DNA of 64,000 nucleotides, from the NCBI RefSeq assembly GCF_016793485.1, contig NZ_JAEULZ010000003.1, forward strand, positions 1-64,000, written 5' to 3'. Every line of letters begins with the position of its first letter. Position 1 is the stretch's first letter. This stretch comes from Mesorhizobium sp. Its GTDB lineage: Bacteria; Pseudomonadota; Alphaproteobacteria; Rhizobiales; Rhizobiaceae. This document shows, in pieces, positions 1 through 64,000 of this stretch. The notes beneath the pieces are model-generated. The model was not told the origin of the DNA and searched no databases. It was given only the letters and a program-made list of their open reading frames with translations. Both the position numbers and the translations under genes were made by a program.

Positions 1-139
1 TCGCTTCCTCGACCCCGATCTCGTCAAACGGGTTCATCGACATCTTCACATTCGCAAGCTCGACGCCCGAACCGTCCGACTTAACCCGGATCTTCACGTT
101 GTAGTCCACTACCCGCTTAACCGGGACCAAAACCTTCAT
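1..139 (-). CDS. etfB: Electron transfer flavoprotein beta subunit, 5' end only
   Basis: The first 46 codons are in the window and the gene runs off the left edge. The N-terminus reads [19 protein letters not shown] and continues to [14 protein letters not shown], which is the typical start of alphaproteobacterial EtfB. With EtfA it forms the soluble FAD/AMP heterodimer that carries electrons from acyl-CoA and other dehydrogenases to ETF-ubiquinone oxidoreductase. The call rests on this N-terminal match alone. The 205 bp between this start and the rhomboid gene hold no gene I can support. Confidence 0.85.
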
Positions 140-344
140 CGCTTAATGCCTCTCCGTAGATTTGTGGCGCGTCTAGCAGCACCGCGTCCGGCTCGGTTGT
201 CGGTAGCCGACATTCCTGGCGCTAAAACAGACTTTTATTGCGGTTTTCGGTCCTTAAAGGCCCAAAAGCGCGCGGACCCTAGAGTGGGCCGCTGCGGGCG
301 TCAATATCGTGAAATGCGTCAAATCGGTTCAGCTCGGACAGACG

Positions 345-1115
345 CTACTGCCGTCCCCAGCGCGGCGACGGCTCGGCGTCCACGGGACGCACCGCGCTCG
401 GCTGTTTCACGACCACGGCGCGAGGCGTGACAATCTCCCGGTCGAAGAGCGGCACGTCACGGCTGCGCAGGATCAAGACCAGAATTGCCCCCGCGATGAT
501 GCCGCCGACATGGCAGGCCCACGACACCTGGTCCTCCCCCGCCATCCCGAACATGACGAACTGGAACAGGATCCACATGACGAGCGCGATATAGGCCGGA
601 ATGCGCAGCGGGATACGGGCAAAGGCCAGTATCCAGATTTTCACCCGCGGATGCAGGATCAGGTAGGCGGTCACCACGCCGGCGATCGCGCCTGACGCGC
701 CAATCAGCGGCACCTGCGAGTCCGGCGCGACCAGCCCATGCAACAACGCGCCGGCGATCGCGCATAGAAGGTAGAAGATCAGGAATTTCACATGGCCGAG
801 TGCGTCCTCGACATTGTCGCCGAAGACCCACAGGAACAGCATGTTGCCGCCAAGGTGGAAGATGTCGCCATGCAGGAAGGCGTATGAGATGTAGGTCAGG
901 TCTTCCGGGACGAGTTCCAGTTCCGGTGGCAGGTCGACCGTGTCGAAGACCACCGACGGTATGTAGCCGAGTCCGTAGACGGTGGCGATCTGCGCCTGTT
1001 CCGAGCTGAAGGAGGTCAGGAAGTAGATAATGACGTTGGCGAGGATCAGCCCGATTGTGACGTATTGGACCCGGATTCGCTTGAGGCTGTTGGCGTCGTG
1101 GAGCGGAATGAACAT
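345..1115 (-). CDS. Rhomboid family intramembrane serine protease
   Basis: A 256-aa polytopic membrane protein that would cleave transmembrane substrates inside the lipid bilayer. The catalytic dyad is visible: Ser141 in the GASG motif and His202 in CHVGG, with conserved HLGGNM near residue 87. About six hydrophobic segments are present. The basic, Pro-rich C-terminal tail after residue 220 is probably cytoplasmic. It lies between etfB and the cobalamin adenosyltransferase on the same strand. The substrate is unknown. Confidence 0.88.
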   Translation of the reverse strand: MFIPLHDANSLKRIRVQYVTIGLILANVIIYFLTSFSSEQAQIATVYGLGYIPSVVFDTVDLPPELELVPEDLTYISYAFLHGDIFHLGGNMLFLWVFGDNVEDALGHVKFLIFYLLCAIAGALLHGLVAPDSQVPLIGASGAIAGVVTAYLILHPRVKIWILAFARIPLRIPAYIALVMWILFQFVMFGMAGEDQVSWACHVGGIIAGAILVLILRSRDVPLFDREIVTPRAVVVKQPSAVRPVDAEPSPRWGRQ

Positions 1116-1143
1116 CCTGTCGCGGCCTGCCCCTCATCGAATC

Positions 1144-1725
1144 CTAGCGATTCTTGCCGGGAACCCATAGCACGTCGGCGTTTCCGTTGTCATTGACCAC
1201 GCGGCCCGCGACGAACAGCAGGTCGGACACCCGGTTGATGTAGCGGACGCCTTCGGGATTCACATGCTCGCCCTTGACCTGGGCCAGCGCCACCATGGCG
1301 CGCTCGGCGCGGCGCGCCACCGTCCGTGCGAGATGCAGCGCAGCGGATGCCGGCGAGCCGCCAGGAAGGACGAAGGAGCGCAGTGGCTGCAAATCCTTGT
1401 TCAACGCGTCGATATCGGCTTCCACGCGATCCGTCTGCGCCGCGATGATGCGCAGCGGCTCGTAGTTCAGCTTCTTGCCGGTGTCGGGCGTGCTGAGATC
1501 CGCGCCGAGGTCGAACAGGTCGTTCTGGATGCGGCCAAGCATGGCGTCGAGGCCGGGATGCGATTGCGCCGTATGCAGCCGGGCCAGCCCGATGCAGGAA
1601 TTGGCCTCGTCCACCGTGCCGTAGGCTTCGACCCGGAGGTCCGATTTCAGCCGCCGCTCGCCGCTGCCGAGGCCTGTGGTCCCGTCGTCACCGGTGCGGG
1701 TGTAAATCTTGTTCAGCTTGACCAT
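1144..1725 (-). CDS. PduO-type ATP:cob(I)alamin adenosyltransferase
   Basis: A 193-aa protein that transfers the 5'-deoxyadenosyl group of ATP to cob(I)alamin to make adenosylcobalamin. It shows the N-terminal ATP motif YTRTGDDGTTGL, the SFVLPGG segment, a basic RTVARRAER helix and a C-terminal RVSDLLFVAGR motif, all typical of the PduO/MMAB family. The ATG at 1725 is chosen because family members begin MVKLNKIYTRTGD; the longer open frame upstream overlaps the HIG1-type gene. It starts 5 bp after the end of that gene, so the two are probably co-transcribed. Confidence 0.93.
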   Translation of the reverse strand: MVKLNKIYTRTGDDGTTGLGSGERRLKSDLRVEAYGTVDEANSCIGLARLHTAQSHPGLDAMLGRIQNDLFDLGADLSTPDTGKKLNYEPLRIIAAQTDRVEADIDALNKDLQPLRSFVLPGGSPASAALHLARTVARRAERAMVALAQVKGEHVNPEGVRYINRVSDLLFVAGRVVNDNGNADVLWVPGKNR

Positions 1726-1730
1726 GCGGC

Positions 1731-1925
1731 TCAGAACCGGCCGGCCGCGTAGGCGCCAAGCAGGATCAGCACCAGCGCAATGAACTGCAGGAGCACGCGC
1801 ATCTGCATCAGCTTGTTGGACGTATTGCCCGAACCGCCGCGCAGCATGTTGGCAAGGCCGCGGATCAGCACGACCACCACGGCGAACATCACGACGAGCG
1901 CAAGAATGTTGAAGACGGTTGACAT
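1731..1925 (-). CDS. Small HIG1-domain-like twin-transmembrane protein
   Basis: A 64-aa protein with two hydrophobic helices (about residues 4-24 and 43-62) joined by a short polar loop containing RGGSGNTSNKLMQMR. This layout resembles the HIG_1_N family, whose eukaryotic members assist respiratory supercomplex assembly. In Rhizobiales such genes commonly sit just upstream of the cobalamin adenosyltransferase, as here. The specific role in bacteria is unknown. Confidence 0.75.
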   Translation of the reverse strand: MSTVFNILALVVMFAVVVVLIRGLANMLRGGSGNTSNKLMQMRVLLQFIALVLILLGAYAAGRF

Positions 1926-1934
1926 GGACTGTTC

Positions 1935-2768
1935 CTAAGAGCGCGCCGCCAGAATGCGATAGACCATCGCAGCCGGCAGGAGGCGCTTCATGGCTGCTCC
2001 GATTCTTGCCGGCCACGTCACCACATAATGCGGCCGGGGCCTGGAGGAAAGGAGGGCGTGGCGCAATGCCTTGTGCACCACCTCGGGGCCAGGCTTCAGG
2101 CTGGAGACGCTGCCGCCGGCCTTCAGGCGGTCGAGCTGCGCCCGATAGGCCTCCCTGTGGTGGGAATTGGCGTAGTCGACGTTCTTCAGGAACCAGCCGA
2201 GCGCATTGGCCGCTATCTTCGATTTCACCGGCCCCGGCTCGATCAGCGAAACGTGGATGTCCGTGTCGAGTAGCTCGGAGCGCAGGCAGAGCATCAGCCC
2301 TTCCAGCGCGTGCTTGGACGCCGCATAGGGGCCGCGGAAGCGGAAAGGCGCGAGGCCCATGATCGACGAGCAGTGGACGATGCGGCCATGCCCCTGGGCG
2401 CGCATGACCGGCAGGACGCGCCGCGTGAGGTCGTGCCAGCCGAAGAAATTCGCCTCGAACTGTTCGCGCAAGGCATCGACGGAGATGTCTTCCACCGCGC
2501 CCGGCTGCGAATAGGCGCCGTTGTTGAACAGCGCATCGAGCCGCCCGCCGGTTCGCGAAAGCACGTCGTCGACAAGCCGGGCGATCGATTCCGGCTCACG
2601 GTAGTCGAGATAGAAGGCCTCGATCCCGTCTGCCTCGAGCGCTGCGATGTCGTCAGGCTTCCTTGCCGTGGCGAAAACGCGCCAGCCCTCGGCCTTCAGG
2701 GCGCGGGCGCAGTGGGCGCCGATGCCAGACGATGCTCCCGTCACGATGATCGTGCGCAACCCGCTCAC
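1935..2768 (-). CDS. SDR family oxidoreductase
   Basis: A 277-aa classical short-chain dehydrogenase. It has the cofactor motif TGASSGIG at the N-terminus, NNGAYS in place of NNAG, and the YAASK catalytic Tyr/Lys pair. A GTG start at 2768 is chosen because it places the Rossmann motif at residue 9; upstream ATG options would add a non-conserved leader and overlap the divergent BrkB gene. NAD(P)(H)-dependent oxidation or reduction is expected; the substrate is unknown. The gene ends 10 bp before the HIG1-type gene. Confidence 0.85.
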   Translation of the reverse strand: MSGLRTIIVTGASSGIGAHCARALKAEGWRVFATARKPDDIAALEADGIEAFYLDYREPESIARLVDDVLSRTGGRLDALFNNGAYSQPGAVEDISVDALREQFEANFFGWHDLTRRVLPVMRAQGHGRIVHCSSIMGLAPFRFRGPYAASKHALEGLMLCLRSELLDTDIHVSLIEPGPVKSKIAANALGWFLKNVDYANSHHREAYRAQLDRLKAGGSVSSLKPGPEVVHKALRHALLSSRPRPHYVVTWPARIGAAMKRLLPAAMVYRILAARS

Positions 2769-2895
2769 TGACGTGGCCCCGACCTTGCCAATTCCGAAAA
2801 TCCCTTCCCATATTCGTCGGCAAGTGACAATGACGGTCGAAAGGCGACGGGGAGCATTGGTGTTGACGGTTCTGTACTTTCCGGAAGCCGCCTGA

Positions 2896-3750
2896 ATGAT
2901 GCGCAGGATCGTCGCCCTGAAGCGCATCCTCTACGACGCGCTCGGCCACTTCAACGACGATGACGGATGGTCAATGGCGTCGCATCTGGCGATCAGCGCA
3001 CTGATGGCGCTGTTTCCGTTTCTCATCTTCGCCACGACACTGGCCAGCTTCCTCGGCGCCGAAACCTTTACCGAGGACATCGTCCACATCGTGTTCGATA
3101 CCTGGCCGGAGCAGATCGCCGAGCCCATATCGCAGGAAGTCGTCAACGTGCTGACTGTTCCGCGCACCGACCTTCTTACATACGGCGTGCTGCTTGCAGC
3201 GTTCTTCGCCTCCAACGGCATTGAGGCGCTGCGCACGTCGCTGAACCGCGCCTACAGGGTCCTGGAGACGCGATCCTTCATCCACCGGCGCATCCAGAGC
3301 CTCGCCTTCGTGTTCATCGCGACCGTCGGATGCGTGGTCATCAGCGTGCTTCTGGTCTTTGCGCCGCTGATCGTGCGCCTGCTCGTGGCGCGGTTCGAAT
3401 GGCTGGAACCCTATCTCGGCACGATCACCATCTGGCGCTTTGGCGTCGCCTCGCTGGTCATCGTGCTCGGCCTGTTCGCGGTCCACATCTGGCTGCCGGC
3501 CGGACGGCGGCGTTTCGTCGACATCCTGCCCGGGATAATTTTCACACTTGTCGGCTGGCTCGTCGGCTCGTCGGTCTTCGCGACCTACCTCGACAATTTT
3601 TCGTCCTATGTGACGACCTATGCCGGGCTGGCATCGATCATGGTCGCGATCGTCTTCCTCTACATCATCTCGATGATCTTCATCCTCGGCGGCGAGCTGA
3701 ACGCGGCGATCAGCCGGTATCTGGAAGCCAGGGCGCGGGTACCGGGCTGA
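2896..3750 (+). CDS. YihY/BrkB family inner-membrane protein
   Basis: A 284-aa integral membrane protein with about six transmembrane segments. The N-terminal DDGWSMASHLAISALMALFP segment and the C-terminal IVFLYIISMIFILGGELNAA segment are family hallmarks. BrkB/YihY proteins were once called RNase BN, but that activity belongs to another gene. Their transport or envelope role is unresolved. The gene is divergent from the SDR gene. Confidence 0.87.
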   Translation: MMRRIVALKRILYDALGHFNDDDGWSMASHLAISALMALFPFLIFATTLASFLGAETFTEDIVHIVFDTWPEQIAEPISQEVVNVLTVPRTDLLTYGVLLAAFFASNGIEALRTSLNRAYRVLETRSFIHRRIQSLAFVFIATVGCVVISVLLVFAPLIVRLLVARFEWLEPYLGTITIWRFGVASLVIVLGLFAVHIWLPAGRRRFVDILPGIIFTLVGWLVGSSVFATYLDNFSSYVTTYAGLASIMVAIVFLYIISMIFILGGELNAAISRYLEARARVPG

Positions 3751-3907
3751 CGGACAAGGGCCCCTCGCCAGTCTCCGACCCCCGTTCATCCCCAGAAACA
3801 ATGGTCTGGAGCACGATCACGATTTGGCGACTGCCTCGCCTTTGCCGCGATTGGTGCTATGTTGCATGTGCTAACGCCGCGTCGCCGCGCGGCGGCAGGA
3901 AAGGCGG

Positions 3908-6586
3908 ATGACGGAAAAAGAAGCCGCAGGAAACACATCGCAACCGACGGCCGGCCCGGCCTCTGCACCGTTCTCCGCACTGACGCGAACGCGCCTTGCG
4001 GTTCGCGCCGCGATGATCGTCGAGCGTGGCTGGCCGCTGGTCCTGCCCATCCTCCTTGTCACCGGCGTCTTCCTCAGCCTTTCTTGGTTCGGCGTATTCC
4101 GCATTCTCCCGGACATCGCGCGGCTGGTCGTCGTGGCCGGCTTCGCCATCGCCTCGATAGCCGCCCTCTATCCGCTGCGTTTCTACCGAAGCCCGACTGC
4201 CGGCGAGATCGACCGTCGCATCGAGCGCGCCAACCAGTTGGCCCATACACCCGTTCTGGTGCAGACCGACCGCCCCGTCGGCGACGCAAGCCCGTTCGGC
4301 GATGCGCTGTGGCGCGAGCACCAGCGCCGCATGGCGGCCAGCCTCAACAATGTCGGCGGCGACCTCCCCCGCACACGCGTTCCGGAGCGCGACCCGTGGG
4401 GCCTGCGCGCCGCCGTTGCTCTGCTGCTGGTAACGGCTTTTGCCTTCTCGTTCGGCCCCTTCGGTGGACGGCTTGTCGACGGCTTCCGTTCGCACAGCTG
4501 GCTCGAAACCGTTCCACCGCGCATCGACGCCTGGGTGACGCCGCCGGCCTATACAGGCAAGGCGCCGGTGTTCCTGACGACGACCCCCAACGCTGGCGAC
4601 AGCGCGCAGGCCGCCCCGCCGGACGCGCCACCATTCGCTTTCTACACCGTCCCGGCGAACAGCGAGCTGTCGTTGCGTGTGACGGGCGGGTCCGGCACCG
4701 AAACGCTGGCCTTCACCGACGCGGACGGAAATATCCGCGATCTCCAGCCCGAAGGCGCTCCCGCTGCGGAAGGCACGAACGCCGAGGCTGCCGCGCCACA
4801 GCCGCCCGTCCCCGGCGCGCCCCGCCAGTTTGCCGGCAAGCTGACAGGCGACGGCGTGCTGACGCTGAAATCCGGCGACCGCGAGATTTCCAGCTGGACC
4901 TTCGCGGTGACGCCTGACAAAGCGCCGGTGATCCGCTTCGCCGACGAACCGAAGCGCGCGGTGAACGGTGCGCTCGAACTCGCCTACGAGGTCGAGGACG
5001 ATTACGGCGCGACGGAAGCCTTTGCCGAGTTCGAACTGGAGCAGGCGCCCGCTCCCGATGCGCGCCCGCTCTATCCCGCGCCTGACATGAAGCTCTCGCT
5101 GCCGCGCCGCGACGCCAAGGGACCGGCGGTCAAGACAGCGCGCGACCTGACGGAGCACGTGTGGTCCGGGGCGCAGATCAAGCTGACGCTCAAGGTCAAG
5201 GACGCGGCGGGACAGGAAGGCGCAAGCGAGACCAAGACGCTGACGATGCCGGCGAGGATTTTCACCAACCCGCTGGCGCGCGCAATCGTGGAACAACGCC
5301 AGATCTTCTCGCTGGACGCCAACCGCAAGAAAGAAGCGCTCGACCTGATCGACGCGATCACGCTGCGCCCCGAGGACACCATCCAGAACCCGTCGCACTA
5401 TCTCGGCATCATGACCGGCCGCACCAAGCTGGTGATGGCCGAGAGCGACGAGCAGTTGCGCGAGGTCGCCGATTATATGTGGCAGATGGCGCTGTCGATC
5501 GAGGACGGCGACCTTTCCGACGCGGAGCGTCGCCTGCGCCAGGCGCAGGAAGCGCTGCAGCAGGCGCTGGAGAACAACGCGTCGGACGAAGAGATCGACA
5601 GGCTGATGTCGGAACTTCGCCAGGCGATGGACGAGTTCCTGCGCGAATTCGCCGAGCGAGCCATGCAGAACCCGAACATGGCGCAGCAAATGCCGCAGAA
5701 CAGCCAGGAACTGCGCCAGAACGACCTGCAGCGCATGCTCGACCAGATCGAGAACCTGGCGAAGTCGGGCAATCGCGACCAGGCGCAGGACCTGCTGTCG
5801 CAACTGCAGAACATGATGAACAACCTGCAGGCCGGCCGCCAGCAGCAGAACCAGAATGGCCAGCAGAACTCCGAGATGCGCCAGCAGATGGACAAGCTCG
5901 GCGAGATCATGCGGCGCCAGCAGGAGATGATGAACGAGACGTTCCGCATGGACCAGATGCGGCGCGACCAGCAGCAGCGGGGCCAGGATCGCTCCGAGCA
6001 GCGCGGCGAGAACGGCCAGGACCAGCAGCCCGGAGAAGGCCAGCAGGGCCAGGGGCAGCAGCAGGGCCAGGGACAGCCGATGACGCCTGAAGAGTTCGCC
6101 GAGGCCTTGCGCCAGTTGCAGGAAGGCCAGGGCCAGCTGCAAAGCGAACTCGAGGCCCTGACAAAGGGCATGGAAGGCATGGGCATGCAGCCCGGCGAGG
6201 GTTTCGGCGAGGCCGGCGACGCGATGGGTCAAGCCGAGGGCTCGCTCGGGCGCGGTGACGGTGGGCGAGCCGTCGGCGAACAAGGGCGCGCGCTGGAGGC
6301 CCTGCGCCGCGGCGCGCAGGACATGATGAACCAGATGATGCAGGCCCAACAGGGCCAGGAGGGTCAAGGACAGGAAGGCGGTCGGCAGCAGAACGCCGAC
6401 CGCGATCCGCTCGGCCGCCCGCGCGCCACGACCGGGCCGGACTTCGGCGATTCTGTCACCGTGCCCGATGAGATCGACGTGCAGCGCGCCCGCCAGATCC
6501 TCGAGGCCATCCGCAAGCGTCTCGGCAACGCGCTGAGCCCCGAACTGGAGCGCAGCTACCTCGAACGCCTGCTGGAGATGCGGTAA
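3908..6586 (+). CDS. TIGR02302/DUF4175 family large membrane protein
   Basis: An 892-aa protein found mainly in Rhizobiales and relatives, of unknown function. Two hydrophobic helices lie near residues 45-95 and a third near 160-180, followed by a long probably periplasmic region. From about residue 530 the protein turns strongly Gln/Met/Gly-rich with repeated QQGQGQ-type blocks to about 840, and then a conserved tail containing QRARQILEAIRKR. The low-complexity part produces a long false open frame on the other strand. The start ATG follows a purine-rich AGGAAAGGCGG stretch. Confidence 0.88.
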   Translation: MTEKEAAGNTSQPTAGPASAPFSALTRTRLAVRAAMIVERGWPLVLPILLVTGVFLSLSWFGVFRILPDIARLVVVAGFAIASIAALYPLRFYRSPTAGEIDRRIERANQLAHTPVLVQTDRPVGDASPFGDALWREHQRRMAASLNNVGGDLPRTRVPERDPWGLRAAVALLLVTAFAFSFGPFGGRLVDGFRSHSWLETVPPRIDAWVTPPAYTGKAPVFLTTTPNAGDSAQAAPPDAPPFAFYTVPANSELSLRVTGGSGTETLAFTDADGNIRDLQPEGAPAAEGTNAEAAAPQPPVPGAPRQFAGKLTGDGVLTLKSGDREISSWTFAVTPDKAPVIRFADEPKRAVNGALELAYEVEDDYGATEAFAEFELEQAPAPDARPLYPAPDMKLSLPRRDAKGPAVKTARDLTEHVWSGAQIKLTLKVKDAAGQEGASETKTLTMPARIFTNPLARAIVEQRQIFSLDANRKKEALDLIDAITLRPEDTIQNPSHYLGIMTGRTKLVMAESDEQLREVADYMWQMALSIEDGDLSDAERRLRQAQEALQQALENNASDEEIDRLMSELRQAMDEFLREFAERAMQNPNMAQQMPQNSQELRQNDLQRMLDQIENLAKSGNRDQAQDLLSQLQNMMNNLQAGRQQQNQNGQQNSEMRQQMDKLGEIMRRQQEMMNETFRMDQMRRDQQQRGQDRSEQRGENGQDQQPGEGQQGQGQQQGQGQPMTPEEFAEALRQLQEGQGQLQSELEALTKGMEGMGMQPGEGFGEAGDAMGQAEGSLGRGDGGRAVGEQGRALEALRRGAQDMMNQMMQAQQGQEGQGQEGGRQQNADRDPLGRPRATTGPDFGDSVTVPDEIDVQRARQILEAIRKRLGNALSPELERSYLERLLEMR

Positions 6587-6589
6587 GCG

Positions 6590-6692
6590 CTAGAGCATGA
6601 TGCCGTTTCGTTGAAACGCCATCCTGCTCTCGCTTTTTTGTTTCAGCATGATCTTTTCCGAAAACCGGTCCCCACTTTTCGGGATCACGCTA
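6590..6692. repeat. Rhizobiales-type intergenic palindromic repeat
   Basis: The gap between the DUF4175 gene and the GST gene is filled by nested dyads: GATGCCGTTTC with GAAACGCCATC, and CCGAAAA with TTTTCGG, bracketed by AGCATGATC and GATCACGCT. From memory this matches a dispersed intergenic element common in Mesorhizobium and Rhizobium genomes. It lies between convergent genes and may also help transcript ending. Only this clear copy is in the window; a degenerate relative may be at 13690-13720. Confidence 0.7.
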
Positions 6693-7313
6693 CCCCGCCA
6701 TCCCGGCTTCGCGGGCAAGCTCGTAGTCCTTGCCGAACGAGCGCTTGAACGCCGGGCGCTCCGAGAGCCGCGACAGGTAGTCGGCCAGGATCGGCCTATC
6801 CTTCAACTGTCCGAGCACATTGATGGCGTAGTGCACGCCCAGGCCCATCTGTGTATCGGCAGCGGTGAAGCGATCGCCGGCGATATAGGGTCTCGACGAC
6901 AGCGTTTTCTCAAGATGGCGCACCATATCCTCGTAGGACCCGAAGGAGAAATCGGCCGGCTTGTAGTCCCAGCCATGCGCCTTCGCTGCAATCGCCGGGT
7001 CGTAGACCGCATCGGCATAGACAAGCCACGACAGGAATTGTGCGCGATCAGGATCGCCGGGCTTGGGCGCAAGGCCCGCCTCGGGAAAGGTTTCCGTTAG
7101 ATAGAGGACAATCGCGGCGCGCTCGGTGACCACCGTGCCGTCGTGGACGATCGCTGGCACCTTCTTGTTCGGCTGGATCGCGCGATAGTCCTCGGGCACG
7201 CCACCCGGTGCCCTGATGTCCACGATCTTCATCTCATAGGGAATGCCCAGTTCCTCAAGCAGCCAGAATATGCTCGATCCGCGCGACCACGGGCAATGAT
7301 AGAAAGCCAGCAT
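6690..7313 (-). CDS. Glutathione S-transferase family protein
   Basis: A 207-aa two-domain GST. The thioredoxin-like N-terminal half has CPWSRGSSIFWLLEELGIPY and the glutathione-contact region NKKVPAIVHDGTVVTERAAI (cis-Pro and Glu/Arg). The helical C-terminal half starts near residue 85. The Ser in the CPWS motif suggests a Ser/Cys-type active site. Detoxification or a thiol-transfer role is expected, substrate unknown. Confidence 0.88.
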   Translation of the reverse strand: MLAFYHCPWSRGSSIFWLLEELGIPYEMKIVDIRAPGGVPEDYRAIQPNKKVPAIVHDGTVVTERAAIVLYLTETFPEAGLAPKPGDPDRAQFLSWLVYADAVYDPAIAAKAHGWDYKPADFSFGSYEDMVRHLEKTLSSRPYIAGDRFTAADTQMGLGVHYAINVLGQLKDRPILADYLSRLSERPAFKRSFGKDYELAREAGMAG

Positions 7314-7394
7314 CCGATACCTCCTGTTTGCCGGAGGACATTAGCAGACATCTCCTGACAACCGACTGTCAGGAACCTTTGCAGGAGACTTCGT

Positions 7395-7937
7395 TCAGGC
7401 GTCGCCCTTGACGATGCCGACGAAGGGCAGTTCGCGGAACGCGTGCGCCACGTCCATGCCGTAGCCTACGACGAAAAAGTCCGGGCAGTCGAACGCAACG
7501 TGGTCCGCATTGAGGTCGGTCTGCCGACGCATGCGCTTGTCGAGCAGGACGGCGATGGAACAGCTTTTCGCGCCGCGCGACAGCAGGAGTTCGCGCGTGA
7601 ATTTCAGCGTCTTCCCGGACTCGAGGATGTCGTCGATGATCAGGACGTCGCGGCCCGCCACCTCGTTGTCGATGTCGCGCAGCACACGCACCTCGCCGCT
7701 GGTGGTGCCGGTTCCGTAGCTGGAGATGAAGATGAACTCGACCTCCGGCGACAGGCCGACATCGTGCATGGCGCGGATGAGGTCGGCGGCGAAAATGAAC
7801 GAGCCCTTGAGGACCGATACGACAAGCAGGTCGGTATAGTCCTTGGACGCGATCTCCTTGGCGAGTTCGAGATTGCGCCGGGCGATCGCCGACGCGGAGA
7901 ACAGAACCTCGATCTCCTTGCCCCTGACAACAGGCAT
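7395..7937 (-). CDS. hpt: Hypoxanthine phosphoribosyltransferase
   Basis: A 180-aa type I phosphoribosyltransferase converting hypoxanthine (and guanine) plus PRPP to IMP/GMP in purine salvage. The PRPP loop VLIIDDILESGKTL is at about residues 98-111, the VLKGSFIFAADLIRAM loop near 43-58, and the base-binding DFFVVGYGMD segment near 153-162. Length and motifs fit bacterial Hpt. It lies just downstream of the membrane protein gene at 7950 on the same strand. Confidence 0.94.
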   Translation of the reverse strand: MPVVRGKEIEVLFSASAIARRNLELAKEIASKDYTDLLVVSVLKGSFIFAADLIRAMHDVGLSPEVEFIFISSYGTGTTSGEVRVLRDIDNEVAGRDVLIIDDILESGKTLKFTRELLLSRGAKSCSIAVLLDKRMRRQTDLNADHVAFDCPDFFVVGYGMDVAHAFRELPFVGIVKGDA

Positions 7938-7949
7938 GCTTGTCGTTCC

Positions 7950-8585
7950 CTATTCCGCGAAGCTGACCGTTACGGTCTTCACTCCGTTCTTAGGGGCATC
8001 GAGACGGCTGGAAAAGGCGAATGTTTCGCCGGGAGCGAGCGGCCGGCCGGATGTCCCCAGCCTGTAGCGGGTCACGAGCCCGTCATTGCCGGTCACCGCG
8101 ATCTCCAGCGGCGGCAGGTGTTCCGTCGTCTTGCCGTCGTTGGCGGCCTCGCCATCGACGAACAGGACCAGGCGTGTGCCCGTCGCGTCGATGCGCGAGG
8201 TGACGCCCGAAATGCGAAGTGCGCTCTGCGGGGTGCCGGCGAAGGACATCTCCCGCACCAGGGCGTGGCCGCCCGAGACCCAGAAGGAAGCGATGACGAG
8301 CGCAATGCCGGTGGCCCAGAAGAGCGGACCTCCGCGCACCGGATTGGTCGGCCCTGGCGGCTTGTCCTTTCGCAGCATGTCCATGCCCAGGGCAGGCGCC
8401 GCTGCCGACCCGATTGCAGCAGGCGATTCAGCGGGCTTCCTGGGTTCGGCCCGTGCTTCCTGCGGCAGGCTGATGTAATCGGCGTCGATGACGTCGGCAG
8501 ATGGTTGAATCCGCCCTGCTTCAGCAGCGGCACCATCGGTCATGATTTCGCCGGAAACGGCGCGTGGCTTCGCATCATCAGCCAT
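7950..8585 (-). CDS. Hypothetical single-pass membrane protein
   Basis: A 211-aa protein of unknown function. Residues 1-85 are Ala/Pro-rich and probably cytoplasmic, residues about 86-105 form one transmembrane helix (PLFWATGIALVIASFWVSG), and the remainder looks like a beta-rich extracytoplasmic domain resembling DUF3426-type C-termini of zinc-ribbon proteins. It is divergent from ftsE and 12 bp upstream of hpt. Confidence 0.7.
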   Translation of the reverse strand: MADDAKPRAVSGEIMTDGAAAEAGRIQPSADVIDADYISLPQEARAEPRKPAESPAAIGSAAAPALGMDMLRKDKPPGPTNPVRGGPLFWATGIALVIASFWVSGGHALVREMSFAGTPQSALRISGVTSRIDATGTRLVLFVDGEAANDGKTTEHLPPLEIAVTGNDGLVTRYRLGTSGRPLAPGETFAFSSRLDAPKNGVKTVTVSFAE

Positions 8586-8653
8586 TCGGCGGCGATCCTG
8601 TGGAGCGTTCGTTGCCAGGGAGTAAACCGGAATGGTTAAAGTTTCACAACTTC

Positions 8654-8669
8654 GGCCCCAATCGGGGCC
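8654..8669. other. GC hairpin in the ftsE upstream region
   Basis: A perfect dyad GGCCCC-AATC-GGGGCC lies between the divergent starts of the membrane protein gene and ftsE, 5 bp before the CtrA-type box. It has no poly-T tail on either strand, so it is unlikely to be an intrinsic terminator. It may be a protein site or an mRNA leader hairpin. Confidence 0.4.
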
Positions 8670-8673
8670 AAAA

Positions 8674-8690
8674 TTAACCCATGATTAACC
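8674..8690 (+). promoter_or_regulatory. CtrA-type binding site upstream of ftsEX
   Basis: The sequence TTAA-CCCATGA-TTAACC matches the full consensus TTAA-N7-TTAAC bound by the alphaproteobacterial cell-cycle response regulator CtrA, with exact 7-bp spacing. It ends 34 bp before the ftsE start codon. FtsEX act at the division septum, so cell-cycle control by CtrA is biologically sensible. Binding itself is inferred. Confidence 0.65.
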
Positions 8691-8724
8691 ATACGGGTCC
8701 GATGGTCGGGAGCCGGACGGCGGG

Positions 8725-9417
8725 ATGGCCGAAGCCGCAACGAAGGTATTCCAGCACTTGATCCGTTTCGAAAATGTCGGGCTACGATACGGGATGGGCG
8801 CGGAGGTCCTGCGCGACGTCTCCTTCGACATTCCCGCGCGATCCTTCCAGTTCCTGAGCGGCCCTTCGGGCGCCGGCAAGACATCGCTGCTGCGGCTGCT
8901 GTTCCTGTCGCTGAAGCCGACGCGCGGCCTGATCACTGTCTTCGGCAAGGACCGTTCGCGGATCACGCGGCGCGAACTGCCGCTGATCCGCCGGCGCATC
9001 GGCGTGGTGTTCCAAGATTTCCGGCTGCTCGACCACCTGACGACCTACGAGAACGTGGCACTGCCGCTGCGCGTGCGCGGGCGCGAGGAATCAAGCTATC
9101 GCGGTGACGTTGAGGAACTTCTGAAGTGGGTTGGGCTCGGCGAACGCATGCATGTTGTGCCGCCTGTCCTTTCGGGCGGAGAAAAGCAGCGCGCGGCAAT
9201 TGCCAGGGCGCTGATCGAGCAGCCCGAAATCCTGCTCGCCGACGAGCCGACCGGCAACGTCGATCCGCCATTGGCGCGACGCCTACTCAGGCTCTTCATC
9301 GAGATGAACAGGCTCGGCACCGCCGTGGTGATCGCCACCCACGACCTCGGCCTGATGGAGCAGGTCGATGCCCGGCGGATGATCCTGTCGGGGGGAAAGC
9401 TCGATATCTATGACTGA
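8725..9417 (+). CDS. ftsE: Cell division ATP-binding protein FtsE
   Basis: A 230-aa ABC ATPase that works with FtsX to drive septal peptidoglycan hydrolysis during division. Walker A is GPSGAGKT (residues 46-53), the Q-loop is in VFQDFRLLDHLTTYENV, the signature is LSGGEKQRAAIARAL, and Walker B is ILLADEPTGN followed by an ATHD H-loop. Its last 8 bases overlap the start of ftsX, showing translational coupling. Confidence 0.94.
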   Translation: MAEAATKVFQHLIRFENVGLRYGMGAEVLRDVSFDIPARSFQFLSGPSGAGKTSLLRLLFLSLKPTRGLITVFGKDRSRITRRELPLIRRRIGVVFQDFRLLDHLTTYENVALPLRVRGREESSYRGDVEELLKWVGLGERMHVVPPVLSGGEKQRAAIARALIEQPEILLADEPTGNVDPPLARRLLRLFIEMNRLGTAVVIATHDLGLMEQVDARRMILSGGKLDIYD

Positions 9418-10405
9418 CACGACCTCCGGCACCACCTTCACCGAAGACGGCATCGCCGAGAGCGAGATCGCCCTGCCGCGCGTGCGCCGCCGCATGGCAC
9501 CGATCGTACCGGCGCAGAACGTGGTCGGCCGCGCGCTGGTCTCGGTCATCGCCATCATGACCTTCCTGTCCTGCCTGACTCTTGGCGCGGTATCGCTGGT
9601 GCGCGACACAGCCTCGGTCTGGGAAAGCCAGATTTCGCGGGAGGCGACGATCCAGATCCGGCCGGAGGAAGGGCTGGACATGGAGGCAGCGCTGGAAAGC
9701 GCATCCCTGGTGGCGCGCGGCTTCCCCGGGATCACCAGTGCGCGCATCGTTGATCGGGCGGCGACGACGCGGCTCCTGGAGCCCTGGCTCGGGAGCGGAC
9801 TGAACATCGACGAACTGCCGGTACCGAGACTGATCATCGTCACCATCAACGAGGACTACCCGCCCAACTTCGCGCGGCTGCGCGAGGCGATCGTCTCGCA
9901 GGTGCCGCAGGCGTCGCTCGACGACCACCGGACCTGGGTCGACCGGTTGGTGACCATGGCGCGCACGACGGTCGCCATCGGCATGGCAGCGCTGGCCCTG
10001 ATGCTGGCGGCGACGGTGCTTTCGGTCGTCTTCGCGACACGCGGCGCGATGGCCGGCAACGGACACATCATCGAAGTGCTGCATTTCGTCGGCGCGGAAG
10101 GCCGTTTCATCGCGCGCCAGTTCCGCCGGCATTTCCTCGTCACCGGCATGAAGGGCGCCGCTGCGGGAGGCATCGGCGCCGTGCTTGTCTTTCTGATCGT
10201 CTCGTTCTGGTCGGCGCGAAACCTAGCTACACCGGAGGCTGACCAGGCTACCGCACTGTTCGGCAATTTCGCCATCGGGTTGAGCGGTTATGGCGGCGTG
10301 GCGCTGATCGTGGTGCTGATCGGCATGCTGACAGCCGCCACCTCTCATCTGACCGTCGTCGCCTACCTGTCGGACATCGAAAGCCGGCAATCGGATGCGG
10401 GATAA
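9410..10405 (+). CDS. ftsX: Cell division protein FtsX
   Basis: A 331-aa permease-like partner of FtsE. A cytoplasmic N-terminal extension of about 40 residues is followed by a transmembrane helix (ALVSVIAIMTFLSCLTLGAV), a periplasmic domain to about residue 180, and three further helices to the C-terminus, which is the usual FtsX plan. It transmits ATP hydrolysis by FtsE to periplasmic hydrolases. The start overlaps ftsE by 8 bp and the end overlaps the YdcF-like gene by 11 bp, so the three form one operon. Confidence 0.92.
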   Translation: MTDTTSGTTFTEDGIAESEIALPRVRRRMAPIVPAQNVVGRALVSVIAIMTFLSCLTLGAVSLVRDTASVWESQISREATIQIRPEEGLDMEAALESASLVARGFPGITSARIVDRAATTRLLEPWLGSGLNIDELPVPRLIIVTINEDYPPNFARLREAIVSQVPQASLDDHRTWVDRLVTMARTTVAIGMAALALMLAATVLSVVFATRGAMAGNGHIIEVLHFVGAEGRFIARQFRRHFLVTGMKGAAAGGIGAVLVFLIVSFWSARNLATPEADQATALFGNFAIGLSGYGGVALIVVLIGMLTAATSHLTVVAYLSDIESRQSDAG

Positions 10406-11171
10406 TGACGCGACTCCTACCAATCGCCTCAATTCGACGTTACTCATGCTGACGATGAAGGGACATCGAATCGAAGACGTGACCGGAGTAGGGGCCGGAC
10501 GCGACGTCGAGGCTGTCGCGCGACCGCGCAGGCTGCCGGCGCCCTTGCGCATGGCCGGCACCCTCGTCGCATGCTGCATCGTCCTGTTGCTGGTAGGGTT
10601 CGCCCTTTTCGCCACCCATGTCAGCCGGCTCTCGGCGCCACGCAATCCACAGTCAGCCGACGGAATCATCGTCCTTACAGGAGGCCAGGCGCGGCTTGAT
10701 GCGGCGGTCAGCCTGCTGAAATCGGGCAAGGGCAAGCGACTGCTGATCAGCGGGGTGCACCCATCGACGACACGAAAAACGCTGCAGGCCGCGACCGGAG
10801 CCGACGACGCGCTGTTTTCCTGTTGCGTCGACATCGACCGCGAAGCGCTCGACACAGTCGGGAATGCCGAGGAAAGCGCGAAATGGGTGCACTCCAACGC
10901 CTACGACCGCGTGATCCTCGTCACAAACAACTATCACATGCCGCGCAGCCTGCTGGAAATGCAGCGACTTCTCGATACCGAAGAACTTGAACCTTACCCT
11001 GTCGTCAACAGCGCCATAGACAAGGGCAGCTGGATTGCGCGACCGGAAGTGCTGCGCGTTTTATTCACTGAATACGGCAAATACCTGCTGGCCCTGGCGC
11101 GGGGCGCATTCCCGACGCACCTGCCCGATACCAGTATGATTTCCGCGAACGCATCACCCGGCGAACACTGA
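10395..11171 (+). CDS. YdcF family (DUF218) membrane-anchored protein
   Basis: A 258-aa protein with one transmembrane helix at about residues 53-75 and a DUF218 domain behind it: GIIVLTGGQARLDAAVSLL, the KRLLISG strand, and VILVTNNYHMPRSLLEM. Family members such as SanA, ElyC and YdcF act in envelope homeostasis, possibly in lipid-carrier or polysaccharide metabolism. Coupling to ftsX fits an envelope role. An internal ATG at 10455 is an alternative start. Confidence 0.87.
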   Translation: MRDNDATPTNRLNSTLLMLTMKGHRIEDVTGVGAGRDVEAVARPRRLPAPLRMAGTLVACCIVLLLVGFALFATHVSRLSAPRNPQSADGIIVLTGGQARLDAAVSLLKSGKGKRLLISGVHPSTTRKTLQAATGADDALFSCCVDIDREALDTVGNAEESAKWVHSNAYDRVILVTNNYHMPRSLLEMQRLLDTEELEPYPVVNSAIDKGSWIARPEVLRVLFTEYGKYLLALARGAFPTHLPDTSMISANASPGEH

Positions 11172-11240
11172 CGCCGCACTTTCCTTCGAGGCGCCCTCTG
11201 GTGTAACCAACGCGGGCTTTCTCACCGGGCCTCGCGCGCA

Positions 11241-12035
11241 ATGCTCCAAATCCGATCGCTGGCGTTCAATTTCGTGTTTTACGTCAACCTGATCGTCCAG
11301 ATGATCTTCTGGACCCCGTTCTATTTCCTGGCGCCGCGCCACAAGGCCTGGTTCGTGCCGAAATTCTGGTCGCGCACCAGCATGTGGCTTTACGAGAAGA
11401 TCGCCCTGACCAAGAAAGACGTCCGGGGCGTGGAAAACCTGCCGGAAGGCTCGTTCATTCTCGCCCCAAAGCACCAGTCGTTCTGGGATACGATCGCCTT
11501 CTATCCCTATCTTGACGATCCCATCTACATCCTGAAGCGCGAGCTGACCTGGATCCCCTTCTTCGGCTGGTACATCATGAAGATGCGCATGATCCCGGTC
11601 GATCGCGGCAGCCGGGGCAAGGCGCTGAGATCGGTTGTCGCGGCGACCAAGGAAGAGTTGGCGCGCAATCCGCGCCAGTTGATCATCTATCCCGAAGGCA
11701 CGCGCAGGCCGCCGGGCGCCGAGCCAGCCTACAAATACGGCATCGTGGAAATCTATTCCCAGCTTGGCCTGCCAGTGGTGCCTGTGGCCCATGTCGCGGG
11801 CCTTTACTGGCCGCGCCGGAAATTCCTGCGCTACCCCGGAACGATCCAGGCGCGCTTCCTGCCACCGATCCCCCCTGGGCTACCCAAGGAGGAATTCATG
11901 CAGCGGCTGATATCAGACACGGAAACCGCCTGCGACCAGTTGCTGATCGAGGCGGCCCGTTCCAAGAATCCGCCGCACCTGCCGCCGACGGCTGTAAAGC
12001 GATTGCAGGAGCTGGGCGCGCTGCCGTCGGCCTGA
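11241..12035 (+). CDS. 1-acyl-sn-glycerol-3-phosphate acyltransferase, PlsC-like
   Basis: A 264-aa membrane-associated acyltransferase for phosphatidic acid synthesis (lysophosphatidate plus acyl donor). The catalytic H-x4-D motif is KHQSFWD (near residue 77) and the substrate motif is YPEGTR (near 154). A hydrophobic N-terminal anchor covers about residues 10-30. The gene is last in the ftsEX-ydcF direction, about 70 bp downstream. Specificity for acyl chain is not visible. Confidence 0.9.
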   Translation: MLQIRSLAFNFVFYVNLIVQMIFWTPFYFLAPRHKAWFVPKFWSRTSMWLYEKIALTKKDVRGVENLPEGSFILAPKHQSFWDTIAFYPYLDDPIYILKRELTWIPFFGWYIMKMRMIPVDRGSRGKALRSVVAATKEELARNPRQLIIYPEGTRRPPGAEPAYKYGIVEIYSQLGLPVVPVAHVAGLYWPRRKFLRYPGTIQARFLPPIPPGLPKEEFMQRLISDTETACDQLLIEAARSKNPPHLPPTAVKRLQELGALPSA

Positions 12036-12055
12036 AACCTGGAGCGCCGGCCGGC

Positions 12056-13003
12056 TCAGGCGCTGGCTTTGTCGAGCTCGGCAATATCTTCCGTGGTGAG
12101 TTTGAGCGAAGCGGCGCGGATCAGGCTGTCCGTCTGGGCGATAGACGTTGCGCTGGCGATCGGAGCTGTGACGCCCGGTCGCGCGATGACCCAGGCGAGC
12201 GCCACTTCTGCCGGCGTTGCTTCATGGCGCGCCGATGCGGCATCGAGCGCAGCCAGAATGCGGTGGCCCCGAGCGTCGAGATAGGCCGCCACGCCCTGCC
12301 CGCGCGGACTTTTGCCGAGGTCCGCCTCGCTGCGGTATTTGCCGGACAGGAAACCCTTGGCGAGCGAGAAATAGGTGATGACGCCGATCTCTTCGCGGAT
12401 GCAGAGGTCGCGCAGCGCGCCATCGAAGGACGAACGGTCGTAGAGATTATATTCGGGCTGCAGCACCTCGTAGCGCGGCAGTTTGCGCTGGCTGGCAACC
12501 CGGAGCGACGCCTCGAGCTGGCCGGCATCGAGGTTGGAGCATCCGCACCAGCGGACCTTGCCCTGCTCGATCAGCCGCTGATATGCGCCGAGCGTCTCGT
12601 CATAGGGCACGGTCTCGTCCGGCCAGTGCGAGAGGTAAAGGTCGATCGCTTCGACCTGAAGGCGCTTCAGGGATTGTTCGGCTGCGCGCATGATGTAGGA
12701 GGCTGACAGATCGGTCCTGCCCTGCCCCATGTCCGAACCAACCTTGGTGATCACCACGACCTTGTCTCGATTGCCGCGGCTCTTCATCCACTTGCCGATG
12801 ATCGTCTCGGATTCGCCGCCCTTGTTGCCCGGAATCCAGCGCGAATAGGAGTCCGCCGTGTCGACGGCGTTTAGTCCGGCATCAACGAAGCGATCGAGAA
12901 TGGCGAAGGAAGTCTTTTCGTCAGCAGTCCAGCCGAAGACGTTGCCGCCCAGAACGAGCGGTGCGATGTCGAGTTCGGTTTTTCCGAGGCGGCGCTTCTG
13001 CAA
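12056..13003 (-). CDS. Aldo/keto reductase
   Basis: A 315-aa NADPH-dependent (beta/alpha)8 oxidoreductase. The catalytic tetrad is visible as Asp and Tyr in NAVDTADSYS, Lys in VVVITKVGSD, and His in LYLSHWPDE. The C-terminal cofactor loop includes PIASATSIAQTDSLIRA. It is the size of AKR12/YajO-like bacterial enzymes. The substrate is unknown; reduction of small aldehydes is likely. Confidence 0.92.
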   Translation of the reverse strand: MQKRRLGKTELDIAPLVLGGNVFGWTADEKTSFAILDRFVDAGLNAVDTADSYSRWIPGNKGGESETIIGKWMKSRGNRDKVVVITKVGSDMGQGRTDLSASYIMRAAEQSLKRLQVEAIDLYLSHWPDETVPYDETLGAYQRLIEQGKVRWCGCSNLDAGQLEASLRVASQRKLPRYEVLQPEYNLYDRSSFDGALRDLCIREEIGVITYFSLAKGFLSGKYRSEADLGKSPRGQGVAAYLDARGHRILAALDAASARHEATPAEVALAWVIARPGVTAPIASATSIAQTDSLIRAASLKLTTEDIAELDKASA

Positions 13004-13120
13004 GATGCTTCTCCGTGGTCCGATGGTCCCAGCGGCCGCGACTCGAAAGCAGCGGCCGGCGGCAACCTAGTTGCCCTATACCTCAACTTCAAATCACGCT
13101 GATGAATGCCCGCGTTACCG

Positions 13121-13636
13121 TCAAGACACCAGGCGGCCGACTTCTTCAAGCCAGTGATCCCGGATGCCGAGCGCCTTCAGATGGTCGATCGTGTTGTGGA
13201 CATATTCCTCGTTCGGGCCGGCCTGGCCGACCGCGCCGGACACGATCCGCGCCGCGGTCGGCTCGTCGAGCGCCCCGGCATACTGTCCGTGCGAGCGATC
13301 GACGATGTAGGTGACGGCCTCCACGCTTTCGCCGCCCTCCAGCCGGATCGGCAGCATGCGTTCGATGTATACGCTTGTGACGAGTTCCCTGTCGCGAAGA
13401 TAGGCAAGCACTTCTTCGCGAAGCTCTTGCGGAACGCGGAAAGCGAGGCCGACGCAGGAGCCGCCCCGGTCCAATCCGAGCACGAGACCGGGTCTCTCGG
13501 GCGATCCCCGATAGATGACCGAGGACACGCATAGCGAGCGCCGAAACCCGTGCAATCGCGCACGGCGTGTCTCGACATGCGCAAAACCCGGCCGCCACAT
13601 CAGCGAGCCATAGCCAAAAACCCAAAAATCGCCCAT
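13121..13636 (-). CDS. Gamma-glutamylcyclotransferase (ChaC-like)
   Basis: A 171-aa protein with the substrate-binding N-terminus FWVFGYGSLMWRPGF and downstream GLVLGLDRGGSCVGLAFRV, typical of ChaC/GGCT enzymes that cleave glutathione or gamma-glutamyl amino acids to 5-oxoproline. The gene is divergent from the DUF2125 gene. A 5-oxoproline-forming role is interesting beside the HyuA/HyuB genes far downstream, but they are not linked here. Confidence 0.88.
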   Translation of the reverse strand: MGDFWVFGYGSLMWRPGFAHVETRRARLHGFRRSLCVSSVIYRGSPERPGLVLGLDRGGSCVGLAFRVPQELREEVLAYLRDRELVTSVYIERMLPIRLEGGESVEAVTYIVDRSHGQYAGALDEPTAARIVSGAVGQAGPNEEYVHNTIDHLKALGIRDHWLEEVGRLVS

Positions 13637-13689
13637 ATCCCGAGCCTATGTCCGTTTCATCCAATCCGGAACGGCTTGAACGATTAGCG

Positions 13690-13719
13690 CATGATTCCCG
13701 AAAGGTTGAGGCCTTTCGG
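13690..13719. repeat. Hairpin, possible degenerate copy of the 6590 repeat
   Basis: GCATGATTCCCGAAAGG and the following CCTTTCGG form an 8-bp perfect stem (CCGAAAGG/CCTTTCGG, 6-nt loop) 30 bp before the DUF2125 start. The order GCATGATyCCCGAAA...TTTCGGA resembles one arm of the repeat at 6590-6692 in reverse. It could equally be an independent regulatory hairpin. Confidence 0.35.
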
Positions 13720-13748
13720 ACAAACCGCAGACAGCCGGGGGAACGCCG

Positions 13749-14732
13749 ATGACCGAGACCGCAGAAAGGACGCCGAACTACGGTCGCCGAATCATATGGC
13801 TCGCGATCTTCGTGGTGCTGCTGATCGCAGGCTACAGCGCCGGGTGGTACTATCTGGCGGACGGCATTCTGAGCCGCACCGAAGAGACGATCGCGGACAT
13901 GAACCGCGACGGCGTTACCGTCGAATGCGAAAATCCGATCGCGCGCGGCTTTCCCTTCCGGCTCGGGATCTACTGCGACCGTGTCGCGTATGCGAGCGTT
14001 GCGGAGGCTGTCGGCCTGACCGCAGGCAATCTGCGGACGGCCGGTCAAATCTACGATCCCCGGCGTTTCATCGCCGAACTCGACGGGCCCGCGACGATCG
14101 CCACGCCCGGCAGCGGCCAGGTAAACCTCGACTGGCAGAAACTGAGGGCCAGTGTTCGCTGGGCAAGGCCGCTTCCAGAGCGCATCTCTATCGAAGGCGG
14201 GCAGCTTGCCGCCACCTCTGCCACCGGCGCGCCGCTCGCGACAATCAATGCCTTCGAGGCGCATATGCGCCCCAACGGGCAGGATATCGACCTTGCCAGC
14301 AACTTCAGCGGGCTTACGGTCGATCGGACGCTGGTAGAAGGGCGAACGCTGCCGACATTCTCAGGCGAGTACGATTTCACCATCAACGAAGGCGTCACTC
14401 TACGCGGCCTGCGGCCCGAGGATCTGCGCGGACGTTCCGGCGTCATCCGCAACGCCACACTGAACATAGGCGAGAATGGCGGCTTCACCGTCACCGGGAA
14501 TTTTTCGGTCTCCGAAGACGGCCTGCTGGATGCCGACCTCAGGGTGACGGTGCGCGATCCGCAAAACCTGTCGACTGCCGTAGCCGAGGCGTTTCCGGAG
14601 AAACGTCGCGAGATCAACAACGTCGCTTCCGCGTTGACCTTCATGGGCAACAATCCCTCGTTGCCGCTGCGCATCCAGCGGGGCGAAGCGAAGCTCGCCT
14701 TCTTCACGCTCGGCAACATACCGGCGTTCTGA
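13749..14732 (+). CDS. DUF2125 domain-containing membrane protein
   Basis: A 327-aa protein with an N-terminal transmembrane anchor at about residues 14-36 (IIWLAIFVVLLIAGYSAGWY) and a long beta-rich extracytoplasmic region containing CENPIARGFPFRLGIYCDRV, a recognisable DUF2125 landmark. Function is unknown; an envelope or AsmA-like role is a guess. In Rhizobiales the gene usually sits between a gamma-glutamylcyclotransferase and prephenate dehydrogenase, as here. Confidence 0.85.
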   Translation: MTETAERTPNYGRRIIWLAIFVVLLIAGYSAGWYYLADGILSRTEETIADMNRDGVTVECENPIARGFPFRLGIYCDRVAYASVAEAVGLTAGNLRTAGQIYDPRRFIAELDGPATIATPGSGQVNLDWQKLRASVRWARPLPERISIEGGQLAATSATGAPLATINAFEAHMRPNGQDIDLASNFSGLTVDRTLVEGRTLPTFSGEYDFTINEGVTLRGLRPEDLRGRSGVIRNATLNIGENGGFTVTGNFSVSEDGLLDADLRVTVRDPQNLSTAVAEAFPEKRREINNVASALTFMGNNPSLPLRIQRGEAKLAFFTLGNIPAF

Positions 14733-14745
14733 GGCCGGTCGCAGG

Positions 14746-15690
14746 TCAGCTTTTCGGATGCTCGACGGCCTGGCGGCCGAAATCCGGCGCATCGATGTCC
14801 TGGCCTGCCTCTATGATGGAACGCCGTATCGCTCGCGTACGGCTGAAAAGCTCGAACAGCTTGTCGCCCTCGCCCCAGCGGATCGCGCGCTGTAGCGACG
14901 CAAGATCCTCAGAGAAGCGGGCCAGCATTTCGAGGATGGCGTCGCGATTGTGCAGGCAGACATCGCGCCACATGGTCGGATCGGAGGCCGCGAGGCGGGT
15001 GAAATCGCGGAAACCGGAAGCGGAGTACTTGATGACTTCCGACTTGGTTACCGTCTCCAGATCGTCGGCCGTGCCGACAATATTGTAGGCGATGATGTGC
15101 GGGAGGTGCGAGACGATGGCCAGCGTCCTGTCGTGATGCTCGGGGTCCATCGTGTCGATGTTCGAGCCGCAACGCCGCCAGAACTCGGATAGCTTTTCGA
15201 GTGCGTCGGGGTCCGTCCCAGGCAGGGGGGTGAATATGCACCAGCGGTTTTCGAACAGCTCGGCGAAGCCGGCGTCGGGTCCGGATTTTTCCGTACCCGC
15301 GAGAGGATGGCCCGGAATGAAGTGCACGCCTTCCGGCACATGCGGCGACATCTGCGCGATGACGGAGGATTTCGTCGAGCCGACATCGGTCAGGATCGCG
15401 CCCTTCTTCAAGGCAGGCGCGATATCCTTTGCAACATCGCCAGACGAACCGACTGGAACCGAGACGATGACAAGATCGGCGTCCGCGACCGCCTTGGCCG
15501 AATCGGTCGAATAGCTGTCACCGAGGCCAAGTTCCTCGGCGCGGGCAAGCGTCTTTTCGCTGCGCGTCGAGATGGCGATGTGGCGGGCGAGATTCTCGCG
15601 GCGCACCACGCGCGCCAGCGACGAGCCGATCAGGCCGATGCCGACGAGCGCGATCTTCTCGAACAGGGGTTCGGGTGACGATCCGGCCAT
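14746..15690 (-). CDS. tyrC: Prephenate/arogenate dehydrogenase family protein
   Basis: A 314-aa NAD(P)-dependent dehydrogenase of tyrosine synthesis, oxidatively decarboxylating prephenate or arogenate. The N-terminal Rossmann motif is ALVGIGLIGSSLARV, with VIVSVPVG and a conserved HPLAGTEKSG segment near residue 126, plus LPHIIAYNIV. No ACT domain follows, so feedback inhibition by that route is not expected. The start lies 4 bp after the end of hisC, so the two form an operon. Confidence 0.92.
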   Translation of the reverse strand: MAGSSPEPLFEKIALVGIGLIGSSLARVVRRENLARHIAISTRSEKTLARAEELGLGDSYSTDSAKAVADADLVIVSVPVGSSGDVAKDIAPALKKGAILTDVGSTKSSVIAQMSPHVPEGVHFIPGHPLAGTEKSGPDAGFAELFENRWCIFTPLPGTDPDALEKLSEFWRRCGSNIDTMDPEHHDRTLAIVSHLPHIIAYNIVGTADDLETVTKSEVIKYSASGFRDFTRLAASDPTMWRDVCLHNRDAILEMLARFSEDLASLQRAIRWGEGDKLFELFSRTRAIRRSIIEAGQDIDAPDFGRQAVEHPKS

Positions 15691-15694
15691 GGCG

Positions 15695-16801
15695 TCAGCT
15701 TTTCAGGAATTCGGCCAGCGCCGCGACGACGCCGCGATTGGCCTCCTCGGTGCCGACCGTCAGGCGCAGCGCGTTGGGGAAACCGTAGGCGGCGACGCGG
15801 CGCAGAATGTAGCCGCGCTCGGAGAGCCAGGCGTCGGCCTTGGCGGCCGAGTGTTTCTCGTCAGGGAAATGGACGAGGACGAAGTTGCCGACGGACGGCG
15901 TGATGCGCAGGCCGAGCTTCGGCAGCTCTTCCGACAGCCAGGCAAGCCAGCGATCGTTGTGCTCGACGGTGCGCTCGACATGCGCGCGGTCCCTGAGCGC
16001 TGCGACACCGGCCTCGATCGAAGCGGCGTTGACGTTAAAGGGACCACGCATGCGGTTGACGGCGTCGATGATGTGCGACGGTCCGTACATCCAGCCCAGC
16101 CTTATCCCACCAAGGCCATGGATCTTCGAGAAGGTACGCGTCATCACGACATTCTGCGAATTGCCGACGAGCTCGACGCCGGCCTCATAGTCGTTGCGGC
16201 GGACGTATTCGGCATAGGCCGCGTCGAGCACGAGCAGGACATGCTTCGGCAGTCCGGCATGCAGGCGGCGGATTTCCTCGAACGGCAAGTAGGTGCCGGT
16301 CGGATTGTTGGGATTGGCGAGGAAGACGACTTTCGTCTTCGCAGTCACCGCGGCGAGGATGGCGTCTACGTCGGCGCGCTCCTCGACCTCACGCACGGTC
16401 ACCGGAATGCCGCCGGCCGCCTGGATGTAGATCTTGTAGACCAGGAAACCGTGCTCAGTGATGATGGCCTCATCGCCCGCCGACAGGTAGGTCTGCGCAA
16501 GCAGTCCGAGGATTTCGTCCGAGCCGTTGGAGCAGATGATGTTGGCGGGGTTCAGCCCATGCGCCTCGCCGATCGTCTCGCGCAGCCGCGCAGCAGAGCC
16601 ATCGGGGTAGAATTCCAACCTACCGGCCACGTCGCGCACCGCCTCGATGGCGCGGGGCGAAGAGCCGAGCGGGTTCTCGTTGGAAGAGAGCTTGTGAACC
16701 TTGACGGCGCCGGGTGCGCCGCTCTTGCCGGGCACATAGGCCTCGATATCCATGATGCCGGCGCGCGGCTGTGGACGGGAAAGATCGGCTGCCTTGGTCA
16801 T
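15695..16801 (-). CDS. hisC: Histidinol-phosphate aminotransferase
   Basis: A 368-aa class I/II PLP aminotransferase. Motifs are LSSNENPLG near the N-terminus, [10 protein letters not shown], and the Schiff-base lysine in [17 protein letters not shown]. HisC makes L-histidinol phosphate from imidazole acetol-phosphate, and some relatives also transaminate phenylpyruvate or prephenate, which would fit its operon with tyrC. The ATG at 16801 is chosen; the longer frame would run into the metA riboswitch region. Confidence 0.9.
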
Positions 16802-16927
16802 CACATTCGTCCGCAAATGCCCAGAAAACGGGGGTCGCAGCGCAATACAGGCGGCAGCGGGCAATGTCGAGAGCCCGAACCCGCCCCCATTGACGCATTG
16901 CCGGTGCAGGACTATTTGAGACGCGAT

Positions 16928-16982
16928 CCGTGGTGATTTGGCCGGTCGGCTTGCAGCCACGTTAAACAAGTAGCTAAAGGGC
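16928..16982 (+). promoter_or_regulatory. SAM-II riboswitch upstream of metA
   Basis: The sequence follows the SAM-II aptamer closely: CGTGGTGATTTG, GCCGGTCGGCTTGCAGCCACG, TTAAACAAG and the 3' AGCTAAAGG that forms the pseudoknot. GTGG pairs with CCAC to make the P1 stem. This short S-adenosylmethionine aptamer is known almost only from alphaproteobacteria, where it precedes methionine genes such as metA and metX. It ends about 70 bp before the metA start, so methionine synthesis should fall when SAM is high. Confidence 0.9.
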
Positions 16983-17005
16983 CGTTCGCAACAAAAGTCC
17001 GTTGG

Positions 17006-17036
17006 GACCGGCCGCGACTACGCCGCCGGTCTTTTT
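17006..17036 (+). terminator. Intrinsic terminator between SAM-II aptamer and metA
   Basis: A perfect 7-bp stem GACCGGC/GCCGGTC with a 12-nt loop is followed at once by CTTTTTG. It lies 24 bp after the aptamer and 17 bp before the metA start codon, with the Shine-Dalgarno-like GGAG at 17042 just after it. This is the expression platform expected for SAM-controlled premature termination. Confidence 0.75.
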
Positions 17037-17053
17037 GTTTCGGAGATTGCGTC

Positions 17054-17995
17054 ATGCCGATCAAGATTCCAGATCAGCTTCCCGCCCGCGAGATTCTCGT
17101 GCGCGAAGGCGTGTCCATCATGGATGAGCGCACTGCGCGCCGCCAGGATATCCGCCCGCTGCAGATCGGCATGCTCAACCTGATGCCGAACAAGATCCGC
17201 ACCGAGACGCAGTTTGCACGGCTGATGGGCGCGACGCCGCTGCAGGTGGAGCTTACGCTGGTGCGGGTCGGCAACCACAAGGCCAAGAATACCTCGGAAG
17301 AGCACCTCATCTCGTTCTACCAGACGTGGAACCAGGTGCGCGACCGCAAGTTCGACGGCTTCATCATCACCGGCGCGCCGATCGAACTGCTGCCGTTCGA
17401 GCAGGTCGACTACTGGAAGGAGCTCGAGCAGATTCTCGATTGGACCACGACCAACGTCCATTCCTCCTTCTTCATCTGCTGGGGCGCGATGGCCGCGGCC
17501 TGGCACTTCCATCGCGTGCCGAAGTATACGCTGGACAAGAAGGCCTTCGGCGTCTTCCGGCATGGCAACAACGTGCCGGCCTCGCCCTATCTTTCCGGGT
17601 TCTCGGACGACTTCGCCATTCCGGTTTCACGCTGGACCGAGGTGCGCAGCCGCGATATCCGGCCGGAATCCGGGCTTGAGATCCTCATGGAGTCCGACGT
17701 GACAGGACCGGGCCTGCTATCGGAGCTGAAGGGCAACCGCCTCTATATGTTCAACCATATCGAATACGACTCGACGTCGCTGAAAGAAGAATACGACCGC
17801 GATGTAGCGGCCGGCGTGCCGATCGACGTGCCCCACGAATACTATCCCAACAACGACCCGGCGCGCCCGCCGCTAAACCGCTGGCGTTCGCATGCGCATC
17901 TGCTTTTCGGCAACTGGATCAACCGGGTCTACCAGACCACGTCGTTCGAACTCGGCAAAGTCGGCGCGCCCAAGGTCGAAAAGCTGACGGCCTGA
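17054..17995 (+). CDS. metA: Homoserine O-acyltransferase, MetA family
   Basis: A 313-aa enzyme that activates L-homoserine in methionine synthesis, by acetyl or succinyl transfer. The catalytic Cys is in [14 protein letters not shown], and the His/Glu pair in MFNHIEYD. The start [15 protein letters not shown] is typical. Many MetA-family members outside enterobacteria use acetyl-CoA, so the acyl donor is left open. It is preceded by a SAM-II riboswitch and terminator and is divergent from hisC. Confidence 0.94.
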
Positions 17996-18001
17996 CAGGA
18001 T

Positions 18002-18784
18002 CTATCTGTCGACCGCCGTCCTGTCGGTCGAGGCATGTGGCGCAAGCCGCATGCCAAGGCTGGTCGCCCCCTGCGGCGAGAGGACGGGCACGAAGACGCG
18101 GCGCGAAGCGCGTTTTGCGACAGGTATACCCTGATAGACGCGCTTTTGCGCCTCTACGATGATCACGCCCGAGAAAATCGGCCAGAACCGGCGGCCGGTT
18201 CGTTCCAGTATGTTGTGGAAGCGCATCATGAAGCGCTTCTTCGAGGGCGGGAAAAGCAGGGCTTCCGACCAAGCAGACGGCGTGAAATTGGCATCACGCA
18301 GCAATTCGTTGAGCTGGCTGCGCGAAAACGGGCGGCCCGTGCCGAAAGGCGTGTGCTCGAAACGCGCCCAGACGCCGCGGCGATTTGGCACGACAATGAC
18401 GATGCGGCCGTTGGGCGACAGCACGCGCCAGACTTCCTTCAGCGTTTCGCGCGGGCTTTCGGCATGTTCCAGCGAATGGACGAGAAGCATGCGGTCGACT
18501 GAGGAATCGACCAGCGGCAGTTCCTCATCAAAGACGAGGGCGGTCGCCGATGGCCCTCCGACCGGCCATACGACCGCGCCCTGCGTTGCCGGCATGAAGG
18601 CGAAGACGCGTTCGCAATCCGTACCGAAGCGGTCGAGCCAGGGCAGCGCATAGCCGAGCCCCACAAGCCGCTCGTTGGGCAGCTTGGTCCAGATCGACGA
18701 TAGCGCCATCGCGATGGCGCGGTCGGCCAGGCGCCCGAGCAGCGACGAATAGAAGGACCGCAGATCGACGATGTCCGAATTCAT
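18002..18784 (-). CDS. Class I SAM-dependent methyltransferase
   Basis: A 260-aa protein with a DUF-like N-terminus (SDIVDLRSFYSSLLGRLADR), an acidic segment with LPLVDSSVDRMLLVHSLEHAESP and the post-motif EVWRVLSPNGRIVIVVPNR, as in Methyltransf_11 enzymes. The SAM-binding glycine loop is weak (GLGYALPWL). The ATG at 18784 is chosen because the longer frame overlaps gloB. It is divergent from gloB and convergent with metA. The substrate is unknown. Confidence 0.83.
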   Translation of the reverse strand: MNSDIVDLRSFYSSLLGRLADRAIAMALSSIWTKLPNERLVGLGYALPWLDRFGTDCERVFAFMPATQGAVVWPVGGPSATALVFDEELPLVDSSVDRMLLVHSLEHAESPRETLKEVWRVLSPNGRIVIVVPNRRGVWARFEHTPFGTGRPFSRSQLNELLRDANFTPSAWSEALLFPPSKKRFMMRFHNILERTGRRFWPIFSGVIIVEAQKRVYQGIPVAKRASRRVFVPVLSPQGATSLGMRLAPHASTDRTAVDR

Positions 18785-18892
18785 GTCCGGAAGGTAATGC
18801 CTGATCGGGAAATAATGAAGCCGCGTCTCGCCGATGTGATGACAGGGCGGGCGCGCCACCCTATGTTCCGCGCGACGATTGGAGTTAGCGAG

Positions 18893-19660
18893 ATGACATT
18901 GCAGATCGACCAGTTCATGTGCCGCGAGGACAATTTCGGCGTCCTTATCCACGACCCGAAGAGCGGAGAGACGGCGCTGATCGATGCGCCCGAGGAGCGC
19001 GCGATCCTCGCGGCCGTCGAGCGTACCGGCTGGACGCCGACGATGATCATGACGACGCACCATCATATCGACCATGTCGAAGCCAATCTGGCGCTAAAAC
19101 AGCGCTTCGGCCTGAAGATCGTCGGGCCGAAGGCCGAGGCTTCCAAGATTCCGGGCATCGACGTCGAACTCGTCGAGGGTTCGAAGCTAGAATTCGCCGG
19201 CCAGCCCGTGGAAGTGATCGAGACGCCCGGACACACGGCGGGACATATCTGCTTCTACCTGCCGCAATCGCATGTCGCTTTCGTCGCCGACACGATTTTC
19301 GCGTTGGGCTGCGGCAGGCTGCTGGAAAAACCGGCTCCCGTGATGTTCCACTCACTGACCAAGCTCGTCGCGCTGCCCGCAGCCACCAAGCTCTATTGCG
19401 GCCACGAATACACGCTTTCCAATGCCCGCTTCGCGCTCACCATCGATCCGACCAACTCGGCGCTGAAGGAACGCACAGCCAAGATCGAGAAGCTGCGCGC
19501 CGACGGCAAGCCGACATTGCCCACGACGCTGGCCGAGGAACTGGCGACCAACCCATTCCTGCGCTGGCACGACCCCGCGATCCGCAAGAACCTCGGCATG
19601 GAAAAGGCATCGGACGAGGAAGTCTTCGCCGAAATCCGCAAGCGCAAGGACGTCTTTTGA
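18893..19660 (+). CDS. gloB: Hydroxyacylglutathione hydrolase (glyoxalase II)
   Basis: A 255-aa metallo-beta-lactamase-fold enzyme that hydrolyses S-D-lactoylglutathione to D-lactate and glutathione. The binuclear metal motif is THHHIDHVE, with GHTAGHICFYL, FVADTIFALGCGR and CGHEYTLSN downstream. The start MTLQIDQFMCREDNFGVLI follows a GGAG site at 18881 and matches family N-termini; longer upstream starts are not conserved. Its stop codon overlaps the TTG start of the next gene. Confidence 0.93.
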   Translation: MTLQIDQFMCREDNFGVLIHDPKSGETALIDAPEERAILAAVERTGWTPTMIMTTHHHIDHVEANLALKQRFGLKIVGPKAEASKIPGIDVELVEGSKLEFAGQPVEVIETPGHTAGHICFYLPQSHVAFVADTIFALGCGRLLEKPAPVMFHSLTKLVALPAATKLYCGHEYTLSNARFALTIDPTNSALKERTAKIEKLRADGKPTLPTTLAEELATNPFLRWHDPAIRKNLGMEKASDEEVFAEIRKRKDVF

Positions 19661-20085
19661 ACGCAGCCGACATCATCACGGCACTCGGCATGAGCCGCCA
19701 CCCTGAGGGCGGCTGGTATGTCGAGACGTTCCGAGACAACGAGAGGACCGGAGGTCGCGGCCACTCGACGGCGATCTACTTCCTGCTCGAGGAAGGCGAC
19801 GTCTCGGCGTGGCATCGGGTCAAGGACGCGGCCGAGGTCTGGCACTACTACGCAGGCGCGCCGCTGGAAATCCGGTTCCTCGACCAGCATGACCGTGAGG
19901 TGCCGGCTGTTCTGGGCACAGAGCTCACAGTAGGCGAAAGGCCGCAGGTCGTCGTCCCGGCCGGCAGCTGGCAGACTGCGCGCAGCCTCGGCGAGTGGAC
20001 GCTGGTGGGCTGCACCGTGGCGCCGGGCTTCGATTTCGCGCAGTTCGAGATGGCGCCGGCGGATTGGGAGCCGCCGCGCGGATAG
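19657..20085 (+). CDS. DUF985 cupin domain protein
   Basis: A 142-aa single-domain cupin. Conserved pieces are LGMSRHPEGGWYVETFRD, STAIYFLLEEGDVSAWHRV, EVWHYYAGAPLEI and WTLVGCTVAPGF. The TTG at 19657 overlaps the gloB stop (TTGA) and retains the ADIITALG helix seen in relatives, so it is preferred over the ATG at 19690. The family has no established activity; translational coupling to gloB hints at thiol or aldehyde metabolism. Confidence 0.82.
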   Translation: MNAADIITALGMSRHPEGGWYVETFRDNERTGGRGHSTAIYFLLEEGDVSAWHRVKDAAEVWHYYAGAPLEIRFLDQHDREVPAVLGTELTVGERPQVVVPAGSWQTARSLGEWTLVGCTVAPGFDFAQFEMAPADWEPPRG

Positions 20086-20967
20086 TCATACCGGCTGACG
20101 TGTCGACTTGCGGCCGAAAATCATCGATTTCGCCGCCAGCACCGCGCCAGCGGTGATCAGCAGGCAGGCCGCGAGTATCCTGAGCGATGGCTCGGCGACA
20201 CCGGCTGCGATCAGGATCAGCGTCGAGAGCAGCGGCGCGGCGTAGCTTGCAGCGCCGAGAACCTGGATGTTGCCGCGCTTCACGCCGATATCCCAGGCAT
20301 AGAAGGCGGCCCCGACCGGCATCAGCCCCAGCCCGATGACGGCGAGCCACTGCCCGGACGTGGCCGGCAACACGGTTTCCTCCAGCAGAAGGTGGCAAAT
20401 CAGGGAAAGCGCCGAAGTGGCGGCGCAGAACCAAGTCACGATGCTGGTGGGGACGGATGGAAACCGGCGAGACAGCAGCGAGTAGCCCGACCAAAGGAAG
20501 GCGCAGACGCCCGCCATCGCATAGCCAAAGGCGTAGCGGCTCTCGAAGGCCACGCCGCCGCGCGTGACGATCAGAACGGTGCCTGCAAGCCCCAGCAGCG
20601 CGCCCGCGACATGATACCAACGCAGCCGCTCGCCGGGCATCAGCGCCGAGCCGAGCACGATGAAAAGCGGCCAGAGATAGGCAATCAGGCTGGCTTCAAC
20701 GGCCGGCGCGTTGCGTAGCGCCGTGAAGTAGAAGAAGTGATAGCCGAACAGGCCGCCGATGCCGATGATCCAGACCTGGAACGGAATTTTTGCCGGCTTT
20801 TCCGGCGACGGCATGAAAAGGCGGGCCACCAGACCGACTGCCGTGCCGATGGCGAAGGTGATGGCGGCAAGGAGAAATGGCGGCACCTGGCCGGAGGCGT
20901 CTGTCAGGAGCGCCAGCAGCGCCCACATGGCGATCGCCGAAAAGCCGATGAGGGTTGCACGCGCCAT
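20086..20967 (-). CDS. DMT superfamily transporter (EamA domains)
   Basis: A 293-aa protein with about ten transmembrane helices in two EamA repeats, the first ending near residue 140. Sequences such as ASLIAYLWPLFIVLGSALMPGERL and GAASYAAPLLSTLILI are typical of drug/metabolite exporters. It is convergent with the cupin gene, with no intergenic space. The substrate is unknown. Confidence 0.87.
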   Translation of the reverse strand: MARATLIGFSAIAMWALLALLTDASGQVPPFLLAAITFAIGTAVGLVARLFMPSPEKPAKIPFQVWIIGIGGLFGYHFFYFTALRNAPAVEASLIAYLWPLFIVLGSALMPGERLRWYHVAGALLGLAGTVLIVTRGGVAFESRYAFGYAMAGVCAFLWSGYSLLSRRFPSVPTSIVTWFCAATSALSLICHLLLEETVLPATSGQWLAVIGLGLMPVGAAFYAWDIGVKRGNIQVLGAASYAAPLLSTLILIAAGVAEPSLRILAACLLITAGAVLAAKSMIFGRKSTRQPV

Positions 20968-20993
20968 GGTCGTTCTCCGGCGCGAGCCGGGGC

Positions 20994-21791
20994 TCAGGAC
21001 GCCTTGGTAGCTTCGAAACGCCGCGCCCGAACGGTGATGGTGCCGATCTGCGTTCCGATCGTGGCGTGGATGGGCGCGTATATTCCTGTTTCGCCGATCT
21101 GGGCAAATGTCACCATGATCCGGCTCTTGGTCCTGAGATATTCGAGCGATCGGCGGCCCTTGCGATAGCCGGATGAAGGGGTGAACGTCAGGCGGCAGGT
21201 GACGGTCGGGCCCTCGAAGCCCTCGACCGACATCGTGCCGGTACCGACGAAGGACAGCGCCAGGTCGGCGCGCAGTTCGCCGTCGAACATGCGCGAACTG
21301 CCCTTGCAGACGTCTTCCAGCTTGTCCGCCTTCACGAGACTTGCGGCAAGCGGATCCACGACCGACTTCAGGTCTTCGGGCGGTATCGGTACCCAGTCGC
21401 TGCCGCGCTTCTTGAGCGGCGGCTCGTTCACGACCTTGACCACGTTGCCACCGGCGAAACGGATATCGACCAGCGTCGGCTTCCCATCATAACTGTACTG
21501 CGCGCGAAAACTCTCAGCCTCAATGCGGTCGCCCACGCGGCCGGTCGCGGTCAGCGTGCCTTTGGTGTCGTAGAAGAAGGCGCCCAACCCAGCGCTCTCG
21601 ACCTTGCCCTCCACCTTGTAGCTCTCGCCCTCCATGCGGCTGTCGAAATCGATGCGCGCGACCGGCAGGCCGAGGAAGGAGATGGTGAACTCGCCGCGAT
21701 AACCAGGCGTTTCGGCACGCGTTGCTGCCCCCGATGAGGCAAGAACGGCGACGCTGACTATAAGGACACGGATTGTGGGAAAAGCTGGCAG
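20994..21791 (-). CDS. DUF3108 domain protein, start codon unclear
   Basis: The DUF3108 core is clear: YRGEFTISFLGLPVARIDFD, GESYKVEGKVESAGLGAFFY and the C-terminal MVTFAQIGETGIYAPIHATI. The frame continues upstream of the first ATG (21635) through a good signal peptide (RVLIVSVAVLASSGAATRA) but contains no ATG, GTG or TTG before the stop near 21804. The coordinates use a CTG at 21791; an ATC at about 21773 is the position where an ATG would be expected. Either the start is non-standard or a start codon was mutated. Function: probable periplasmic protein, unknown role. Confidence 0.7.
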   Translation of the reverse strand: MPAFPTIRVLIVSVAVLASSGAATRAETPGYRGEFTISFLGLPVARIDFDSRMEGESYKVEGKVESAGLGAFFYDTKGTLTATGRVGDRIEAESFRAQYSYDGKPTLVDIRFAGGNVVKVVNEPPLKKRGSDWVPIPPEDLKSVVDPLAASLVKADKLEDVCKGSSRMFDGELRADLALSFVGTGTMSVEGFEGPTVTCRLTFTPSSGYRKGRRSLEYLRTKSRIMVTFAQIGETGIYAPIHATIGTQIGTITVRARRFEATKAS

Positions 21792-21905
21792 GACCGAACC
21801 TATTCATCTTCGCGGCGGATGACCGAACCCGCTTCCCCACGATAACGCTTGAAATCCGGCCATTCTATGAAAGAAAGGCCAGCCTAAGCGCCCTGCCCGC
21901 GCTGC

Positions 21906-21934
21906 TTGACGCGGACGGCAAATGCCATTATGGA
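21906..21934 (+). promoter_or_regulatory. Sigma70-type promoter for rpmB
   Basis: TTGACG, a 17-bp spacer and TATGGA lie about 93 bp upstream of the rpmB start, within CTTGACGC typical of strong alphaproteobacterial promoters. This would give a leader of roughly 85 nt. It is inferred from sequence alone. Confidence 0.5.
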
Positions 21935-22026
21935 ACGCCAACTTTTCCACAAGGCCGCCTGCAGCACTGCGCGCCAACAGTTCGGTGCGCTGCTAGGTAG
22001 CCGTTGAAGACCTGAAGGTAAGTAAG

Positions 22027-22320
22027 ATGTCCCGCATGTGCGAACTGACCGGCAAGGCCGTCCTGACCGGCAACAATGTGAGCCACGCCAACAACAAGAC
22101 GAAGCGCCGCTTCCTGCCGAATCTCGTCAACGTGACGCTGATCTCGGAAGCGCTGAACCAGAACGTGCGCCTGCGCATTTCGGCCAACGCCCTGCGTTCG
22201 GTCGAGCATCGCGGCGGCCTCGACGCCTTCCTGGCCAAGGCCGACGCGGCTGAGCTGTCGCAGCGCGCCAAGCTGCTCAAGAAGCAGATCGCCAAGAAGG
22301 TCGCCGAACAGGCTGCCTGA
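22027..22320 (+). CDS. rpmB: 50S ribosomal protein L28
   Basis: A 97-aa basic protein of the large ribosomal subunit. The N-terminus [20 protein letters not shown] and the [15 protein letters not shown] segment are diagnostic of L28. Length fits alphaproteobacterial L28, which has a C-terminal extension (here [20 protein letters not shown]). An AAGGTAAG purine stretch precedes the ATG. Confidence 0.97.
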
Positions 22321-22375
22321 TCGGCGTTTTCGAGGGCGGTGACGCCCGGCTGGTTCCATTACCCAGGATAAAAAA

Positions 22376-23053
22376 ATGCCTCGCCTTATCGCGTATCTTC
22401 CCTTTGTGGCTGCCATGGCGCTTGTCGTGGTGGCCTCGAACGTCCTTGTGCAGTTCCCTGTCGATGGGCAGGTAGGAAGTCTCGCACTTGCTGACGTCCT
22501 GACCTGGGGCGCGTTTACCTATCCCTTCGCCTTTCTGGTCACCGACCTCGCGAACCGGCGCCATGGCCCGGCTGTTGCACGCAGCATCGTCTTCGTCGGC
22601 TTTGTGCTGGCGGTCACCTGCTCGATCCTGCTGCCGCCCCTGCTCTACCAGCACGGATTGATCGAATTCGAGACGTCCGCCAACCGCCTGGTGCGTATCG
22701 CCATTGCGTCGGGAACGGCGTTCCTGACGGCGCAGCTTCTCGATATCACCGTCTTCAACTGGCTGCGCCGGCAATCCTGGTGGCGGGCGCCGGTGTTCGG
22801 ATCGCTCGCAGGCTCGGTGCTCGATACGGCCATCTTCTTCAGCATCGCTTTCTCGGCAACCTTCGCCTTCGTCGGCCCCGATGACGCCTTCGCTTTGGAA
22901 AGCGCACCGCTTCTCGGGCTCCTTCCCTTAGAAGCCGAGCGCTGGGTTTCATGGGCGGCCGGCGATCTCACGGTGAAGCTGCTGATCGCGGTGTTCGCGC
23001 TGATTCCCTATCGCCTGATCGCCGCGAAATGGGCTCAGCCGGCGGCGGCGTGA
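22376..23053 (+). CDS. Queuosine precursor transporter (YhhQ family)
   Basis: A 225-aa membrane protein with about six helices. The pieces ASNVLVQFP, TWGAFTYPFAFLVTDLANRR and TAQLLDITVFNWLRR match the YhhQ/QPTR family that takes up queuosine precursors (preQ0/preQ1) for tRNA modification. It follows rpmB by 55 bp, so it may be co-transcribed with it. Confidence 0.88.
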   Translation: MPRLIAYLPFVAAMALVVVASNVLVQFPVDGQVGSLALADVLTWGAFTYPFAFLVTDLANRRHGPAVARSIVFVGFVLAVTCSILLPPLLYQHGLIEFETSANRLVRIAIASGTAFLTAQLLDITVFNWLRRQSWWRAPVFGSLAGSVLDTAIFFSIAFSATFAFVGPDDAFALESAPLLGLLPLEAERWVSWAAGDLTVKLLIAVFALIPYRLIAAKWAQPAAA

Positions 23054-23057
23054 CACT

Positions 23058-23726
23058 GTGATACACTGGGTTCATCTGGACAGCGCCCGAATTCCCGGCG
23101 GCGGCGAACTGCGCCTGAAGCGACGCGGCGATGAATTCTCCATCATGCTCGGAACGAACGAGTTGATGAACAGCCGGCTCTCCGGTTCGGAGGAAGCGCT
23201 GGCACGACTTTCCATTGCAAAGCTGGCCGGCAGAAGCGCGCCGCGCGTGCTGATCGGCGGGCTTGGCATGGGCTTCACGCTGCGCGCCGCGCTGGAGGTT
23301 CTCGGTTCCGATGCACGGGTGACCGTGGCGGAACTGGTGCCGGAGGTCGTGGCCTGGGCCAGGGGACCGATGACATCGGTCTTCAAGGGATGTCTCGACG
23401 ATCCACGGGTCTTAGTGCTGGTGGCCGACGTCGGCGCAACGATCCTCGAAGCGCAACCTGCGTGGGACGCGATCCTGCTCGACGTGGACAACGGCCCGGA
23501 GGGACTTTCGCGCGAGGCCAATGACAGCCTCTACGACCCTCGTGGACTGGCGCGGGCACACCGCGCATTGGCGAAGGGTGGCGTCCTAGCGGTGTGGTCG
23601 CAGGGTCCTGAGCCCCGCTTTACCAAGAGGCTCAACGCCGCCGGCTTCTCGGTCGAGGAAGTCAAGGCTCGCGCCAATGCCGGAAAAAGCGGGGCAAGGC
23701 ATATAATCTGGCTCGCAACGAAATAG
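23058..23726 (+). CDS. Spermidine synthase-like SAM-dependent protein
   Basis: A 222-aa protein with a spermidine-synthase-type Rossmann core: RVLIGGLGMGFTLRAALEVL, VTVAELVPEVVAWAR, the acidic AILLDVDNGPEGL and a late GGVLAVWSQGPEP. It lacks the N-terminal tetramerisation domain of true spermidine synthases. Aminopropyl- or methyltransferase activity is possible; the exact reaction is not predictable. It starts 4 bp after the transporter gene. Confidence 0.8.
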   Translation: MIHWVHLDSARIPGGGELRLKRRGDEFSIMLGTNELMNSRLSGSEEALARLSIAKLAGRSAPRVLIGGLGMGFTLRAALEVLGSDARVTVAELVPEVVAWARGPMTSVFKGCLDDPRVLVLVADVGATILEAQPAWDAILLDVDNGPEGLSREANDSLYDPRGLARAHRALAKGGVLAVWSQGPEPRFTKRLNAAGFSVEEVKARANAGKSGARHIIWLATK

Positions 23727-23750
23727 CGTAGGCATCGCAGCCGAAGCAGA

Positions 23751-24815
23751 TTACGGCGCGCGCGTCGCCTGCGGCTCGGCCTCGTCGTGCAGCACGAATT
23801 CCAGATAGAGGTTGCGCTGAATAAGCGAATGGTTGTCGTCTGACATCAGCGACACCATCTGCGCGCCGTCCTCGCGGGTCCAGACATCCATGCCTTCCAT
23901 ATTGTCGATCTGGTAGAGCATGTCGGCCTCAAACAGCACCGGCCCGTCAGCGATCGCGCCTTTCGCTATGCTTTCACCATAGATGCGCCGAAGCCGCATC
24001 TTTACGCCGGTGGCCATGGAGAAACTGCGCTCGAGCAGCAGAAGATCGCCATTAGGCAGGAATGCGCCGTCGGTGATGTCGAACTCGCCGTTGCGCTTGA
24101 CGGTAAAGATGCCCTTGTTGGGACCTTCGATGATCGCGGCGAAGATATTGCCGTCCTTGTCGAGGCTCTTTTCGCTGACGACGACGAGCCCGCCCTCATG
24201 CTGCCCGTAGGGATTGGCGTGGGCGACCGTCTCGAAACCACGGTTCTCGCGCAATTCGCGTTTCGGGATCAGGAAATCCAGATCCTCGAAGGCCGGCTTC
24301 ATCCCGTCCGGCTGGATGCGGAACTGCGATATCCTGTGGTCGCGTTCGAAGCCCACGGTGGCGACGCCATCCTTTACGGCAAGGCTTTCGGCATCGACCT
24401 GCCACTTGTTGCCAGAGAGCTTTCCCGCCCGGTCGTACATCTGCTGCATGCGGAAATTGTCAAAACCGGTCGGTTTTCGGTCGGCGTCGCGCGCCACAGA
24501 GCCGAAGAACCAGAAGCCGGAATCGGACACGCCGATAAAATCGCTGCCCGGCTTGAGAAAGCGGAAGGACGACAGTCCGCCGAAGTCGCGCGATGGCGAG
24601 GTCATCTCCATACCGCCGAGGAACTCCAGCGGCCCGAACCGGGTCTCGGAGCTGCCAATCCGGAAATTGGTGATCGGCCGCGCCGACACGTCGATCTGTT
24701 CGACCGCATCACCCGCTGCACGCACGGGCTGCCGGGACGTGTAGGCAAAGGCGCTGCCAACCGCGATGACGACAAAGGCTGCGTAGAAGCCCCACCGGCG
24801 CAGGGCGACGCTCAT
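23751..24815 (-). CDS. Esterase-like activity of phytase family protein
   Basis: A 354-aa exported protein with an N-terminal hydrophobic segment (residues about 9-27) and a beta-propeller-like phytase-like domain: [54 protein letters not shown] and DNMEGMDVW. Periplasmic location is likely. Its start overlaps the end of cobT by 4 bp, which is common in Rhizobiales although no link to cobalamin synthesis is established. Confidence 0.85.
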
Positions 24816-26710
24816 CCGGCGCGCCTCAGCGAACCGCGGCGGGCATCGCGCACCGTCTCCTCGCCGAACAGCGAGGCAAGCTGCTCGGTCATCGCACCTG
24901 CAAGCTCTTCGGCATCGACGATCGTGACGGCGCGACGGTAGTAGCGGGTGACGTCGTGACCGATGCCGATGGCCAAGAGCTCGACCGGCGAACGTGTCTC
25001 GATCAGCTCGATCACACCGCGCAGGTGACGTTCCAGATAGTTACCGGGATTAACCGACAGGGTGGAATCGTCGACCGGCGCGCCATCCGAGATCATCATC
25101 AGGATCTTGCGCTGTTCCGGGCGCGCGATCAGTCGCTGGTGCGCCCACAGCAATGCCTCGCCGTCGATGTTTTCCTTGAGCAGGCCCTCACGCATCATCA
25201 GGCCGAGATTGCGGCGCGCGCGCCGCCACGGGGCGTCGGCGGACTTGTAGATGATATGGCGCAAATCGTTTAGCCGGCCGGGATTCGGCGGTTTGCCGTC
25301 CTTCAACCACTTCTCGCGTGACTGGCCGCCCTTCCATGCGCGGGTGGTGAAGCCGAGAATCTCGACCGAGACGCCGCAGCGCTCGAGCGTACGCGCCAGG
25401 ATGTCGGCGCAGGTGGCCGCCACCGTGATCGGACGACCGCGCATCGATCCCGAATTGTCGAGAACGAGGCTGACGACCGTATCGCGGAATTTGGTGTCGC
25501 GCTCCTGCTTAAAGGAGAGCGGCTGCATCGGATCGATGACGACGCGCACGAGCCGGGCCGGATCGAGATAGCCTTCCTCTAGATCGAAATCCCAGGAACG
25601 GTTCTGCTGCGCCATCAAGCGGCGCTGCAGGCGATTTGCGAGGCGGCCGACGACGCCCTGGAGATTGGCGAGCTGCTTGTCGAGGAAAGCGCGCAGCCGG
25701 TCGAGCTCTTCTTCCTCGCACAGCTCCTCCGCCCCAACGGTTTCGTCGAAAGCGGTGGTGAAAACCTTATAGTCGACCTGATTGGGCAGGTCCGCGAAGG
25801 GGTTGTCCTTGCGCTTGGCTTCGCCCGGCGTCTCGGCGTCCGGATCGTCATCGTCGGAGAACTCGTCGGAGGTGGCATCGGCCGCTTCCATCTCGCCGGC
25901 CTGCTCCTCCTCGGAAGAGGCGTCCTGATCGTCGGACTGCGACTGGTCGGCGCCGGAATCGTCCTCGCCGCCGTCTTCGGACTGCTCCTCGCCCTGCGGC
26001 TGCGGATCCTCGCTGTCCTCGGATTCGTCGGACTGTTCTTCGTCGCCGAAATCCTCGGCCATCTCCATCGAGGCCAGCATCTCGCGCACAACGCGCGCAA
26101 AGGCCTGCTGGTCCTGGACGTTGCCGGCGAGATGTTCGAGGTCGGGGCCTGCCTTCTCCTCGATCCAGTCGCGCCAGAGGTTGACTACGCGCTCGCCGCT
26201 CCTGGGCGCGGCGCGGCCGGTCAGCTTCTCGCGCACCATCAGCGCAAGCGCCTCCTCTATCGGCGCATCGGCGCGATCGCGCACGTCTGCCAGATTGGCC
26301 TTGGCGTACTTGTCTTCCAGCATATGGCCGATGTTGTCAGCCACGCCCGTCATACGAAGCGCGCCGATCGCCTCGACGCGCGCCTGTTCGACAGCATCGA
26401 AAACGGCCCGCGCCTGCTTGCCCTCGGGGGCGAACTTCGTATGCACGCGCATGTCATGGCAAGCGCGTTTCAGGGCCATGGAATCGCCGAGACCTCGAGT
26501 CACCGCGATGTCGGTCGCCGTGGCCTTCTTGGGGATTTCCGGAAGTCGCGCCCGATTGCCGGCAAGGGCCGGCTTGTCCTTGGCGAAACCGACCTCGAGC
26601 TCGTTGTCGCCGGAAATGGCGCGCATGCAGACCGTGACCGCGCGCTTGAACGCGTCGGTGTCAGAGCCGCTCTTGGACCTGTTTCGCGTGTTGTCGCCGG
26701 GACCGGCCAT
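24812..26710 (-). CDS. cobT: Aerobic cobaltochelatase subunit CobT
   Basis: A 632-aa subunit of CobNST, which inserts Co(II) into hydrogenobyrinic acid a,c-diamide. An N-terminal region to about residue 210 is followed by a highly acidic Asp/Glu/Ser linker (about 215-300) and a C-terminal von Willebrand A domain with the MIDAS motif [10 protein letters not shown] and later [11 protein letters not shown]. This architecture and length are diagnostic. It lies 15 bp downstream of cobS. Confidence 0.95.
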
Positions 26711-26725
26711 CGAAGCTCCGGTCCG

Positions 26726-27712
26726 TCAGCCCAGAACGACGTTGGACGCGCTCTCGGGCAAGTCCTGTCCAAAGGCACGCTGGAAGAACTCGGCAACGAT
26801 GGAACGTTCGAGTTCGTCACACTTGTTGAGGAAGGTTAGCCGGAACGCCAGCCCGATATCGCCGAAGATTTCGGCATTCTCGGCCCAGGTGATGACCGTG
26901 CGCGGGCTCATCACGGTCGAGAGATCGCCGTTGATGAAGGCCTGGCGCGTCATGTCGGCGACGCGCACCATCTTGTTGACGATCTCCTTGCCCTTGGCGT
27001 CGCGATAGTGCTTGGCCTTGGCGACGACGATGTTCACTTCGTTGTCGTGCGGCAGGTAATTCAGCGTCGTGACGATCGACCAGCGGTCCATCTGCGCCTG
27101 ATTGATCTGCTGCGTGCCGTGATAGAGGCCGGTCGTGTCGCCGAGGCCGACGGTGTTGGCCGTGGCAAACAGGCGGAAGGCCGGATGCGGGCGGATGACG
27201 CGGCTCTGGTCGAGCAGCGTCAGGCGGCCCGACGATTCCAGAACACGCTGGATCACGAACATGACGTCCGGACGGCCGGCGTCATACTCGTCGAAGCAGA
27301 GCGCGATGTTGTGCTGGTAGGCCCAGGGCAGGATGCCGTCGCGGAACTCCGTGACCTGCTGGCCGTCCTGCAGCACGATGGCGTCCTTGCCGACAAGGTC
27401 GATACGGCTGACATGGCTGTCGAGGTTGACGCGGACGCAGGGCCAGTTGAGGCGCGCCGCCACCTGCTCGATGTGGGTCGACTTGCCGGTGCCGTGATAG
27501 CCGGAGACCATCACGCGGCGGTTAAAGGCAAAGCCGGCGAGGATGGCGAGCGTGGTCTGCTGGTCGAAAAGATAGTCCGGGTCAATGTCCGGCACGTGCT
27601 CGGTCGCCACCGAATAGGCGGGCACAACCATTTTGGATTCGAAGCCGAAGGTGTCCTTGACCGAGACTGTGGTATCGGGAAGGTTGGCGATGTCGCGGTC
27701 GACCTTGTTCAT
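26726..27712 (-). CDS. cobS: Aerobic cobaltochelatase subunit CobS
   Basis: A 328-aa AAA+ ATPase that partners CobT and CobN in cobalt insertion during cobalamin synthesis. Walker A is [13 protein letters not shown], Walker B is [10 protein letters not shown], and an arginine-containing [14 protein letters not shown] segment follows. The start [15 protein letters not shown] at 27712 matches family N-termini; the longer frame to 27799 is not conserved. Confidence 0.95.
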
Positions 27713-27814
27713 AACATCCTCGCGCGCGGCGCTTCCTTGCGCCGGCAAATACCTTGTTTTTGTCCGGGGGCGTCTTAGCAGACCCTGCGGCAAGCACAAA
27801 AGGGCTTTATTGCC

Positions 27815-28432
27815 TCAGCACAGGCCCGCTTGTTTCAGCACGCGATAGGCCTGCAGCACATCGCGGAACCGGTCTTCAGAACCCCTGTCGCCGCCATTCG
27901 CGTCGGGATGGTGGCGTTTCACCAGTTCCTTATAGCGCGCCTTGATGTCTGCGCCAGTCGCCTTTGCGTCAAGGCCAAGCGTTTCCAGCGCCTTGGCCTC
28001 AAGCGGCTTGGCCTTGCGCTCGCGCGGCTGGCGCTGGTCCTTCGGCCCACCGAACAGGTTGTACGGGTCGCGCATGCGGTTGTAGTAGCCGGCGCGACCG
28101 GAGCGCATCTGCGCCATTTCGGGCGAGGACCGGGTGCCGCCGCCGGTGCCCATCTTCCACGTGGGGCGGTGACCGGTCAGAGCTTCCTTCTGGAAACGTG
28201 CAATGTCGGAATCCGGAACGCCGGAGAAATAATTGAAACCCTTGTTGTACTCACGCACGTGATCGAGGCAGAAGCGGAAGTACTCGCCTTCCTTCATGCG
28301 GCCGACCGGGGCGCGATGGGTGCCGGCCTCCTTGCACCCGTCCCACTGGCATGCGGGCGCGCGCGACTTCAGCTCCGCGTCCTTCTCAGGGCGGATGCGA
28401 ATCTTCTCGAAATATTTCGGATACGGCTTCAT
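27815..28432 (-). CDS. J-domain protein with C-terminal DnaJ domain
   Basis: A 205-aa protein with a C-terminal J domain (about residues 148-205) containing KARYKELVKRHHPDANGG, so it can stimulate an Hsp70 ATPase. The N-terminal part has paired Cys residues (ACQWDGCKE and FRFCLDHV) that may bind zinc. This arrangement is common immediately upstream of cobS in Rhizobiales. The client is unknown. Confidence 0.88.
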   Translation of the reverse strand: MKPYPKYFEKIRIRPEKDAELKSRAPACQWDGCKEAGTHRAPVGRMKEGEYFRFCLDHVREYNKGFNYFSGVPDSDIARFQKEALTGHRPTWKMGTGGGTRSSPEMAQMRSGRAGYYNRMRDPYNLFGGPKDQRQPRERKAKPLEAKALETLGLDAKATGADIKARYKELVKRHHPDANGGDRGSEDRFRDVLQAYRVLKQAGLC

Positions 28433-28599
28433 CTGCCAGCGTTATGGGCGCATCGAAGGTGCGATACAAGAATTGACATTTTGGCGAAACGTCCCCACCC
28501 GGGCAAATCACCGGGCCAGATAACAGGGCCAAGGTAACAGGGTCGTGTGCGGGTGGCGGTTCGAAGCGGCCGAACCATATATGGGAAAAGGAGACGCCG

Positions 28600-28902
28600 A
28601 TGTCGATACAGGCAAGCATCGAAGAGAAACTCAAACGCGCCTTTTCGCCCGAAAGGCTCGTCGTGATAAACGAGAGTCATCTCCATGCGGGACACCACCA
28701 CGAGGAATCGGGCCATCATTCCGAGTTCGACGGAACGGGAGAGACGCATTTCCGCGTCAGGCTGGTCTCACCAAAATTTGCCGGCATGAGCCGCATCGAA
28801 CGCCACCGGGCAGTGAACGAACTGCTCGGCGACGAACTGAGGGGCGGCGTACATGCGCTGGCGATCGAGCCGGCAGCTCCAGGCGAACCAACACGCTGGT
28901 AG
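28600..28902 (+). CDS. BolA family protein
   Basis: A 100-aa BolA-like protein. The helix-turn core has VVINESHLHAGHHH, HFRVRLVSPKFAGMSRIERH and GVHALAIEPAAPGE. BolA proteins pair with monothiol glutaredoxins to bind [2Fe-2S] clusters, with the His residues as ligands. It is convergent with aroB and divergent from the J-domain gene. Confidence 0.93.
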   Translation: MSIQASIEEKLKRAFSPERLVVINESHLHAGHHHEESGHHSEFDGTGETHFRVRLVSPKFAGMSRIERHRAVNELLGDELRGGVHALAIEPAAPGEPTRW

Positions 28903-28905
28903 AGG

Positions 28906-30018
28906 TTAAGCCGGCAGGTTCTCCCGCAGGAACGACAGGACTTCGGACGACGGCACGTTCTTCGCGATGAAGGACTGGCCGATGCCGCGGGTCAGGATGA
29001 AGGTGAGTTCGCCTCGCGAAACCTTCTTGTCCTGCGCGATGTAGCCAAGCAGGCGCTCGGCGTCCGGCAGCGAGCCGGGAATATCGGACATCTTCATGGG
29101 AAGGCCGACGGCTTTCAGATGCGCCTCGACACGCAGCGCGTCGTCCATGCTGCAGAGGTTGAGGCGCGAAGAGAAGCGGTGCGCGAGCGCCATGCCGATG
29201 GCGACGCCTTCGCCATGGACGAGCCGCTGGCTGTCGTAACCTGTCGCAGCCTCGAGCGCGTGGCCGAAGGTGTGGCCGAGATTGAGGAGCGCGCGGTCGC
29301 CGGTCTCGAACTCGTCCCGTGCGACGACATCCGCCTTGGCGCGGCAGGATTCGGCAATAGCCTGGGTGCGGGCCGGGCCACCGGCGAAGACCTCGCGCCA
29401 GTTCGCCTCCAGCCACGCAAAGAAGTCCGGCCGGTCGATCAGGCCGTATTTGGCCACCTCGGCGTAGCCTGCCCGGAACTCGCGCTCGGGCAGCGTGTCG
29501 AGCACGTCAATATCGGCCAGGACCAGTTGCGGCTGATGGAACACGCCGACGAGATTCTTGCCATGCGCGCTGTTGATGCCGGTCTTGCCGCCGACCGAGG
29601 AATCCACCTGCGCCAGCAGAGAGGTCGGCATCTGCACGAACCGCATGCCGCGCCTGACGATGCCGGCCGCGAAACCGGCGAGATCGCCGATGACGCCGCC
29701 GCCGAGCGCGATCACCGCGTCGCCGCGCTCAAGGCGCGCAGCCAGAATGCCGTCCACCACCTTCTGGAGGGCGTCGAAACTCTTCGTCTTCTCGCCGGGC
29801 GGAAGCGTGATCACGGTCGATGCGACACCGGCCTTTTCGAGGCTCTCAACCAGCGGCGCCAGATGCGGGCGAGCAACGTTGTCGTCGGTGACGATGGCGA
29901 CGCGCACGCGCGGCAGTCGGCTGGCGATTTCCTCGCCCGCCCGTGCGATCAGGCCGGAACCGATCAGGATGTCATACGTCCGGTCGCCCAGGCGAACCGG
30001 TACTGTCTGGATGCTCAT
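28906..30018 (-). CDS. aroB: 3-dehydroquinate synthase
   Basis: A 370-aa NAD- and metal-dependent enzyme converting DAHP to 3-dehydroquinate, step two of the shikimate pathway. Visible motifs are [49 protein letters not shown] and the metal-binding [12 protein letters not shown]. It overlaps the aroK stop by four bases (ATGA), so the two are translationally coupled. Confidence 0.96.
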
Positions 30019-30632
30019 GATATTTTCTCGCCGACTGTATCGCGCGATGACAGATGCTTGCCGAGCGCTTCCAGAACCTCGGCGGCGATTACTTCCTTGC
30101 GCTCCTCGCGGGTGGGCACGGTAAGGTCCGCCAGGGCATAGACCGGATAGCGCTCGTCCATCAGCTTTTCGAGCACGGCGCGCGGATTGGCGTTCTTCAG
30201 CAGCGGACGGTTCTGTTTCTTGGAAACGCGGTCGAACAATGTATTCAGATCGGCCTTCAGCCAGACGGACAGGCCGTGGTCCGCGATCGCTTCCCGTGTC
30301 TGGGAATTCATGTAGGCGCCGCCGCCGGTCGACAGCACCTGAGGCCCGTTTTCCAGCAACCGCAGGATGACTCGCTGCTCCAGCGCCCGGAACTCGGCCT
30401 CCCCGTAGCGTTCGAAAAGGTCGGGGATCGTCATGCGCGACACGCTCTCTATCTCGTGATCGCTGTCGATGAAGGGGATAGCAAGCGCAGTCGCAACCTT
30501 ACGCCCTATGGCCGTCTTTCCGGCTCCCATGAGACCGACAAAGACGATGGAACGCCCGCCGAGCTTGCCGAGCAGGCCCGCAGCGTCATCGATAGCCAGA
30601 GCCGTCGTCGCAATCATGCCGCGTTTCGACAT
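30015..30632 (-). CDS. aroK: Shikimate kinase
   Basis: A 205-aa P-loop kinase that phosphorylates shikimate at the 3-hydroxyl. Walker A is [12 protein letters not shown], the DSDHEIE segment binds Mg and shikimate, and STGGGAYM is the conserved Gly-rich shikimate-binding loop. The ATG at 30632 is preferred; alternatives at 30671 and 30617 only change the unconserved N-terminal tail. It forms an operon with aroB. Confidence 0.93.
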
Positions 30633-30763
30633 CAAAAGCCGGGTTGCGTCAAGGTTGCGGGCTCCAGGCAATTGCGCCGAATGGTCCTATCGCCCTTGTG
30701 TTGGCAGGATTCGCGCCGCATAAGGGCGCGGGACGAAAACAGGTGCGGGCGAGTCGGGGATAG

Positions 30764-30916
30764 ATGCCGACCCTATTCAGGTTTGTCATAACACTTTGCA
30801 TTCTGGCGGCACTTGGATATGGCGCGATGCTCGCGCTGGTCATTCTCGTCGAACCCCGGACGGCCGAGATGAGCGAGCGGATCCCGCCTGACCGGATGAA
30901 TATCCAGAAACAATGA
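30764..30916 (+). CDS. Small membrane protein coupled to xerD
   Basis: A 50-aa open frame with one transmembrane helix ([20 protein letters not shown]) and a polar C-terminus ending [12 protein letters not shown]. Its stop overlaps the xerD start (ATGA). The hydrophobic N-terminus, the tight coupling and the similar small ORF I recall in front of xerD in other Rhizobiales support a real gene. It is divergent from aroK. Function is unknown. Confidence 0.65.
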
Positions 30917-31830
30917 GCGGCGCGGCGCGCATCGAAGCCTTCCTGGAAATGATGGGTGTCGAGCGAGGCGCCTCCGACAATACGCTGGCGGGCTATCGCC
31001 GCGACCTCGAAGATGCTTCCGAAGCGATGAAGGGCGGGCTCGCCAATGCGGGCACGAACGAGATACGCGCATACCTCGGAGGTCTGGCGTCACGTGGGTA
31101 CGCGGCTTCCTCCCAAGCGCGAAAATTGTCCTCGCTGCGACAGTTCTATAAATTTCTTTACGCCGAGAACCTGAGGGCCGACGACCCCACCGGCCCCTTG
31201 GACAGCCCGAAGAGAGACCGCTCGCTGCCCAAGACAATGTCGGAGGCTGAGACTGGACGACTCCTGGACAGGGCCTCGCTGGAGACGAAGGAGCCGGAGG
31301 GCGATCTCTTCGCCGTAAAGCGCATGCACGCGCTGGTGGAGGTTCTCTACGCAACCGGCCTGCGCGTTTCCGAACTGGTCAGCCTGCCCGTAACGGTGGC
31401 CCTGCGTGACGACCGCTTTTTCGTCGTCCGCGGCAAGGGCAACAAGGAACGCATGGTGCCGCTGTCGCCCAAGGCGCGCGAGGCCATGCGCAACTGGCTT
31501 GCCGCGCGCAACGAGAATGAGGCATTGGCCAAGAGTCCCTTTCTGTTCCCCTCGGGCTCCGAGAGCGGGTATTTGCCGCGGCAGGTTTTTGCCCGTGACC
31601 TGAAGGGACTGGCGGCGCGCGCCGGGATTTCCGCCGCAAAAGTCTCGCCGCACGTGCTCCGGCACGCGTTTGCCAGCCATTTGCTGCAGAACGGCGCGGA
31701 TCTGCGGGCCGTCCAGCAACTGCTTGGCCATGCCGATATTTCGACCACGCAGATCTACACGCATGTGCTGGAGGAAAGGCTGGTCCGGCTAGTCAATGAC
31801 CACCATCCGCTTGCCGACCCGCCGTCGTGA
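30913..31830 (+). CDS. xerD: Site-specific tyrosine recombinase XerD
   Basis: A 305-aa tyrosine recombinase that resolves chromosome dimers at dif with XerC. The N-terminal SAM-like domain holds [13 protein letters not shown], and the catalytic residues are Arg in [12 protein letters not shown], the [12 protein letters not shown] box, His in [16 protein letters not shown] and the Tyr in the same stretch. Core location and length fit XerD rather than a phage integrase. Confidence 0.92.
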
Positions 31831-31919
31831 GGTTATGTGAGGCTTGATTTCACGGCCCGGAACCCCGATCTGGACGGTTTCGCGCGATTTCTGCTCCGGT
31901 GCATCGGTCCGCTTAAGCA

Positions 31920-32870
31920 ATGTATAATTATCTCGATTTCGAAAAGCCCGTTCAGGACCTTGAGGGAAAAATCCTCGAGCTGAAGAAGCTCTCCGAAAGC
32001 GGCGAGGCCGTCGATGTGGCGGACGAGATCGCGCGGCTTGAGAAGCGTTCGACGGACGCTCTGCGTGAGGTCTACCGGTCGCTGACCCCATGGCAGAAGG
32101 TGCAGGTGGCGCGCCACCCCGACCGCCCGCATTTCCTGGACTATGCGAGGGGTCTCTTCACCGACTTCACGCCGCTAGCCGGCGACCGCAAATTCGGCGA
32201 GGACGCCGCGATCCTGGGCGGATTTGCCCGTTTCCGGGGCCAGCCGGTCGCCCTAATCGGCCAGGAGAAGGGTTCCGACACGAAAAGCCGCCTGAAGCAC
32301 AATTTCGGCTCGGTGCGGCCGGAAGGCTACCGCAAGGCGGTTCGCATCATGGAGCTTGCCGATCGCTTCAAGCTCCCGATGATTACGCTCGTCGATACCG
32401 CGGGGGCCTATCCCGGCATCGGCGCTGAAGAGCGCGGTCAGGCCGAGGCGATCGCGCGGTCAACGTCCGCCTGTCTTGCGCTGAAAAGCCCATCCATCTC
32501 CATCGTCATTGGCGAAGGAGGGTCGGGCGGGGCGATCGCGATCGCGACGGCCAACCGGGTCTACATGCTTGAACACGCGATTTATTCCGTGATCTCGCCG
32601 GAAGGCGCGGCATCGATCCTGTGGCGCGACACCACGCGCTCCAAGGAAGCGGCGACCAACATGAAGATCACCGCGCATGACCTGCTCGACCTCAAGATCA
32701 TCGACGCAATCATCCCGGAGCCGGTCGGGGGCGCGCACCGCGCGCCCGATACCGTGATAAGCGCAACCGGCGACCTGATCGCGAAAACACTTGCTGAGTT
32801 TGCGCAATCCAACGCCGATTTCCGCGAGCATCGGCGCGAAAAATACCTTTCCATGGGTCGATCGCTATAG
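31920..32870 (+). CDS. accA: Acetyl-CoA carboxylase carboxyltransferase subunit alpha
   Basis: A 316-aa subunit that, with AccD, transfers the carboxyl group from biotin to acetyl-CoA, making malonyl-CoA for fatty acid synthesis. Family signatures are YLDFEKPVQDLEGKI, DRPHFLDYA, RIMELADRFKLPMITLVDT with AGAYPGIGAEERGQ, GEGGSGGAIAI and YSVISPEGAASILWRD. It is full length. Confidence 0.97.
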   Translation: MYNYLDFEKPVQDLEGKILELKKLSESGEAVDVADEIARLEKRSTDALREVYRSLTPWQKVQVARHPDRPHFLDYARGLFTDFTPLAGDRKFGEDAAILGGFARFRGQPVALIGQEKGSDTKSRLKHNFGSVRPEGYRKAVRIMELADRFKLPMITLVDTAGAYPGIGAEERGQAEAIARSTSACLALKSPSISIVIGEGGSGGAIAIATANRVYMLEHAIYSVISPEGAASILWRDTTRSKEAATNMKITAHDLLDLKIIDAIIPEPVGGAHRAPDTVISATGDLIAKTLAEFAQSNADFREHRREKYLSMGRSL

Positions 32871-33072
32871 GAACAGGTGGGATTGTGGCGCGAAGACAGC
32901 ATTTTGCCACAAAATTGCCGAAGCCTGCCTGTCGATTGTGCCCGGGGACTGGGACAGCCGTTAATTTCTACGGTAATCAGTTTTCAAGCTAACCGGCCTA
33001 GGCCTCCAGCTTTGCGGGGTTGCCGGTGGTTCTAGAAGACATGCACGTCGGCCAGAGACGACATAGAGACAG

Positions 33073-34371
33073 ATGATAACGAATTTGCTCAGAGCCGGAC
33101 TTGTGACCGCGGCTGTTGCGCTGGCCGGATGCAACGCATCCGACATCGAGCAGGTCACCACTGTCGGAACCGTCAAGGCCGAAAAACAGCTTTCTGCCAA
33201 GCGAGTGGCCGAACTGCAGAAAAAGGGCATGACTCGCACGTCTCCGATCATAGCGCGCATCTTCAAGGAAGAGGCCAAGCTGGAGATCTGGAAGCAGAAG
33301 ACGAATGGACGCTACGACATCGTGGCAAGCTACAACATCTGCAAGATGTCCGGGAAGCTCGGCCCCAAGTTCATCGAAGGCGATCGCCAGGCTCCTGAAG
33401 GTTTCTACACGGTTCGCCCGTCGCAGATGAACCCCAACTCCAGCTATCACCTCGCCTTCAACATCGGTTATCCCAACGCCTACGATCGCGCCAACGGCCG
33501 CGGCGGGACGAATCTCATGGTTCATGGGGGTTGCTCGTCCTCGGGATGCTTCGCGGTGAGCGACCAGGAAATCGAGGAAATCTATGCTTTCGGCCGCGAA
33601 GCCTTCCGCGGCGGGCAGACGGAGTTCCAGGTCCAGTCCTTCCCCTTCCGCATGACCGCCGCCAACATGGCACGCTATCGCAATGACCCGAACTTCGAAT
33701 TCTGGACGATGCTCAAGGAAGGGTATGACCAGTTCGAGCTGACCAAGGTGCCGCCCAAAGTCGACGTGTGTGAAAAGCGCTACGTCTTCAACCGCATACC
33801 GGAAGGGACGGCGACGTTCAGCCCGACCGGCGCATGCCCGCCCTCGGCCCAGCCCAACACGTTGACGACCGCCTACCAGTCGTACGCGAAGAACTATGAC
33901 GCAGCCTTCGCCGTCGCCGCCAAGAAAGGCGACAAGGTCCCGCCGAAGCCATCCATTGCCGGGCTGAACGAGGCGAACATCGTCTCGGACTGGACAAAGA
34001 AGCGGGCGCGCGGCGAGCGGATTTCGATCGAGCCTCCGTCGATGAATGCCGACGGGACCGTCACACAGACGTCCAGAATGGGACGCATCGATTCACCTGC
34101 CGGGCGCAAACAGGCTGCGCTCGACGCCGCAGCTGCGAAAAAGGCGCAGGATGAGGCCGACAAGGCCGCAGTCGAACTGGCCAAGGCCGAAGAGAAAAAG
34201 CGGCTTGCCGAAGAGACGCAGGCTGCCGAGGCGGCCGCCAAGGTCGCTGAAACGACCGCGACGACTGGCGAACAGGTCGTGGAACCGGCATCCGCCGATG
34301 CGACGCCAGCTGAGGGGTCAGGCTTCCTGAGCGGCGCCCGCAAGCGCATCGTCAACATATTCGGTAGCTGA
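33073..34371 (+). CDS. L,D-transpeptidase family lipoprotein (YafK-like)
   Basis: A 432-aa probable lipoprotein. The signal peptide ends in the lipobox LAGC (Cys20), and a YkuD domain follows with the active-site stretch MVHGGCSSSGCFAVSD (around residues 155-170) and YPNAYDRANGR upstream. The C-terminal 130 residues are Ala/Lys/Glu-rich and may reach the peptidoglycan. A role in peptidoglycan cross-link or lipoprotein attachment is expected; YafK-type relatives can also be amidases. Confidence 0.88.
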   Translation: MITNLLRAGLVTAAVALAGCNASDIEQVTTVGTVKAEKQLSAKRVAELQKKGMTRTSPIIARIFKEEAKLEIWKQKTNGRYDIVASYNICKMSGKLGPKFIEGDRQAPEGFYTVRPSQMNPNSSYHLAFNIGYPNAYDRANGRGGTNLMVHGGCSSSGCFAVSDQEIEEIYAFGREAFRGGQTEFQVQSFPFRMTAANMARYRNDPNFEFWTMLKEGYDQFELTKVPPKVDVCEKRYVFNRIPEGTATFSPTGACPPSAQPNTLTTAYQSYAKNYDAAFAVAAKKGDKVPPKPSIAGLNEANIVSDWTKKRARGERISIEPPSMNADGTVTQTSRMGRIDSPAGRKQAALDAAAAKKAQDEADKAAVELAKAEEKKRLAEETQAAEAAAKVAETTATTGEQVVEPASADATPAEGSGFLSGARKRIVNIFGS

Positions 34372-34376
34372 TTGTC

Positions 34377-34610
34377 TTGACCGACATCTATGACCTGAGG
34401 GGGCTGAAATGCCCCCTGCCCGTGTTGCGGGCCAAGAAACGGCTTGCCGCCATGCCGGCTGGAAGCAGGCTCTGGCTGGAAACAACAGATCCGCTGGCCA
34501 GCATCGACATTCCGGCCTTTTGCGCCGAGGAAGGGCATGGCCTGATCACGCAGGAGCAAACCGGGGACGGACACCGGTTTCTGGTCGAGCGCGCCACGCG
34601 ATCGGCCTGA
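34377..34610 (+). CDS. TusA family sulfurtransferase
   Basis: A 77-aa single-domain protein. The signature LRGLKCPLPVLRAKKRLAAM contains the persulfide-carrying Cys, followed by LWLETTDPLASIDIPAFC. A TTG start at 34377 is used; no ATG gives the conserved N-terminus. It begins 5 bp after the L,D-transpeptidase gene. It is likely to relay sulfur to tRNA thiolation or cofactor synthesis. Confidence 0.88.
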   Translation: MTDIYDLRGLKCPLPVLRAKKRLAAMPAGSRLWLETTDPLASIDIPAFCAEEGHGLITQEQTGDGHRFLVERATRSA

Positions 34611-34710
34611 CCATTTTTTTACTGAACTGCGGAACCTTTCCCGGCCACGCAAGTTTTTAAAGCGACGGCGGACTGTCCCCCGACCCCCCATCCGGTCTGT
34701 CGTCCAAATT

Positions 34711-34736
34711 AAAGCCGGCCGAGAGGCCGGCTTTTC
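34711..34736. terminator. Bidirectional intrinsic terminator
   Basis: AAAGCCGGCC-GAGA-GGCCGGCTTTT is a perfect stem of ten pairs with T-rich tails on both strands. It sits between the convergent tusA-like and CobW-like genes. Confidence 0.9.
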
Positions 34737-34747
34737 CTTTCCCGCTC

Positions 34748-35866
34748 TCAGGGGCCGCTCTGACGCATGCCGACAATCGCAAGCGGATTGTTTTGCATGG
34801 CGTGCCTGTCGGGCGTATCGACTCCCGGCGTATTGGTAACGGCCGCAAACAGACGCGTGACGTAGTCTTCCGGCATGTCGAGGGTGATGAGGACCAGCCT
34901 AGTCCCGCGCGTTGCGTCCGGCCAGAATGGCAGGCGCGCCGGCGGATGCAGCAACCGCTGGACGCCATGAATGACGAGCGGCAGCGACGGGTCATCGGCA
35001 AGTTCGACGATGCCCTTCATGCGAAGCAGCTTCTCGCCGTGCGTCGAACGGAGGAGGTCAAGAAAGGTTTCGATTGCCGAAAACGGGACCGGCCGGTCGT
35101 GTACGAGGGAAAACGTGCGGACACGGGAATCGTGCCGATGCTCGTGATCGTGATGATGGCCGTGTTCGTGCCCGTGATGCAGGCGAGCGTGATCGGCTTC
35201 CTCACCAAGCCAGCGGCGGACATCCGCCGTCTTGGTCTCCGGGTTGTAGAGGCCGCATTCGAAGAGAGTCGCGTAGCCCGCCTGGGTCGTCTGGAGATCA
35301 ATGACCGGCGCCGAGGGATTTATCGCTTCCAGCCGTTCCGTCAGGGCCGCCAGAGTTTCCCGATCGCTGACCAGATCGGTCTTGGAGACGACGATGCGAT
35401 CCGCCACGGCGACCTGCCTGACGGCTTCGACGTGGTTGTCGAGCGTCGAGCTGCCGTTTACGGCGTCGACCAGCGTGATCACGCCGTCGAGTCTGTAGGC
35501 ATGCACCAGCGCCGGGTGCCCCATGATCGACTGCAATACGGGCGATGGGTCGGCCAGTCCGGTCGTTTCAACGATGACGCGTTTCAGCGTTCCGATCCGC
35601 CCGGTCTGCAGCCGGTCGACGAGGTCAGCCAGCGTATCGACCAGTTCTCCGCGCACCGTGCAGCACAGGCAGCCGTCTGCTAGCTGGATGATGCCGTCCG
35701 AAGAACTCTCCACCAGCAGGTGGTCGATGGCGACATCGCCGAACTCGTTGATGATGACGGCGGTGTCGGCGAGCGCCGGATCCTTGAGCAGCCGGTTCAG
35801 AAGAGTGGTCTTTCCGGCGCCCAGGAACCCGGTCAGCACCGAGACCGGGATCGGAGCCAGGATCAT
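34748..35866 (-). CDS. CobW/COG0523 family GTP-binding metallochaperone
   Basis: A 372-aa G3E GTPase. The P-loop is GFLGAGKTTLLNRLL (residues 13-27), the metal motif is GCLCCT with Cys66, Cys68 and Cys69, and the base-recognition motif is VSKTDLV. A His-rich loop near residues 230-255 (HHGHEHGHHHDHEHRHD) indicates zinc or another divalent metal. Family members deliver metals to target enzymes. It may be unrelated to cobalamin despite the name. Its start overlaps the end of the D,D-carboxypeptidase gene. Confidence 0.9.
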   Translation of the reverse strand: MILAPIPVSVLTGFLGAGKTTLLNRLLKDPALADTAVIINEFGDVAIDHLLVESSSDGIIQLADGCLCCTVRGELVDTLADLVDRLQTGRIGTLKRVIVETTGLADPSPVLQSIMGHPALVHAYRLDGVITLVDAVNGSSTLDNHVEAVRQVAVADRIVVSKTDLVSDRETLAALTERLEAINPSAPVIDLQTTQAGYATLFECGLYNPETKTADVRRWLGEEADHARLHHGHEHGHHHDHEHRHDSRVRTFSLVHDRPVPFSAIETFLDLLRSTHGEKLLRMKGIVELADDPSLPLVIHGVQRLLHPPARLPFWPDATRGTRLVLITLDMPEDYVTRLFAAVTNTPGVDTPDRHAMQNNPLAIVGMRQSGP

Positions 35867-37125
35867 TGCTCGACGGTTGTTTCGCCCGACATGGCCGCGT
35901 CGTCGCCAAGCGCCGCCGAATCGCCGATCTCGGAGGGGTTCGCTCCTTCCGGGACCGGCATGTCCGGACGCCAGGTCGGCAGCGGGATATTCGGGTCGTA
36001 CCCGGCCGCGACCGCGGCCTGCTTCTTCATTTCCTCCGCCGCCTTGGCGGCCTTTTCCACGGCGTCACGGGCGAGCAGCGCCGCGATGACAGGGGTGGCC
36101 GGCCCGGTGGCCGTTCCAATGCTGACGGGCACGAGATCGCGCGGGCTCTCGCGTTCAACGAGATAGGACGCCGGCTCGGGCAGGCCCTCCTTCTTGCGCT
36201 GAGCCGCGATCTCACGCTCCTGCTTGCGCAGCGCATCGCTGCCAGCCTTTGTGCACAGCGTATCGCGCATGTTGGTCGCTTTTTCGGGGTCAGAGCCCAA
36301 CGGCTTCATCGCCGCAAGCGTCAGGCCACCGGCTGTCGGCTGCGAAAACCCTTTGGCAAGCATGCCGGCAGCCTGCTCGTTTCGAGATTTGACCGACGTC
36401 GCGCCAATGACAACGGCTACCAAGGTGCGCCCTTCGCGCGTGGCGGACGCCACGAGATTGTAGCCGGCCGGGCAGGTGTAGCCGGTCTTCATTCCATCGG
36501 CGCCTTCAAAGCGGCCGATCAAATTGTTGTGGTTGGGGATCACCTGCTTTCCGAACGACAGGCCCTCAATCGAGAAGTAGGCCGCATACTGCGGAAACTC
36601 ATCGCGAAGTGCGGTCGTCAGCAGGCCGAGATCGCGCGCGGTCGTGTATTGCTGGTCATTGTGCAGGCCGTGCGCGTTCACCCAATTCGAACCCGACATC
36701 CCCAGGCGTTTCGATTCTGCATTCATCCGCTCGGCGAACGCTTCTTGCGACCCGGCGACACTCTCGCCGATCGAAGTCGCTATATCGTTGGCCGACTTCA
36801 CCATGATGATCTTGATCGCGTCGTCCAGCGTGAGGACCGTGCCGACAGGAAAGCCCATCTTGCTCGGCGGTTCTTTGACCGCATTCTCGGACACGCGGAC
36901 AGGCGACTGCAGCGTCATCTCGCCGACTTTGACCGCGCGGAACGCCACATAAGCCGTCATCAGCTTGGTCAGCGAAGCCGGATACCAGCGCGCAAACGGA
37001 TCCTCGCTCTCGATGACCTGGCCGGTCTTCGCATCAAAGAGCAGCGCCGGCCCGGCGCTTGTGGCACCGACTGTTGCCGCGACAACCGCCAGTGTCGCCA
37101 TACCAAGGGAAAGCATGCGCCGCAT
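35863..37125 (-). CDS. D-alanyl-D-alanine carboxypeptidase (PBP5/6-like)
   Basis: A 420-aa exported penicillin-binding protein trimming terminal D-Ala from peptidoglycan stem peptides. A signal peptide covers residues 1-24. The three active-site motifs are SLTK in YPASLTKLMTA, SAN in VKSANDIAT, and KTG in GADGMKTGYTC. The C-terminal 150 residues are Ala/Pro-rich with a charged helix and differ from the usual PBP5 membrane anchor. Confidence 0.92.
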   Translation of the reverse strand: MRRMLSLGMATLAVVAATVGATSAGPALLFDAKTGQVIESEDPFARWYPASLTKLMTAYVAFRAVKVGEMTLQSPVRVSENAVKEPPSKMGFPVGTVLTLDDAIKIIMVKSANDIATSIGESVAGSQEAFAERMNAESKRLGMSGSNWVNAHGLHNDQQYTTARDLGLLTTALRDEFPQYAAYFSIEGLSFGKQVIPNHNNLIGRFEGADGMKTGYTCPAGYNLVASATREGRTLVAVVIGATSVKSRNEQAAGMLAKGFSQPTAGGLTLAAMKPLGSDPEKATNMRDTLCTKAGSDALRKQEREIAAQRKKEGLPEPASYLVERESPRDLVPVSIGTATGPATPVIAALLARDAVEKAAKAAEEMKKQAAVAAGYDPNIPLPTWRPDMPVPEGANPSEIGDSAALGDDAAMSGETTVEQ

Positions 37126-37309
37126 CGATTCTACCCGCTTCTGGCCGCAATATCCCGTCGGACCACGGCACCCTGAATTGCATGGAAATCATGGAGCCGC
37201 TTCATCGACAGCTGCCCATGATTCCGTGCTATCTAGCCTATATGACCTCAAGATGGCAAAAAGCCTGTCGACGGGCAACCACCCGTTCGCCGAGCAGACA
37301 GGAAATGCA

Positions 37310-38473
37310 ATGCCGATACTGAACCGCGCCGCCGAGATGCAGGAAGAGATAACCGCCTGGCGACGGCATCTGCACAAGGAGCCGGAAATCGGCTTCGAGG
37401 TACAGAAGACGGCGGCTTTCGTCGCGCAAAAGCTCAAGGATTTCGGGTGCGACGAAGTGGCGACCGGCATCGGGCGGACAGGCGTGGTTGGCGTCATCGC
37501 GGGCCGGTTGGGAAGCGGACCGGCGATCGGACTGCGCGCCGACATGGACGCGCTGCCGATCCTGGAAACCAGCGGCGTTCCCCACGCGTCGACCATCGCC
37601 GGCAAGGCGCATGCGTGCGGTCATGACGGTCACACGTCCATGCTGCTCGGCGCCGCGAAGTATCTCGCGGAAACACGAAATTTCGCCGGCACGGTTGCGG
37701 TCATCTTCCAGCCGGCAGAGGAAGGCGGCGGCGGCGGTCGCGAAATGGTGCGCGACGGCCTCATGGAGCGTTTCGGCATCGGCCGCGTCTTCGGCATGCA
37801 CAACCTGCCCGGCCTGCCTGTCGGCCGTTTCGCCGTCGCGCCCGGCCCCATCATGGCGGCGACAGCGGAATTCGACATTCGTGTCCGCGGCAAGGGAAGC
37901 CACGCCGCCATGCCGCACAAGGGCATCGACCCGGTCGTGGTAGCGAGCCAGATCGTCCTGGCCTTCCAGACGATCGCCGCACGCACCATGGATCCCATCG
38001 ATTCGGTCGTCATTTCGGTGACGAAGATTACGGGAGGTGACGCCTACAACGTGATTCCCGAGCATGTCGATCTGGCGGGAACCGTTCGTGCCCTGAAGAT
38101 GGATGCGATGACTCTCTCCGAAGAACGCATGCGCACGATCTGCTCCGGCATCGCCCAGGCGAACGGGGCGGAAATCGACTTCCGCTTCAAGGCCAACTAT
38201 CCCGTGACGAACAACAATCCGGAACAGGCGGCCTTCGCGGGCGCAGTCGCCGCCGCTGTTTCGGGCGAGGCCGCCATAGACCGCAATGCACCGCCGTTGA
38301 TGGCCGGCGAGGATTTTTCGTACATGCTGAACGCGCGTCCCGGCGCATTCATCTTCATCGGCAACGGCGACACGCCGAACCTTCATCACCCGGCCTACGA
38401 CTTCAACGACGAGGTGACGCCCTACGGCGTGAGCTACTGGGTCAAGGTGGCCGAGACCGCCCTCGCCCCGTGA
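37310..38473 (+). CDS. M20 family amidohydrolase
   Basis: A 387-aa zinc peptidase-fold enzyme of the hippurate hydrolase/IAA-amino acid hydrolase type. Motifs are RRHLHKEPEIGFE, GLRADMDALPI, the metal-binding HACGHDGHTSMLLGAA, FQPAEEGGGGG and the late MAGEDFSYML. The ATG at 37310 follows a CAGGAAATG site and gives the conserved N-terminus; the longer frame reads through the dacC promoter. N-acyl amino acid hydrolysis is likely; the substrate is unknown. It is the last host gene before the element. Confidence 0.9.
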   Translation: MPILNRAAEMQEEITAWRRHLHKEPEIGFEVQKTAAFVAQKLKDFGCDEVATGIGRTGVVGVIAGRLGSGPAIGLRADMDALPILETSGVPHASTIAGKAHACGHDGHTSMLLGAAKYLAETRNFAGTVAVIFQPAEEGGGGGREMVRDGLMERFGIGRVFGMHNLPGLPVGRFAVAPGPIMAATAEFDIRVRGKGSHAAMPHKGIDPVVVASQIVLAFQTIAARTMDPIDSVVISVTKITGGDAYNVIPEHVDLAGTVRALKMDAMTLSEERMRTICSGIAQANGAEIDFRFKANYPVTNNNPEQAAFAGAVAAAVSGEAAIDRNAPPLMAGEDFSYMLNARPGAFIFIGNGDTPNLHHPAYDFNDEVTPYGVSYWVKVAETALAP

Positions 38474-38486
38474 CGCCGAAAGGCGG

Positions 38487-38515
38487 TTGGCGAAACGGGA
38501 GGAAACCGCTATGTG
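38487..38515 (+). promoter_or_regulatory. Original tRNA-Arg promoter, now driving a truncated tRNA
   Basis: TTGGCG, a 17-bp spacer and TATGTG lie 11 bp before the tRNA 5' end. After integration this copy points into the element and opposite to the integrase gene. A T6 run at 38604-38609 follows about 40 bp beyond the tRNA half and might end the transcript. Confidence 0.5.
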
Positions 38516-38526
38516 TGCTCGCGGCT

Positions 38527-38565
38527 GGTCCCGTAGCTCAGTAGGATAGAGCGGCAGATTCCTAA
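38527..38565 (+). pseudogene. 5' half of tRNA-Arg left at the left junction
   Basis: The first 39 nt of the tRNA (acceptor 5' strand, D arm, anticodon 5' strand and loop) are present, followed by unrelated sequence GATTGTGGCC instead of the anticodon 3' strand. It cannot fold into a tRNA. It is the original chromosomal 5' half separated from its 3' half by integration. Confidence 0.92.
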
Positions 38566-38608
38566 GATTGTGGCCGACTCGTGCAGCGCTTGGGTTTGCT
38601 CGCTTTTT

Positions 38609-39874
38609 TCAGGGCATTGTTGCCCCATTGCTGCCCGCCACATTTAGCAGCGCAGCTTCAGCTTGCGCCATTTCCGTTTCAGTCACGGTGCTCTCAAACA
38701 GGTGCGAGTAGGTGTCGAGCGTCAGCATAATCGACGCATGCCCAAGAAGCTCCTGGGCCTCTTTTGGCGTAAGCCCCCTGCCGCCGCGCGCCTTTGGGCT
38801 GATGCACCACGAAGCGAACCAGTGCCGCAGCGCGTGCATTCCCTCGTACTTCGCGACCGTGATCATCTCCTGCTTCCCGTCCTTGCCGATAACGGGTTTC
38901 AGGTGCTTGTCGCGGCGCGGCTTGAGCTTCGTCAACCCGGCTTTGATCTGCTGTCGGCACAGGCTATCGCGCACGATGTTCTCGTGCCGCTGGATAGTGC
39001 CGCGCTGCGAGGGAAACGCGTACAGCAGCGCCCCCTGGCGGTCTCTAGGGCACTGCTGCCGCCAGTCGCGCAGAATGTTCGCCACCATTGGAAACATCGG
39101 AATGAAGCGCTCGCTCTTTTCCGACTTCGGACGACCGATTGTCCCACTCAGGTTGGCACGTTGGCGCACGTGGATGCGATTCGTTTCAAAATCGACATCA
39201 GCCCATTCAAGGCCGCGAAGCTCGGACGCACGCATGCCTGTGAAAATTGCCGTCAGGACCAGCGCGCGGTGAACGCCGCCCGTCTTGTCCAACTGGGCTT
39301 GGAGCGTACGGATATCGTCAGGCGAGGGAATATCGACACCCACCTGCAACTTGGCCTTCCGCCGCTTCGCGAGTTTGTTCTCCCTACGCGTGGGCATGTC
39401 CTTGACCGCATTGCGGATGGAATGACCGCGTGCCTGCGCTTCACTCAAAATGCCCGATAGCGAGGTCCGAACCGAACGGATAAGCGTGTCTGACTTTCCG
39501 GCAGCCTTGAGCCTGTCAACAAACGCGTGGACCTCCGGAATGCCGAGACGCGATAGCTTTGTCGCGCCGATGTATGGCACGATGTGAAGATCGACGTGTT
39601 GGCGGTAGCCTTTGGCCGTCAGCGGCTCCAGTTCCGCATCGGCACGCGCAAGCCAATGCTCGGCTGCCTTTGCGACCGTGATATCCTTGTGCGTTGGGAC
39701 ATGCTGCCCGTTGCGAATATCAACGCCAGCCTGATCGCGAAATTCGGCAGCATCCTTACGGCGAGCGAACTGCTTGACGTTGCGCTTTCCAGACTGATCG
39801 ACGTAATCGACAACCCAGCTTTCAGTCTTACCGGCCTTGGTTTGCCAAGTTCTCTTACGGATACTCATTTTCAT
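38609..39874 (-). CDS. int: Tyrosine-type site-specific integrase
   Basis: A 421-aa phage-type integrase. Residues 1-60 look like an arm-binding domain, about 65-165 a core-binding SAM-like domain, and 185-395 the catalytic domain: Arg215 in TGMRASELRGLEW, a Lys near 250, the HALRHWFAS box (His347, Arg350), His379 in LLGHASI and Tyr389 in LDTYSHLF. It ends 43 bp inside attL and is transcribed toward it. It would catalyse integration into the tRNA-Arg anticodon-loop site and, with a directionality factor, excision. Confidence 0.95.
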   Translation of the reverse strand: MKMSIRKRTWQTKAGKTESWVVDYVDQSGKRNVKQFARRKDAAEFRDQAGVDIRNGQHVPTHKDITVAKAAEHWLARADAELEPLTAKGYRQHVDLHIVPYIGATKLSRLGIPEVHAFVDRLKAAGKSDTLIRSVRTSLSGILSEAQARGHSIRNAVKDMPTRRENKLAKRRKAKLQVGVDIPSPDDIRTLQAQLDKTGGVHRALVLTAIFTGMRASELRGLEWADVDFETNRIHVRQRANLSGTIGRPKSEKSERFIPMFPMVANILRDWRQQCPRDRQGALLYAFPSQRGTIQRHENIVRDSLCRQQIKAGLTKLKPRRDKHLKPVIGKDGKQEMITVAKYEGMHALRHWFASWCISPKARGGRGLTPKEAQELLGHASIMLTLDTYSHLFESTVTETEMAQAEAALLNVAGSNGATMP

Positions 39875-40185
39875 CTACTCCTTTTCTTCCTGTCTAGAGA
39901 AGCAATGTTGCGATAAAATCTGTCGTTCATGCAACGACGCCAAGTATTCGATTGTCAACGATAAAGCGCAGCACGAAATTAACGCCAAAAGACGCCGTGG
40001 CTGGCCGCTACTTGCAGAACATTTTGTGAGCGCTATAGTGCTGTCACTGAAGTAATACCGTTCATAGGAACGGCAGCCATATTGGTCCGGGCAATGTCGC
40101 CCTAGGCCCGCGCAATCAGCGCCTGCTGCCGATCCATAGCACTTCCAACAGTTGAGCAGCAGGACGCCAACTTGGGAGTCGCGTT
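39875..40185. other. int-xis intergenic region with two hairpins
   Basis: These 311 bp hold no convincing gene. Two perfect small dyads stand out: GTCGTT-CATGC-AACGAC at 39922-39938 and CCGTTC-ATAG-GAACGG at 40058-40073. The region separates the divergent int and xis-like genes, so it should contain both promoters and perhaps operators. One GANTC site (GAGTC) lies 6 bp before the xis-like start. Confidence 0.5.
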
Positions 40186-40545
40186 ATGAAAGACCCGCTG
40201 GATAGTCTCAGGCTCCGCTGGGGTTCCAAAAACATCGCATTGTCGATGGGGCGTCCCGAACGGACGGTGGCTTATATGCTGGAAGCCGGCCAGATTCCGG
40301 GGGCGCGAAAGATCAATGGACGCTGGTGCGTGAGCGATTTCGCGCTGGAGCGGCTGTTTGAGATCGATGGTCCTGCTGAATTTAACGAAGCCACTTTGGC
40401 TCAGTCCTTGCAGCATGTTCGCAAGACTCTGGAGCGGCTGTCACGCGAGGCAGCAGATCGTCTGAAGTCCGGATCGCAAATTGCCAGCAATCTCGCTGAG
40501 ATTGCGCAGAGCATCAAATCTGTCGAGCAGGAGGTGGTGGTGTGA
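40186..40545 (+). CDS. Excisionase-like small DNA-binding protein
   Basis: A 119-aa protein. Residues about 12-55 form a MerR/excisionase-type winged helix: NIALSMGRPERTVAYMLEAG and KINGRWCVSDFALERLF. The C-terminal half is helical and charged and may dimerise. Position next to int, divergently transcribed, fits a recombination directionality factor or an early regulator. It overlaps the endonuclease gene by one base. Confidence 0.7.
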   Translation: MKDPLDSLRLRWGSKNIALSMGRPERTVAYMLEAGQIPGARKINGRWCVSDFALERLFEIDGPAEFNEATLAQSLQHVRKTLERLSREAADRLKSGSQIASNLAEIAQSIKSVEQEVVV

Positions 40546-41114
40546 TGGGCTGCTGTGTCTATGAGCACTGGCGCCCCGATACCAATGCCTGCTTCTACGT
40601 TGGCAAGGGAGCGCTTCGCCGATCACGCGACCTTGGAGTGTCGGCTGGTTGTCGCACCAAGGCGCACGGCGCTGTGCAGGAAGCGCTTCGCGCACAGGGA
40701 TTGCAGGTCGAAATCCGTATCGTCGCGCAGGACCTGACCGAACTGGAAGCGCTGGCGCTCGAAATGGAGCGTATCGCTCTCTACGGCAAGATCGAAGATG
40801 GCGGAACGCTTGTAAATCGGACAATCGGCGGCTCCGGCACGTACGGCATGCGCCACACGCCGGAAGCCCGCGCAAAGATGTGCGCTGCGCAAGCTGCTCG
40901 CGACCCCGCGCTGTCAGGACATCCTCATACTCCTGAATCCCGCGCCAAAATATCAGCCGCGTTGAAGGGCCGTCCGAAGTCCGCGGAATCACGCGCCAAG
41001 CGCGCTGATACTTTGCGAGGCCGACCGCTGACCCCTGAGCATATCGCAAACATCAAAGCCGCACAGAAGGCGCGCTGGGCGCGTCGGCGTGAGAGGCTTG
41101 CGGAAGGCACATAG
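40545..41114 (+). CDS. GIY-YIG endonuclease with NUMOD3 motifs
   Basis: A 189-aa protein. The N-terminal GIY-YIG-type fold is shown by VYEHWRPDTNACFYVGKG and an acidic LEALALEMERIALYG segment. The C-terminal part carries three NUMOD3-like DNA-binding repeats: HTPEARAKM, HTPESRAKISAALKGRP and LTPEHIANIKAAQKARW. The arrangement is that of free-standing homing endonucleases such as SegA types. It may promote spread of the locus or cut rival phage DNA. Translation is coupled to the upstream gene (TGATG). Confidence 0.82.
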   Translation: MGCCVYEHWRPDTNACFYVGKGALRRSRDLGVSAGCRTKAHGAVQEALRAQGLQVEIRIVAQDLTELEALALEMERIALYGKIEDGGTLVNRTIGGSGTYGMRHTPEARAKMCAAQAARDPALSGHPHTPESRAKISAALKGRPKSAESRAKRADTLRGRPLTPEHIANIKAAQKARWARRRERLAEGT

Positions 41115-41156
41115 AAAAACCGCCCCCGATGTGGTGGATCGGGAGCGGGGAGAAGT
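41115..41156 (-). terminator. Hairpin with T-tract on the minus strand
   Basis: CCGCTCCCGAT/ATCGGGGGCGG (one mismatch, 7-nt loop) is followed on the minus strand by GTTTTTC. No minus-strand gene is obvious to its right, so it may guard against antisense transcription of the xis-endonuclease pair. Alternatively it is just an mRNA hairpin at the end of the endonuclease gene. Confidence 0.4.
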
Positions 41157-41282
41157 ACATGGCAGCACCACCAATAGAACGCGACAAGGGGAACGAGCTC
41201 AAGGGCAATGCTCGCAAAACACTACCCTATATCGACTTCATCTGTAAACGAAGAAGTACTGATTCAACAAGGGTAGTAATCA

Positions 41283-42830
41283 ATGTCAAATACATCAACA
41301 TCAGAAGCCGGTAAACTTGAAGCGCTGTTCGATGGATACTCGAAAGCTCACGGCAAATACGAAGTCAAGCGCGTCAACGACAAGGGAAAGAATGAAGGAC
41401 GCGCTGTCACAGTCAGGGAGCCTGTCACGGAGGCGCTGTGGCAAGCGCACATAGACGGTACGGGCGCTGGGCTTGGCATTATCCCTCTGCGCGATGATTT
41501 CACCGCCGTCTGGGGCGTCATCGACATAGACGAGTACTCCGGCCTGAAGCATGCCGAGCTTGAGAAGCAGTGCAAAGCCAAAAGCCTGCCTTTGGTCGTG
41601 TGCCGGAGCAAGAGCGGCGGGGCACACTTGTTTCTCTTTTTGGTCGACCCGCTACCTGCCGCCGATGTCATCAACACCTTGTCGTCATGGGCAGCGGCGC
41701 TTGGGCACGTTGGCGCTGAGATATTCCCCAAGCAGGCAAGCCGTGCTGACGAGGACAAGGACGTTGGGAACTGGCTCAACATGCCCTACTTCAACGCTGA
41801 GCGTACCAGCCGCTACTGCGTGCATGATGGCAACGAGCTTGATCTGCCCGCGTTCCTTGAATTCGCCGACAGCATGCGACAGACGCGCGGACAGCTTGAT
41901 GAAATAGAGAAGTCAGCGCTGCCTGACATCGGCGCGCCCGACGACCTGTTCTATGAAGCGCCGCCATGCCTCCAGCATCTGCACGCCAATGGTGGCTTTC
42001 CCCACGGCACCCGGAACGAGGGGATGTACAATGTCGCCGTCTATCTCAACAGGCGACACGATGGCGATTGGACCTCGGACGACCTGCAAAAATACAACGT
42101 CGCGATGTGCGATCCGCAGATGTCGATCGAGGACATCAACACTGAAACCAAGTCGGTGCAGAAAAAGAAGGACAGATACTTCTTCAAGTGTGGCAAGGCA
42201 CCGATCAACGCGCATTGCAATCGGAACCTCTGCATTCAGCGCAAGTTTGGTGTCGGCGGAAATATCCCGCGTCTCGCCCTGACGAAAGTCGTTGGCGATC
42301 AGATCGAGTGGCTGTTGGACATACGTGGCAAGCGCGTCCGTCTGGCGAACAAGCAACTCTTCAATCAGCGCTTGTTTCAGGAGACGGTGGGTGAGGTCAT
42401 CAACGACTATCTCCGAACGATACCGCAACCGGAGTTTGAGCGCCTTATAGGCGAGGCGATGCAGCGTGCTGCGGAGCAAATAGTTCCTGAGGAATATACG
42501 GGGAAGGGCATGCTGAAAGGCACCATCCTCAAACTCCTGGACGGGCAGGCTAAGTCCATAAACGCGGAACAGTTCTACGCTTCCGATGCGCACCCCTGGA
42601 AACAACAGAACGGTGAAGTGTGGTTTAAAATCCATCGTCTGATGATTCAGCTAAAAACGCAGCAGGTGGAGGCCACGATAAAATCGCTGCCCGATGTTCT
42701 TCGCGAGATGGGGTGTCAGGAGCAGAACAAGTCGCTCATTCCCGGCAAAAAGAAATGCCGCTTCTGGTCGCTCAACATTGAGGCAGCTCCTGTTGAGCCT
42801 GATCCTGCGTTTGGGACGACAGACTTTTGA
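41283..42830 (+). CDS. Archaeo-eukaryotic-type primase (TOTE-like)
   Basis: A 515-aa DNA primase/primase-polymerase candidate. The catalytic DxD is Asp81/Asp83 in VWGVIDIDEY, followed by CRSKSGGAHLFLFL (Ser109-His115) and EIFPKQ near 147-151, the motif set of TOTE-conflict and COG4951-like primases. A PriCT-like helical region spans about 235-295 (GTRNEGMYNVAVYLNRR). A Cys/His cluster follows (Cys303, His311, Cys312, Cys317), then a C-terminal winged-helix-like segment. There is no Walker motif, so a host helicase would be needed. It presumably starts replication of the excised element. A GATTC site lies 18 bp before the start. Confidence 0.85.
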   Translation: MSNTSTSEAGKLEALFDGYSKAHGKYEVKRVNDKGKNEGRAVTVREPVTEALWQAHIDGTGAGLGIIPLRDDFTAVWGVIDIDEYSGLKHAELEKQCKAKSLPLVVCRSKSGGAHLFLFLVDPLPAADVINTLSSWAAALGHVGAEIFPKQASRADEDKDVGNWLNMPYFNAERTSRYCVHDGNELDLPAFLEFADSMRQTRGQLDEIEKSALPDIGAPDDLFYEAPPCLQHLHANGGFPHGTRNEGMYNVAVYLNRRHDGDWTSDDLQKYNVAMCDPQMSIEDINTETKSVQKKKDRYFFKCGKAPINAHCNRNLCIQRKFGVGGNIPRLALTKVVGDQIEWLLDIRGKRVRLANKQLFNQRLFQETVGEVINDYLRTIPQPEFERLIGEAMQRAAEQIVPEEYTGKGMLKGTILKLLDGQAKSINAEQFYASDAHPWKQQNGEVWFKIHRLMIQLKTQQVEATIKSLPDVLREMGCQEQNKSLIPGKKKCRFWSLNIEAAPVEPDPAFGTTDF

Positions 42831-43045
42831 GAGCGGTGTTGGCGGGCGCTGTACAGGGCGTTTGCAGTGCTGCCCCAGTACAAGTGCTGGCGCTACGTGG
42901 TCCGGGGACTACAGCCCGAAGGCAGCGACCTCAACAGGGTGGTTCATGCCTCTGCGCTTATGCGCGTATGCGCAGGGCGCGGATAATGCGCGTACACGGG
43001 GACATACATCATGAAGCAAGTTCCCTGCGCGATGGACTGTGGGTT

Positions 43046-43228
43046 CAGCACAGCAGCACAGCAAGCGTACCCCTGCTTTTCCCCTGCGGTGCTAACGCAA
43101 ACACCTGCGTTGTATGCTGTTCAGTACTCCGGCACCGCAAGCACCGCAACTGTCCACGCATGCGCACATGCGCGTGCACACGCGCACGATAACACCGGTG
43201 CTTGCTGTGCTGCTGTGCTGGGATTTTT
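43046..43228 (+). ncRNA. Candidate structured RNA or origin stem-loop
   Basis: The 21-nt arm at 43046-43066 (CAGCACAGCAGCACAGCAAG plus C) is perfectly complementary to 43200-43220. Inside it TGCGGTGC (43085-43092) can pair with either of two GCACCGCA copies (43132-43139 or 43141-43148), enclosing an ACGCA/TGCGT hairpin (43095-43110). The outer stem is followed by GGGATTTTT, as in an intrinsic terminator. Two alternative inner pairings suggest a switchable fold. Expression is unknown; a double-stranded replication origin is the alternative. Confidence 0.45.
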
Positions 43229-43246
43229 CATCCATCGCCACATTCC

Positions 43247-43265
43247 TCGGGATACCGAGCTTTTT
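43247..43265 (+). terminator. Weak terminator-like hairpin
   Basis: CTCGG-GATA-CCGAG followed by CTTTTTG, 27 bp after the large stem. The stem has only five pairs, so termination would be weak. Confidence 0.35.
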
Positions 43266-43359
43266 GCGCGCCCCTGTAGCTGATGCAGAACGGGCTAAAG
43301 CTCAAAGCCGACTGACAGATTTTGTATCTGTAAGTCACAGCATAACTTCATGAAAACAT

Positions 43360-43375
43360 TGAACAAAAATGTTCA
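43360..43375. promoter_or_regulatory. Palindrome upstream of the five-gene operon
   Basis: TGAACA-AAAA-TGTTCA is a perfect dyad about 110 bp before the first gene of the operon, in an AT-rich stretch. It resembles a repressor operator. The GAAC-N6-GTTC spacing does not match the alphaproteobacterial LexA box (GAAC-N7-GAAC or GTTC-N7-GTTC), so SOS control is not claimed. Confidence 0.4.
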
Positions 43376-43469
43376 TGTTGCATGGTTGTTACGCCTATCC
43401 CCTAGTACTTTCCAGAATAGGCAGGGCGCAAAACTCGTCTGCCGACCGCCCGCTGATCGTTGTTACTCC

Positions 43470-44201
43470 ATGAGAACCGAGAGTATGAACCTTCCCCGCA
43501 TTAGAGCGCCGCGCCAGCGTGCCGCTGCTTCAAACGGCAAGAGGCTCGTGCCGGGGATCGACATGCGCAGCGCACATGCCCGCCGCATGCACGACTTGAT
43601 CGCAGGGCACGTGGCCGACATGGGCGGCAACGTCAGCCAAGCACAGTACGCGCTGATTAAGACTGCCGCCAATATCCAGATGAGCATGGAAGCTGCTGAG
43701 CTTCAGTTCTCGCAGCAGGAGGGCGGCGCAACGTTCCCGCAGATGCTTGCATACGGAACAATGGCTAACTCGCTCCGTCGCACATACGAAAGCCTTGGCA
43801 TAGACAAGGCTCCCCCTGCTCCACCGCAAAGTTCTGGCGAAGTATGGACCGCTGAAATCAACAACCTCAGCACCGACGAGCGGAAGGAGACGGAGAAGCT
43901 CATCTACGAGCGCGACGAACTCGGTCCCCTGTTTAGCGACCTCAAGGCTGGTCGTCTCAAGCAGCTCATCGCCAAGCTGTACTGGCGAGGGTTTGGTCCA
44001 TCGAAGGAGGACAAGGGGCAAGTCGTACGTCACGACAAAGACCTGCCCTACGACGAAATCGACTGGGACTATTACCACGCCCGCATCGAGGCCCGTCTTG
44101 AGAAGGAGCAGGCGCGCGAGGACCGCATGGGCAGCGAAGCTTACCACAAGCAGAAGATGCAGATGTTCGGGAACAACAAGACGAGGACAATCGACATATG
44201 A
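43470..44201 (+). CDS. Unknown element protein, small-terminase-like core
   Basis: A 243-aa protein, first gene of the operon. The segment ARRMHDLIAGHVADMGGNVS through ANSLRRTYESLGID has the pattern of predicted phage small-terminase-like proteins in rhizobial prophages (inference, no motif is decisive). The C-terminal 60 residues are rich in acidic and basic residues with EIDWDYYHARIEARLEKEQ. An ATG at 43485 (MNLPRIRAPRQ) is an equally good start. The stop overlaps the next start (ATGA). A small terminase without its large partner would fit a satellite redirecting helper packaging. Confidence 0.55.
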   Translation: MRTESMNLPRIRAPRQRAAASNGKRLVPGIDMRSAHARRMHDLIAGHVADMGGNVSQAQYALIKTAANIQMSMEAAELQFSQQEGGATFPQMLAYGTMANSLRRTYESLGIDKAPPAPPQSSGEVWTAEINNLSTDERKETEKLIYERDELGPLFSDLKAGRLKQLIAKLYWRGFGPSKEDKGQVVRHDKDLPYDEIDWDYYHARIEARLEKEQAREDRMGSEAYHKQKMQMFGNNKTRTIDI

Positions 44202-44641
44202 GACCCGGCGACCGTCTCATCTCCGACAACGGCGAGCAATGGATCGTCGTCGCCCACACTGACGAATACACGGAGACGGAAATCAAGCGCGGGCTTCCGG
44301 GCCGCTACTGCTTCCTCGTTCGTCCGATTGAGACTGAGTTCGGACGCGACATGATCTACGCGTTCAAGCACGAGGACGAGATTCAGCATCTACAGCACTT
44401 CGAAGCCGTCATAGCGCAGCACGACCATGTGATGCATGACGGCGAACTGCTGTCCGTAGTGCGCGAAGGAAAGGGCGGACCCTTCAACCTCGCATCCCTG
44501 TTCATGTGGCTCAAGAACGATGACGGCGACTACTTCTGGGCATGGCGCTGGCAAGTGTCGCTCATGCTCATGCTTGGTGAGGACCAACCCTTCAGCTTCC
44601 TCACTGCTGAGTGGCGACCAGCCGTCGCAGGGGAGTTCTGA
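44198..44641 (+). CDS. Hypothetical element protein
   Basis: I do not recognise this 147-aa protein. The N-terminal part (MRPGDRLISDNGEQWIVVAH and the following ETEIKRGLPGRYCFLVRPIE) looks like a small beta-barrel, and the C-terminal part is aromatic-rich (FMWLKNDDGDYFWAWRW). It is acidic overall with no membrane segment. It is coupled to both neighbours: ATGA overlap upstream, and the next gene starts 3 bp after its stop. Confidence 0.6.
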   Translation: MRPGDRLISDNGEQWIVVAHTDEYTETEIKRGLPGRYCFLVRPIETEFGRDMIYAFKHEDEIQHLQHFEAVIAQHDHVMHDGELLSVVREGKGGPFNLASLFMWLKNDDGDYFWAWRWQVSLMLMLGEDQPFSFLTAEWRPAVAGEF

Positions 44642-44643
44642 CA

Positions 44644-45654
44644 ATGGCGTGCAAGCGTCTCAACGTCAGACGACCGCTTGCCGACATACTCGCGGACCTT
44701 GCTCGCATGGACGAGCAGGTGCTCGACAACTTGCAAGTCATGTCCCTGCTGAACGTGACAAACAACGTTCTGGTGCTGGCGCGTGTAGAAAAAGTCTCAC
44801 CGCCTTACGAACGTGTTCCACTATACGGTCGCCGTGGCGGGCGGACAGTGGTCTATCCCCGCTTGGAGTTGATTGAGTGGCTGCGGACTACATCGAAAGT
44901 CACGGATAACCCGGTCTATCCGGTGGTTCGCTTGAGCCGGGAGGAAGCAGCGGCCCAAAACTTGCTCGCAGCACAGAAAAGGACTGAGCGGGCAGCACGG
45001 AAGGCTGAGAGGCTTCAAGCTGAAGCGAAGCGGAAACAGGAGCAGGAAGCTTGGAAGGCCCGCCAGCTTCAGGTTGACGCGCAGCTCAATCAATACAGAG
45101 CTTCGCAACGCGCCGCGAGCGCCGCGGAAAAACTCAGACGCGAGAGCGTGAAGGCAGAGCACAAACTGGCGCGTGAAATCCACCGTGCTGAAATGCGGGA
45201 GCAGCGTGAACGTGCTGCCGCCGAAGAAAAGCGTGAGATCGCCGAAGACCGTCAATTCGTCAACGAACATGCTCAGCGACGAGCTTCAGCCCGCAAGGCT
45301 AAGTTCCAGAAGCAGATAGAAGCACGCGACGACAACAAGGCACAGGCGGAAGCTGTAGCGCGTGATGCAAAGCGGAATACCCCCGACCTTGCCGCCATTG
45401 CGGACGCGCTGGACAAAGCGCCAGCGCCACCAAAGCCCACTGAGCAGGCCGAGCACCAGCAGGAGCATCGGATGCTCTGCTTGCCGTTGGAGCAACTGAC
45501 GCGAAGCCAATGTCATTGGCCGGTCGGTGATCCACGTGACGACGACTTTTCCTACTGCGGCGCGGCAACTCGCGAGGGGAGCAGATACTGCGCCCACCAT
45601 GCCGCTATCGCTTTCAGGAAGCCTGACCCCCTCAAGATAGGAGTTCGAAAGTAA
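44644..45654 (+). CDS. Coiled-coil protein with GcrA-like C-terminal domain
   Basis: A 336-aa three-part protein. Residues 1-90 form a compact domain (LADILADLARMDEQVLDN, then VVYPRLELIEWLRTT), possibly DNA-binding. Residues about 100-260 are a long charged coiled coil of Ala/Glu/Lys/Arg. Residues 277-325 closely follow the GcrA C-terminal domain: Cys290-x-WPxGDP, FSYCG (302-306), YC (315-316), HH and IAF. In Caulobacter GcrA this domain binds sigma70 region 2. The GcrA N-terminal DNA-binding domain is absent. The protein may recruit or divert host RNA polymerase (inference). The stop overlaps the next start (TAATG). Confidence 0.75.
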   Translation: MACKRLNVRRPLADILADLARMDEQVLDNLQVMSLLNVTNNVLVLARVEKVSPPYERVPLYGRRGGRTVVYPRLELIEWLRTTSKVTDNPVYPVVRLSREEAAAQNLLAAQKRTERAARKAERLQAEAKRKQEQEAWKARQLQVDAQLNQYRASQRAASAAEKLRRESVKAEHKLAREIHRAEMREQRERAAAEEKREIAEDRQFVNEHAQRRASARKAKFQKQIEARDDNKAQAEAVARDAKRNTPDLAAIADALDKAPAPPKPTEQAEHQQEHRMLCLPLEQLTRSQCHWPVGDPRDDDFSYCGAATREGSRYCAHHAAIAFRKPDPLKIGVRK

Positions 45655-46394
45655 TGGCCATCCATCCCACGATCCAAGGTCTACTGAAGCGCCGTAGCGT
45701 TCCAATCGACCTCGACCCTGCAACTGTCCAGCATCATGCGCCGCATCGCATCGACAAAACTGTTGCCGATCCCGATGTTGAGGGCGTCGTAAAAGCTGTC
45801 GCTGAAGCCCAGCAGTCAGCACTACAGCTTGCCGAGACCGAGTTCGTCGTGCTGTCCGACCGCTCACGTCCACAGGACGCTGCGCGCGCTGCCATTGCTC
45901 AGGCGGCTTCGACCACAGGTGCCAAGGTTGCGCAGCGCCTGGACGCAGCGCGGGCAAAGCTCGTCACGAGCATCGCGACGATTGAGAAGGGCATCAGCGC
46001 ACCCGCTGCCCCCATCAACGCAAAGCAGGTCGCCGAGCAGGCCGAGATACGGGCCGCGCTCGCGCGCATGTCGGATAAGGAGCGCCGCGACACCATCGCC
46101 AGCGCGTTTGCTGGCAGCAAGACGCATGTCCTCGCTGCGTTGCTTAATGGTGATGCCTTCCTGTCCGGTCTCAAGGACACGGAGATTGCCGTGCATCGGC
46201 AGCGCTACATGAAAGACTTTCACCCAGGCCCACTCGCTCGTCGTGATGCCCTCAACAAGCTGCTCGCAGCATATGACCGGTCGGCGGCGTCATTCATCGC
46301 CATGGTCAACGACATGAGCGAGAGCAGCGCCGCGCGCCTTGCTCGACTTCGCAAGCAACAGGCCGACGACGCGTTGGCCGCCCACGGAGAGTGA
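45654..46394 (+). CDS. Hypothetical helical element protein
   Basis: I do not recognise this 246-aa protein. It is Ala-rich and mostly helical, with no membrane segment. A central region (about 75-145) has coiled-coil character, followed by ALARMSDKERRDTIASAFAG and MKDFHPGPLARRDALNKLL, which look conserved-like. It starts on the last base of the GcrA-like gene and ends 4 bp before the next gene, so the five-gene operon is continuous. A scaffold or DNA-associated role is possible. Confidence 0.6.
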   Translation: MAIHPTIQGLLKRRSVPIDLDPATVQHHAPHRIDKTVADPDVEGVVKAVAEAQQSALQLAETEFVVLSDRSRPQDAARAAIAQAASTTGAKVAQRLDAARAKLVTSIATIEKGISAPAAPINAKQVAEQAEIRAALARMSDKERRDTIASAFAGSKTHVLAALLNGDAFLSGLKDTEIAVHRQRYMKDFHPGPLARRDALNKLLAAYDRSAASFIAMVNDMSESSAARLARLRKQQADDALAAHGE

Positions 46395-46398
46395 AACG

Positions 46399-46968
46399 AT
46401 GGCTGATCATGTCCTGTTTTTTCCAGACGGCGCTTTCGCCGCGCCACGCATTGTAATGAAGCGCGATTGGTATCACGTCCCTGACGAATGGCGCGACCTG
46501 TATGCCCTCGGAAAGACGAATCGAGATGGCAGAATGGTGCCCTGTTATGTCATGCGCGCCCCTGCTTGGGCGCAGTTCGAGTCTATCGTCACCGATGCGA
46601 ACGAGAGGTTGTCGCAACACGCTGCCTTTCAGGCGAAGCACGAGCGGCACACGGAAGCACGCGCGCGGCAGGAAGCTCGTATCAACAGCCGGATGATCGA
46701 CTCTGCAGTCGGTAAGCTGCTTGTGTTCGCTGGTGTGAAGGAGCCGCTGCTGCACGGTGCGACGGCGTTGCTGCGCGACGCTCACAAGCTTGTCGTGGAC
46801 GAGACGGATGGCGAGTTCAACATCTTCGCCGAAAGCGAATACGGGATGCGTGAACTGACCGAAGTGGTCGAGGAGTTCCTGACGACCAACGCCGCAGCGC
46901 CGTATATGAAAGGGGGCGCGCTACAGAAGCAGCCCGCCCCTCATTTCGCGAATATGCTGAAGCACTAG
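46399..46968 (+). CDS. Hypothetical element protein, last in operon
   Basis: I do not recognise this 189-aa protein. It begins MADHVLFFPDGAFAAPRIVM, has a central charged helix (HTEARARQEARINSRMID) and ends TTNAAAPYMKGGALQKQPAP. The ATG at 46399 follows CGGAGAGTGAAACG, a good ribosome-binding site, so the longer frame from 46339 is not used. Its end overlaps the convergent HTH gene by 4 bp. Confidence 0.6.
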   Translation: MADHVLFFPDGAFAAPRIVMKRDWYHVPDEWRDLYALGKTNRDGRMVPCYVMRAPAWAQFESIVTDANERLSQHAAFQAKHERHTEARARQEARINSRMIDSAVGKLLVFAGVKEPLLHGATALLRDAHKLVVDETDGEFNIFAESEYGMRELTEVVEEFLTTNAAAPYMKGGALQKQPAPHFANMLKH

Positions 46969-47243
46969 GCGGCAGGCAGCGATTGCACGCGTGCGCCGAA
47001 GCTACGGGCGGCCTTTGCGGGCTTGCGCGGTGCCTTCAGCGTGTAGTGCATGCTTCCCTCGTGCAGCGAGCCGACAATGACCAGCCCATCGCGCTTGCAA
47101 TCGGAAATGAGCGAGTAGGCGGCCTGCTTGGAGATACCAAGCTTCTCCGCGATCTGCGCGACGGATGTTGGCTTGTCCGCCAGCATCGCTGCGACGGTTG
47201 CTTTTTTGGAAAGCGGCTTGGCTGGTACTTTTGCTTTAGGCAT
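46965..47243 (-). CDS. Small winged-HTH regulator
   Basis: A 92-aa basic protein. Residues 14-58 form a helix-turn-helix: TVAAMLADKPTSVAQIAEKL and GISKQAAYSLISDCKRDGL, followed by a wing VGSLHEGSMHYTL. The basic tails resemble histone-like or phage regulators. It faces the five-gene operon tail to tail and its leader contains a hairpin that overlaps the ribosome-binding site. It is a likely repressor of the adjacent GANTC-rich region. Confidence 0.78.
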   Translation of the reverse strand: MPKAKVPAKPLSKKATVAAMLADKPTSVAQIAEKLGISKQAAYSLISDCKRDGLVIVGSLHEGSMHYTLKAPRKPAKAARSFGARVQSLPAA

Positions 47244-47249
47244 CTTTGA

Positions 47250-47290
47250 CTCCTGTCTAACCGCTCGCGCATGCTTGCGCGGCTGACAGG
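47250..47290 (-). promoter_or_regulatory. Leader hairpin overlapping the HTH gene's ribosome-binding site
   Basis: On the minus strand an outer stem CCTGTC/GACAGG encloses an inner CGCGCA/TGCGCG hairpin with a 4-nt loop. The 3' strand GACAGG runs into AGGAG, the ribosome-binding site 6-7 bases before the ATG at 47243. Folding should hide part of that site. Confidence 0.5.
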
Positions 47291-47400
47291 GACGCTAGGA
47301 TTCTGCGCGCCGTAGGTAGACGAACGGGCAGTTGTCATCTGATGCAGGCGAGTTGCCGCTGATTCGTGTCAAGTGCGAATCTGCTTGTCCCCCGGACACC

Positions 47401-47418
47401 CTGTGAACCGCTGTGAAC
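47401..47418. promoter_or_regulatory. Helically spaced direct repeat CTGTGAAC
   Basis: CTGTGAAC occurs at 47401-47408 and 47411-47418, exactly one helical turn apart, in the GANTC-rich region. This spacing suits a regulator binding one DNA face, perhaps the adjacent HTH protein. Confidence 0.35.
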
Positions 47419-47506
47419 GGCGGGAACCCCCTACATCTAGTGTTTGCGGACGCGACTCTATGGGAATACCTAGAGGGTCATCTTTCAATAGGGATTCGCC
47501 CCCACG

Positions 47507-47587
47507 ATGACCATGCTCCAGACCGCCTACGTAATGATCGCCCTTGGGTACCTCGCCGCCGCTTATGCGCTCTATATGACGCATTGA
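47507..47587 (+). CDS. Possible 26-aa hydrophobic peptide
   Basis: The frame MTMLQTAYVMIALGYLAAAY continues ALYMTH and stops, giving a single membrane-spanning peptide. It lies downstream of the GANTC-rich region and ends 2 bp before the stop codon of the convergent Abi-alpha gene. Small single-helix peptides can be toxins, holin-like or regulators. The ribosome-binding site is poor and it may be chance. Confidence 0.3.
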   Translation: MTMLQTAYVMIALGYLAAAYALYMTH

Positions 47588-47589
47588 GG

Positions 47590-48279
47590 CTAATTCGGCC
47601 GCGTCGCGAGTATTAACTCGCGACCGTATTCGCTCACCTTTGCTTGGATATAGCTGTATCCGCCACTCATAAGCATCATTGGCTCAATGCATCCTGCCGC
47701 ATCTAGAGCCGCCAATGCGATCGCAGTATCGCCCTCAGGCGGGGGGACAGACGACATGTCAACATTGCCCAGATCCGCGTATGAGGAGGGAAGACCCAAA
47801 GTGTACATCATGCCACTTTTCTTCATAACGGATTGAGGCGCTTCCACCATTGTCTTGAGTATCAACGCCTCCAACGGCGACATCAGACGTACGGTTTCAA
47901 TGTACGACTTGGGAATATATTTGCCGTACTTGTGGTCCATTGCGTTGACCAGTAACTGAGCAAACATGTCGGAAAGAGTTTCGTCCTCTTCAAGCGACGC
48001 GGCTTCTAGCAGTGGGTATGCTATCGATAGAGGCACAGGTCGATGCGAATCTGACAAACCACGTTCCCGCTGCAAACGCTCTACCCGCTGCTGAAAGCGC
48101 ATCGCCAATTCGATGCGCAGCATGCCAAAGCCGTCGCCAACTAGACCCATACCCTGCTTGAGGGGGTGGCCAAGCACGTTGGCTACAAATTTGCCGAAAG
48201 TATCGACTGACTTCTGATAGGCGGTAGCGGTCTTAGCTACCTCTTGGACCGCTTTGCTCTCTTCATCGCTGAGAATCAT
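47590..48279 (-). CDS. Abi-alpha (DUF4393) family defence protein
   Basis: A 229-aa protein matching the Abi-alpha/DUF4393 pattern: FVANVLGHPLKQGMGLVGDG, LRIELAMRFQQRVERLQ, the PLLEAASLEEDETLSDMFAQ helix followed by LLVNAMDH, and LMSPLEALILKTM. Members are annotated as abortive-infection proteins, but the mechanism is not established. The ATG at 48279 follows a strong GGAGGGG site and is preferred over the longer frame. A strong terminator ends 15 bp before the start, so expression requires read-through. Position at the end of a mobile element fits cargo against rival phages. Confidence 0.7.
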   Translation of the reverse strand: MILSDEESKAVQEVAKTATAYQKSVDTFGKFVANVLGHPLKQGMGLVGDGFGMLRIELAMRFQQRVERLQRERGLSDSHRPVPLSIAYPLLEAASLEEDETLSDMFAQLLVNAMDHKYGKYIPKSYIETVRLMSPLEALILKTMVEAPQSVMKKSGMMYTLGLPSSYADLGNVDMSSVPPPEGDTAIALAALDAAGCIEPMMLMSGGYSYIQAKVSEYGRELILATRPN

Positions 48280-48294
48280 TTGCCCCTCCGTTAG

Positions 48295-48326
48295 AAAAAA
48301 GGGCACCCCGTTCCCGGGATGCCCTT
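48295..48326 (-). terminator. Strong intrinsic terminator directly before the Abi-alpha gene
   Basis: On the minus strand AAGGGCATCCCG-GGAA-CGGGGTGCCCTT makes a 12-bp stem (one G-U pair) with T6 at its end. It begins 5 nt after the stop codon of the upstream small membrane gene and leaves only 15 nt before the Abi-alpha start. This looks like an attenuator. Confidence 0.85.
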
Positions 48327-48331
48327 CCTTA

Positions 48332-48625
48332 TCAAGCCAGTCGGCTTAGCAGCAGGATGGCCGAAGCTATCCCAAGGCTCAGACTGAAAGCAAAACGGAT
48401 TCGCACCCGCTTGCTGTCACCCGACTGGATAGCCTCGAACTCAACGGCAGCGACCAAAGTCACCTCCATCTTATTCGTGCGCAGGGCCTCTTGGTGCAAC
48501 CGCCGAGCGCATAAGGCCGTCCGTCGATGGTTTTCTCCTTTTATTAGCCTCCGGAAAAACCACCAAAACGTCCGCGGCTGTTTCTGTGTCATTGTCGATG
48601 TGGTGACGCCGGATTTCCCCTGCAA
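48332..48625 (-). CDS. Small basic protein with C-terminal membrane helix
   Basis: A 97-aa frame with a strongly basic middle (FFRRLIKGENHRRTALCARR) and one C-terminal hydrophobic helix (RIRFAFSLSLGIASAILLLS), like a tail-anchored protein. A TTG start at 48625 has an AGGA site 7 nt upstream; an ATG at 48592 is the alternative, giving 86 aa. The stop codon lies 5 nt before a strong terminator that precedes the Abi-alpha gene. It could be a partner of Abi-alpha, a leader gene, or both. I do not recognise a family. Confidence 0.5.
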   Translation of the reverse strand: MQGKSGVTTSTMTQKQPRTFWWFFRRLIKGENHRRTALCARRLHQEALRTNKMEVTLVAAVEFEAIQSGDSKRVRIRFAFSLSLGIASAILLLSRLA

Positions 48626-48822
48626 GAGCGGTCCTGAAACTTTTCCTCAAAGTGCGCGCGATTTTGTTGCCCGAATGTTGCAGCAAGCACTAGCCAGCAG
48701 CAGCAAACGCTTGCTTTTCATGGCTACTGCTTGCAATCAGCGCAGCGACAAGGCGCTCAAGAAAAAGGGCTCCATCCTATCGAGATGAAGCCCCAAAAAG
48801 CTTGAAACTGCGCGGTTTGCAG

Positions 48823-48903
48823 GGTTGGCGAGACGGAAGGAAACCGCTATGTGTGCTCGCGGCTGGTCCCGTAGCTCAGTAGGATAGAGCGGCAGATTCC
48901 TAA
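48823..48903 (+). repeat. attR: direct repeat restoring tRNA-Arg
   Basis: This is the right copy of the 81-bp block at 38485-38565. It reaches from the -35 region of the tRNA promoter to the last base of the anticodon loop. The DNA to its left is element sequence, so promoter and 5' half of the working tRNA now abut element DNA. Confidence 0.93.
48825..48853 (+). promoter_or_regulatory. tRNA-Arg promoter at the right junction
   Basis: TTGGCG, a 17-bp spacer and TATGTG end 11 bp before the tRNA 5' end. The hexamers are identical to the left copy; two spacer bases differ. It must drive the only intact tRNA-Arg(CCU) copy in the window. Confidence 0.6.
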
Positions 48904-48941
48904 TCTGTAGGTCACAGGTTCGATTCCTGTCGGGATCACCA
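48865..48941 (+). tRNA. tRNA-Arg (anticodon CCT)
   Basis: A 77-nt sequence folds into a full cloverleaf: acceptor GGTCCCG/CGGGATC, D arm GCTC/GAGC, anticodon stem GCAGA/TCTGT with loop TTCCTAA (anticodon CCT, reading AGG), T arm ACAGG/CCTGT with loop TTCGATT, and encoded CCA end. It is the integration target. Positions 1-39 are within the direct repeat, so they may derive from the element, whereas the 3' half is chromosomal. Confidence 0.96.
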
Positions 48942-49006
48942 GCAAAATCGAAGCCTAACGACGTCTACCGCCGGATTTCGGATCGTCAGACGTCCCCCGG
49001 GTCAGC

Positions 49007-49939
49007 CTATCTTCGTTCTTCCCGAACAAATGGCTGACCGAGCGCCGCCGGCTGGCCGCTGCGACGATTTGCGGACAGGCTCGTCCATACCATCACGGCG
49101 AGCGTGACCACATAGGGCAGCATGAGGACGAAATACTGAGGCAGTTGAAGCCCGATGGCTGCCATGCGCGGTATAAGTGCCTCGATGCAGCCGAACAGCA
49201 CCGCGCCGGCCAATGCCGGCCATGGTTGCCAGCGCGCGAAGATGACCAGAGCTATCGCGATCCATCCGCGGCCACCGGACATGCCGTCGACCCAAATCTT
49301 CGAGACGGCGACCGAAAGGTAACCACCGGCGAGACCGATGAGCATGCAGCCGACGACAACCGCACCCGTCCTGTACCAGCCAACCGGCACGCCGGCCGCA
49401 TCCGCCGCTTCCGGATTCTCGCCAACCGCCCGCAAACGCATGCCGACATGGGTGGCGCGAAGAACATGGACCACGACGGCAAAGATGACGATTGTCAGAT
49501 AGACCATGAGGTCCTGCTGGAAGACAATGCGTCCGACGCCCGGCAGGGACGACAGAACCCCGAAATTGAGATCCTGGAGGCCGGAGAAAGCCCGGTTTGT
49601 CCAACCCTGGCTTGTCGCTATCAAGGCGGTCAGGCCTTGGGCAAAAAACACGATCACGAGGCCTGAAATAACCTGGTTCACGCGCAGCGCAATCACCAGC
49701 AGAGCGAAGAGAAGGGAGAGCAGGCCCGCAGCGAGCGCCGAAACGGCGAGGGCGGCGAGCGGATGGACGTCGAGCGAGAGCATCACGCCAGCACCCGCCA
49801 TCGCACCCACCAGCATGTAGCCCTCGGCGCCCAGATTCAGCACGCCGGCCTTCTCACAGATAATGAGGCCAAGCGCCGCCAAGGCGAAAGGCACGGCAAA
49901 GCCGGGGACATTTGCAAGCCAGTTTACGACGAAGTCCAT
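49007..49939 (-). CDS. ABC transporter permease, nucleoside (BMP) type
   Basis: A 310-aa inner-membrane permease of the BPD_transp_2 family with about nine helices. Typical pieces are ICEKAGVLNLGAEGYMLVGA, NQVISGLVIVFFAQG and MRLRAVGENPEAADAAG, the latter being the ATPase-contact loop. It pairs with the next gene. The ATG at 49939 is chosen because the longer frame runs through the neighbouring permease gene. It is the last gene of the transporter operon. Confidence 0.92.
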   Translation of the reverse strand: MDFVVNWLANVPGFAVPFALAALGLIICEKAGVLNLGAEGYMLVGAMAGAGVMLSLDVHPLAALAVSALAAGLLSLLFALLVIALRVNQVISGLVIVFFAQGLTALIATSQGWTNRAFSGLQDLNFGVLSSLPGVGRIVFQQDLMVYLTIVIFAVVVHVLRATHVGMRLRAVGENPEAADAAGVPVGWYRTGAVVVGCMLIGLAGGYLSVAVSKIWVDGMSGGRGWIAIALVIFARWQPWPALAGAVLFGCIEALIPRMAAIGLQLPQYFVLMLPYVVTLAVMVWTSLSANRRSGQPAALGQPFVREERR

Positions 49940-49944
49940 CGCGC

Positions 49945-51042
49945 CTACTCCACCATTCTCAGACGGTAGTGGATGAAGAACTCGGAGGCGGCCACGCAGA
50001 TGACGATGATCGCCTGTATGAGCTGCACCATGGCAAACGGAATCTGGTAGAAAACCTGCAGGCTTTGTCCGGCAACCATGAGCACGGCGACAAGGATCGC
50101 GAAGAACGCCACCGCAAAGGGATTGTTGCGCGCCAGGAAGGCGATCAGGATTCCGGAGAAGCCGTAGCCGACAAAGAACGATTGCGTCAGCCGGCTCTCG
50201 ATGCCGGTGCTGATGATAAAGCCGCCAAAGCCTGCGAGGGCGCCCGAGGCAAGCGCAAACAGCAGCGTCAAGCCGACGATCCTTATGCCCAGGGCGCGAG
50301 CCATGCGCGCATTGGCGTGAACAAAATTGAGCAGAAATCCGTAACGGCTCATCCCCAGCAGCCACGCAGCCATCAGGACCAGCAGCACTGCGATCGGAAG
50401 TGCGAGGTTCAGATTCTGCCAACCGATCGGCATAAGTCGCTCGACATCATCGAAGAGCTTTGAATTGGGAAAAGCGCTCTGCGGGTCCTTCCAGGGTCCG
50501 TAGAGGAGATGAAGAAGCAGGTTGAACGCGATGTAGTTCATCAGCAGCGTGCTGATGATTTCGTTCACCTGGAGCTTGATCTTCAGGAACAGCGGCAGGC
50601 CTATCCAGAGAATGCCGGCTGCCATCGCAGCCAGCGCCATGATGACAAGACGAAGCGCCGGCGGGCCAAAGTCGTGGTTGGCAACGAGAGTGGCGCCGAT
50701 GGCGCCCAGGATGACCTGCCCCTCAAGACCTATGTTCCAGAAGCGCGCCTTGAACGCCAGCGCGGCGGCAAGTCCGACTACCGTAAGCGGCGCAGCATAT
50801 GACAGGACGGCGGCGACATTGCGCCTGCTCGTGAAGATCGCGACGACGAATTCGTTGACAAGACCCGACGGCTTGACGCCTGAAACGACGAGAAGCATCG
50901 CAGAAATGAGCAGGCCAAGCATAATGCCAGCCGCAACCACCAGCATCTGCTGACCCATCGGCATGTGGCCGCGGACTTCCAGATTGAAGCGGCCGAAGAA
51001 ACTGCGCCGCGCGGCGGCCGTGGAGATCGTCGTTTCAGCCAT
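49945..51042 (-). CDS. ABC transporter permease, nucleoside (BMP) type
   Basis: A 365-aa permease and second subunit of the importer. It has about nine helices, with FKARFWNIGLEGQVILGAIG, LLMNYIAFNLLLH and FVHANARMARALGIRIVG as family markers. Its start overlaps the ATPase gene by 8 bp and it ends 5 bp before the other permease gene. Confidence 0.92.
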   Translation of the reverse strand: MAETTISTAAARRSFFGRFNLEVRGHMPMGQQMLVVAAGIMLGLLISAMLLVVSGVKPSGLVNEFVVAIFTSRRNVAAVLSYAAPLTVVGLAAALAFKARFWNIGLEGQVILGAIGATLVANHDFGPPALRLVIMALAAMAAGILWIGLPLFLKIKLQVNEIISTLLMNYIAFNLLLHLLYGPWKDPQSAFPNSKLFDDVERLMPIGWQNLNLALPIAVLLVLMAAWLLGMSRYGFLLNFVHANARMARALGIRIVGLTLLFALASGALAGFGGFIISTGIESRLTQSFFVGYGFSGILIAFLARNNPFAVAFFAILVAVLMVAGQSLQVFYQIPFAMVQLIQAIIVICVAASEFFIHYRLRMVE

Positions 51043-52594
51043 GCCCCACCATCGCCCTGCCGATCATCTGCCTATCGGCAGGCGCTTCGAATTCAGCGAC
51101 GATCGTTCCACGGTTCATGACGCCGATGCGATCGGCAAGCACGAGGACCTCATCCAGGTCCTCGCTGATCAGAATGACGCCCGCGCCGCGGTCTCGCGCG
51201 GCCCGCAAATGTTCGTGAACGGCAGCGGATGCCCTGACATCGAGACCCCGGCTCGGCGAATGCGCGATGATCAGCGAAGGTTTTCCGGAAAACTCTCTCG
51301 CAATGACGAGCTTCTGTGCGTTGCCGCCCGACAGGAGGCCGGCTTTCTGGTAGGGGCCGCGAACACCCATGACTTCGAAACGCCTGATGGCATCTTGCGT
51401 GTCGGCCGCGATGCCGCGGCGGTCGACCCTCGCAACGGAACCGTACCGGCCCTCGATCACGCCGCTGATGGCGTAGTTGTCGGCAATCCGAAGCTCGCCC
51501 GCAATGGCGTCGGAATGGCGATCTGACGGAATGCAGGCGATCCCCGACCGGCGCATGCGATCCGACGGTTGGTTGGTTACGTCGCCATGGGCGTCGAGCC
51601 ACATGTTGCCGGCGTCAACCCGGCTGAGCCCGGTAATGACCTCGACCAGCGCGTTCTGGCCGTTGCCGCCGACGCCGGCGATACCGTAAATTTCACCTGC
51701 CCTGACATCGAACGTCAGATTGCGCAATTTGCCGCCGCGGCTATCGGAGCGTTCGACGGCGCGCAGCTTCAGAACCGGCTTCCCCGCCTTCCCGGCCCTG
51801 TGGCTGCGTTCGCTGATCGCGCTGCCAACAATCAGTTCGGTCAGTTCCGCTTCTGTAACCTCGGTGGGCAGGACCGTGCGCACGACCTTTCCGCCGCGCA
51901 TGACGGTGATGCGATCGGCGTAATTCAGCGCTTCGGAGAGCTTGTGCGTTACAAGCACGATGGAGTGCCCCTCCATCGCCAGGCTTCTGATCGCCTTGAA
52001 AAGCCGCACTGCTTCATCGTCGGTCAGAACGGCCGTCGGCTCGTCGAGGATCACAATCGTGGCCCCCGCCACCAGAACCTTGAGTATTTCGACGCGCTGC
52101 TGTTCCGAAATGGAGAGGGTTTCAACCGTGCGGTTGAGATCGACGTCAAATCCTATTCGATCCAGAGCGTCCTTCGTCAACGCCTCCAGCCGGCTGCGCG
52201 CCGCGCGGAACGACCCGCCGGGGTGTGCAAGAAGAATGTTCTCAAGCGCGGTGAACGGCTTCACCAGCTTGTAGTGCTGATGGACCATGCCGACGCCGAG
52301 CTGCTGAGCATCTGAGGGTCCACGGATTGCGACAGGCTGGCCTTTGATGGCCACCCTGCCGCTGTCCGGCGTGTAGATGCCGGCAACAATGTTCATGAGC
52401 GTCGATTTTCCGGCGCCATTCTCTCCGAGCAGGGCATGGATTTCGCCAGGCCTCAGGTCGAAATCCACGTCGCTCAATGCAGCGAAGTCGCCGAAAGTCT
52501 TGGATATGCCCGCCAACACCAGGGCTGGCGGGACATCTGCCCCATCCGGGCCACGGCGGACGGTACCCCGCATATGGCCCATGATCGCGTTCAT
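51035..52594 (-). CDS. ABC transporter ATP-binding protein, two domains
   Basis: A 519-aa fused ATPase of the sugar/nucleoside importer class. The first domain has Walker A GENGAGKSTLMNIVAG and ATIVILDEPTAVLT. The second has a degenerate GVGGNGQNALVEVITGL and the signature LSGGNAQKLVIAREF, which is usual in this class. The ATG at 52594 overlaps the stop of the binding-protein gene (ATGA). The N-terminal 20 residues before the ATPase fold are not conserved. Confidence 0.93.
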   Translation of the reverse strand: MNAIMGHMRGTVRRGPDGADVPPALVLAGISKTFGDFAALSDVDFDLRPGEIHALLGENGAGKSTLMNIVAGIYTPDSGRVAIKGQPVAIRGPSDAQQLGVGMVHQHYKLVKPFTALENILLAHPGGSFRAARSRLEALTKDALDRIGFDVDLNRTVETLSISEQQRVEILKVLVAGATIVILDEPTAVLTDDEAVRLFKAIRSLAMEGHSIVLVTHKLSEALNYADRITVMRGGKVVRTVLPTEVTEAELTELIVGSAISERSHRAGKAGKPVLKLRAVERSDSRGGKLRNLTFDVRAGEIYGIAGVGGNGQNALVEVITGLSRVDAGNMWLDAHGDVTNQPSDRMRRSGIACIPSDRHSDAIAGELRIADNYAISGVIEGRYGSVARVDRRGIAADTQDAIRRFEVMGVRGPYQKAGLLSGGNAQKLVIAREFSGKPSLIIAHSPSRGLDVRASAAVHEHLRAARDRGAGVILISEDLDEVLVLADRIGVMNRGTIVAEFEAPADRQMIGRAMVGHG

Positions 52595-53679
52595 TGCTGG
52601 CTGATCACGCCCTTGACGTACCAGTCCATGCCCCAAAGATCGGCATCGGACAGGACCTCTCCGGCCTTCACGCGCTCCTTGCCGTCACGGTCACTGAGCG
52701 GGCCAGCATAGACCTGCTTCTTGCCGTCGACGATGGCCTGCCGCTCATCCATGATCTGCTTTTTCATATCCTCGGGAACAGCATCGCCGCTCAAAGCGAT
52801 GTCGGTGCCGCCTTCCTTGATCGACAGGAATGCGCCGTAGGGACCGGGCTCCCATTCACCCGCGGCGATCTTGGTGATCGTAGGCGCCAGATAACGATCC
52901 CAGACCCAGACGGACGAGCACTGGGTCGCTTTGCTGAATTCGCCGAGATCGCGATGGTGTCCCGTGCCATAGACGCCCTTCTCTTCCGCCACGATCTGTG
53001 GCGTGGGCGAATCCACGTGCTGGCCGATGACGTCGATTCCTTGCTCGATCAGAGCCTCGGTGGCAGCGCGCTCCTTGACCGGATCGTTCCACGCGCCTGT
53101 AAAGACGACCGTTACGGTTGCGTTCGGGTTCACCTTCTGCGCGCCGAGCGCGTAGGCGTTGACGGTCCAGTTCACGAGACCAAAGGGATTCGCAGCCACG
53201 AAACCCAGTTTGCCTGTCTTGGATATGGCGCCGGCTGCCATTCCGCAGAGATACTGGCTTTCATAGGTGCGCCCGTAAATCGACTGGAGGTTCGCCGCGT
53301 TTGTGGTGCCTGCGGGATTGATGAAGGCGACGTTTGGGTACTGCTTGGCGAGTTCGAGGAAAGTGTCGGAATATCCGAAAGCAGAACCGATGATGATGTT
53401 GGCGCCGCGATCAATCAAAAGCTCCACGGCGGGACGGATCGCAGTCGCATTTTCCGGCACGTTTTCGACGACAGGGATCGTAAGGCCAAGCTCTTTTTCG
53501 ACCTTGACCCGGGCCTCGTCGAGCGATTGCGACCAACCGCCGTCATTCTTCTGCGAGAAAATCACAAGCGCGGGGCTCGGAGCGCCCTCCAGCTTGAAGG
53601 GCTCTGCGTGAAGGGCGGCAGGCACCGCAGACAGAGCGAGCGCCCATAGAAGCGTCCTGGAAATTCGAGTCATGCCCAT
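52591..53679 (-). CDS. BMP family ABC transporter substrate-binding protein
   Basis: A 362-aa exported binding protein. A Sec signal peptide is cut near AHA-EP (residue 26), with no lipobox Cys. Family markers are ALVIFSQKNDGGWSQSLDEA, IIIGSAFGYSDTFLELAKQY and GHHRDLGEFSKATQCSSVWV. BMP proteins bind nucleosides, purines or similar bases, which fits the downstream molybdenum hydroxylase and hydantoinase genes. First gene of the transporter operon. Confidence 0.92.
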   Translation of the reverse strand: MGMTRISRTLLWALALSAVPAALHAEPFKLEGAPSPALVIFSQKNDGGWSQSLDEARVKVEKELGLTIPVVENVPENATAIRPAVELLIDRGANIIIGSAFGYSDTFLELAKQYPNVAFINPAGTTNAANLQSIYGRTYESQYLCGMAAGAISKTGKLGFVAANPFGLVNWTVNAYALGAQKVNPNATVTVVFTGAWNDPVKERAATEALIEQGIDVIGQHVDSPTPQIVAEEKGVYGTGHHRDLGEFSKATQCSSVWVWDRYLAPTITKIAAGEWEPGPYGAFLSIKEGGTDIALSGDAVPEDMKKQIMDERQAIVDGKKQVYAGPLSDRDGKERVKAGEVLSDADLWGMDWYVKGVISQQ

Positions 53680-53762
53680 TTCATGATCCTTCGTGTCTGT
53701 TGTTGGTTCCCGTAGCCGCTTTCTTCTTGTCGGTTCCGTTGGCTACTCGACCGGAATCGTGT

Positions 53763-56150
53763 TCATGCTTTCGCCATCGCTTCGAAGATCATGCTCGGCG
53801 TGATCGGCGTCTTGTGGAATTTCGCACCGCCCATCGGGCGCAGCGCGTCCTCGATGCCCGACGCCAGCGTTGCACCGACAGCGATGCAGCCAGCCTCGCC
53901 GACGCCCTTCACGCCCAGTGGGTTCAGGGGCGACGGCGTTTCGAGGTGCGATATCTCGATCGCGGGCACCTCGGTCGCGTATGGAATGAGGAAGTCCACG
54001 AAATTCGCGTTGGTCGGGTTCCCGTCCGTGTCGTATTCGATACGCTCATAAAGCGCACCGCCGATGCCCTGCGCGAAACCACCCATGACCTGGCCATCGA
54101 CGATCACCGGATTGATCATGTTGCCGCAGTCGTGAATGCAGATGTACTTCTTCACGTCCACGCGGCAGGTCTCGCGATCGACCTCGACGATTGCCGCATG
54201 GACGCCATAGGCCCATGTCGCGCATTCCGGGCTGAAATAGTCGGTGGCTTCAAGTCCGGGATGCTGCCCGTCGATGAGCGGCGGACCGTCATGCCGCGAA
54301 GCGGAGGCGAACTGTGTCGCAGCCTGCGCGGCGGAATTGAAAGCATATCGCAACGGATTGGTGGCGGTGGCGACGGCCGCCAGCGATACCCTGCGGTTGG
54401 TGCCGGGCACTTCGGCGTAACCGTCGCTCAGGACAACCTGCAGCGGGTCGGCCTCGAGCATGTTCGCCGCTGCCTTGATCGTCTGTTCGCGGACCTTCAC
54501 CGCGGTCTTGTGGATTGCGTTGCCGGAGACCACCGCCGCGCGACTCGCAAAGGTGGCGACACCCCATTCGAAGGTGCCGGTATCGCCCTCGACCACGATC
54601 ACGTCCTCGACCTTCACGCCGAGTTGGTCGGAAACGATCTGCGCAAAGACCGTGTCATGGCCCTGACCCTGCGAGGTCAGGCCAGTGTTGACATAGACCT
54701 TGCCGGTAATCGGGTGGATCTTGACGTGGCCACCCTCATAGGGGCCGAGGCCCGTGCCTTCGACATAATAGGCAAGCCCGAGGCCGAGCGATTTTCCTTC
54801 GTCGGCGGCCCTGGACTGCATGGCGGCGAATTCGTTCCATCCGATTGCGTCGCGGGCCATGTCGAGGGCCTTGAGATACTGCCCGCTGTCGAGCTTGACG
54901 CGCAGGCCGTCCGCAAAGAGCAACCCTTCGCGCGTGTAGGGAAAATCCTCGTCGCGAATGAGATTGCGTCGGCGTATCTCGAAGCGGTCTATGCCAAGTT
55001 CCTCGGCGAGCTGGTCCATGGCGCGCTCGATGGCGAAGCAGGCCTGCGGGCGGCCACAGCCTCGATAGGGCGTGACCGGCACTGTCGGCGTATAGACCGC
55101 GCGGAAGCGGACATGGATGTTGGGGATGCGATACGGTCCCGCAATCGAGGTCGACGCGACCTGCGCGACCGCGATACCGTAGGGGATGAACGCACCGGTA
55201 TCGTGCAGGAAGTTGTCCCTGAGAGCGATGACTTCGCCGGTCTTCTTGGCAAACAACTCGATCTCGTGGATCTGTGTGCGCTCCTGGTTGGAACCGATGA
55301 AGTTCTCGCGCCGGTCTTCGATGTATTTAACCGGTCGGCCAAGCTGGATCGCCGCATGCGGCACGAGCAACTCGTCGGGATAGGGAAACATCACCTTCTG
55401 CCCGAAGCCGCCGCCCACATCCGGCGCGATGACCCGCACCTTGTCCTCGTCCATGCCGAAGATGGAGGCTAGGCCGCCGCGCACCCCGAGTGGCGCTTGC
55501 GTGCCGTCCCACACGGTGAGTTCACCACGGGTCGCGTCATAGCGGGCGGCGACCGTACGGCATTCCATTGCAGCCGCAGTCGAGCGATCGACCTGTACCC
55601 GGATGCGCGTGACGTGCTCGGCCTCGGCAAAGGCTGCTTCTGGATCACCGCTCACCTGGGTGAAGTCGGCGGCGATGTTGTTCGGATGGGTAGGGTGGAC
55701 GAGAGGCGCGCCGTCCTCGATGGCCTGTTCCAGATCAAGCTCGACGTCGAGCGGATCGTAGTCCACGTCGACTAGAGCTGCAGCGTCTTCCGCAACATAG
55801 CGGTCGACGGCCACGACCATAGCCACCGTCTGTCCCACATAATAGACGTCGCCGCGCGCCAGCGGCCGCTGGGTACGCGCTTTCGTCATCGAAGGGTGCG
55901 GAATAAGGAGAGGCAGCTCTATATCGAGATGTCCGATATTGTCGCAGGTATAGACGGCGACGACGCCTTCCGCCTGCTCCGCGATGCTCGTGTCGATGCC
56001 GTTTATGCGGGCTCGCGCGAACGGGCTTCGCACGAACGCCGCGTGGAGCACGCCAGGCAGATTTATGTCATCGGTGAACGCCCCCCTGCCCGTCAGGAGG
56101 CGCGGGTCGATATTGCGCTTTATGGGGGCTCCGAACTTTCGCGTCGACAT
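53763..56150 (-). CDS. Molybdenum hydroxylase large subunit (xanthine dehydrogenase/CoxL family)
   Basis: A 795-aa molybdopterin cytosine dinucleotide-type subunit. It begins RNIDPRLLTGRGAFTDDI and has GGGFGQKVMFPYPDELL, the active-site loop PYRGCGRPQA near residue 360 and the catalytic Glu in GVKGVGEAGCIAVG near the C-terminus. The form I CO dehydrogenase signature AYRCSFR is missing, so a generic hydroxylase of an N-heterocycle or aldehyde is expected. It forms an operon with the 2Fe-2S and FAD subunits. Confidence 0.9.
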   Translation of the reverse strand: MSTRKFGAPIKRNIDPRLLTGRGAFTDDINLPGVLHAAFVRSPFARARINGIDTSIAEQAEGVVAVYTCDNIGHLDIELPLLIPHPSMTKARTQRPLARGDVYYVGQTVAMVVAVDRYVAEDAAALVDVDYDPLDVELDLEQAIEDGAPLVHPTHPNNIAADFTQVSGDPEAAFAEAEHVTRIRVQVDRSTAAAMECRTVAARYDATRGELTVWDGTQAPLGVRGGLASIFGMDEDKVRVIAPDVGGGFGQKVMFPYPDELLVPHAAIQLGRPVKYIEDRRENFIGSNQERTQIHEIELFAKKTGEVIALRDNFLHDTGAFIPYGIAVAQVASTSIAGPYRIPNIHVRFRAVYTPTVPVTPYRGCGRPQACFAIERAMDQLAEELGIDRFEIRRRNLIRDEDFPYTREGLLFADGLRVKLDSGQYLKALDMARDAIGWNEFAAMQSRAADEGKSLGLGLAYYVEGTGLGPYEGGHVKIHPITGKVYVNTGLTSQGQGHDTVFAQIVSDQLGVKVEDVIVVEGDTGTFEWGVATFASRAAVVSGNAIHKTAVKVREQTIKAAANMLEADPLQVVLSDGYAEVPGTNRRVSLAAVATATNPLRYAFNSAAQAATQFASASRHDGPPLIDGQHPGLEATDYFSPECATWAYGVHAAIVEVDRETCRVDVKKYICIHDCGNMINPVIVDGQVMGGFAQGIGGALYERIEYDTDGNPTNANFVDFLIPYATEVPAIEISHLETPSPLNPLGVKGVGEAGCIAVGATLASGIEDALRPMGGAKFHKTPITPSMIFEAMAKA

Positions 56151-56161
56151 CGTCCGCTCCC

Positions 56162-56695
56162 TCAGGCCCTGCCGGTGAGTTCGGCTGCGCGCCGAACCGC
56201 CTTCACGATGTTGGCATAGCCCGTGCATCGGCACAGATTGCCGGAGATAAGTTCGCGGATGCCGTCATCCGAGAGATCGAGTTCTTCGCCGGAATCGAAA
56301 TGCGAGCGAATGTTCATGATCATGCCGGGCGTGCAGTAGCCGCATTGCAGACCATGGCACTCCTGGAACGCCTGCTGGAGCGCGCTGAGCGTGCCGTCAT
56401 CCTTTTCCTCGCTCTCGATGGTCCGGATTTCCGCACCATCCGCCTGGACCGCAAATGTCAGGCAGGAACGGGCGGCGCGGCCGTCGATCATGATGGTGCA
56501 GGCACCGCAAACGCCGTGCTCGCAGCCGACGTGAGTGCCGGTCAGGCGCAATCCATGGCGGATGAAGTCCGAGAGAAGCATACGCGTGCTGACCTGCCGC
56601 GTCAGTGTAACGCCATTGATCGTCACCGTGACCTCTGCTGTCGGGTCAGAGGATGTGCTGGGTATAGAGCGCTCGAGGTGCTCGTGCCTGCTCAT
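56162..56695 (-). CDS. Molybdenum hydroxylase 2Fe-2S subunit (CoxS-like)
   Basis: A 177-aa subunit with two [2Fe-2S] clusters. The plant-type cluster is GCEHGVCGACTIMIDG, and the second set is GLQCGYCTPGMIM and LISGNLCRCTGY. It relays electrons from the molybdenum centre to FAD. The ATG at 56695 overlaps or abuts the FAD-subunit stop at 56700, giving operon spacing. It has a slightly long N-terminal tail of about 22 residues before the ferredoxin fold. Confidence 0.94.
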   Translation of the reverse strand: MSRHEHLERSIPSTSSDPTAEVTVTINGVTLTRQVSTRMLLSDFIRHGLRLTGTHVGCEHGVCGACTIMIDGRAARSCLTFAVQADGAEIRTIESEEKDDGTLSALQQAFQECHGLQCGYCTPGMIMNIRSHFDSGEELDLSDDGIRELISGNLCRCTGYANIVKAVRRAAELTGRA

Positions 56696-56699
56696 CGGT

Positions 56700-57569
56700 T
56701 CAGCCTTTCCGTACTTTCTCTGACGCCTCGCGGATGACACGACGCGTCAACGAAGCAAGCAAATGCTGGCGATAGGCAGTGGTCGCGTTGGCATCGTCGG
56801 GCGCTGTCACGGCTTCTTTCGCCAGTTCGCCGGCGGCGTCGATTTCGGCGTCTGAAAGGTTGGCTCCGACCAGCGAAGCCTCCACGTCGAACAGCCTGAT
56901 CGGTCGCGAGGCGATCCCGCATGCGGCAAGCCGCGCGGCGGCAACCCTGCCGTCCAAGTCGCATTCCAGGATCGCGCCGACGGCGGCTACAGCGTAGTCG
57001 CCCTTGCGCCGGGCAAATTCTGCGAAGGCGTAACCGGCACCGGACGGCAAGGCCGGAAAGGTAGCGCTGACGATCATCTCGTCTGCTTCGCGAGTCGTCG
57101 TCATGTGGAACTCGAAAAACTCCGCGGCAGGAATTTTCCGTTGACCGTTCGGGCCCTCGGCCATGACCCAGCCGTCGCTCAGAAGGAGGATCATCGGCAT
57201 CTCTGCAGCCGCATCCGCATGACACAGGCTACCAACGGTCGTGCCGCGATTACGGATCGGCACATGCGCCACGTAATGCAGGGCTGTACGCATCAGCGGG
57301 TTCACGGCAAAGGCAGCGTCGCTTTGCTCGAGATCGCGATGCTTCACCGCCGCTCCGACCCGGACATTTCCATCGACGATGTCTATGCTCTTAAGTGCGG
57401 CAATCCGGCTTATGTCGATGAGCGCCGATGGCGACGCCAGGCGAAAATTCATCGCGGGGATAAGACTCTGTCCGCCCGCGAGGATCATGGCGCCGGGATT
57501 GTCGGAAAGCAGGCGAATGGCCTCATCCGAAGACCGCGCGACGAGATAGTCGAAAAGCGGTGGTTTCAC
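56700..57569 (-). CDS. Molybdenum hydroxylase FAD-binding subunit (CoxM-like)
   Basis: A 289-aa FAD subunit. The flavin-binding motifs are MILAGGQSLIPAMNFRL and TTVGSLCHADAAAEMP, with the CoxM-type C-terminal domain after about residue 175. A GTG start at 57569 (VKPPLFDYLVARS) with GGGGAA upstream gives the conserved N-terminus; the longer frame to 57656 is not conserved. First gene of the three-subunit operon. A GATA-Y-N-ATATC palindrome lies about 130 bp upstream. Confidence 0.9.
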   Translation of the reverse strand: MKPPLFDYLVARSSDEAIRLLSDNPGAMILAGGQSLIPAMNFRLASPSALIDISRIAALKSIDIVDGNVRVGAAVKHRDLEQSDAAFAVNPLMRTALHYVAHVPIRNRGTTVGSLCHADAAAEMPMILLLSDGWVMAEGPNGQRKIPAAEFFEFHMTTTREADEMIVSATFPALPSGAGYAFAEFARRKGDYAVAAVGAILECDLDGRVAAARLAACGIASRPIRLFDVEASLVGANLSDAEIDAAGELAKEAVTAPDDANATTAYRQHLLASLTRRVIREASEKVRKG

Positions 57570-57695
57570 CCGGCATTCCCCAACATCAGGCCTGAAGAAG
57601 CGAGCACGCCGCTGGAAATTGCGCCACATGCGCAACTCGTCTCCCGCGGCTGCCATTCCCTTGGCAAGCCTTCATTTTTCCCCGTCGCTATCCTG

Positions 57696-57712
57696 ATAGT
57701 GGATATTATATC
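57696..57712. promoter_or_regulatory. Shared palindromic site upstream of the coxM-like gene
   Basis: ATAGTGGATATTATATC contains the perfect palindrome GATAT-T-ATATC. Thirteen or more of its 17 bases recur in the same order at 59289-59305. It lies in the 247-bp gap between the amidase end and the coxM-like start, which holds no gene I can support. Confidence 0.6.
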
Positions 57713-57816
57713 GACTTTTTGACTATAGATTTGCGTTTCGAGGAGTGTCAACCGGCTTTTTGGAAACGTCTGTCGAAGACTTCCAGGGTTGGCCTGCGGC
57801 ATGATCGCCAACATTC

Positions 57817-59241
57817 TCAAACCAAATCGCCCGAGAAGACTTTGGGGTCTATGGGGCGTCTCATTCTGCAGTCCAGAACGCCCTCGCACCAAGCAGCCAC
57901 GGACAGCAACGACGCTTCTGCATATGGTCGTGCGACGATCTGAAGCCCGACGGGCAAACCTGCCGACGTGAAGCCGCATGGAATGGAAATAGCGGGGCAG
58001 CCGGTAACGGTAACCGCGTATCCAAGAATGAGCCAATCAAGATAGGTCGGAAGCTCGCGGCCCGCTATCCGAGAGACATATCTTTCCTCGACGGGAAACG
58101 GCGCGACCGGGGCCGTGGCGCTTAGCAGGAATTCATGATCGTCGAGAAACGCGACGAGGCTGGCGCGCGCGCGCGCCTGTTCACGCACCGCTGCCGAAAT
58201 GTCGGCGCTCGAGAGGCCAAGGCCGTGCTCGATATTCCAGATGACTTCCGGTTTGAGCATGTCCCGCTCAGGGCCCCGAAGAAGCTCGCCCCGCGCGGCG
58301 GCGAACTGGTGCGCCCTGAGCGTTCGAAAGGCCGCATCGGCAGCCGACAGATCGGGACAAGCTTCGACGACGTCTCCTCCCGCCGCGGCTAGCTTGTGCA
58401 TGGCGCGGACAACGACATCGCGAACTTCGTCATCGAGGTCCGCCACGCCGAGATCCGCCCCAAAGGCAAGGCGCAACGGTTTTTCGGGCCGCGTCGCGGC
58501 TGCGGCGAAATTGGTCTGCTTCATCGGACGAGACAGCGGATCGCGCATGTCGAAACGCGCCATCGCCTGCAGGCCCAGCCCTACGTCGGCGACGTTCCGC
58601 GCAAGCGGGCCAATCACCGAAAGCGTTTGCCCCGGCACGCCGCCAGGCCCCTGGGGCACGATCCCCGGGCTCGGCCGCAAGCCCACCACGCCGCAGAAGG
58701 CGGCAGGATAGCGAAGCGAACAGGCGAAGTCAGACCCCTGCGCAATCGCCGCCATGCCTGTCGCTACCGCGACGGCCGCACCGCCAGACGATCCAGCAGC
58801 CGACAGACGCGTATCCCATGGATTGAGCGTCGCGCCGAAGACATCGTTGAACGTGTTGGCACCCGCTTCGAACTCAGGCGTGTTCGACTTTGCAAAGACG
58901 ATGCCGCCCGCTGCTTCGACTGACTCGACAAGAAAGTCGGATCGGCTGGGAATGTTGTGCTCGTAGACACGAGAACCAAACGTCGTGCGCACTCCCTCTA
59001 CCGGATAGGAATCCTTGATGGGCACCGGAAGACCGCCCAGCAGAGTGTCCGCCAGATCACGATGCGAGGCGATCCGCTGCCTGCCGCGTTCGAAACAGAG
59101 GGTGGGCAGCGCGTTTACGACCGGATTTACGGCTTTTACGCGCTCTTCGGTTGCATCCAGCAACTCTTGCGCGGCAATCTCGCCCGAGTGTAGGAGCTTG
59201 ACGACGGCAACCGCGTCCTCGGCCCAAAGCGGCTCGCTCAT
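57817..59241 (-). CDS. Amidase signature family hydrolase
   Basis: A 474-aa Ser-cisSer-Lys amidase. The Lys is in GGLPVPIKDSYPVEG, the cis-Ser in AAGSSGGAAVAVATG, and the nucleophile Ser in DFACSLRYPAAFCG. The first Gly of the family pattern is Ala here and the usual GGS is ACS, but all catalytic residues are present. The ATG at 59241 follows GGGGAA. Its position between the hydroxylase and IclR genes suggests hydrolysis of a ring-opened amide. Confidence 0.9.
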   Translation of the reverse strand: MSEPLWAEDAVAVVKLLHSGEIAAQELLDATEERVKAVNPVVNALPTLCFERGRQRIASHRDLADTLLGGLPVPIKDSYPVEGVRTTFGSRVYEHNIPSRSDFLVESVEAAGGIVFAKSNTPEFEAGANTFNDVFGATLNPWDTRLSAAGSSGGAAVAVATGMAAIAQGSDFACSLRYPAAFCGVVGLRPSPGIVPQGPGGVPGQTLSVIGPLARNVADVGLGLQAMARFDMRDPLSRPMKQTNFAAAATRPEKPLRLAFGADLGVADLDDEVRDVVVRAMHKLAAAGGDVVEACPDLSAADAAFRTLRAHQFAAARGELLRGPERDMLKPEVIWNIEHGLGLSSADISAAVREQARARASLVAFLDDHEFLLSATAPVAPFPVEERYVSRIAGRELPTYLDWLILGYAVTVTGCPAISIPCGFTSAGLPVGLQIVARPYAEASLLSVAAWCEGVLDCRMRRPIDPKVFSGDLV

Positions 59242-59288
59242 GTCGATATTCCCCCGCATCGCCAGTCCCTTGCTGGCAAATTGTCGAA

Positions 59289-59305
59289 ATAGTGGATACG
59301 ATATC
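59289..59305. promoter_or_regulatory. Shared palindromic site between amidase and iclR-type genes
   Basis: ATAGTGGATACGATATC lies in the divergent promoter region, 32 bp before the regulator start and 48 bp before the amidase start. The core GATAC-G-ATATC is a near-palindrome. The only other clear copy found is at 57696. A natural candidate for the binding site of the adjacent IclR protein. Confidence 0.6.
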
Positions 59306-59336
59306 TAAATAACGAACAAGCGGCAGATGGTTTGCG

Positions 59337-60197
59337 ATGGCGAAAGCACCGGGGGGAAAGCGATTGGCAGAGCAGCCCGAAGAGGACGCTGCCGCGCGAT
59401 ACGAAATTCAGAAACCGACGGCCATGGACGCCCGCTCGCCCGACGCCAAGCAGGGCCTTGAACGCTCCTTCGCGGTGCTCGACCTGATTGCCGCCCGTCC
59501 TTGCCGGGTAGTCGATGTGATGCGCGACATGGGCCTGCCGTGGGCAACGGCCCACAGGACGGTAAAGAAACTGGAGAAGGCCCAGTTCCTGATGCTCAAT
59601 CCCGAAACGTCGCACTACGAGATCGGCCCGCGCATGTGGCATCTCGGGTCTGCCTACCTGGCCAACAACAAGATGCTGAAGTCCGCGATCTCCTATCTTG
59701 CCCGGGACCGCGACATCCGTGGCGTGGACGTGCAGGTGGTCGAACGCATCGGAAGTTTTTCCGTCGTCATCCATGCCGAAAAACGTCAGCTTCAGGAAAT
59801 CTCCAAGGCTCAGTACGGCTACCACATACCGCTTCATGCCGGTTCGAAGGGGCTCGTCCTTCTTGCCTATGAGACCCCGGAATTTATATCCGCCTATTGC
59901 GCGCAGCCGCTCGAACAACTGACCGCCCTGACCATCGGCGACGAGGCGGCGCTGCGCCAGCAACTGGCAGAAGTGCGAGCCGCCGGCTTCGCACAGACCG
60001 AAGGCGACGTGCAGAACTTTACCGGATCGATCGCCGCTCCGGTCTTCGGTCCCAAAGGGGTGATCGGCTGCATCTGCTTCGTCTATCTGAAGAAGCTGGC
60101 GCGCGACCAGGTCGCCATGGACGAATTGAAGGAAGCACTTCTGCTCATGACGCACGCGCTTTCGGTCGAACTGGGCTGGCATCCAAGGCAGGCTTGA
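59337..60197 (+). CDS. IclR family transcriptional regulator
   Basis: A 286-aa regulator. The N-terminal winged helix covers about residues 38-100 (GLERSFAVLDLIAARP, then DMGLPWATAHRTVKKLEKAQ), followed by the IclR effector domain to the C-terminus (IPLHAGSKGLVLLAY, VQNFTGSIAAPVFGPKG). The first 36 residues are an unusual charged extension. It is divergent from the amidase gene and probably controls the whole catabolic cluster in response to a pathway compound. Confidence 0.92.
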   Translation: MAKAPGGKRLAEQPEEDAAARYEIQKPTAMDARSPDAKQGLERSFAVLDLIAARPCRVVDVMRDMGLPWATAHRTVKKLEKAQFLMLNPETSHYEIGPRMWHLGSAYLANNKMLKSAISYLARDRDIRGVDVQVVERIGSFSVVIHAEKRQLQEISKAQYGYHIPLHAGSKGLVLLAYETPEFISAYCAQPLEQLTALTIGDEAALRQQLAEVRAAGFAQTEGDVQNFTGSIAAPVFGPKGVIGCICFVYLKKLARDQVAMDELKEALLLMTHALSVELGWHPRQA

Positions 60198-60199
60198 GG

Positions 60200-60997
60200 T
60201 CAAGCCGTCTTCGTCATTCCCGGCCTGTCCTGATAGGATCCCTGGAGGTTCTTGAAAGTCTCCTCGAGCACGTCGACGATGATCTCGATGGCCTTGTTGC
60301 CCATCTCGGCGCTTGCAACCGTGGGATCACCGAAGATCGCCGCGTGCCCTGCCTCCGGACGTGGGCGGCGCGCATAGGTACGGGTGGGGTTCGTGGGCGC
60401 CACCAGGTCCCAGCCGACCGGGCCGTATTTCGCTCCCTTGAGCTTGTCCATCTTCACAAGCTCCGGCCGGGTCGCAAGCTGGAAAGAGGCCTCAAGTTCG
60501 CAGCCGTGGCCCATGCCGCCGACGACGGATTTGCGCATGGCGTGGATCTTGTCCGCCGAAGGCTCCCAGTAGCTGACCGCAGAAACCTTGAAATTGTGGT
60601 TCGTATCCAGTTGGTCGACCATGTGGCGGGCCACCTGATCGTTCGCGGTTCCACTCGGGCGGTTGCCGTTCAGGAGTATGATGTGGGTGAAGCCCTGCTT
60701 CACGAGCGCCGCGCCGATTTCAAAAAGCATGAGTTGATAGGTCGGGATCGACAGCGAGATCGTGCCCGGGAAATGTTCGAACGTCATCGACACGCCATAG
60801 GCGACCGGCGGCGCGACGATCGCGCCGATCCTCTCTGCGAGCAGTACGGCTATGTGGTCGGCCTGATGCGTATCGGTATCGACGGGCATATGAGGCCCGT
60901 GCGCCTCGGTCGCTCCGGTGGGAACGATAACGGCACGCCCCTCGGCAATCGCGTCGGCGATTTCCATTTGCGTCATATAAGACATGCGGTGCTGCAT
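60200..60997 (-). CDS. Creatininase family protein with altered metal motif
   Basis: A 265-aa protein. The N-terminal metal motif GATEAHGPHMPVDTDTHQAD and the later GMGHGCELEASFQL match the creatininase family (creatinine amidohydrolase, FAPy deformylase). The usual NGHGGN motif, whose His is a metal ligand, reads NGNRPSG here. Either it is a variant subfamily with a different metal site or it has lost the classic activity. The ATG at 60997 follows AGGAGA. It is convergent with the iclR-type gene and probably shares an operon with coxG-like and hyuAB. Confidence 0.85.
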   Translation of the reverse strand: MQHRMSYMTQMEIADAIAEGRAVIVPTGATEAHGPHMPVDTDTHQADHIAVLLAERIGAIVAPPVAYGVSMTFEHFPGTISLSIPTYQLMLFEIGAALVKQGFTHIILLNGNRPSGTANDQVARHMVDQLDTNHNFKVSAVSYWEPSADKIHAMRKSVVGGMGHGCELEASFQLATRPELVKMDKLKGAKYGPVGWDLVAPTNPTRTYARRPRPEAGHAAIFGDPTVASAEMGNKAIEIIVDVLEETFKNLQGSYQDRPGMTKTA

Positions 60998-61040
60998 ATT
61001 CGTCTCCTGCGACCCTGACCTACTCTTTAGGCCGACCTTA

Positions 61041-61586
61041 TCAGCCTTCCTTGCCGAGCCAGCGCTTGACCGACGCGCCAACCACCTTGCCGCTCAACTT
61101 CAGCGCGCTGATATCCTTGGCCGAGCCAGCAGAACCACCTTCGCCATTGAGCTCGGCCTCGATATTGGACACGAACTGCTGGATCAGGAGCTTGGCGGTC
61201 TCCGAAACAATGCCCGGCCGCCCGAACTGGGCCACGGGACCGCTGAGCTGGACCTCGGCCTCGATTTCCAGATCGGTTGCTTCTCCCTTATCCAGGAGGA
61301 GGTAGTTCATGGTCATGCGGGAGCGGCTGCCGCCCTTCTTGTCGATTCCGCGCCCTTCCGCCTTGCCGGAGAAATTGGCCGGGTCCGGCGTATGCTGGAC
61401 TTCTCCCTCGAACGCAGCCTTGAACGGACCAAGCTTGATGGAGACGATGCCAGCATAGGCGCCGTTGCCATCGTCGCGGGTAAGCTCTGCGCCAGGCATG
61501 CATCCCGCTACCGCCGGGATGTCCTGGAAAAGCGCCCAGACTTCCTCGCGGGGACGGTTGACCGTCACGGCTTGCTTGATCTGCAT
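61041..61586 (-). CDS. CoxG-like SRPBCC protein
   Basis: A 181-aa protein of the carbon monoxide dehydrogenase subunit G family, SRPBCC fold. Markers are VNRPREEVWALFQDIPAVAG with CMPGAELT, YAGIVSIKLGPFKAAFEGEV and QFGRPGIVSETAKLLIQQF. In carboxydotrophs CoxG anchors CO dehydrogenase to the membrane; in other molybdenum hydroxylase clusters its role is open. Start at 61586 with GGAGGG upstream. Confidence 0.9.
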   Translation of the reverse strand: MQIKQAVTVNRPREEVWALFQDIPAVAGCMPGAELTRDDGNGAYAGIVSIKLGPFKAAFEGEVQHTPDPANFSGKAEGRGIDKKGGSRSRMTMNYLLLDKGEATDLEIEAEVQLSGPVAQFGRPGIVSETAKLLIQQFVSNIEAELNGEGGSAGSAKDISALKLSGKVVGASVKRWLGKEG

Positions 61587-61614
61587 CGCATTCCCTCCGC
61601 GTTCTGTAAGCCGG

Positions 61615-63528
61615 CTACTCGGCCGCTTGCGAGAAGGAAGCACCCTCGCCCACTGCGTGCCACCCCTCATCCGGATCACTCCAGTTTTCGGGATAGCGCA
61701 CCATGCCCTTTGCCTTCATTGCCCGGAAGGCCTCACCGCGATCGAACATGGACGGCGTGCCACGCGCTTTTTTGAGGCGCTCGCGCAATGCCTGCGTCTG
61801 CGCGGCGTCATATGTCCACTTCCGCCCCTTCAACGTCACGGCAAGCCCGTAGTCGTCGCGCGCACTCGCCTCGGAGATCAATCCGCATTGCAGGTCGTAG
61901 AGAACCTTGTCGGCCTCGCGCGCCAGCGGATCGCCCCAGCCACCGCCGCCCGTCGTCACGACGCGCACCGAGGTGCCGGGTTCGACGACCACCGTGTCGG
62001 ACATGCCGGGATAGACCTTTTCAACGCCGGACTCGATGACCGAGACCTGATAGTTCTGGCCGATCTTGCCGCCGTTTACGCCATAGCAGCCGAGTATCGA
62101 TCGGTCAGCGTTGGAAATGAGCTTGCAGTCATCCAGCGCACGAATGCGCTTGTCATAGCCGAAGCCACCGCGGCGGAAACCTGCGCCGCCGGAGTCCACC
62201 TTGAGCGCAAGCTGCTCGACCATGATCGGGTAGCGCGTCTCGGAGAATTCCGCGGGAAGGTTGCGTGAATTCGGGACGATGTGGACGACGTCGGAGCCGT
62301 CGGCCCAAGGCCGGCCTGGTCCACCACCGCCCAGCACTTCACGGAACAGGAAGAAGTCGTCGCGATTGCGACCGCCGGTAAGACCCCAGATGCGGATGGT
62401 TTCGTGGTCGGCTGGCATGCGGCCGTCGGTCGCCTTCGAGAGACATGCTGCGAAGACGCCGAGCGAACGCAGCATGAGGAAGAAGCGCATGCCGGTCGGC
62501 TTGCCGAAGGTGGGGGTAATCAGCGTTCCCTTCTTTGGGAACACAACGTCGATGACGTCGAGCACGCCTTCGTTGGAGTCGATCTCCGCGGCACGTTCGG
62601 GAGAAGCGGCCAGCGACCGCAGAACCGGCGCGAGCCACTTCCTGAAATAGCGTCCCTCGGCCTCGTCCAGCGACCAGTTGATCGGGCCCTTGGCCTCGGG
62701 ATCGGTACCGTTGAAATCAAGCACGATCTTGTCGGGCGTCTTGGTCATGGTGACGCGCAGCGCGTGGATCTTGCCTTCCTCGACGCCGTCGGCCTCGATG
62801 TAATCCTCGTAGTGATAGACGCCGTCCTTGATCTTTGGCAGGATTTCGCGCCGGAAGATTTCCGCGGCATTCTTCAGTATCTGCTCGAAGGCGGCTTCCA
62901 GCGTCTCGACGCCATAACGTTCGGCGAGCGAAACGATACGGCGCGAGCCGAGCTTGCAGGCACCGATCTCGGCATCGAGATCGCCGGCAAGATGGTCTTC
63001 CAGCCGTGAGTTGCGTGTGATGATGCGGAACGCCGCCTCGTTCAGGACGCCCTTGTCGTATAGCTTGATCGGCGGAATGATCACCCCTTCCATCCAGCTG
63101 TCAGTCGCATGGACCGGCAAGCTGCCTGGAACCGCGCCACCGATGTCGTCATGGTGGCCGAAGACCTGGCTGAAACCGATGAGCTTGTTCTCGTGGAAGA
63201 TCGGCACGGTCGTGCAGAGGTCCGGAACGTGGCCGATACCTCCGCAGGAATTGTAGGGATCGTTCCAGAAGAAGACGTCGCCGGGGAAGATGTTGTCTTC
63301 GCCGAAATACTCGAACACCGGCTCGACGATGGCCGAATAGGAGCGGCCGGTAAGCTTGCGGCCCTTGGCGTCGAATAGCGCGACACGGTAGTCGTGCTGG
63401 TCTCGTATCATCGGCGAGCGAGCGGTTCGCTCGACGGCGGCCTCGATCTCCAGTTCCGCGGCGCGGATGGTGCCGTGAATGACTTCCAGCTCGATCGGGC
63501 CGAGCTTCATATTCTTCTTGCTGCTCAC
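61615..63528 (-). CDS. Hydantoinase B/5-oxoprolinase beta-type subunit
   Basis: A 637-aa HyuB-family protein that, with HyuA, would catalyse ATP-dependent or ATP-independent hydrolysis of a hydantoin, N-methylhydantoin, oxoproline or related lactam; acetone carboxylase subunits are relatives. Markers are LGPIELEVIHGTIRAAELE, FFWNDPYNSCGGIGHVPDL, GFSQVFGHHDDIGGAVPG and the Gly-rich GGGGWGDPLAREADKVL. A C-terminal tail of about 60 residues follows. The GTG at 63528 overlaps the HyuA stop (GTGA); an ATG at 63510 is the alternative. Confidence 0.9.
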   Translation of the reverse strand: MSSKKNMKLGPIELEVIHGTIRAAELEIEAAVERTARSPMIRDQHDYRVALFDAKGRKLTGRSYSAIVEPVFEYFGEDNIFPGDVFFWNDPYNSCGGIGHVPDLCTTVPIFHENKLIGFSQVFGHHDDIGGAVPGSLPVHATDSWMEGVIIPPIKLYDKGVLNEAAFRIITRNSRLEDHLAGDLDAEIGACKLGSRRIVSLAERYGVETLEAAFEQILKNAAEIFRREILPKIKDGVYHYEDYIEADGVEEGKIHALRVTMTKTPDKIVLDFNGTDPEAKGPINWSLDEAEGRYFRKWLAPVLRSLAASPERAAEIDSNEGVLDVIDVVFPKKGTLITPTFGKPTGMRFFLMLRSLGVFAACLSKATDGRMPADHETIRIWGLTGGRNRDDFFLFREVLGGGGPGRPWADGSDVVHIVPNSRNLPAEFSETRYPIMVEQLALKVDSGGAGFRRGGFGYDKRIRALDDCKLISNADRSILGCYGVNGGKIGQNYQVSVIESGVEKVYPGMSDTVVVEPGTSVRVVTTGGGGWGDPLAREADKVLYDLQCGLISEASARDDYGLAVTLKGRKWTYDAAQTQALRERLKKARGTPSMFDRGEAFRAMKAKGMVRYPENWSDPDEGWHAVGEGASFSQAAE

Positions 63529-64000
63529 GACTGCGTCTCCCTCGCGGTCAAAATCAGGTTCCTGTAGCGGTCTGCGGTGCAGGTCCATCCGCCGGGCACG
63601 ACGACGGTGGAGCCATATTCCTGAACGATGGCCGGCCCTTCTATCACCTGGCCGGCGGCAAGCTCGGTGCGTTCATAGAGCGGGCTCTCGATCCAGCCGG
63701 CACCCTTCCAATAGACGTTGCGCGAACCGAAGGGCTTGGCGTGGGCACCGACCTTTTCCGTGGAGTTGATTTGCGGGCGGCTTTGGATGCCAACTGCGCG
63801 GACACGCAGGTTGACCAGTTCGACATCCTGCTCGCCTTCATAGTGGAAGCCGAAGGACTCGTCGTGCACGCGGTGGAAGTCCTTCCACATATGCGCGACT
63901 GCGGCATCACCGGCGGCGCCTTCGGGGGCCGTCACCTGAACCTCGTGTCCTTCGCCGAAATAGCGGACGTCGGCGACATATTCGATCTTGATGTCCGAGT
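63525..64000 (-). CDS. Hydantoinase A/5-oxoprolinase alpha-type subunit, C-terminal part
   Basis: The C-terminal 158 codons are in the window; the gene continues past the right edge. The sequence SDIKIEYVADVRYFGEGHEV, FHRVHDESFGFHYEG and GPAIVQEYGSTVVVPGGW is the typical end of HyuA-family proteins, which carry an ASKHA ATP-binding fold in the missing part. It is coupled to hyuB by a GTGA overlap. Confidence 0.92.
   Translation of the reverse strand, partial: SDIKIEYVADVRYFGEGHEVQVTAPEGAAGDAAVAHMWKDFHRVHDESFGFHYEGEQDVELVNLRVRAVGIQSRPQINSTEKVGAHAKPFGSRNVYWKGAGWIESPLYERTELAAGQVIEGPAIVQEYGSTVVVPGGWTCTADRYRNLILTARETQS

Follow-up and report, generated by a model that had tools for sequence, protein, structure and literature searches.

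P4 Delta and P2 Ogr are zinc-finger late activators that act through RNAP alpha. For GcrA, one review describes the N-terminal domain (residues 1 to 45) as the reader of methylated DNA (PMC7403470), and the C-terminal domain is described as docking on region 2 of sigma (PMC7403470; PMC6917491). The phage sigma-binding proteins that this review lists are repressors directed at region 4 (PMC7403470). GcrA homologues are also encoded by phages: they are reported for phiCbK-like phages, with a proposed role in boosting the replication functions of the host (PMC3556154; see also PMC9437464), for Agrobacterium phage Atu_ph08 (PMC6630229), and for cyanophage Pam5 (PMC9382816). Among satellites, PICIs are described as having int at one side and, divergent from it, xis and primase, followed by ori and then by interference genes, sometimes with terS (PMC6092414).

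Here, we examined a GcrA-domain gene in a 64,000-nucleotide stretch of DNA (the window). The gene is carried by a 10.3-kb element in tRNA-Arg(CCT), which lies between 81-nt direct repeats (38485-38565 and 48823-48903; 98% identical; spacing of 10,338 nt); in an Rfam scan, the tRNA alone passed the threshold. The features of the element are listed below; L139 is a sibling element in a bacterium that belongs to the same family but to a different genus.

38485-38565 (+), left attachment repeat: remnant of the tRNA-Arg 5' half plus 42 nt upstream
38609-39874 (-), tyrosine integrase (PF00589, 2.3e-16; phrog_1, 1.7e-56)
40186-40545 (+), small HTH protein, Xis/AlpA-like (HTH_17, 0.013; excisionase phrog_1840, 0.012; both weak)
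40542-41114 (+), homing-endonuclease-like protein with NUMOD3 (NUMOD3, 6.8e-12; phrog_314, 1.6e-14)
41283-42830 (+), archaeo-eukaryotic-type (AEP) primase, phage type (AEP-TOTE, 4.5e-10; phrog_21866 primase, 1.8e-90)
42846-43220 (no strand), repeat stretch between the primase and TerS-like genes: TGCGCnnATGCGC-type repeats and a perfect 21-bp inverted repeat
43488-44201 (+), small-terminase-like (TerS-like) gene (longest start at 43350); homologues directly before the terminase large subunit gene in five of seven relative loci
44198-44641 (+), 147-aa protein, counterpart of a 145-aa ORF in L139
44644-45654 (+), GcrA-domain protein gene (336 aa; ATG at 44644, stop at 45654)
45484-45621 (+), GcrA sigma70-interacting domain proper, residues 281-326 (the PF07750 match ends at 326; conserved columns in alignments A1 and A2)
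45654-46394 (+), 246-aa protein, marker of the element family
46399-46968 (+), protein common to the window and L139 (34% over 85 aa)
46968-47243 (-), small winged-helix regulator, MarR-like (PF12802, 3.6e-6)
47590-48306 (-), Abi-alpha-like phage-defense candidate (PF14337, 9.3e-20; PADLOC PDC-S47, 9.5e-11)
48823-48903 (+), right attachment repeat, joined to an intact tRNA-Arg(CCT) at 48865-48941

An integrase is thus accompanied by site-specific attachment repeats, and the replication module (xis-like gene and primase, +) diverges from int (-), the xis label being weak; both are marks of PICI-like satellites. None of the element's 11 proteins matched a portal, capsid, or tail profile in Pfam or PHROGs. 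Given the attachment repeats in tRNA-Arg, the divergent integrase, the TerS-like gene, and the lack of recognized capsid genes, we classify the element from its gene content as a PICI-like phage satellite. The TerS-like protein itself has insignificant profile matches (best, phrog_14410 of unknown function, 0.043). A weak match of the MarR-like protein to a terminase small subunit profile (phrog_7067, 0.0088) was set aside. The repeat stretch at 42846-43220 is a possible replication origin. Beside the MarR-like gene, the intergenic stretch 47248-47493 contains six GANTC sites within 246 bp; elsewhere, the window never has more than 4 per 250 bp and is poor in GANTC overall (118 found versus approximately 330 in shuffles). 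Under uniform placement, this cluster has a P value of 0.003 within the element and 0.011 over the window; a link to the cell cycle through it was rejected, since it was drawn post hoc and L139 has no cluster at that place.

The gene itself is part of a compact, co-directed run of five genes (43488-46968), in which its neighbors are closely packed: the upstream stop codon lies at 44641, and the downstream ATG overlaps at 45654. This run may be transcribed as an operon. The original prediction had placed on the element a 336-aa protein ending in a GcrA-like sigma70-interacting domain; the frame and coordinates are correct, the gene does lie on a mobile element with integrase and attachment repeats, and the C-terminal similarity is real and far above chance. 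The Pfam GcrA profile (PF07750) matches the protein with an E value of 2.9e-13 (50.9 bits, cutoff of 26.9), aligning residues 225-326 with profile positions 45-147 of 155; in a search of the organism's own genome, the same profile gave 1.1e-15 for this protein. PHROG 12262 (phrog_12262) also matches (E = 1.9e-9), as do the GcrA entries of the PDB (5yix_B, E = 3.7e-8; 7ye1_G, E = 3.8e-8), with residues 261-327 corresponding to 5yix, a GcrA:sigma entry. The predicted order of motifs is present from C290 through A323 (C290-x-W-P-x-G-D-P297, F302-x-Y-C305-G306, Y315-C316, H319, and A323). The Cys and His residues of the GcrA domain are putative zinc ligands.

Alignment A2 (53 rows) set the protein beside 52 viral domains, which were selected from 67 nonredundant ones. 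Fourteen columns are conserved, ten of them without exception and four almost without exception, and the protein keeps all 14 (L285, C290, W292, P293, G295, D296, P297, F302, C305, G306, Y315, C316, H319, and A323). The viral rows were collected by the motif C[RKH]WP[IVL]GDP, which fixes six of the 14 columns and leaves eight as independent evidence; the invariance is somewhat overstated, since the 15 viral domains left out by choice include several with insertions. Against the NCBIfam GcrA equivalog NF050816, the protein scores 41.5 bits, below the cutoff of 280, and is therefore not GcrA itself. By homology, its C-terminal domain would bind sigma70.

Upstream of this domain, the protein consists of an unrecognized N-terminus (residues 1 to approximately 93), a charged segment free of Pro and Gly (residues 94-246), and a linker leading to the GcrA domain (approximately 280-326). 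Over the 153 residues of the central segment there is no Pro or Gly, and residues 101-240 are charged and rich in Ala, Arg, Glu, Gln, and Lys; together, these features make a long helix likely. A long charged coiled coil had been predicted here. The segment is indeed long and charged, but hydrophobic periodicity at 95 to 107 degrees (the heptad range) was not above that of shuffled sequences, 381 of 2,000 of which reached the real value, and we do not retain the coiled-coil label.

The predicted absence of GcrA's own DNA-binding N-terminus was upheld. A hidden Markov model (HMM) of the DNA-binding domain (DBD), built from six GcrA DBDs including those of the host GcrA and of L006, scored these two members at 109.6 bits (host) and 110.8 bits (L006) and three phage GcrAs outside the model (those of phiCbK, Bajun, and Ssp-JY42) at, in ascending order, 28.6, 42.7, and 53.4 bits; for our protein, it reported nothing at E ≤ 1000. 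With this model silent, and Pfam and PHROG matches of residues 1-113 no better than chance (baeRF_family7, 0.095-0.46; phrog_37973, 0.075), the N-terminal domain is, as had been suggested, unrelated to that of GcrA. The host's own complete GcrA sits on another contig (E = 4.3e-58) and shares 49% identity with the protein across 45 aa of the domain; in a profile search of the genome, these two were the only GcrA-domain proteins.

No Pfam HTH family matches the N-terminus. Reading of the sequence brought out a stretch at residues 63-81 resembling the wing of a winged helix, and a home-made HTH_17 model (23 HTH_17 pieces) scored the N-terminus at 9.9 bits with the wing part alone aligning, compared to 19.2 bits for the element's Xis-like protein. 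None of 2,000 shuffles reached 9.9 bits (best, 9.0); the score was also reached by 22 of 3,670 six-frame ORFs of at least 90 aa. Residues 1-100 carry a net charge of +5. These data give a hint, and no more, of a winged-helix-type fold; because no family matches, the comparison with HTH_17 was itself prompted by inspection of the sequence, and 22 of 3,670 ORFs score equally well, contact of the N-terminus with DNA is only suggested.

We searched for relatives of the whole protein and of its N-terminus. Of 50,697 phage records, 29 matched, all through the C-terminal domain only (42 to 53% identity over 36 to 46 aa), as did 10 of 72,556 plasmid records; neither collection held a full-length relative. 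Full-length relatives were likewise absent from the viral contigs and the genome_contigs collection, where, as in the scan of viral contigs with the N-terminus, which gave no match, exact 8-residue stretches are required and distant relatives could escape. In 297 genomes of the order, only the window itself reaches residues 1-104 among the matches listed. The N-terminus alone gave four weak places in three other genomes among 397 of the order (E values of 0.002 to 0.007). Three of these have internal stops, and the fourth, an open frame of 340 aa, was judged from the plus-strand ORFs to be a chance ORF; we rejected all four because a search of 397 genomes should yield about that many chance hits at E ≤ 0.01. 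In phages, the N-terminus matched one Hafnia phage (two records, E = 2). The N-terminal ~100 residues are thus without a convincing relative in the collections searched.

We propose, with about even confidence, that the protein is a satellite-borne sigma70 tether. The original prediction had likewise envisaged a tether for host RNA polymerase, serving either activation of promoters of the element or competition with GcrA. The C-terminal GcrA-type domain would dock on region 2 of the host primary sigma factor; in place of the methyl-DNA-binding domain, another addressing function would come from the N-terminal domain together with the long helical arm. The protein would be made within a terminase-proximal operon and would most likely bring host RNA polymerase holoenzyme to promoters of the satellite or of a helper phage, independently of CcrM methylation. 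The mode of action would be like that of the P2/P4 zinc-finger late activators, but through sigma region 2. A tether with a different address is the simplest reading because the dock is kept and the reader lost. It is favored by the PF07750, PHROG, and PDB matches, which cover the part of GcrA solved with sigma, by the full set of conserved A2 columns, and by the wing-like stretch, HTH_17 score, and positive charge of the N-terminus. Counting against it, a consensus promoter scan of the element found 2 sites, fewer than in shuffles (mean of 3.2).

The main competing explanation, which we regard as unlikely, is that the protein is a decoy: by occupying sigma region 2, it would compete with the GcrA of the host or of a helper phage and so damp GcrA-dependent phage or cell cycle transcription to the satellite's benefit. 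The presence of the domain without the GcrA DBD would suit this role, and GcrA domains are common on viral contigs. A scan of these contigs returned 188 stretches, of which 179 were relatives carrying the domain and 80 were kept; a GcrA-type DBD was found in 70 of the 80 (E < 1e-3) and was absent by this threshold in 10. In this group of 10, the DBD match of L156/L157 is weak (E = 0.0023), L211 is truncated at its end, and the frame of L219 is apparently broken. L165 (4564-6216) encodes a viral protein of 551 aa with three Myb stretches (Pfam) followed by the GcrA sigma-binding domain; since PF07750 aligns from profile position 2, its heads are GcrA-like, divergent, and multiplied. Five loci with apparently intact frames have no GcrA-type head: L181/L182 encode near-identical proteins of 145 aa with another N-terminus that is HTH-like by eye (HTH_23, only 0.11), and L195, L213, and L215 encode 94, 108, and 70 aa with little beyond the domain. 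By eye, L147 (967-1674; Brevundimonas phage Bajun) has two tandem GcrA-type DBDs. Virus-like elements with a GcrA domain are therefore not new as such; the architecture of the present protein and its location in a satellite are unusual, and among the literature matches listed, none dealt with the domain being carried by a satellite or joined to some other N-terminus.

Near-bare domains such as those of L195, L213, and L215 are compatible with a decoy, as is the position of the gene downstream of the TerS-like one, close to the place that interference genes take in PICIs (PMC6092414); this position and the wealth of phage GcrAs are what favor such a role. However, a bare domain of 50 to 60 aa would suffice for it, and the approximately 230 further residues need another reason, which favors an activator. 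In addition, the genome itself holds GcrA-domain proteins of the host and the element only.

The sibling and relative elements bear on a further explanation. L139 lies at the same tRNA-Arg and is of near-equal size (repeats at 6108-6154 and 16347-16393, 10,239 nt apart). It shares with the window an adjoining amidohydrolase (68.8% identity, 400 aa); the window's right-hand neighbor (a permease at 49007) had no match anywhere in the L139 sequence (19.9 kb). The two elements use the same crossover sequence in the tRNA-Arg anticodon loop; the tRNA half carried is 5' in the window element and 3' in L139, and the integrases lie at opposite ends. Proteins related between the two include the integrase (50% identity, 401 aa), the Xis-like protein (38% over 53 aa), the NUMOD3 protein (GIY/NUMOD3; 71% over 112 aa), the primase (44%), the TerS-like protein (38%), and the MarR-like regulator (46% over 72 aa); the 246-aa and 190-aa genes are also common to both. 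In a single comparison, the 147-aa protein, which gave no tblastn or family match, was 26% identical to its 145-aa counterpart across 149 columns (E = 2e-8). Where the window has the GcrA-domain gene, L139 has an unrelated ORF of 128 aa (best E value of 22), and it contains no GcrA motif, indicating that satellites of this kind can do without the domain.

Primase, TerS-like gene, terminase large subunit (TerL), and 246-aa gene follow one another in L138 (same record as L269), L140, and L267; the TerL of L138 matches phrog_2 (5.4e-27). TerL follows the TerS-like gene in L138, L140, L142, L143, and L267 but not in L139 or L141. In L138, L140, and L267, it fills the stretch held here by the 147-aa and GcrA-domain genes, which therefore occupy the terminase slot. 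Across 11 relative loci, no GcrA motif was found except for one chance string in L141 with an adjacent stop. Relatives of the element are uncommon: counting its own genome each time, the TerS-like gene was found in 7 of 297 genomes of the order, the 246-aa gene in 6 of 387 genomes of the order, and the primase in 3 of 121 genomes of the family and 5 of 385 of the class. The window element, L139, L138, L140, and L267 form a compact integrative family with an AEP primase, a TerS-like gene, often TerL, and the 246-aa marker; L138 and L140 lie near tRNA-Glu, and L139 and the window element lie in tRNA-Arg. Members of this family look like satellites, some with their own terminase, with the absence of capsid genes in the relatives judged from ORF lists alone.

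This setting would also suit recruitment of the domain as a simple zinc knuckle by a protein of the packaging or scaffold type, unconnected with sigma70, an explanation we consider improbable. In its favor, the 153-residue segment without Pro or Gly, as a long helix, suggests a structural part, and the succession TerS-like gene, 147-aa gene, GcrA-domain gene, and 246-aa gene occupies TerL's stretch in the order TerS-like gene, TerL, and 246-aa gene of the three relatives. Against it, the kept positions other than Cys and His (L285, W292, P293, G295, D296, P297, F302, G306, Y315, and A323) argue for a full GcrA-type surface. Finally, a chance or decayed fusion without function, such as a captured 3' end of gcrA from host or phage, would fit the lack of a full-length relative in the collections searched and a match to host GcrA of no more than 49% across 45 aa, but it is very improbable given that the frame is intact, that the gene is tightly packed with its neighbors, with start and stop codons overlapping, and that all conserved A2 columns are kept; moreover, the low identity argues against recent capture from the host chromosome.

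The reading as a satellite-borne sigma70 tether draws further on the comparisons above, since other viral loci place the domain on other N-termini, after divergent heads, or nearly bare, and since L139, a sibling almost equal in length, shares the tRNA crossover, consistent with satellite anatomy. More broadly, and tentatively, the GcrA domain may be a portable grip on RNA polymerase that alphaproteobacterial phages and satellites have moved onto other heads or left nearly bare; here, it might seize host sigma70 for methylation-independent control of late genes of the satellite or of its helper, possibly in opposition to helpers that carry GcrA. If so, a satellite with a cell cycle activator domain directed at region 2 would represent a different route to taking over host transcription. 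It would become testable whether GcrA's sigma grip works without the reading of methylation and whether satellites contest that grip with helper phages. The finding also points to a primase/TerS satellite family in this bacterial order.

Compared to known systems, the protein has the same C-terminal sigma70-interacting domain as GcrA (Caulobacter and the host; PF07750/NF050816) but is about twice as long, with an unrelated N-terminus, a long, probably helical segment, and no methyl-DNA-binding domain. The GcrA homologues of phiCbK-like, Brevundimonas, and Synechococcus phages (phrog_12262) likewise have the domain on a viral carrier; however, those of phiCbK, Bajun, and Ssp-JY42 keep a GcrA-type DBD and sit in whole phages rather than in a satellite-like element. 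L165, L181/L182, L195, L213, and L215 also have a GcrA domain without the standard single DBD, but none has this N-terminus or long helix. The element resembles PICIs in its integrase divergent from xis and primase, TerS-like gene, terminal defense gene, size of approximately 10 kb, and lack of recognized capsid genes, and differs from them in its phage-type AEP primase and alphaproteobacterial host. Lastly, P4 Delta and P2 Ogr provide the precedent of a zinc-finger protein of a small element that brings host RNA polymerase to late promoters, as proposed here, but whereas they act through the alpha subunit, the present protein would act through sigma region 2.
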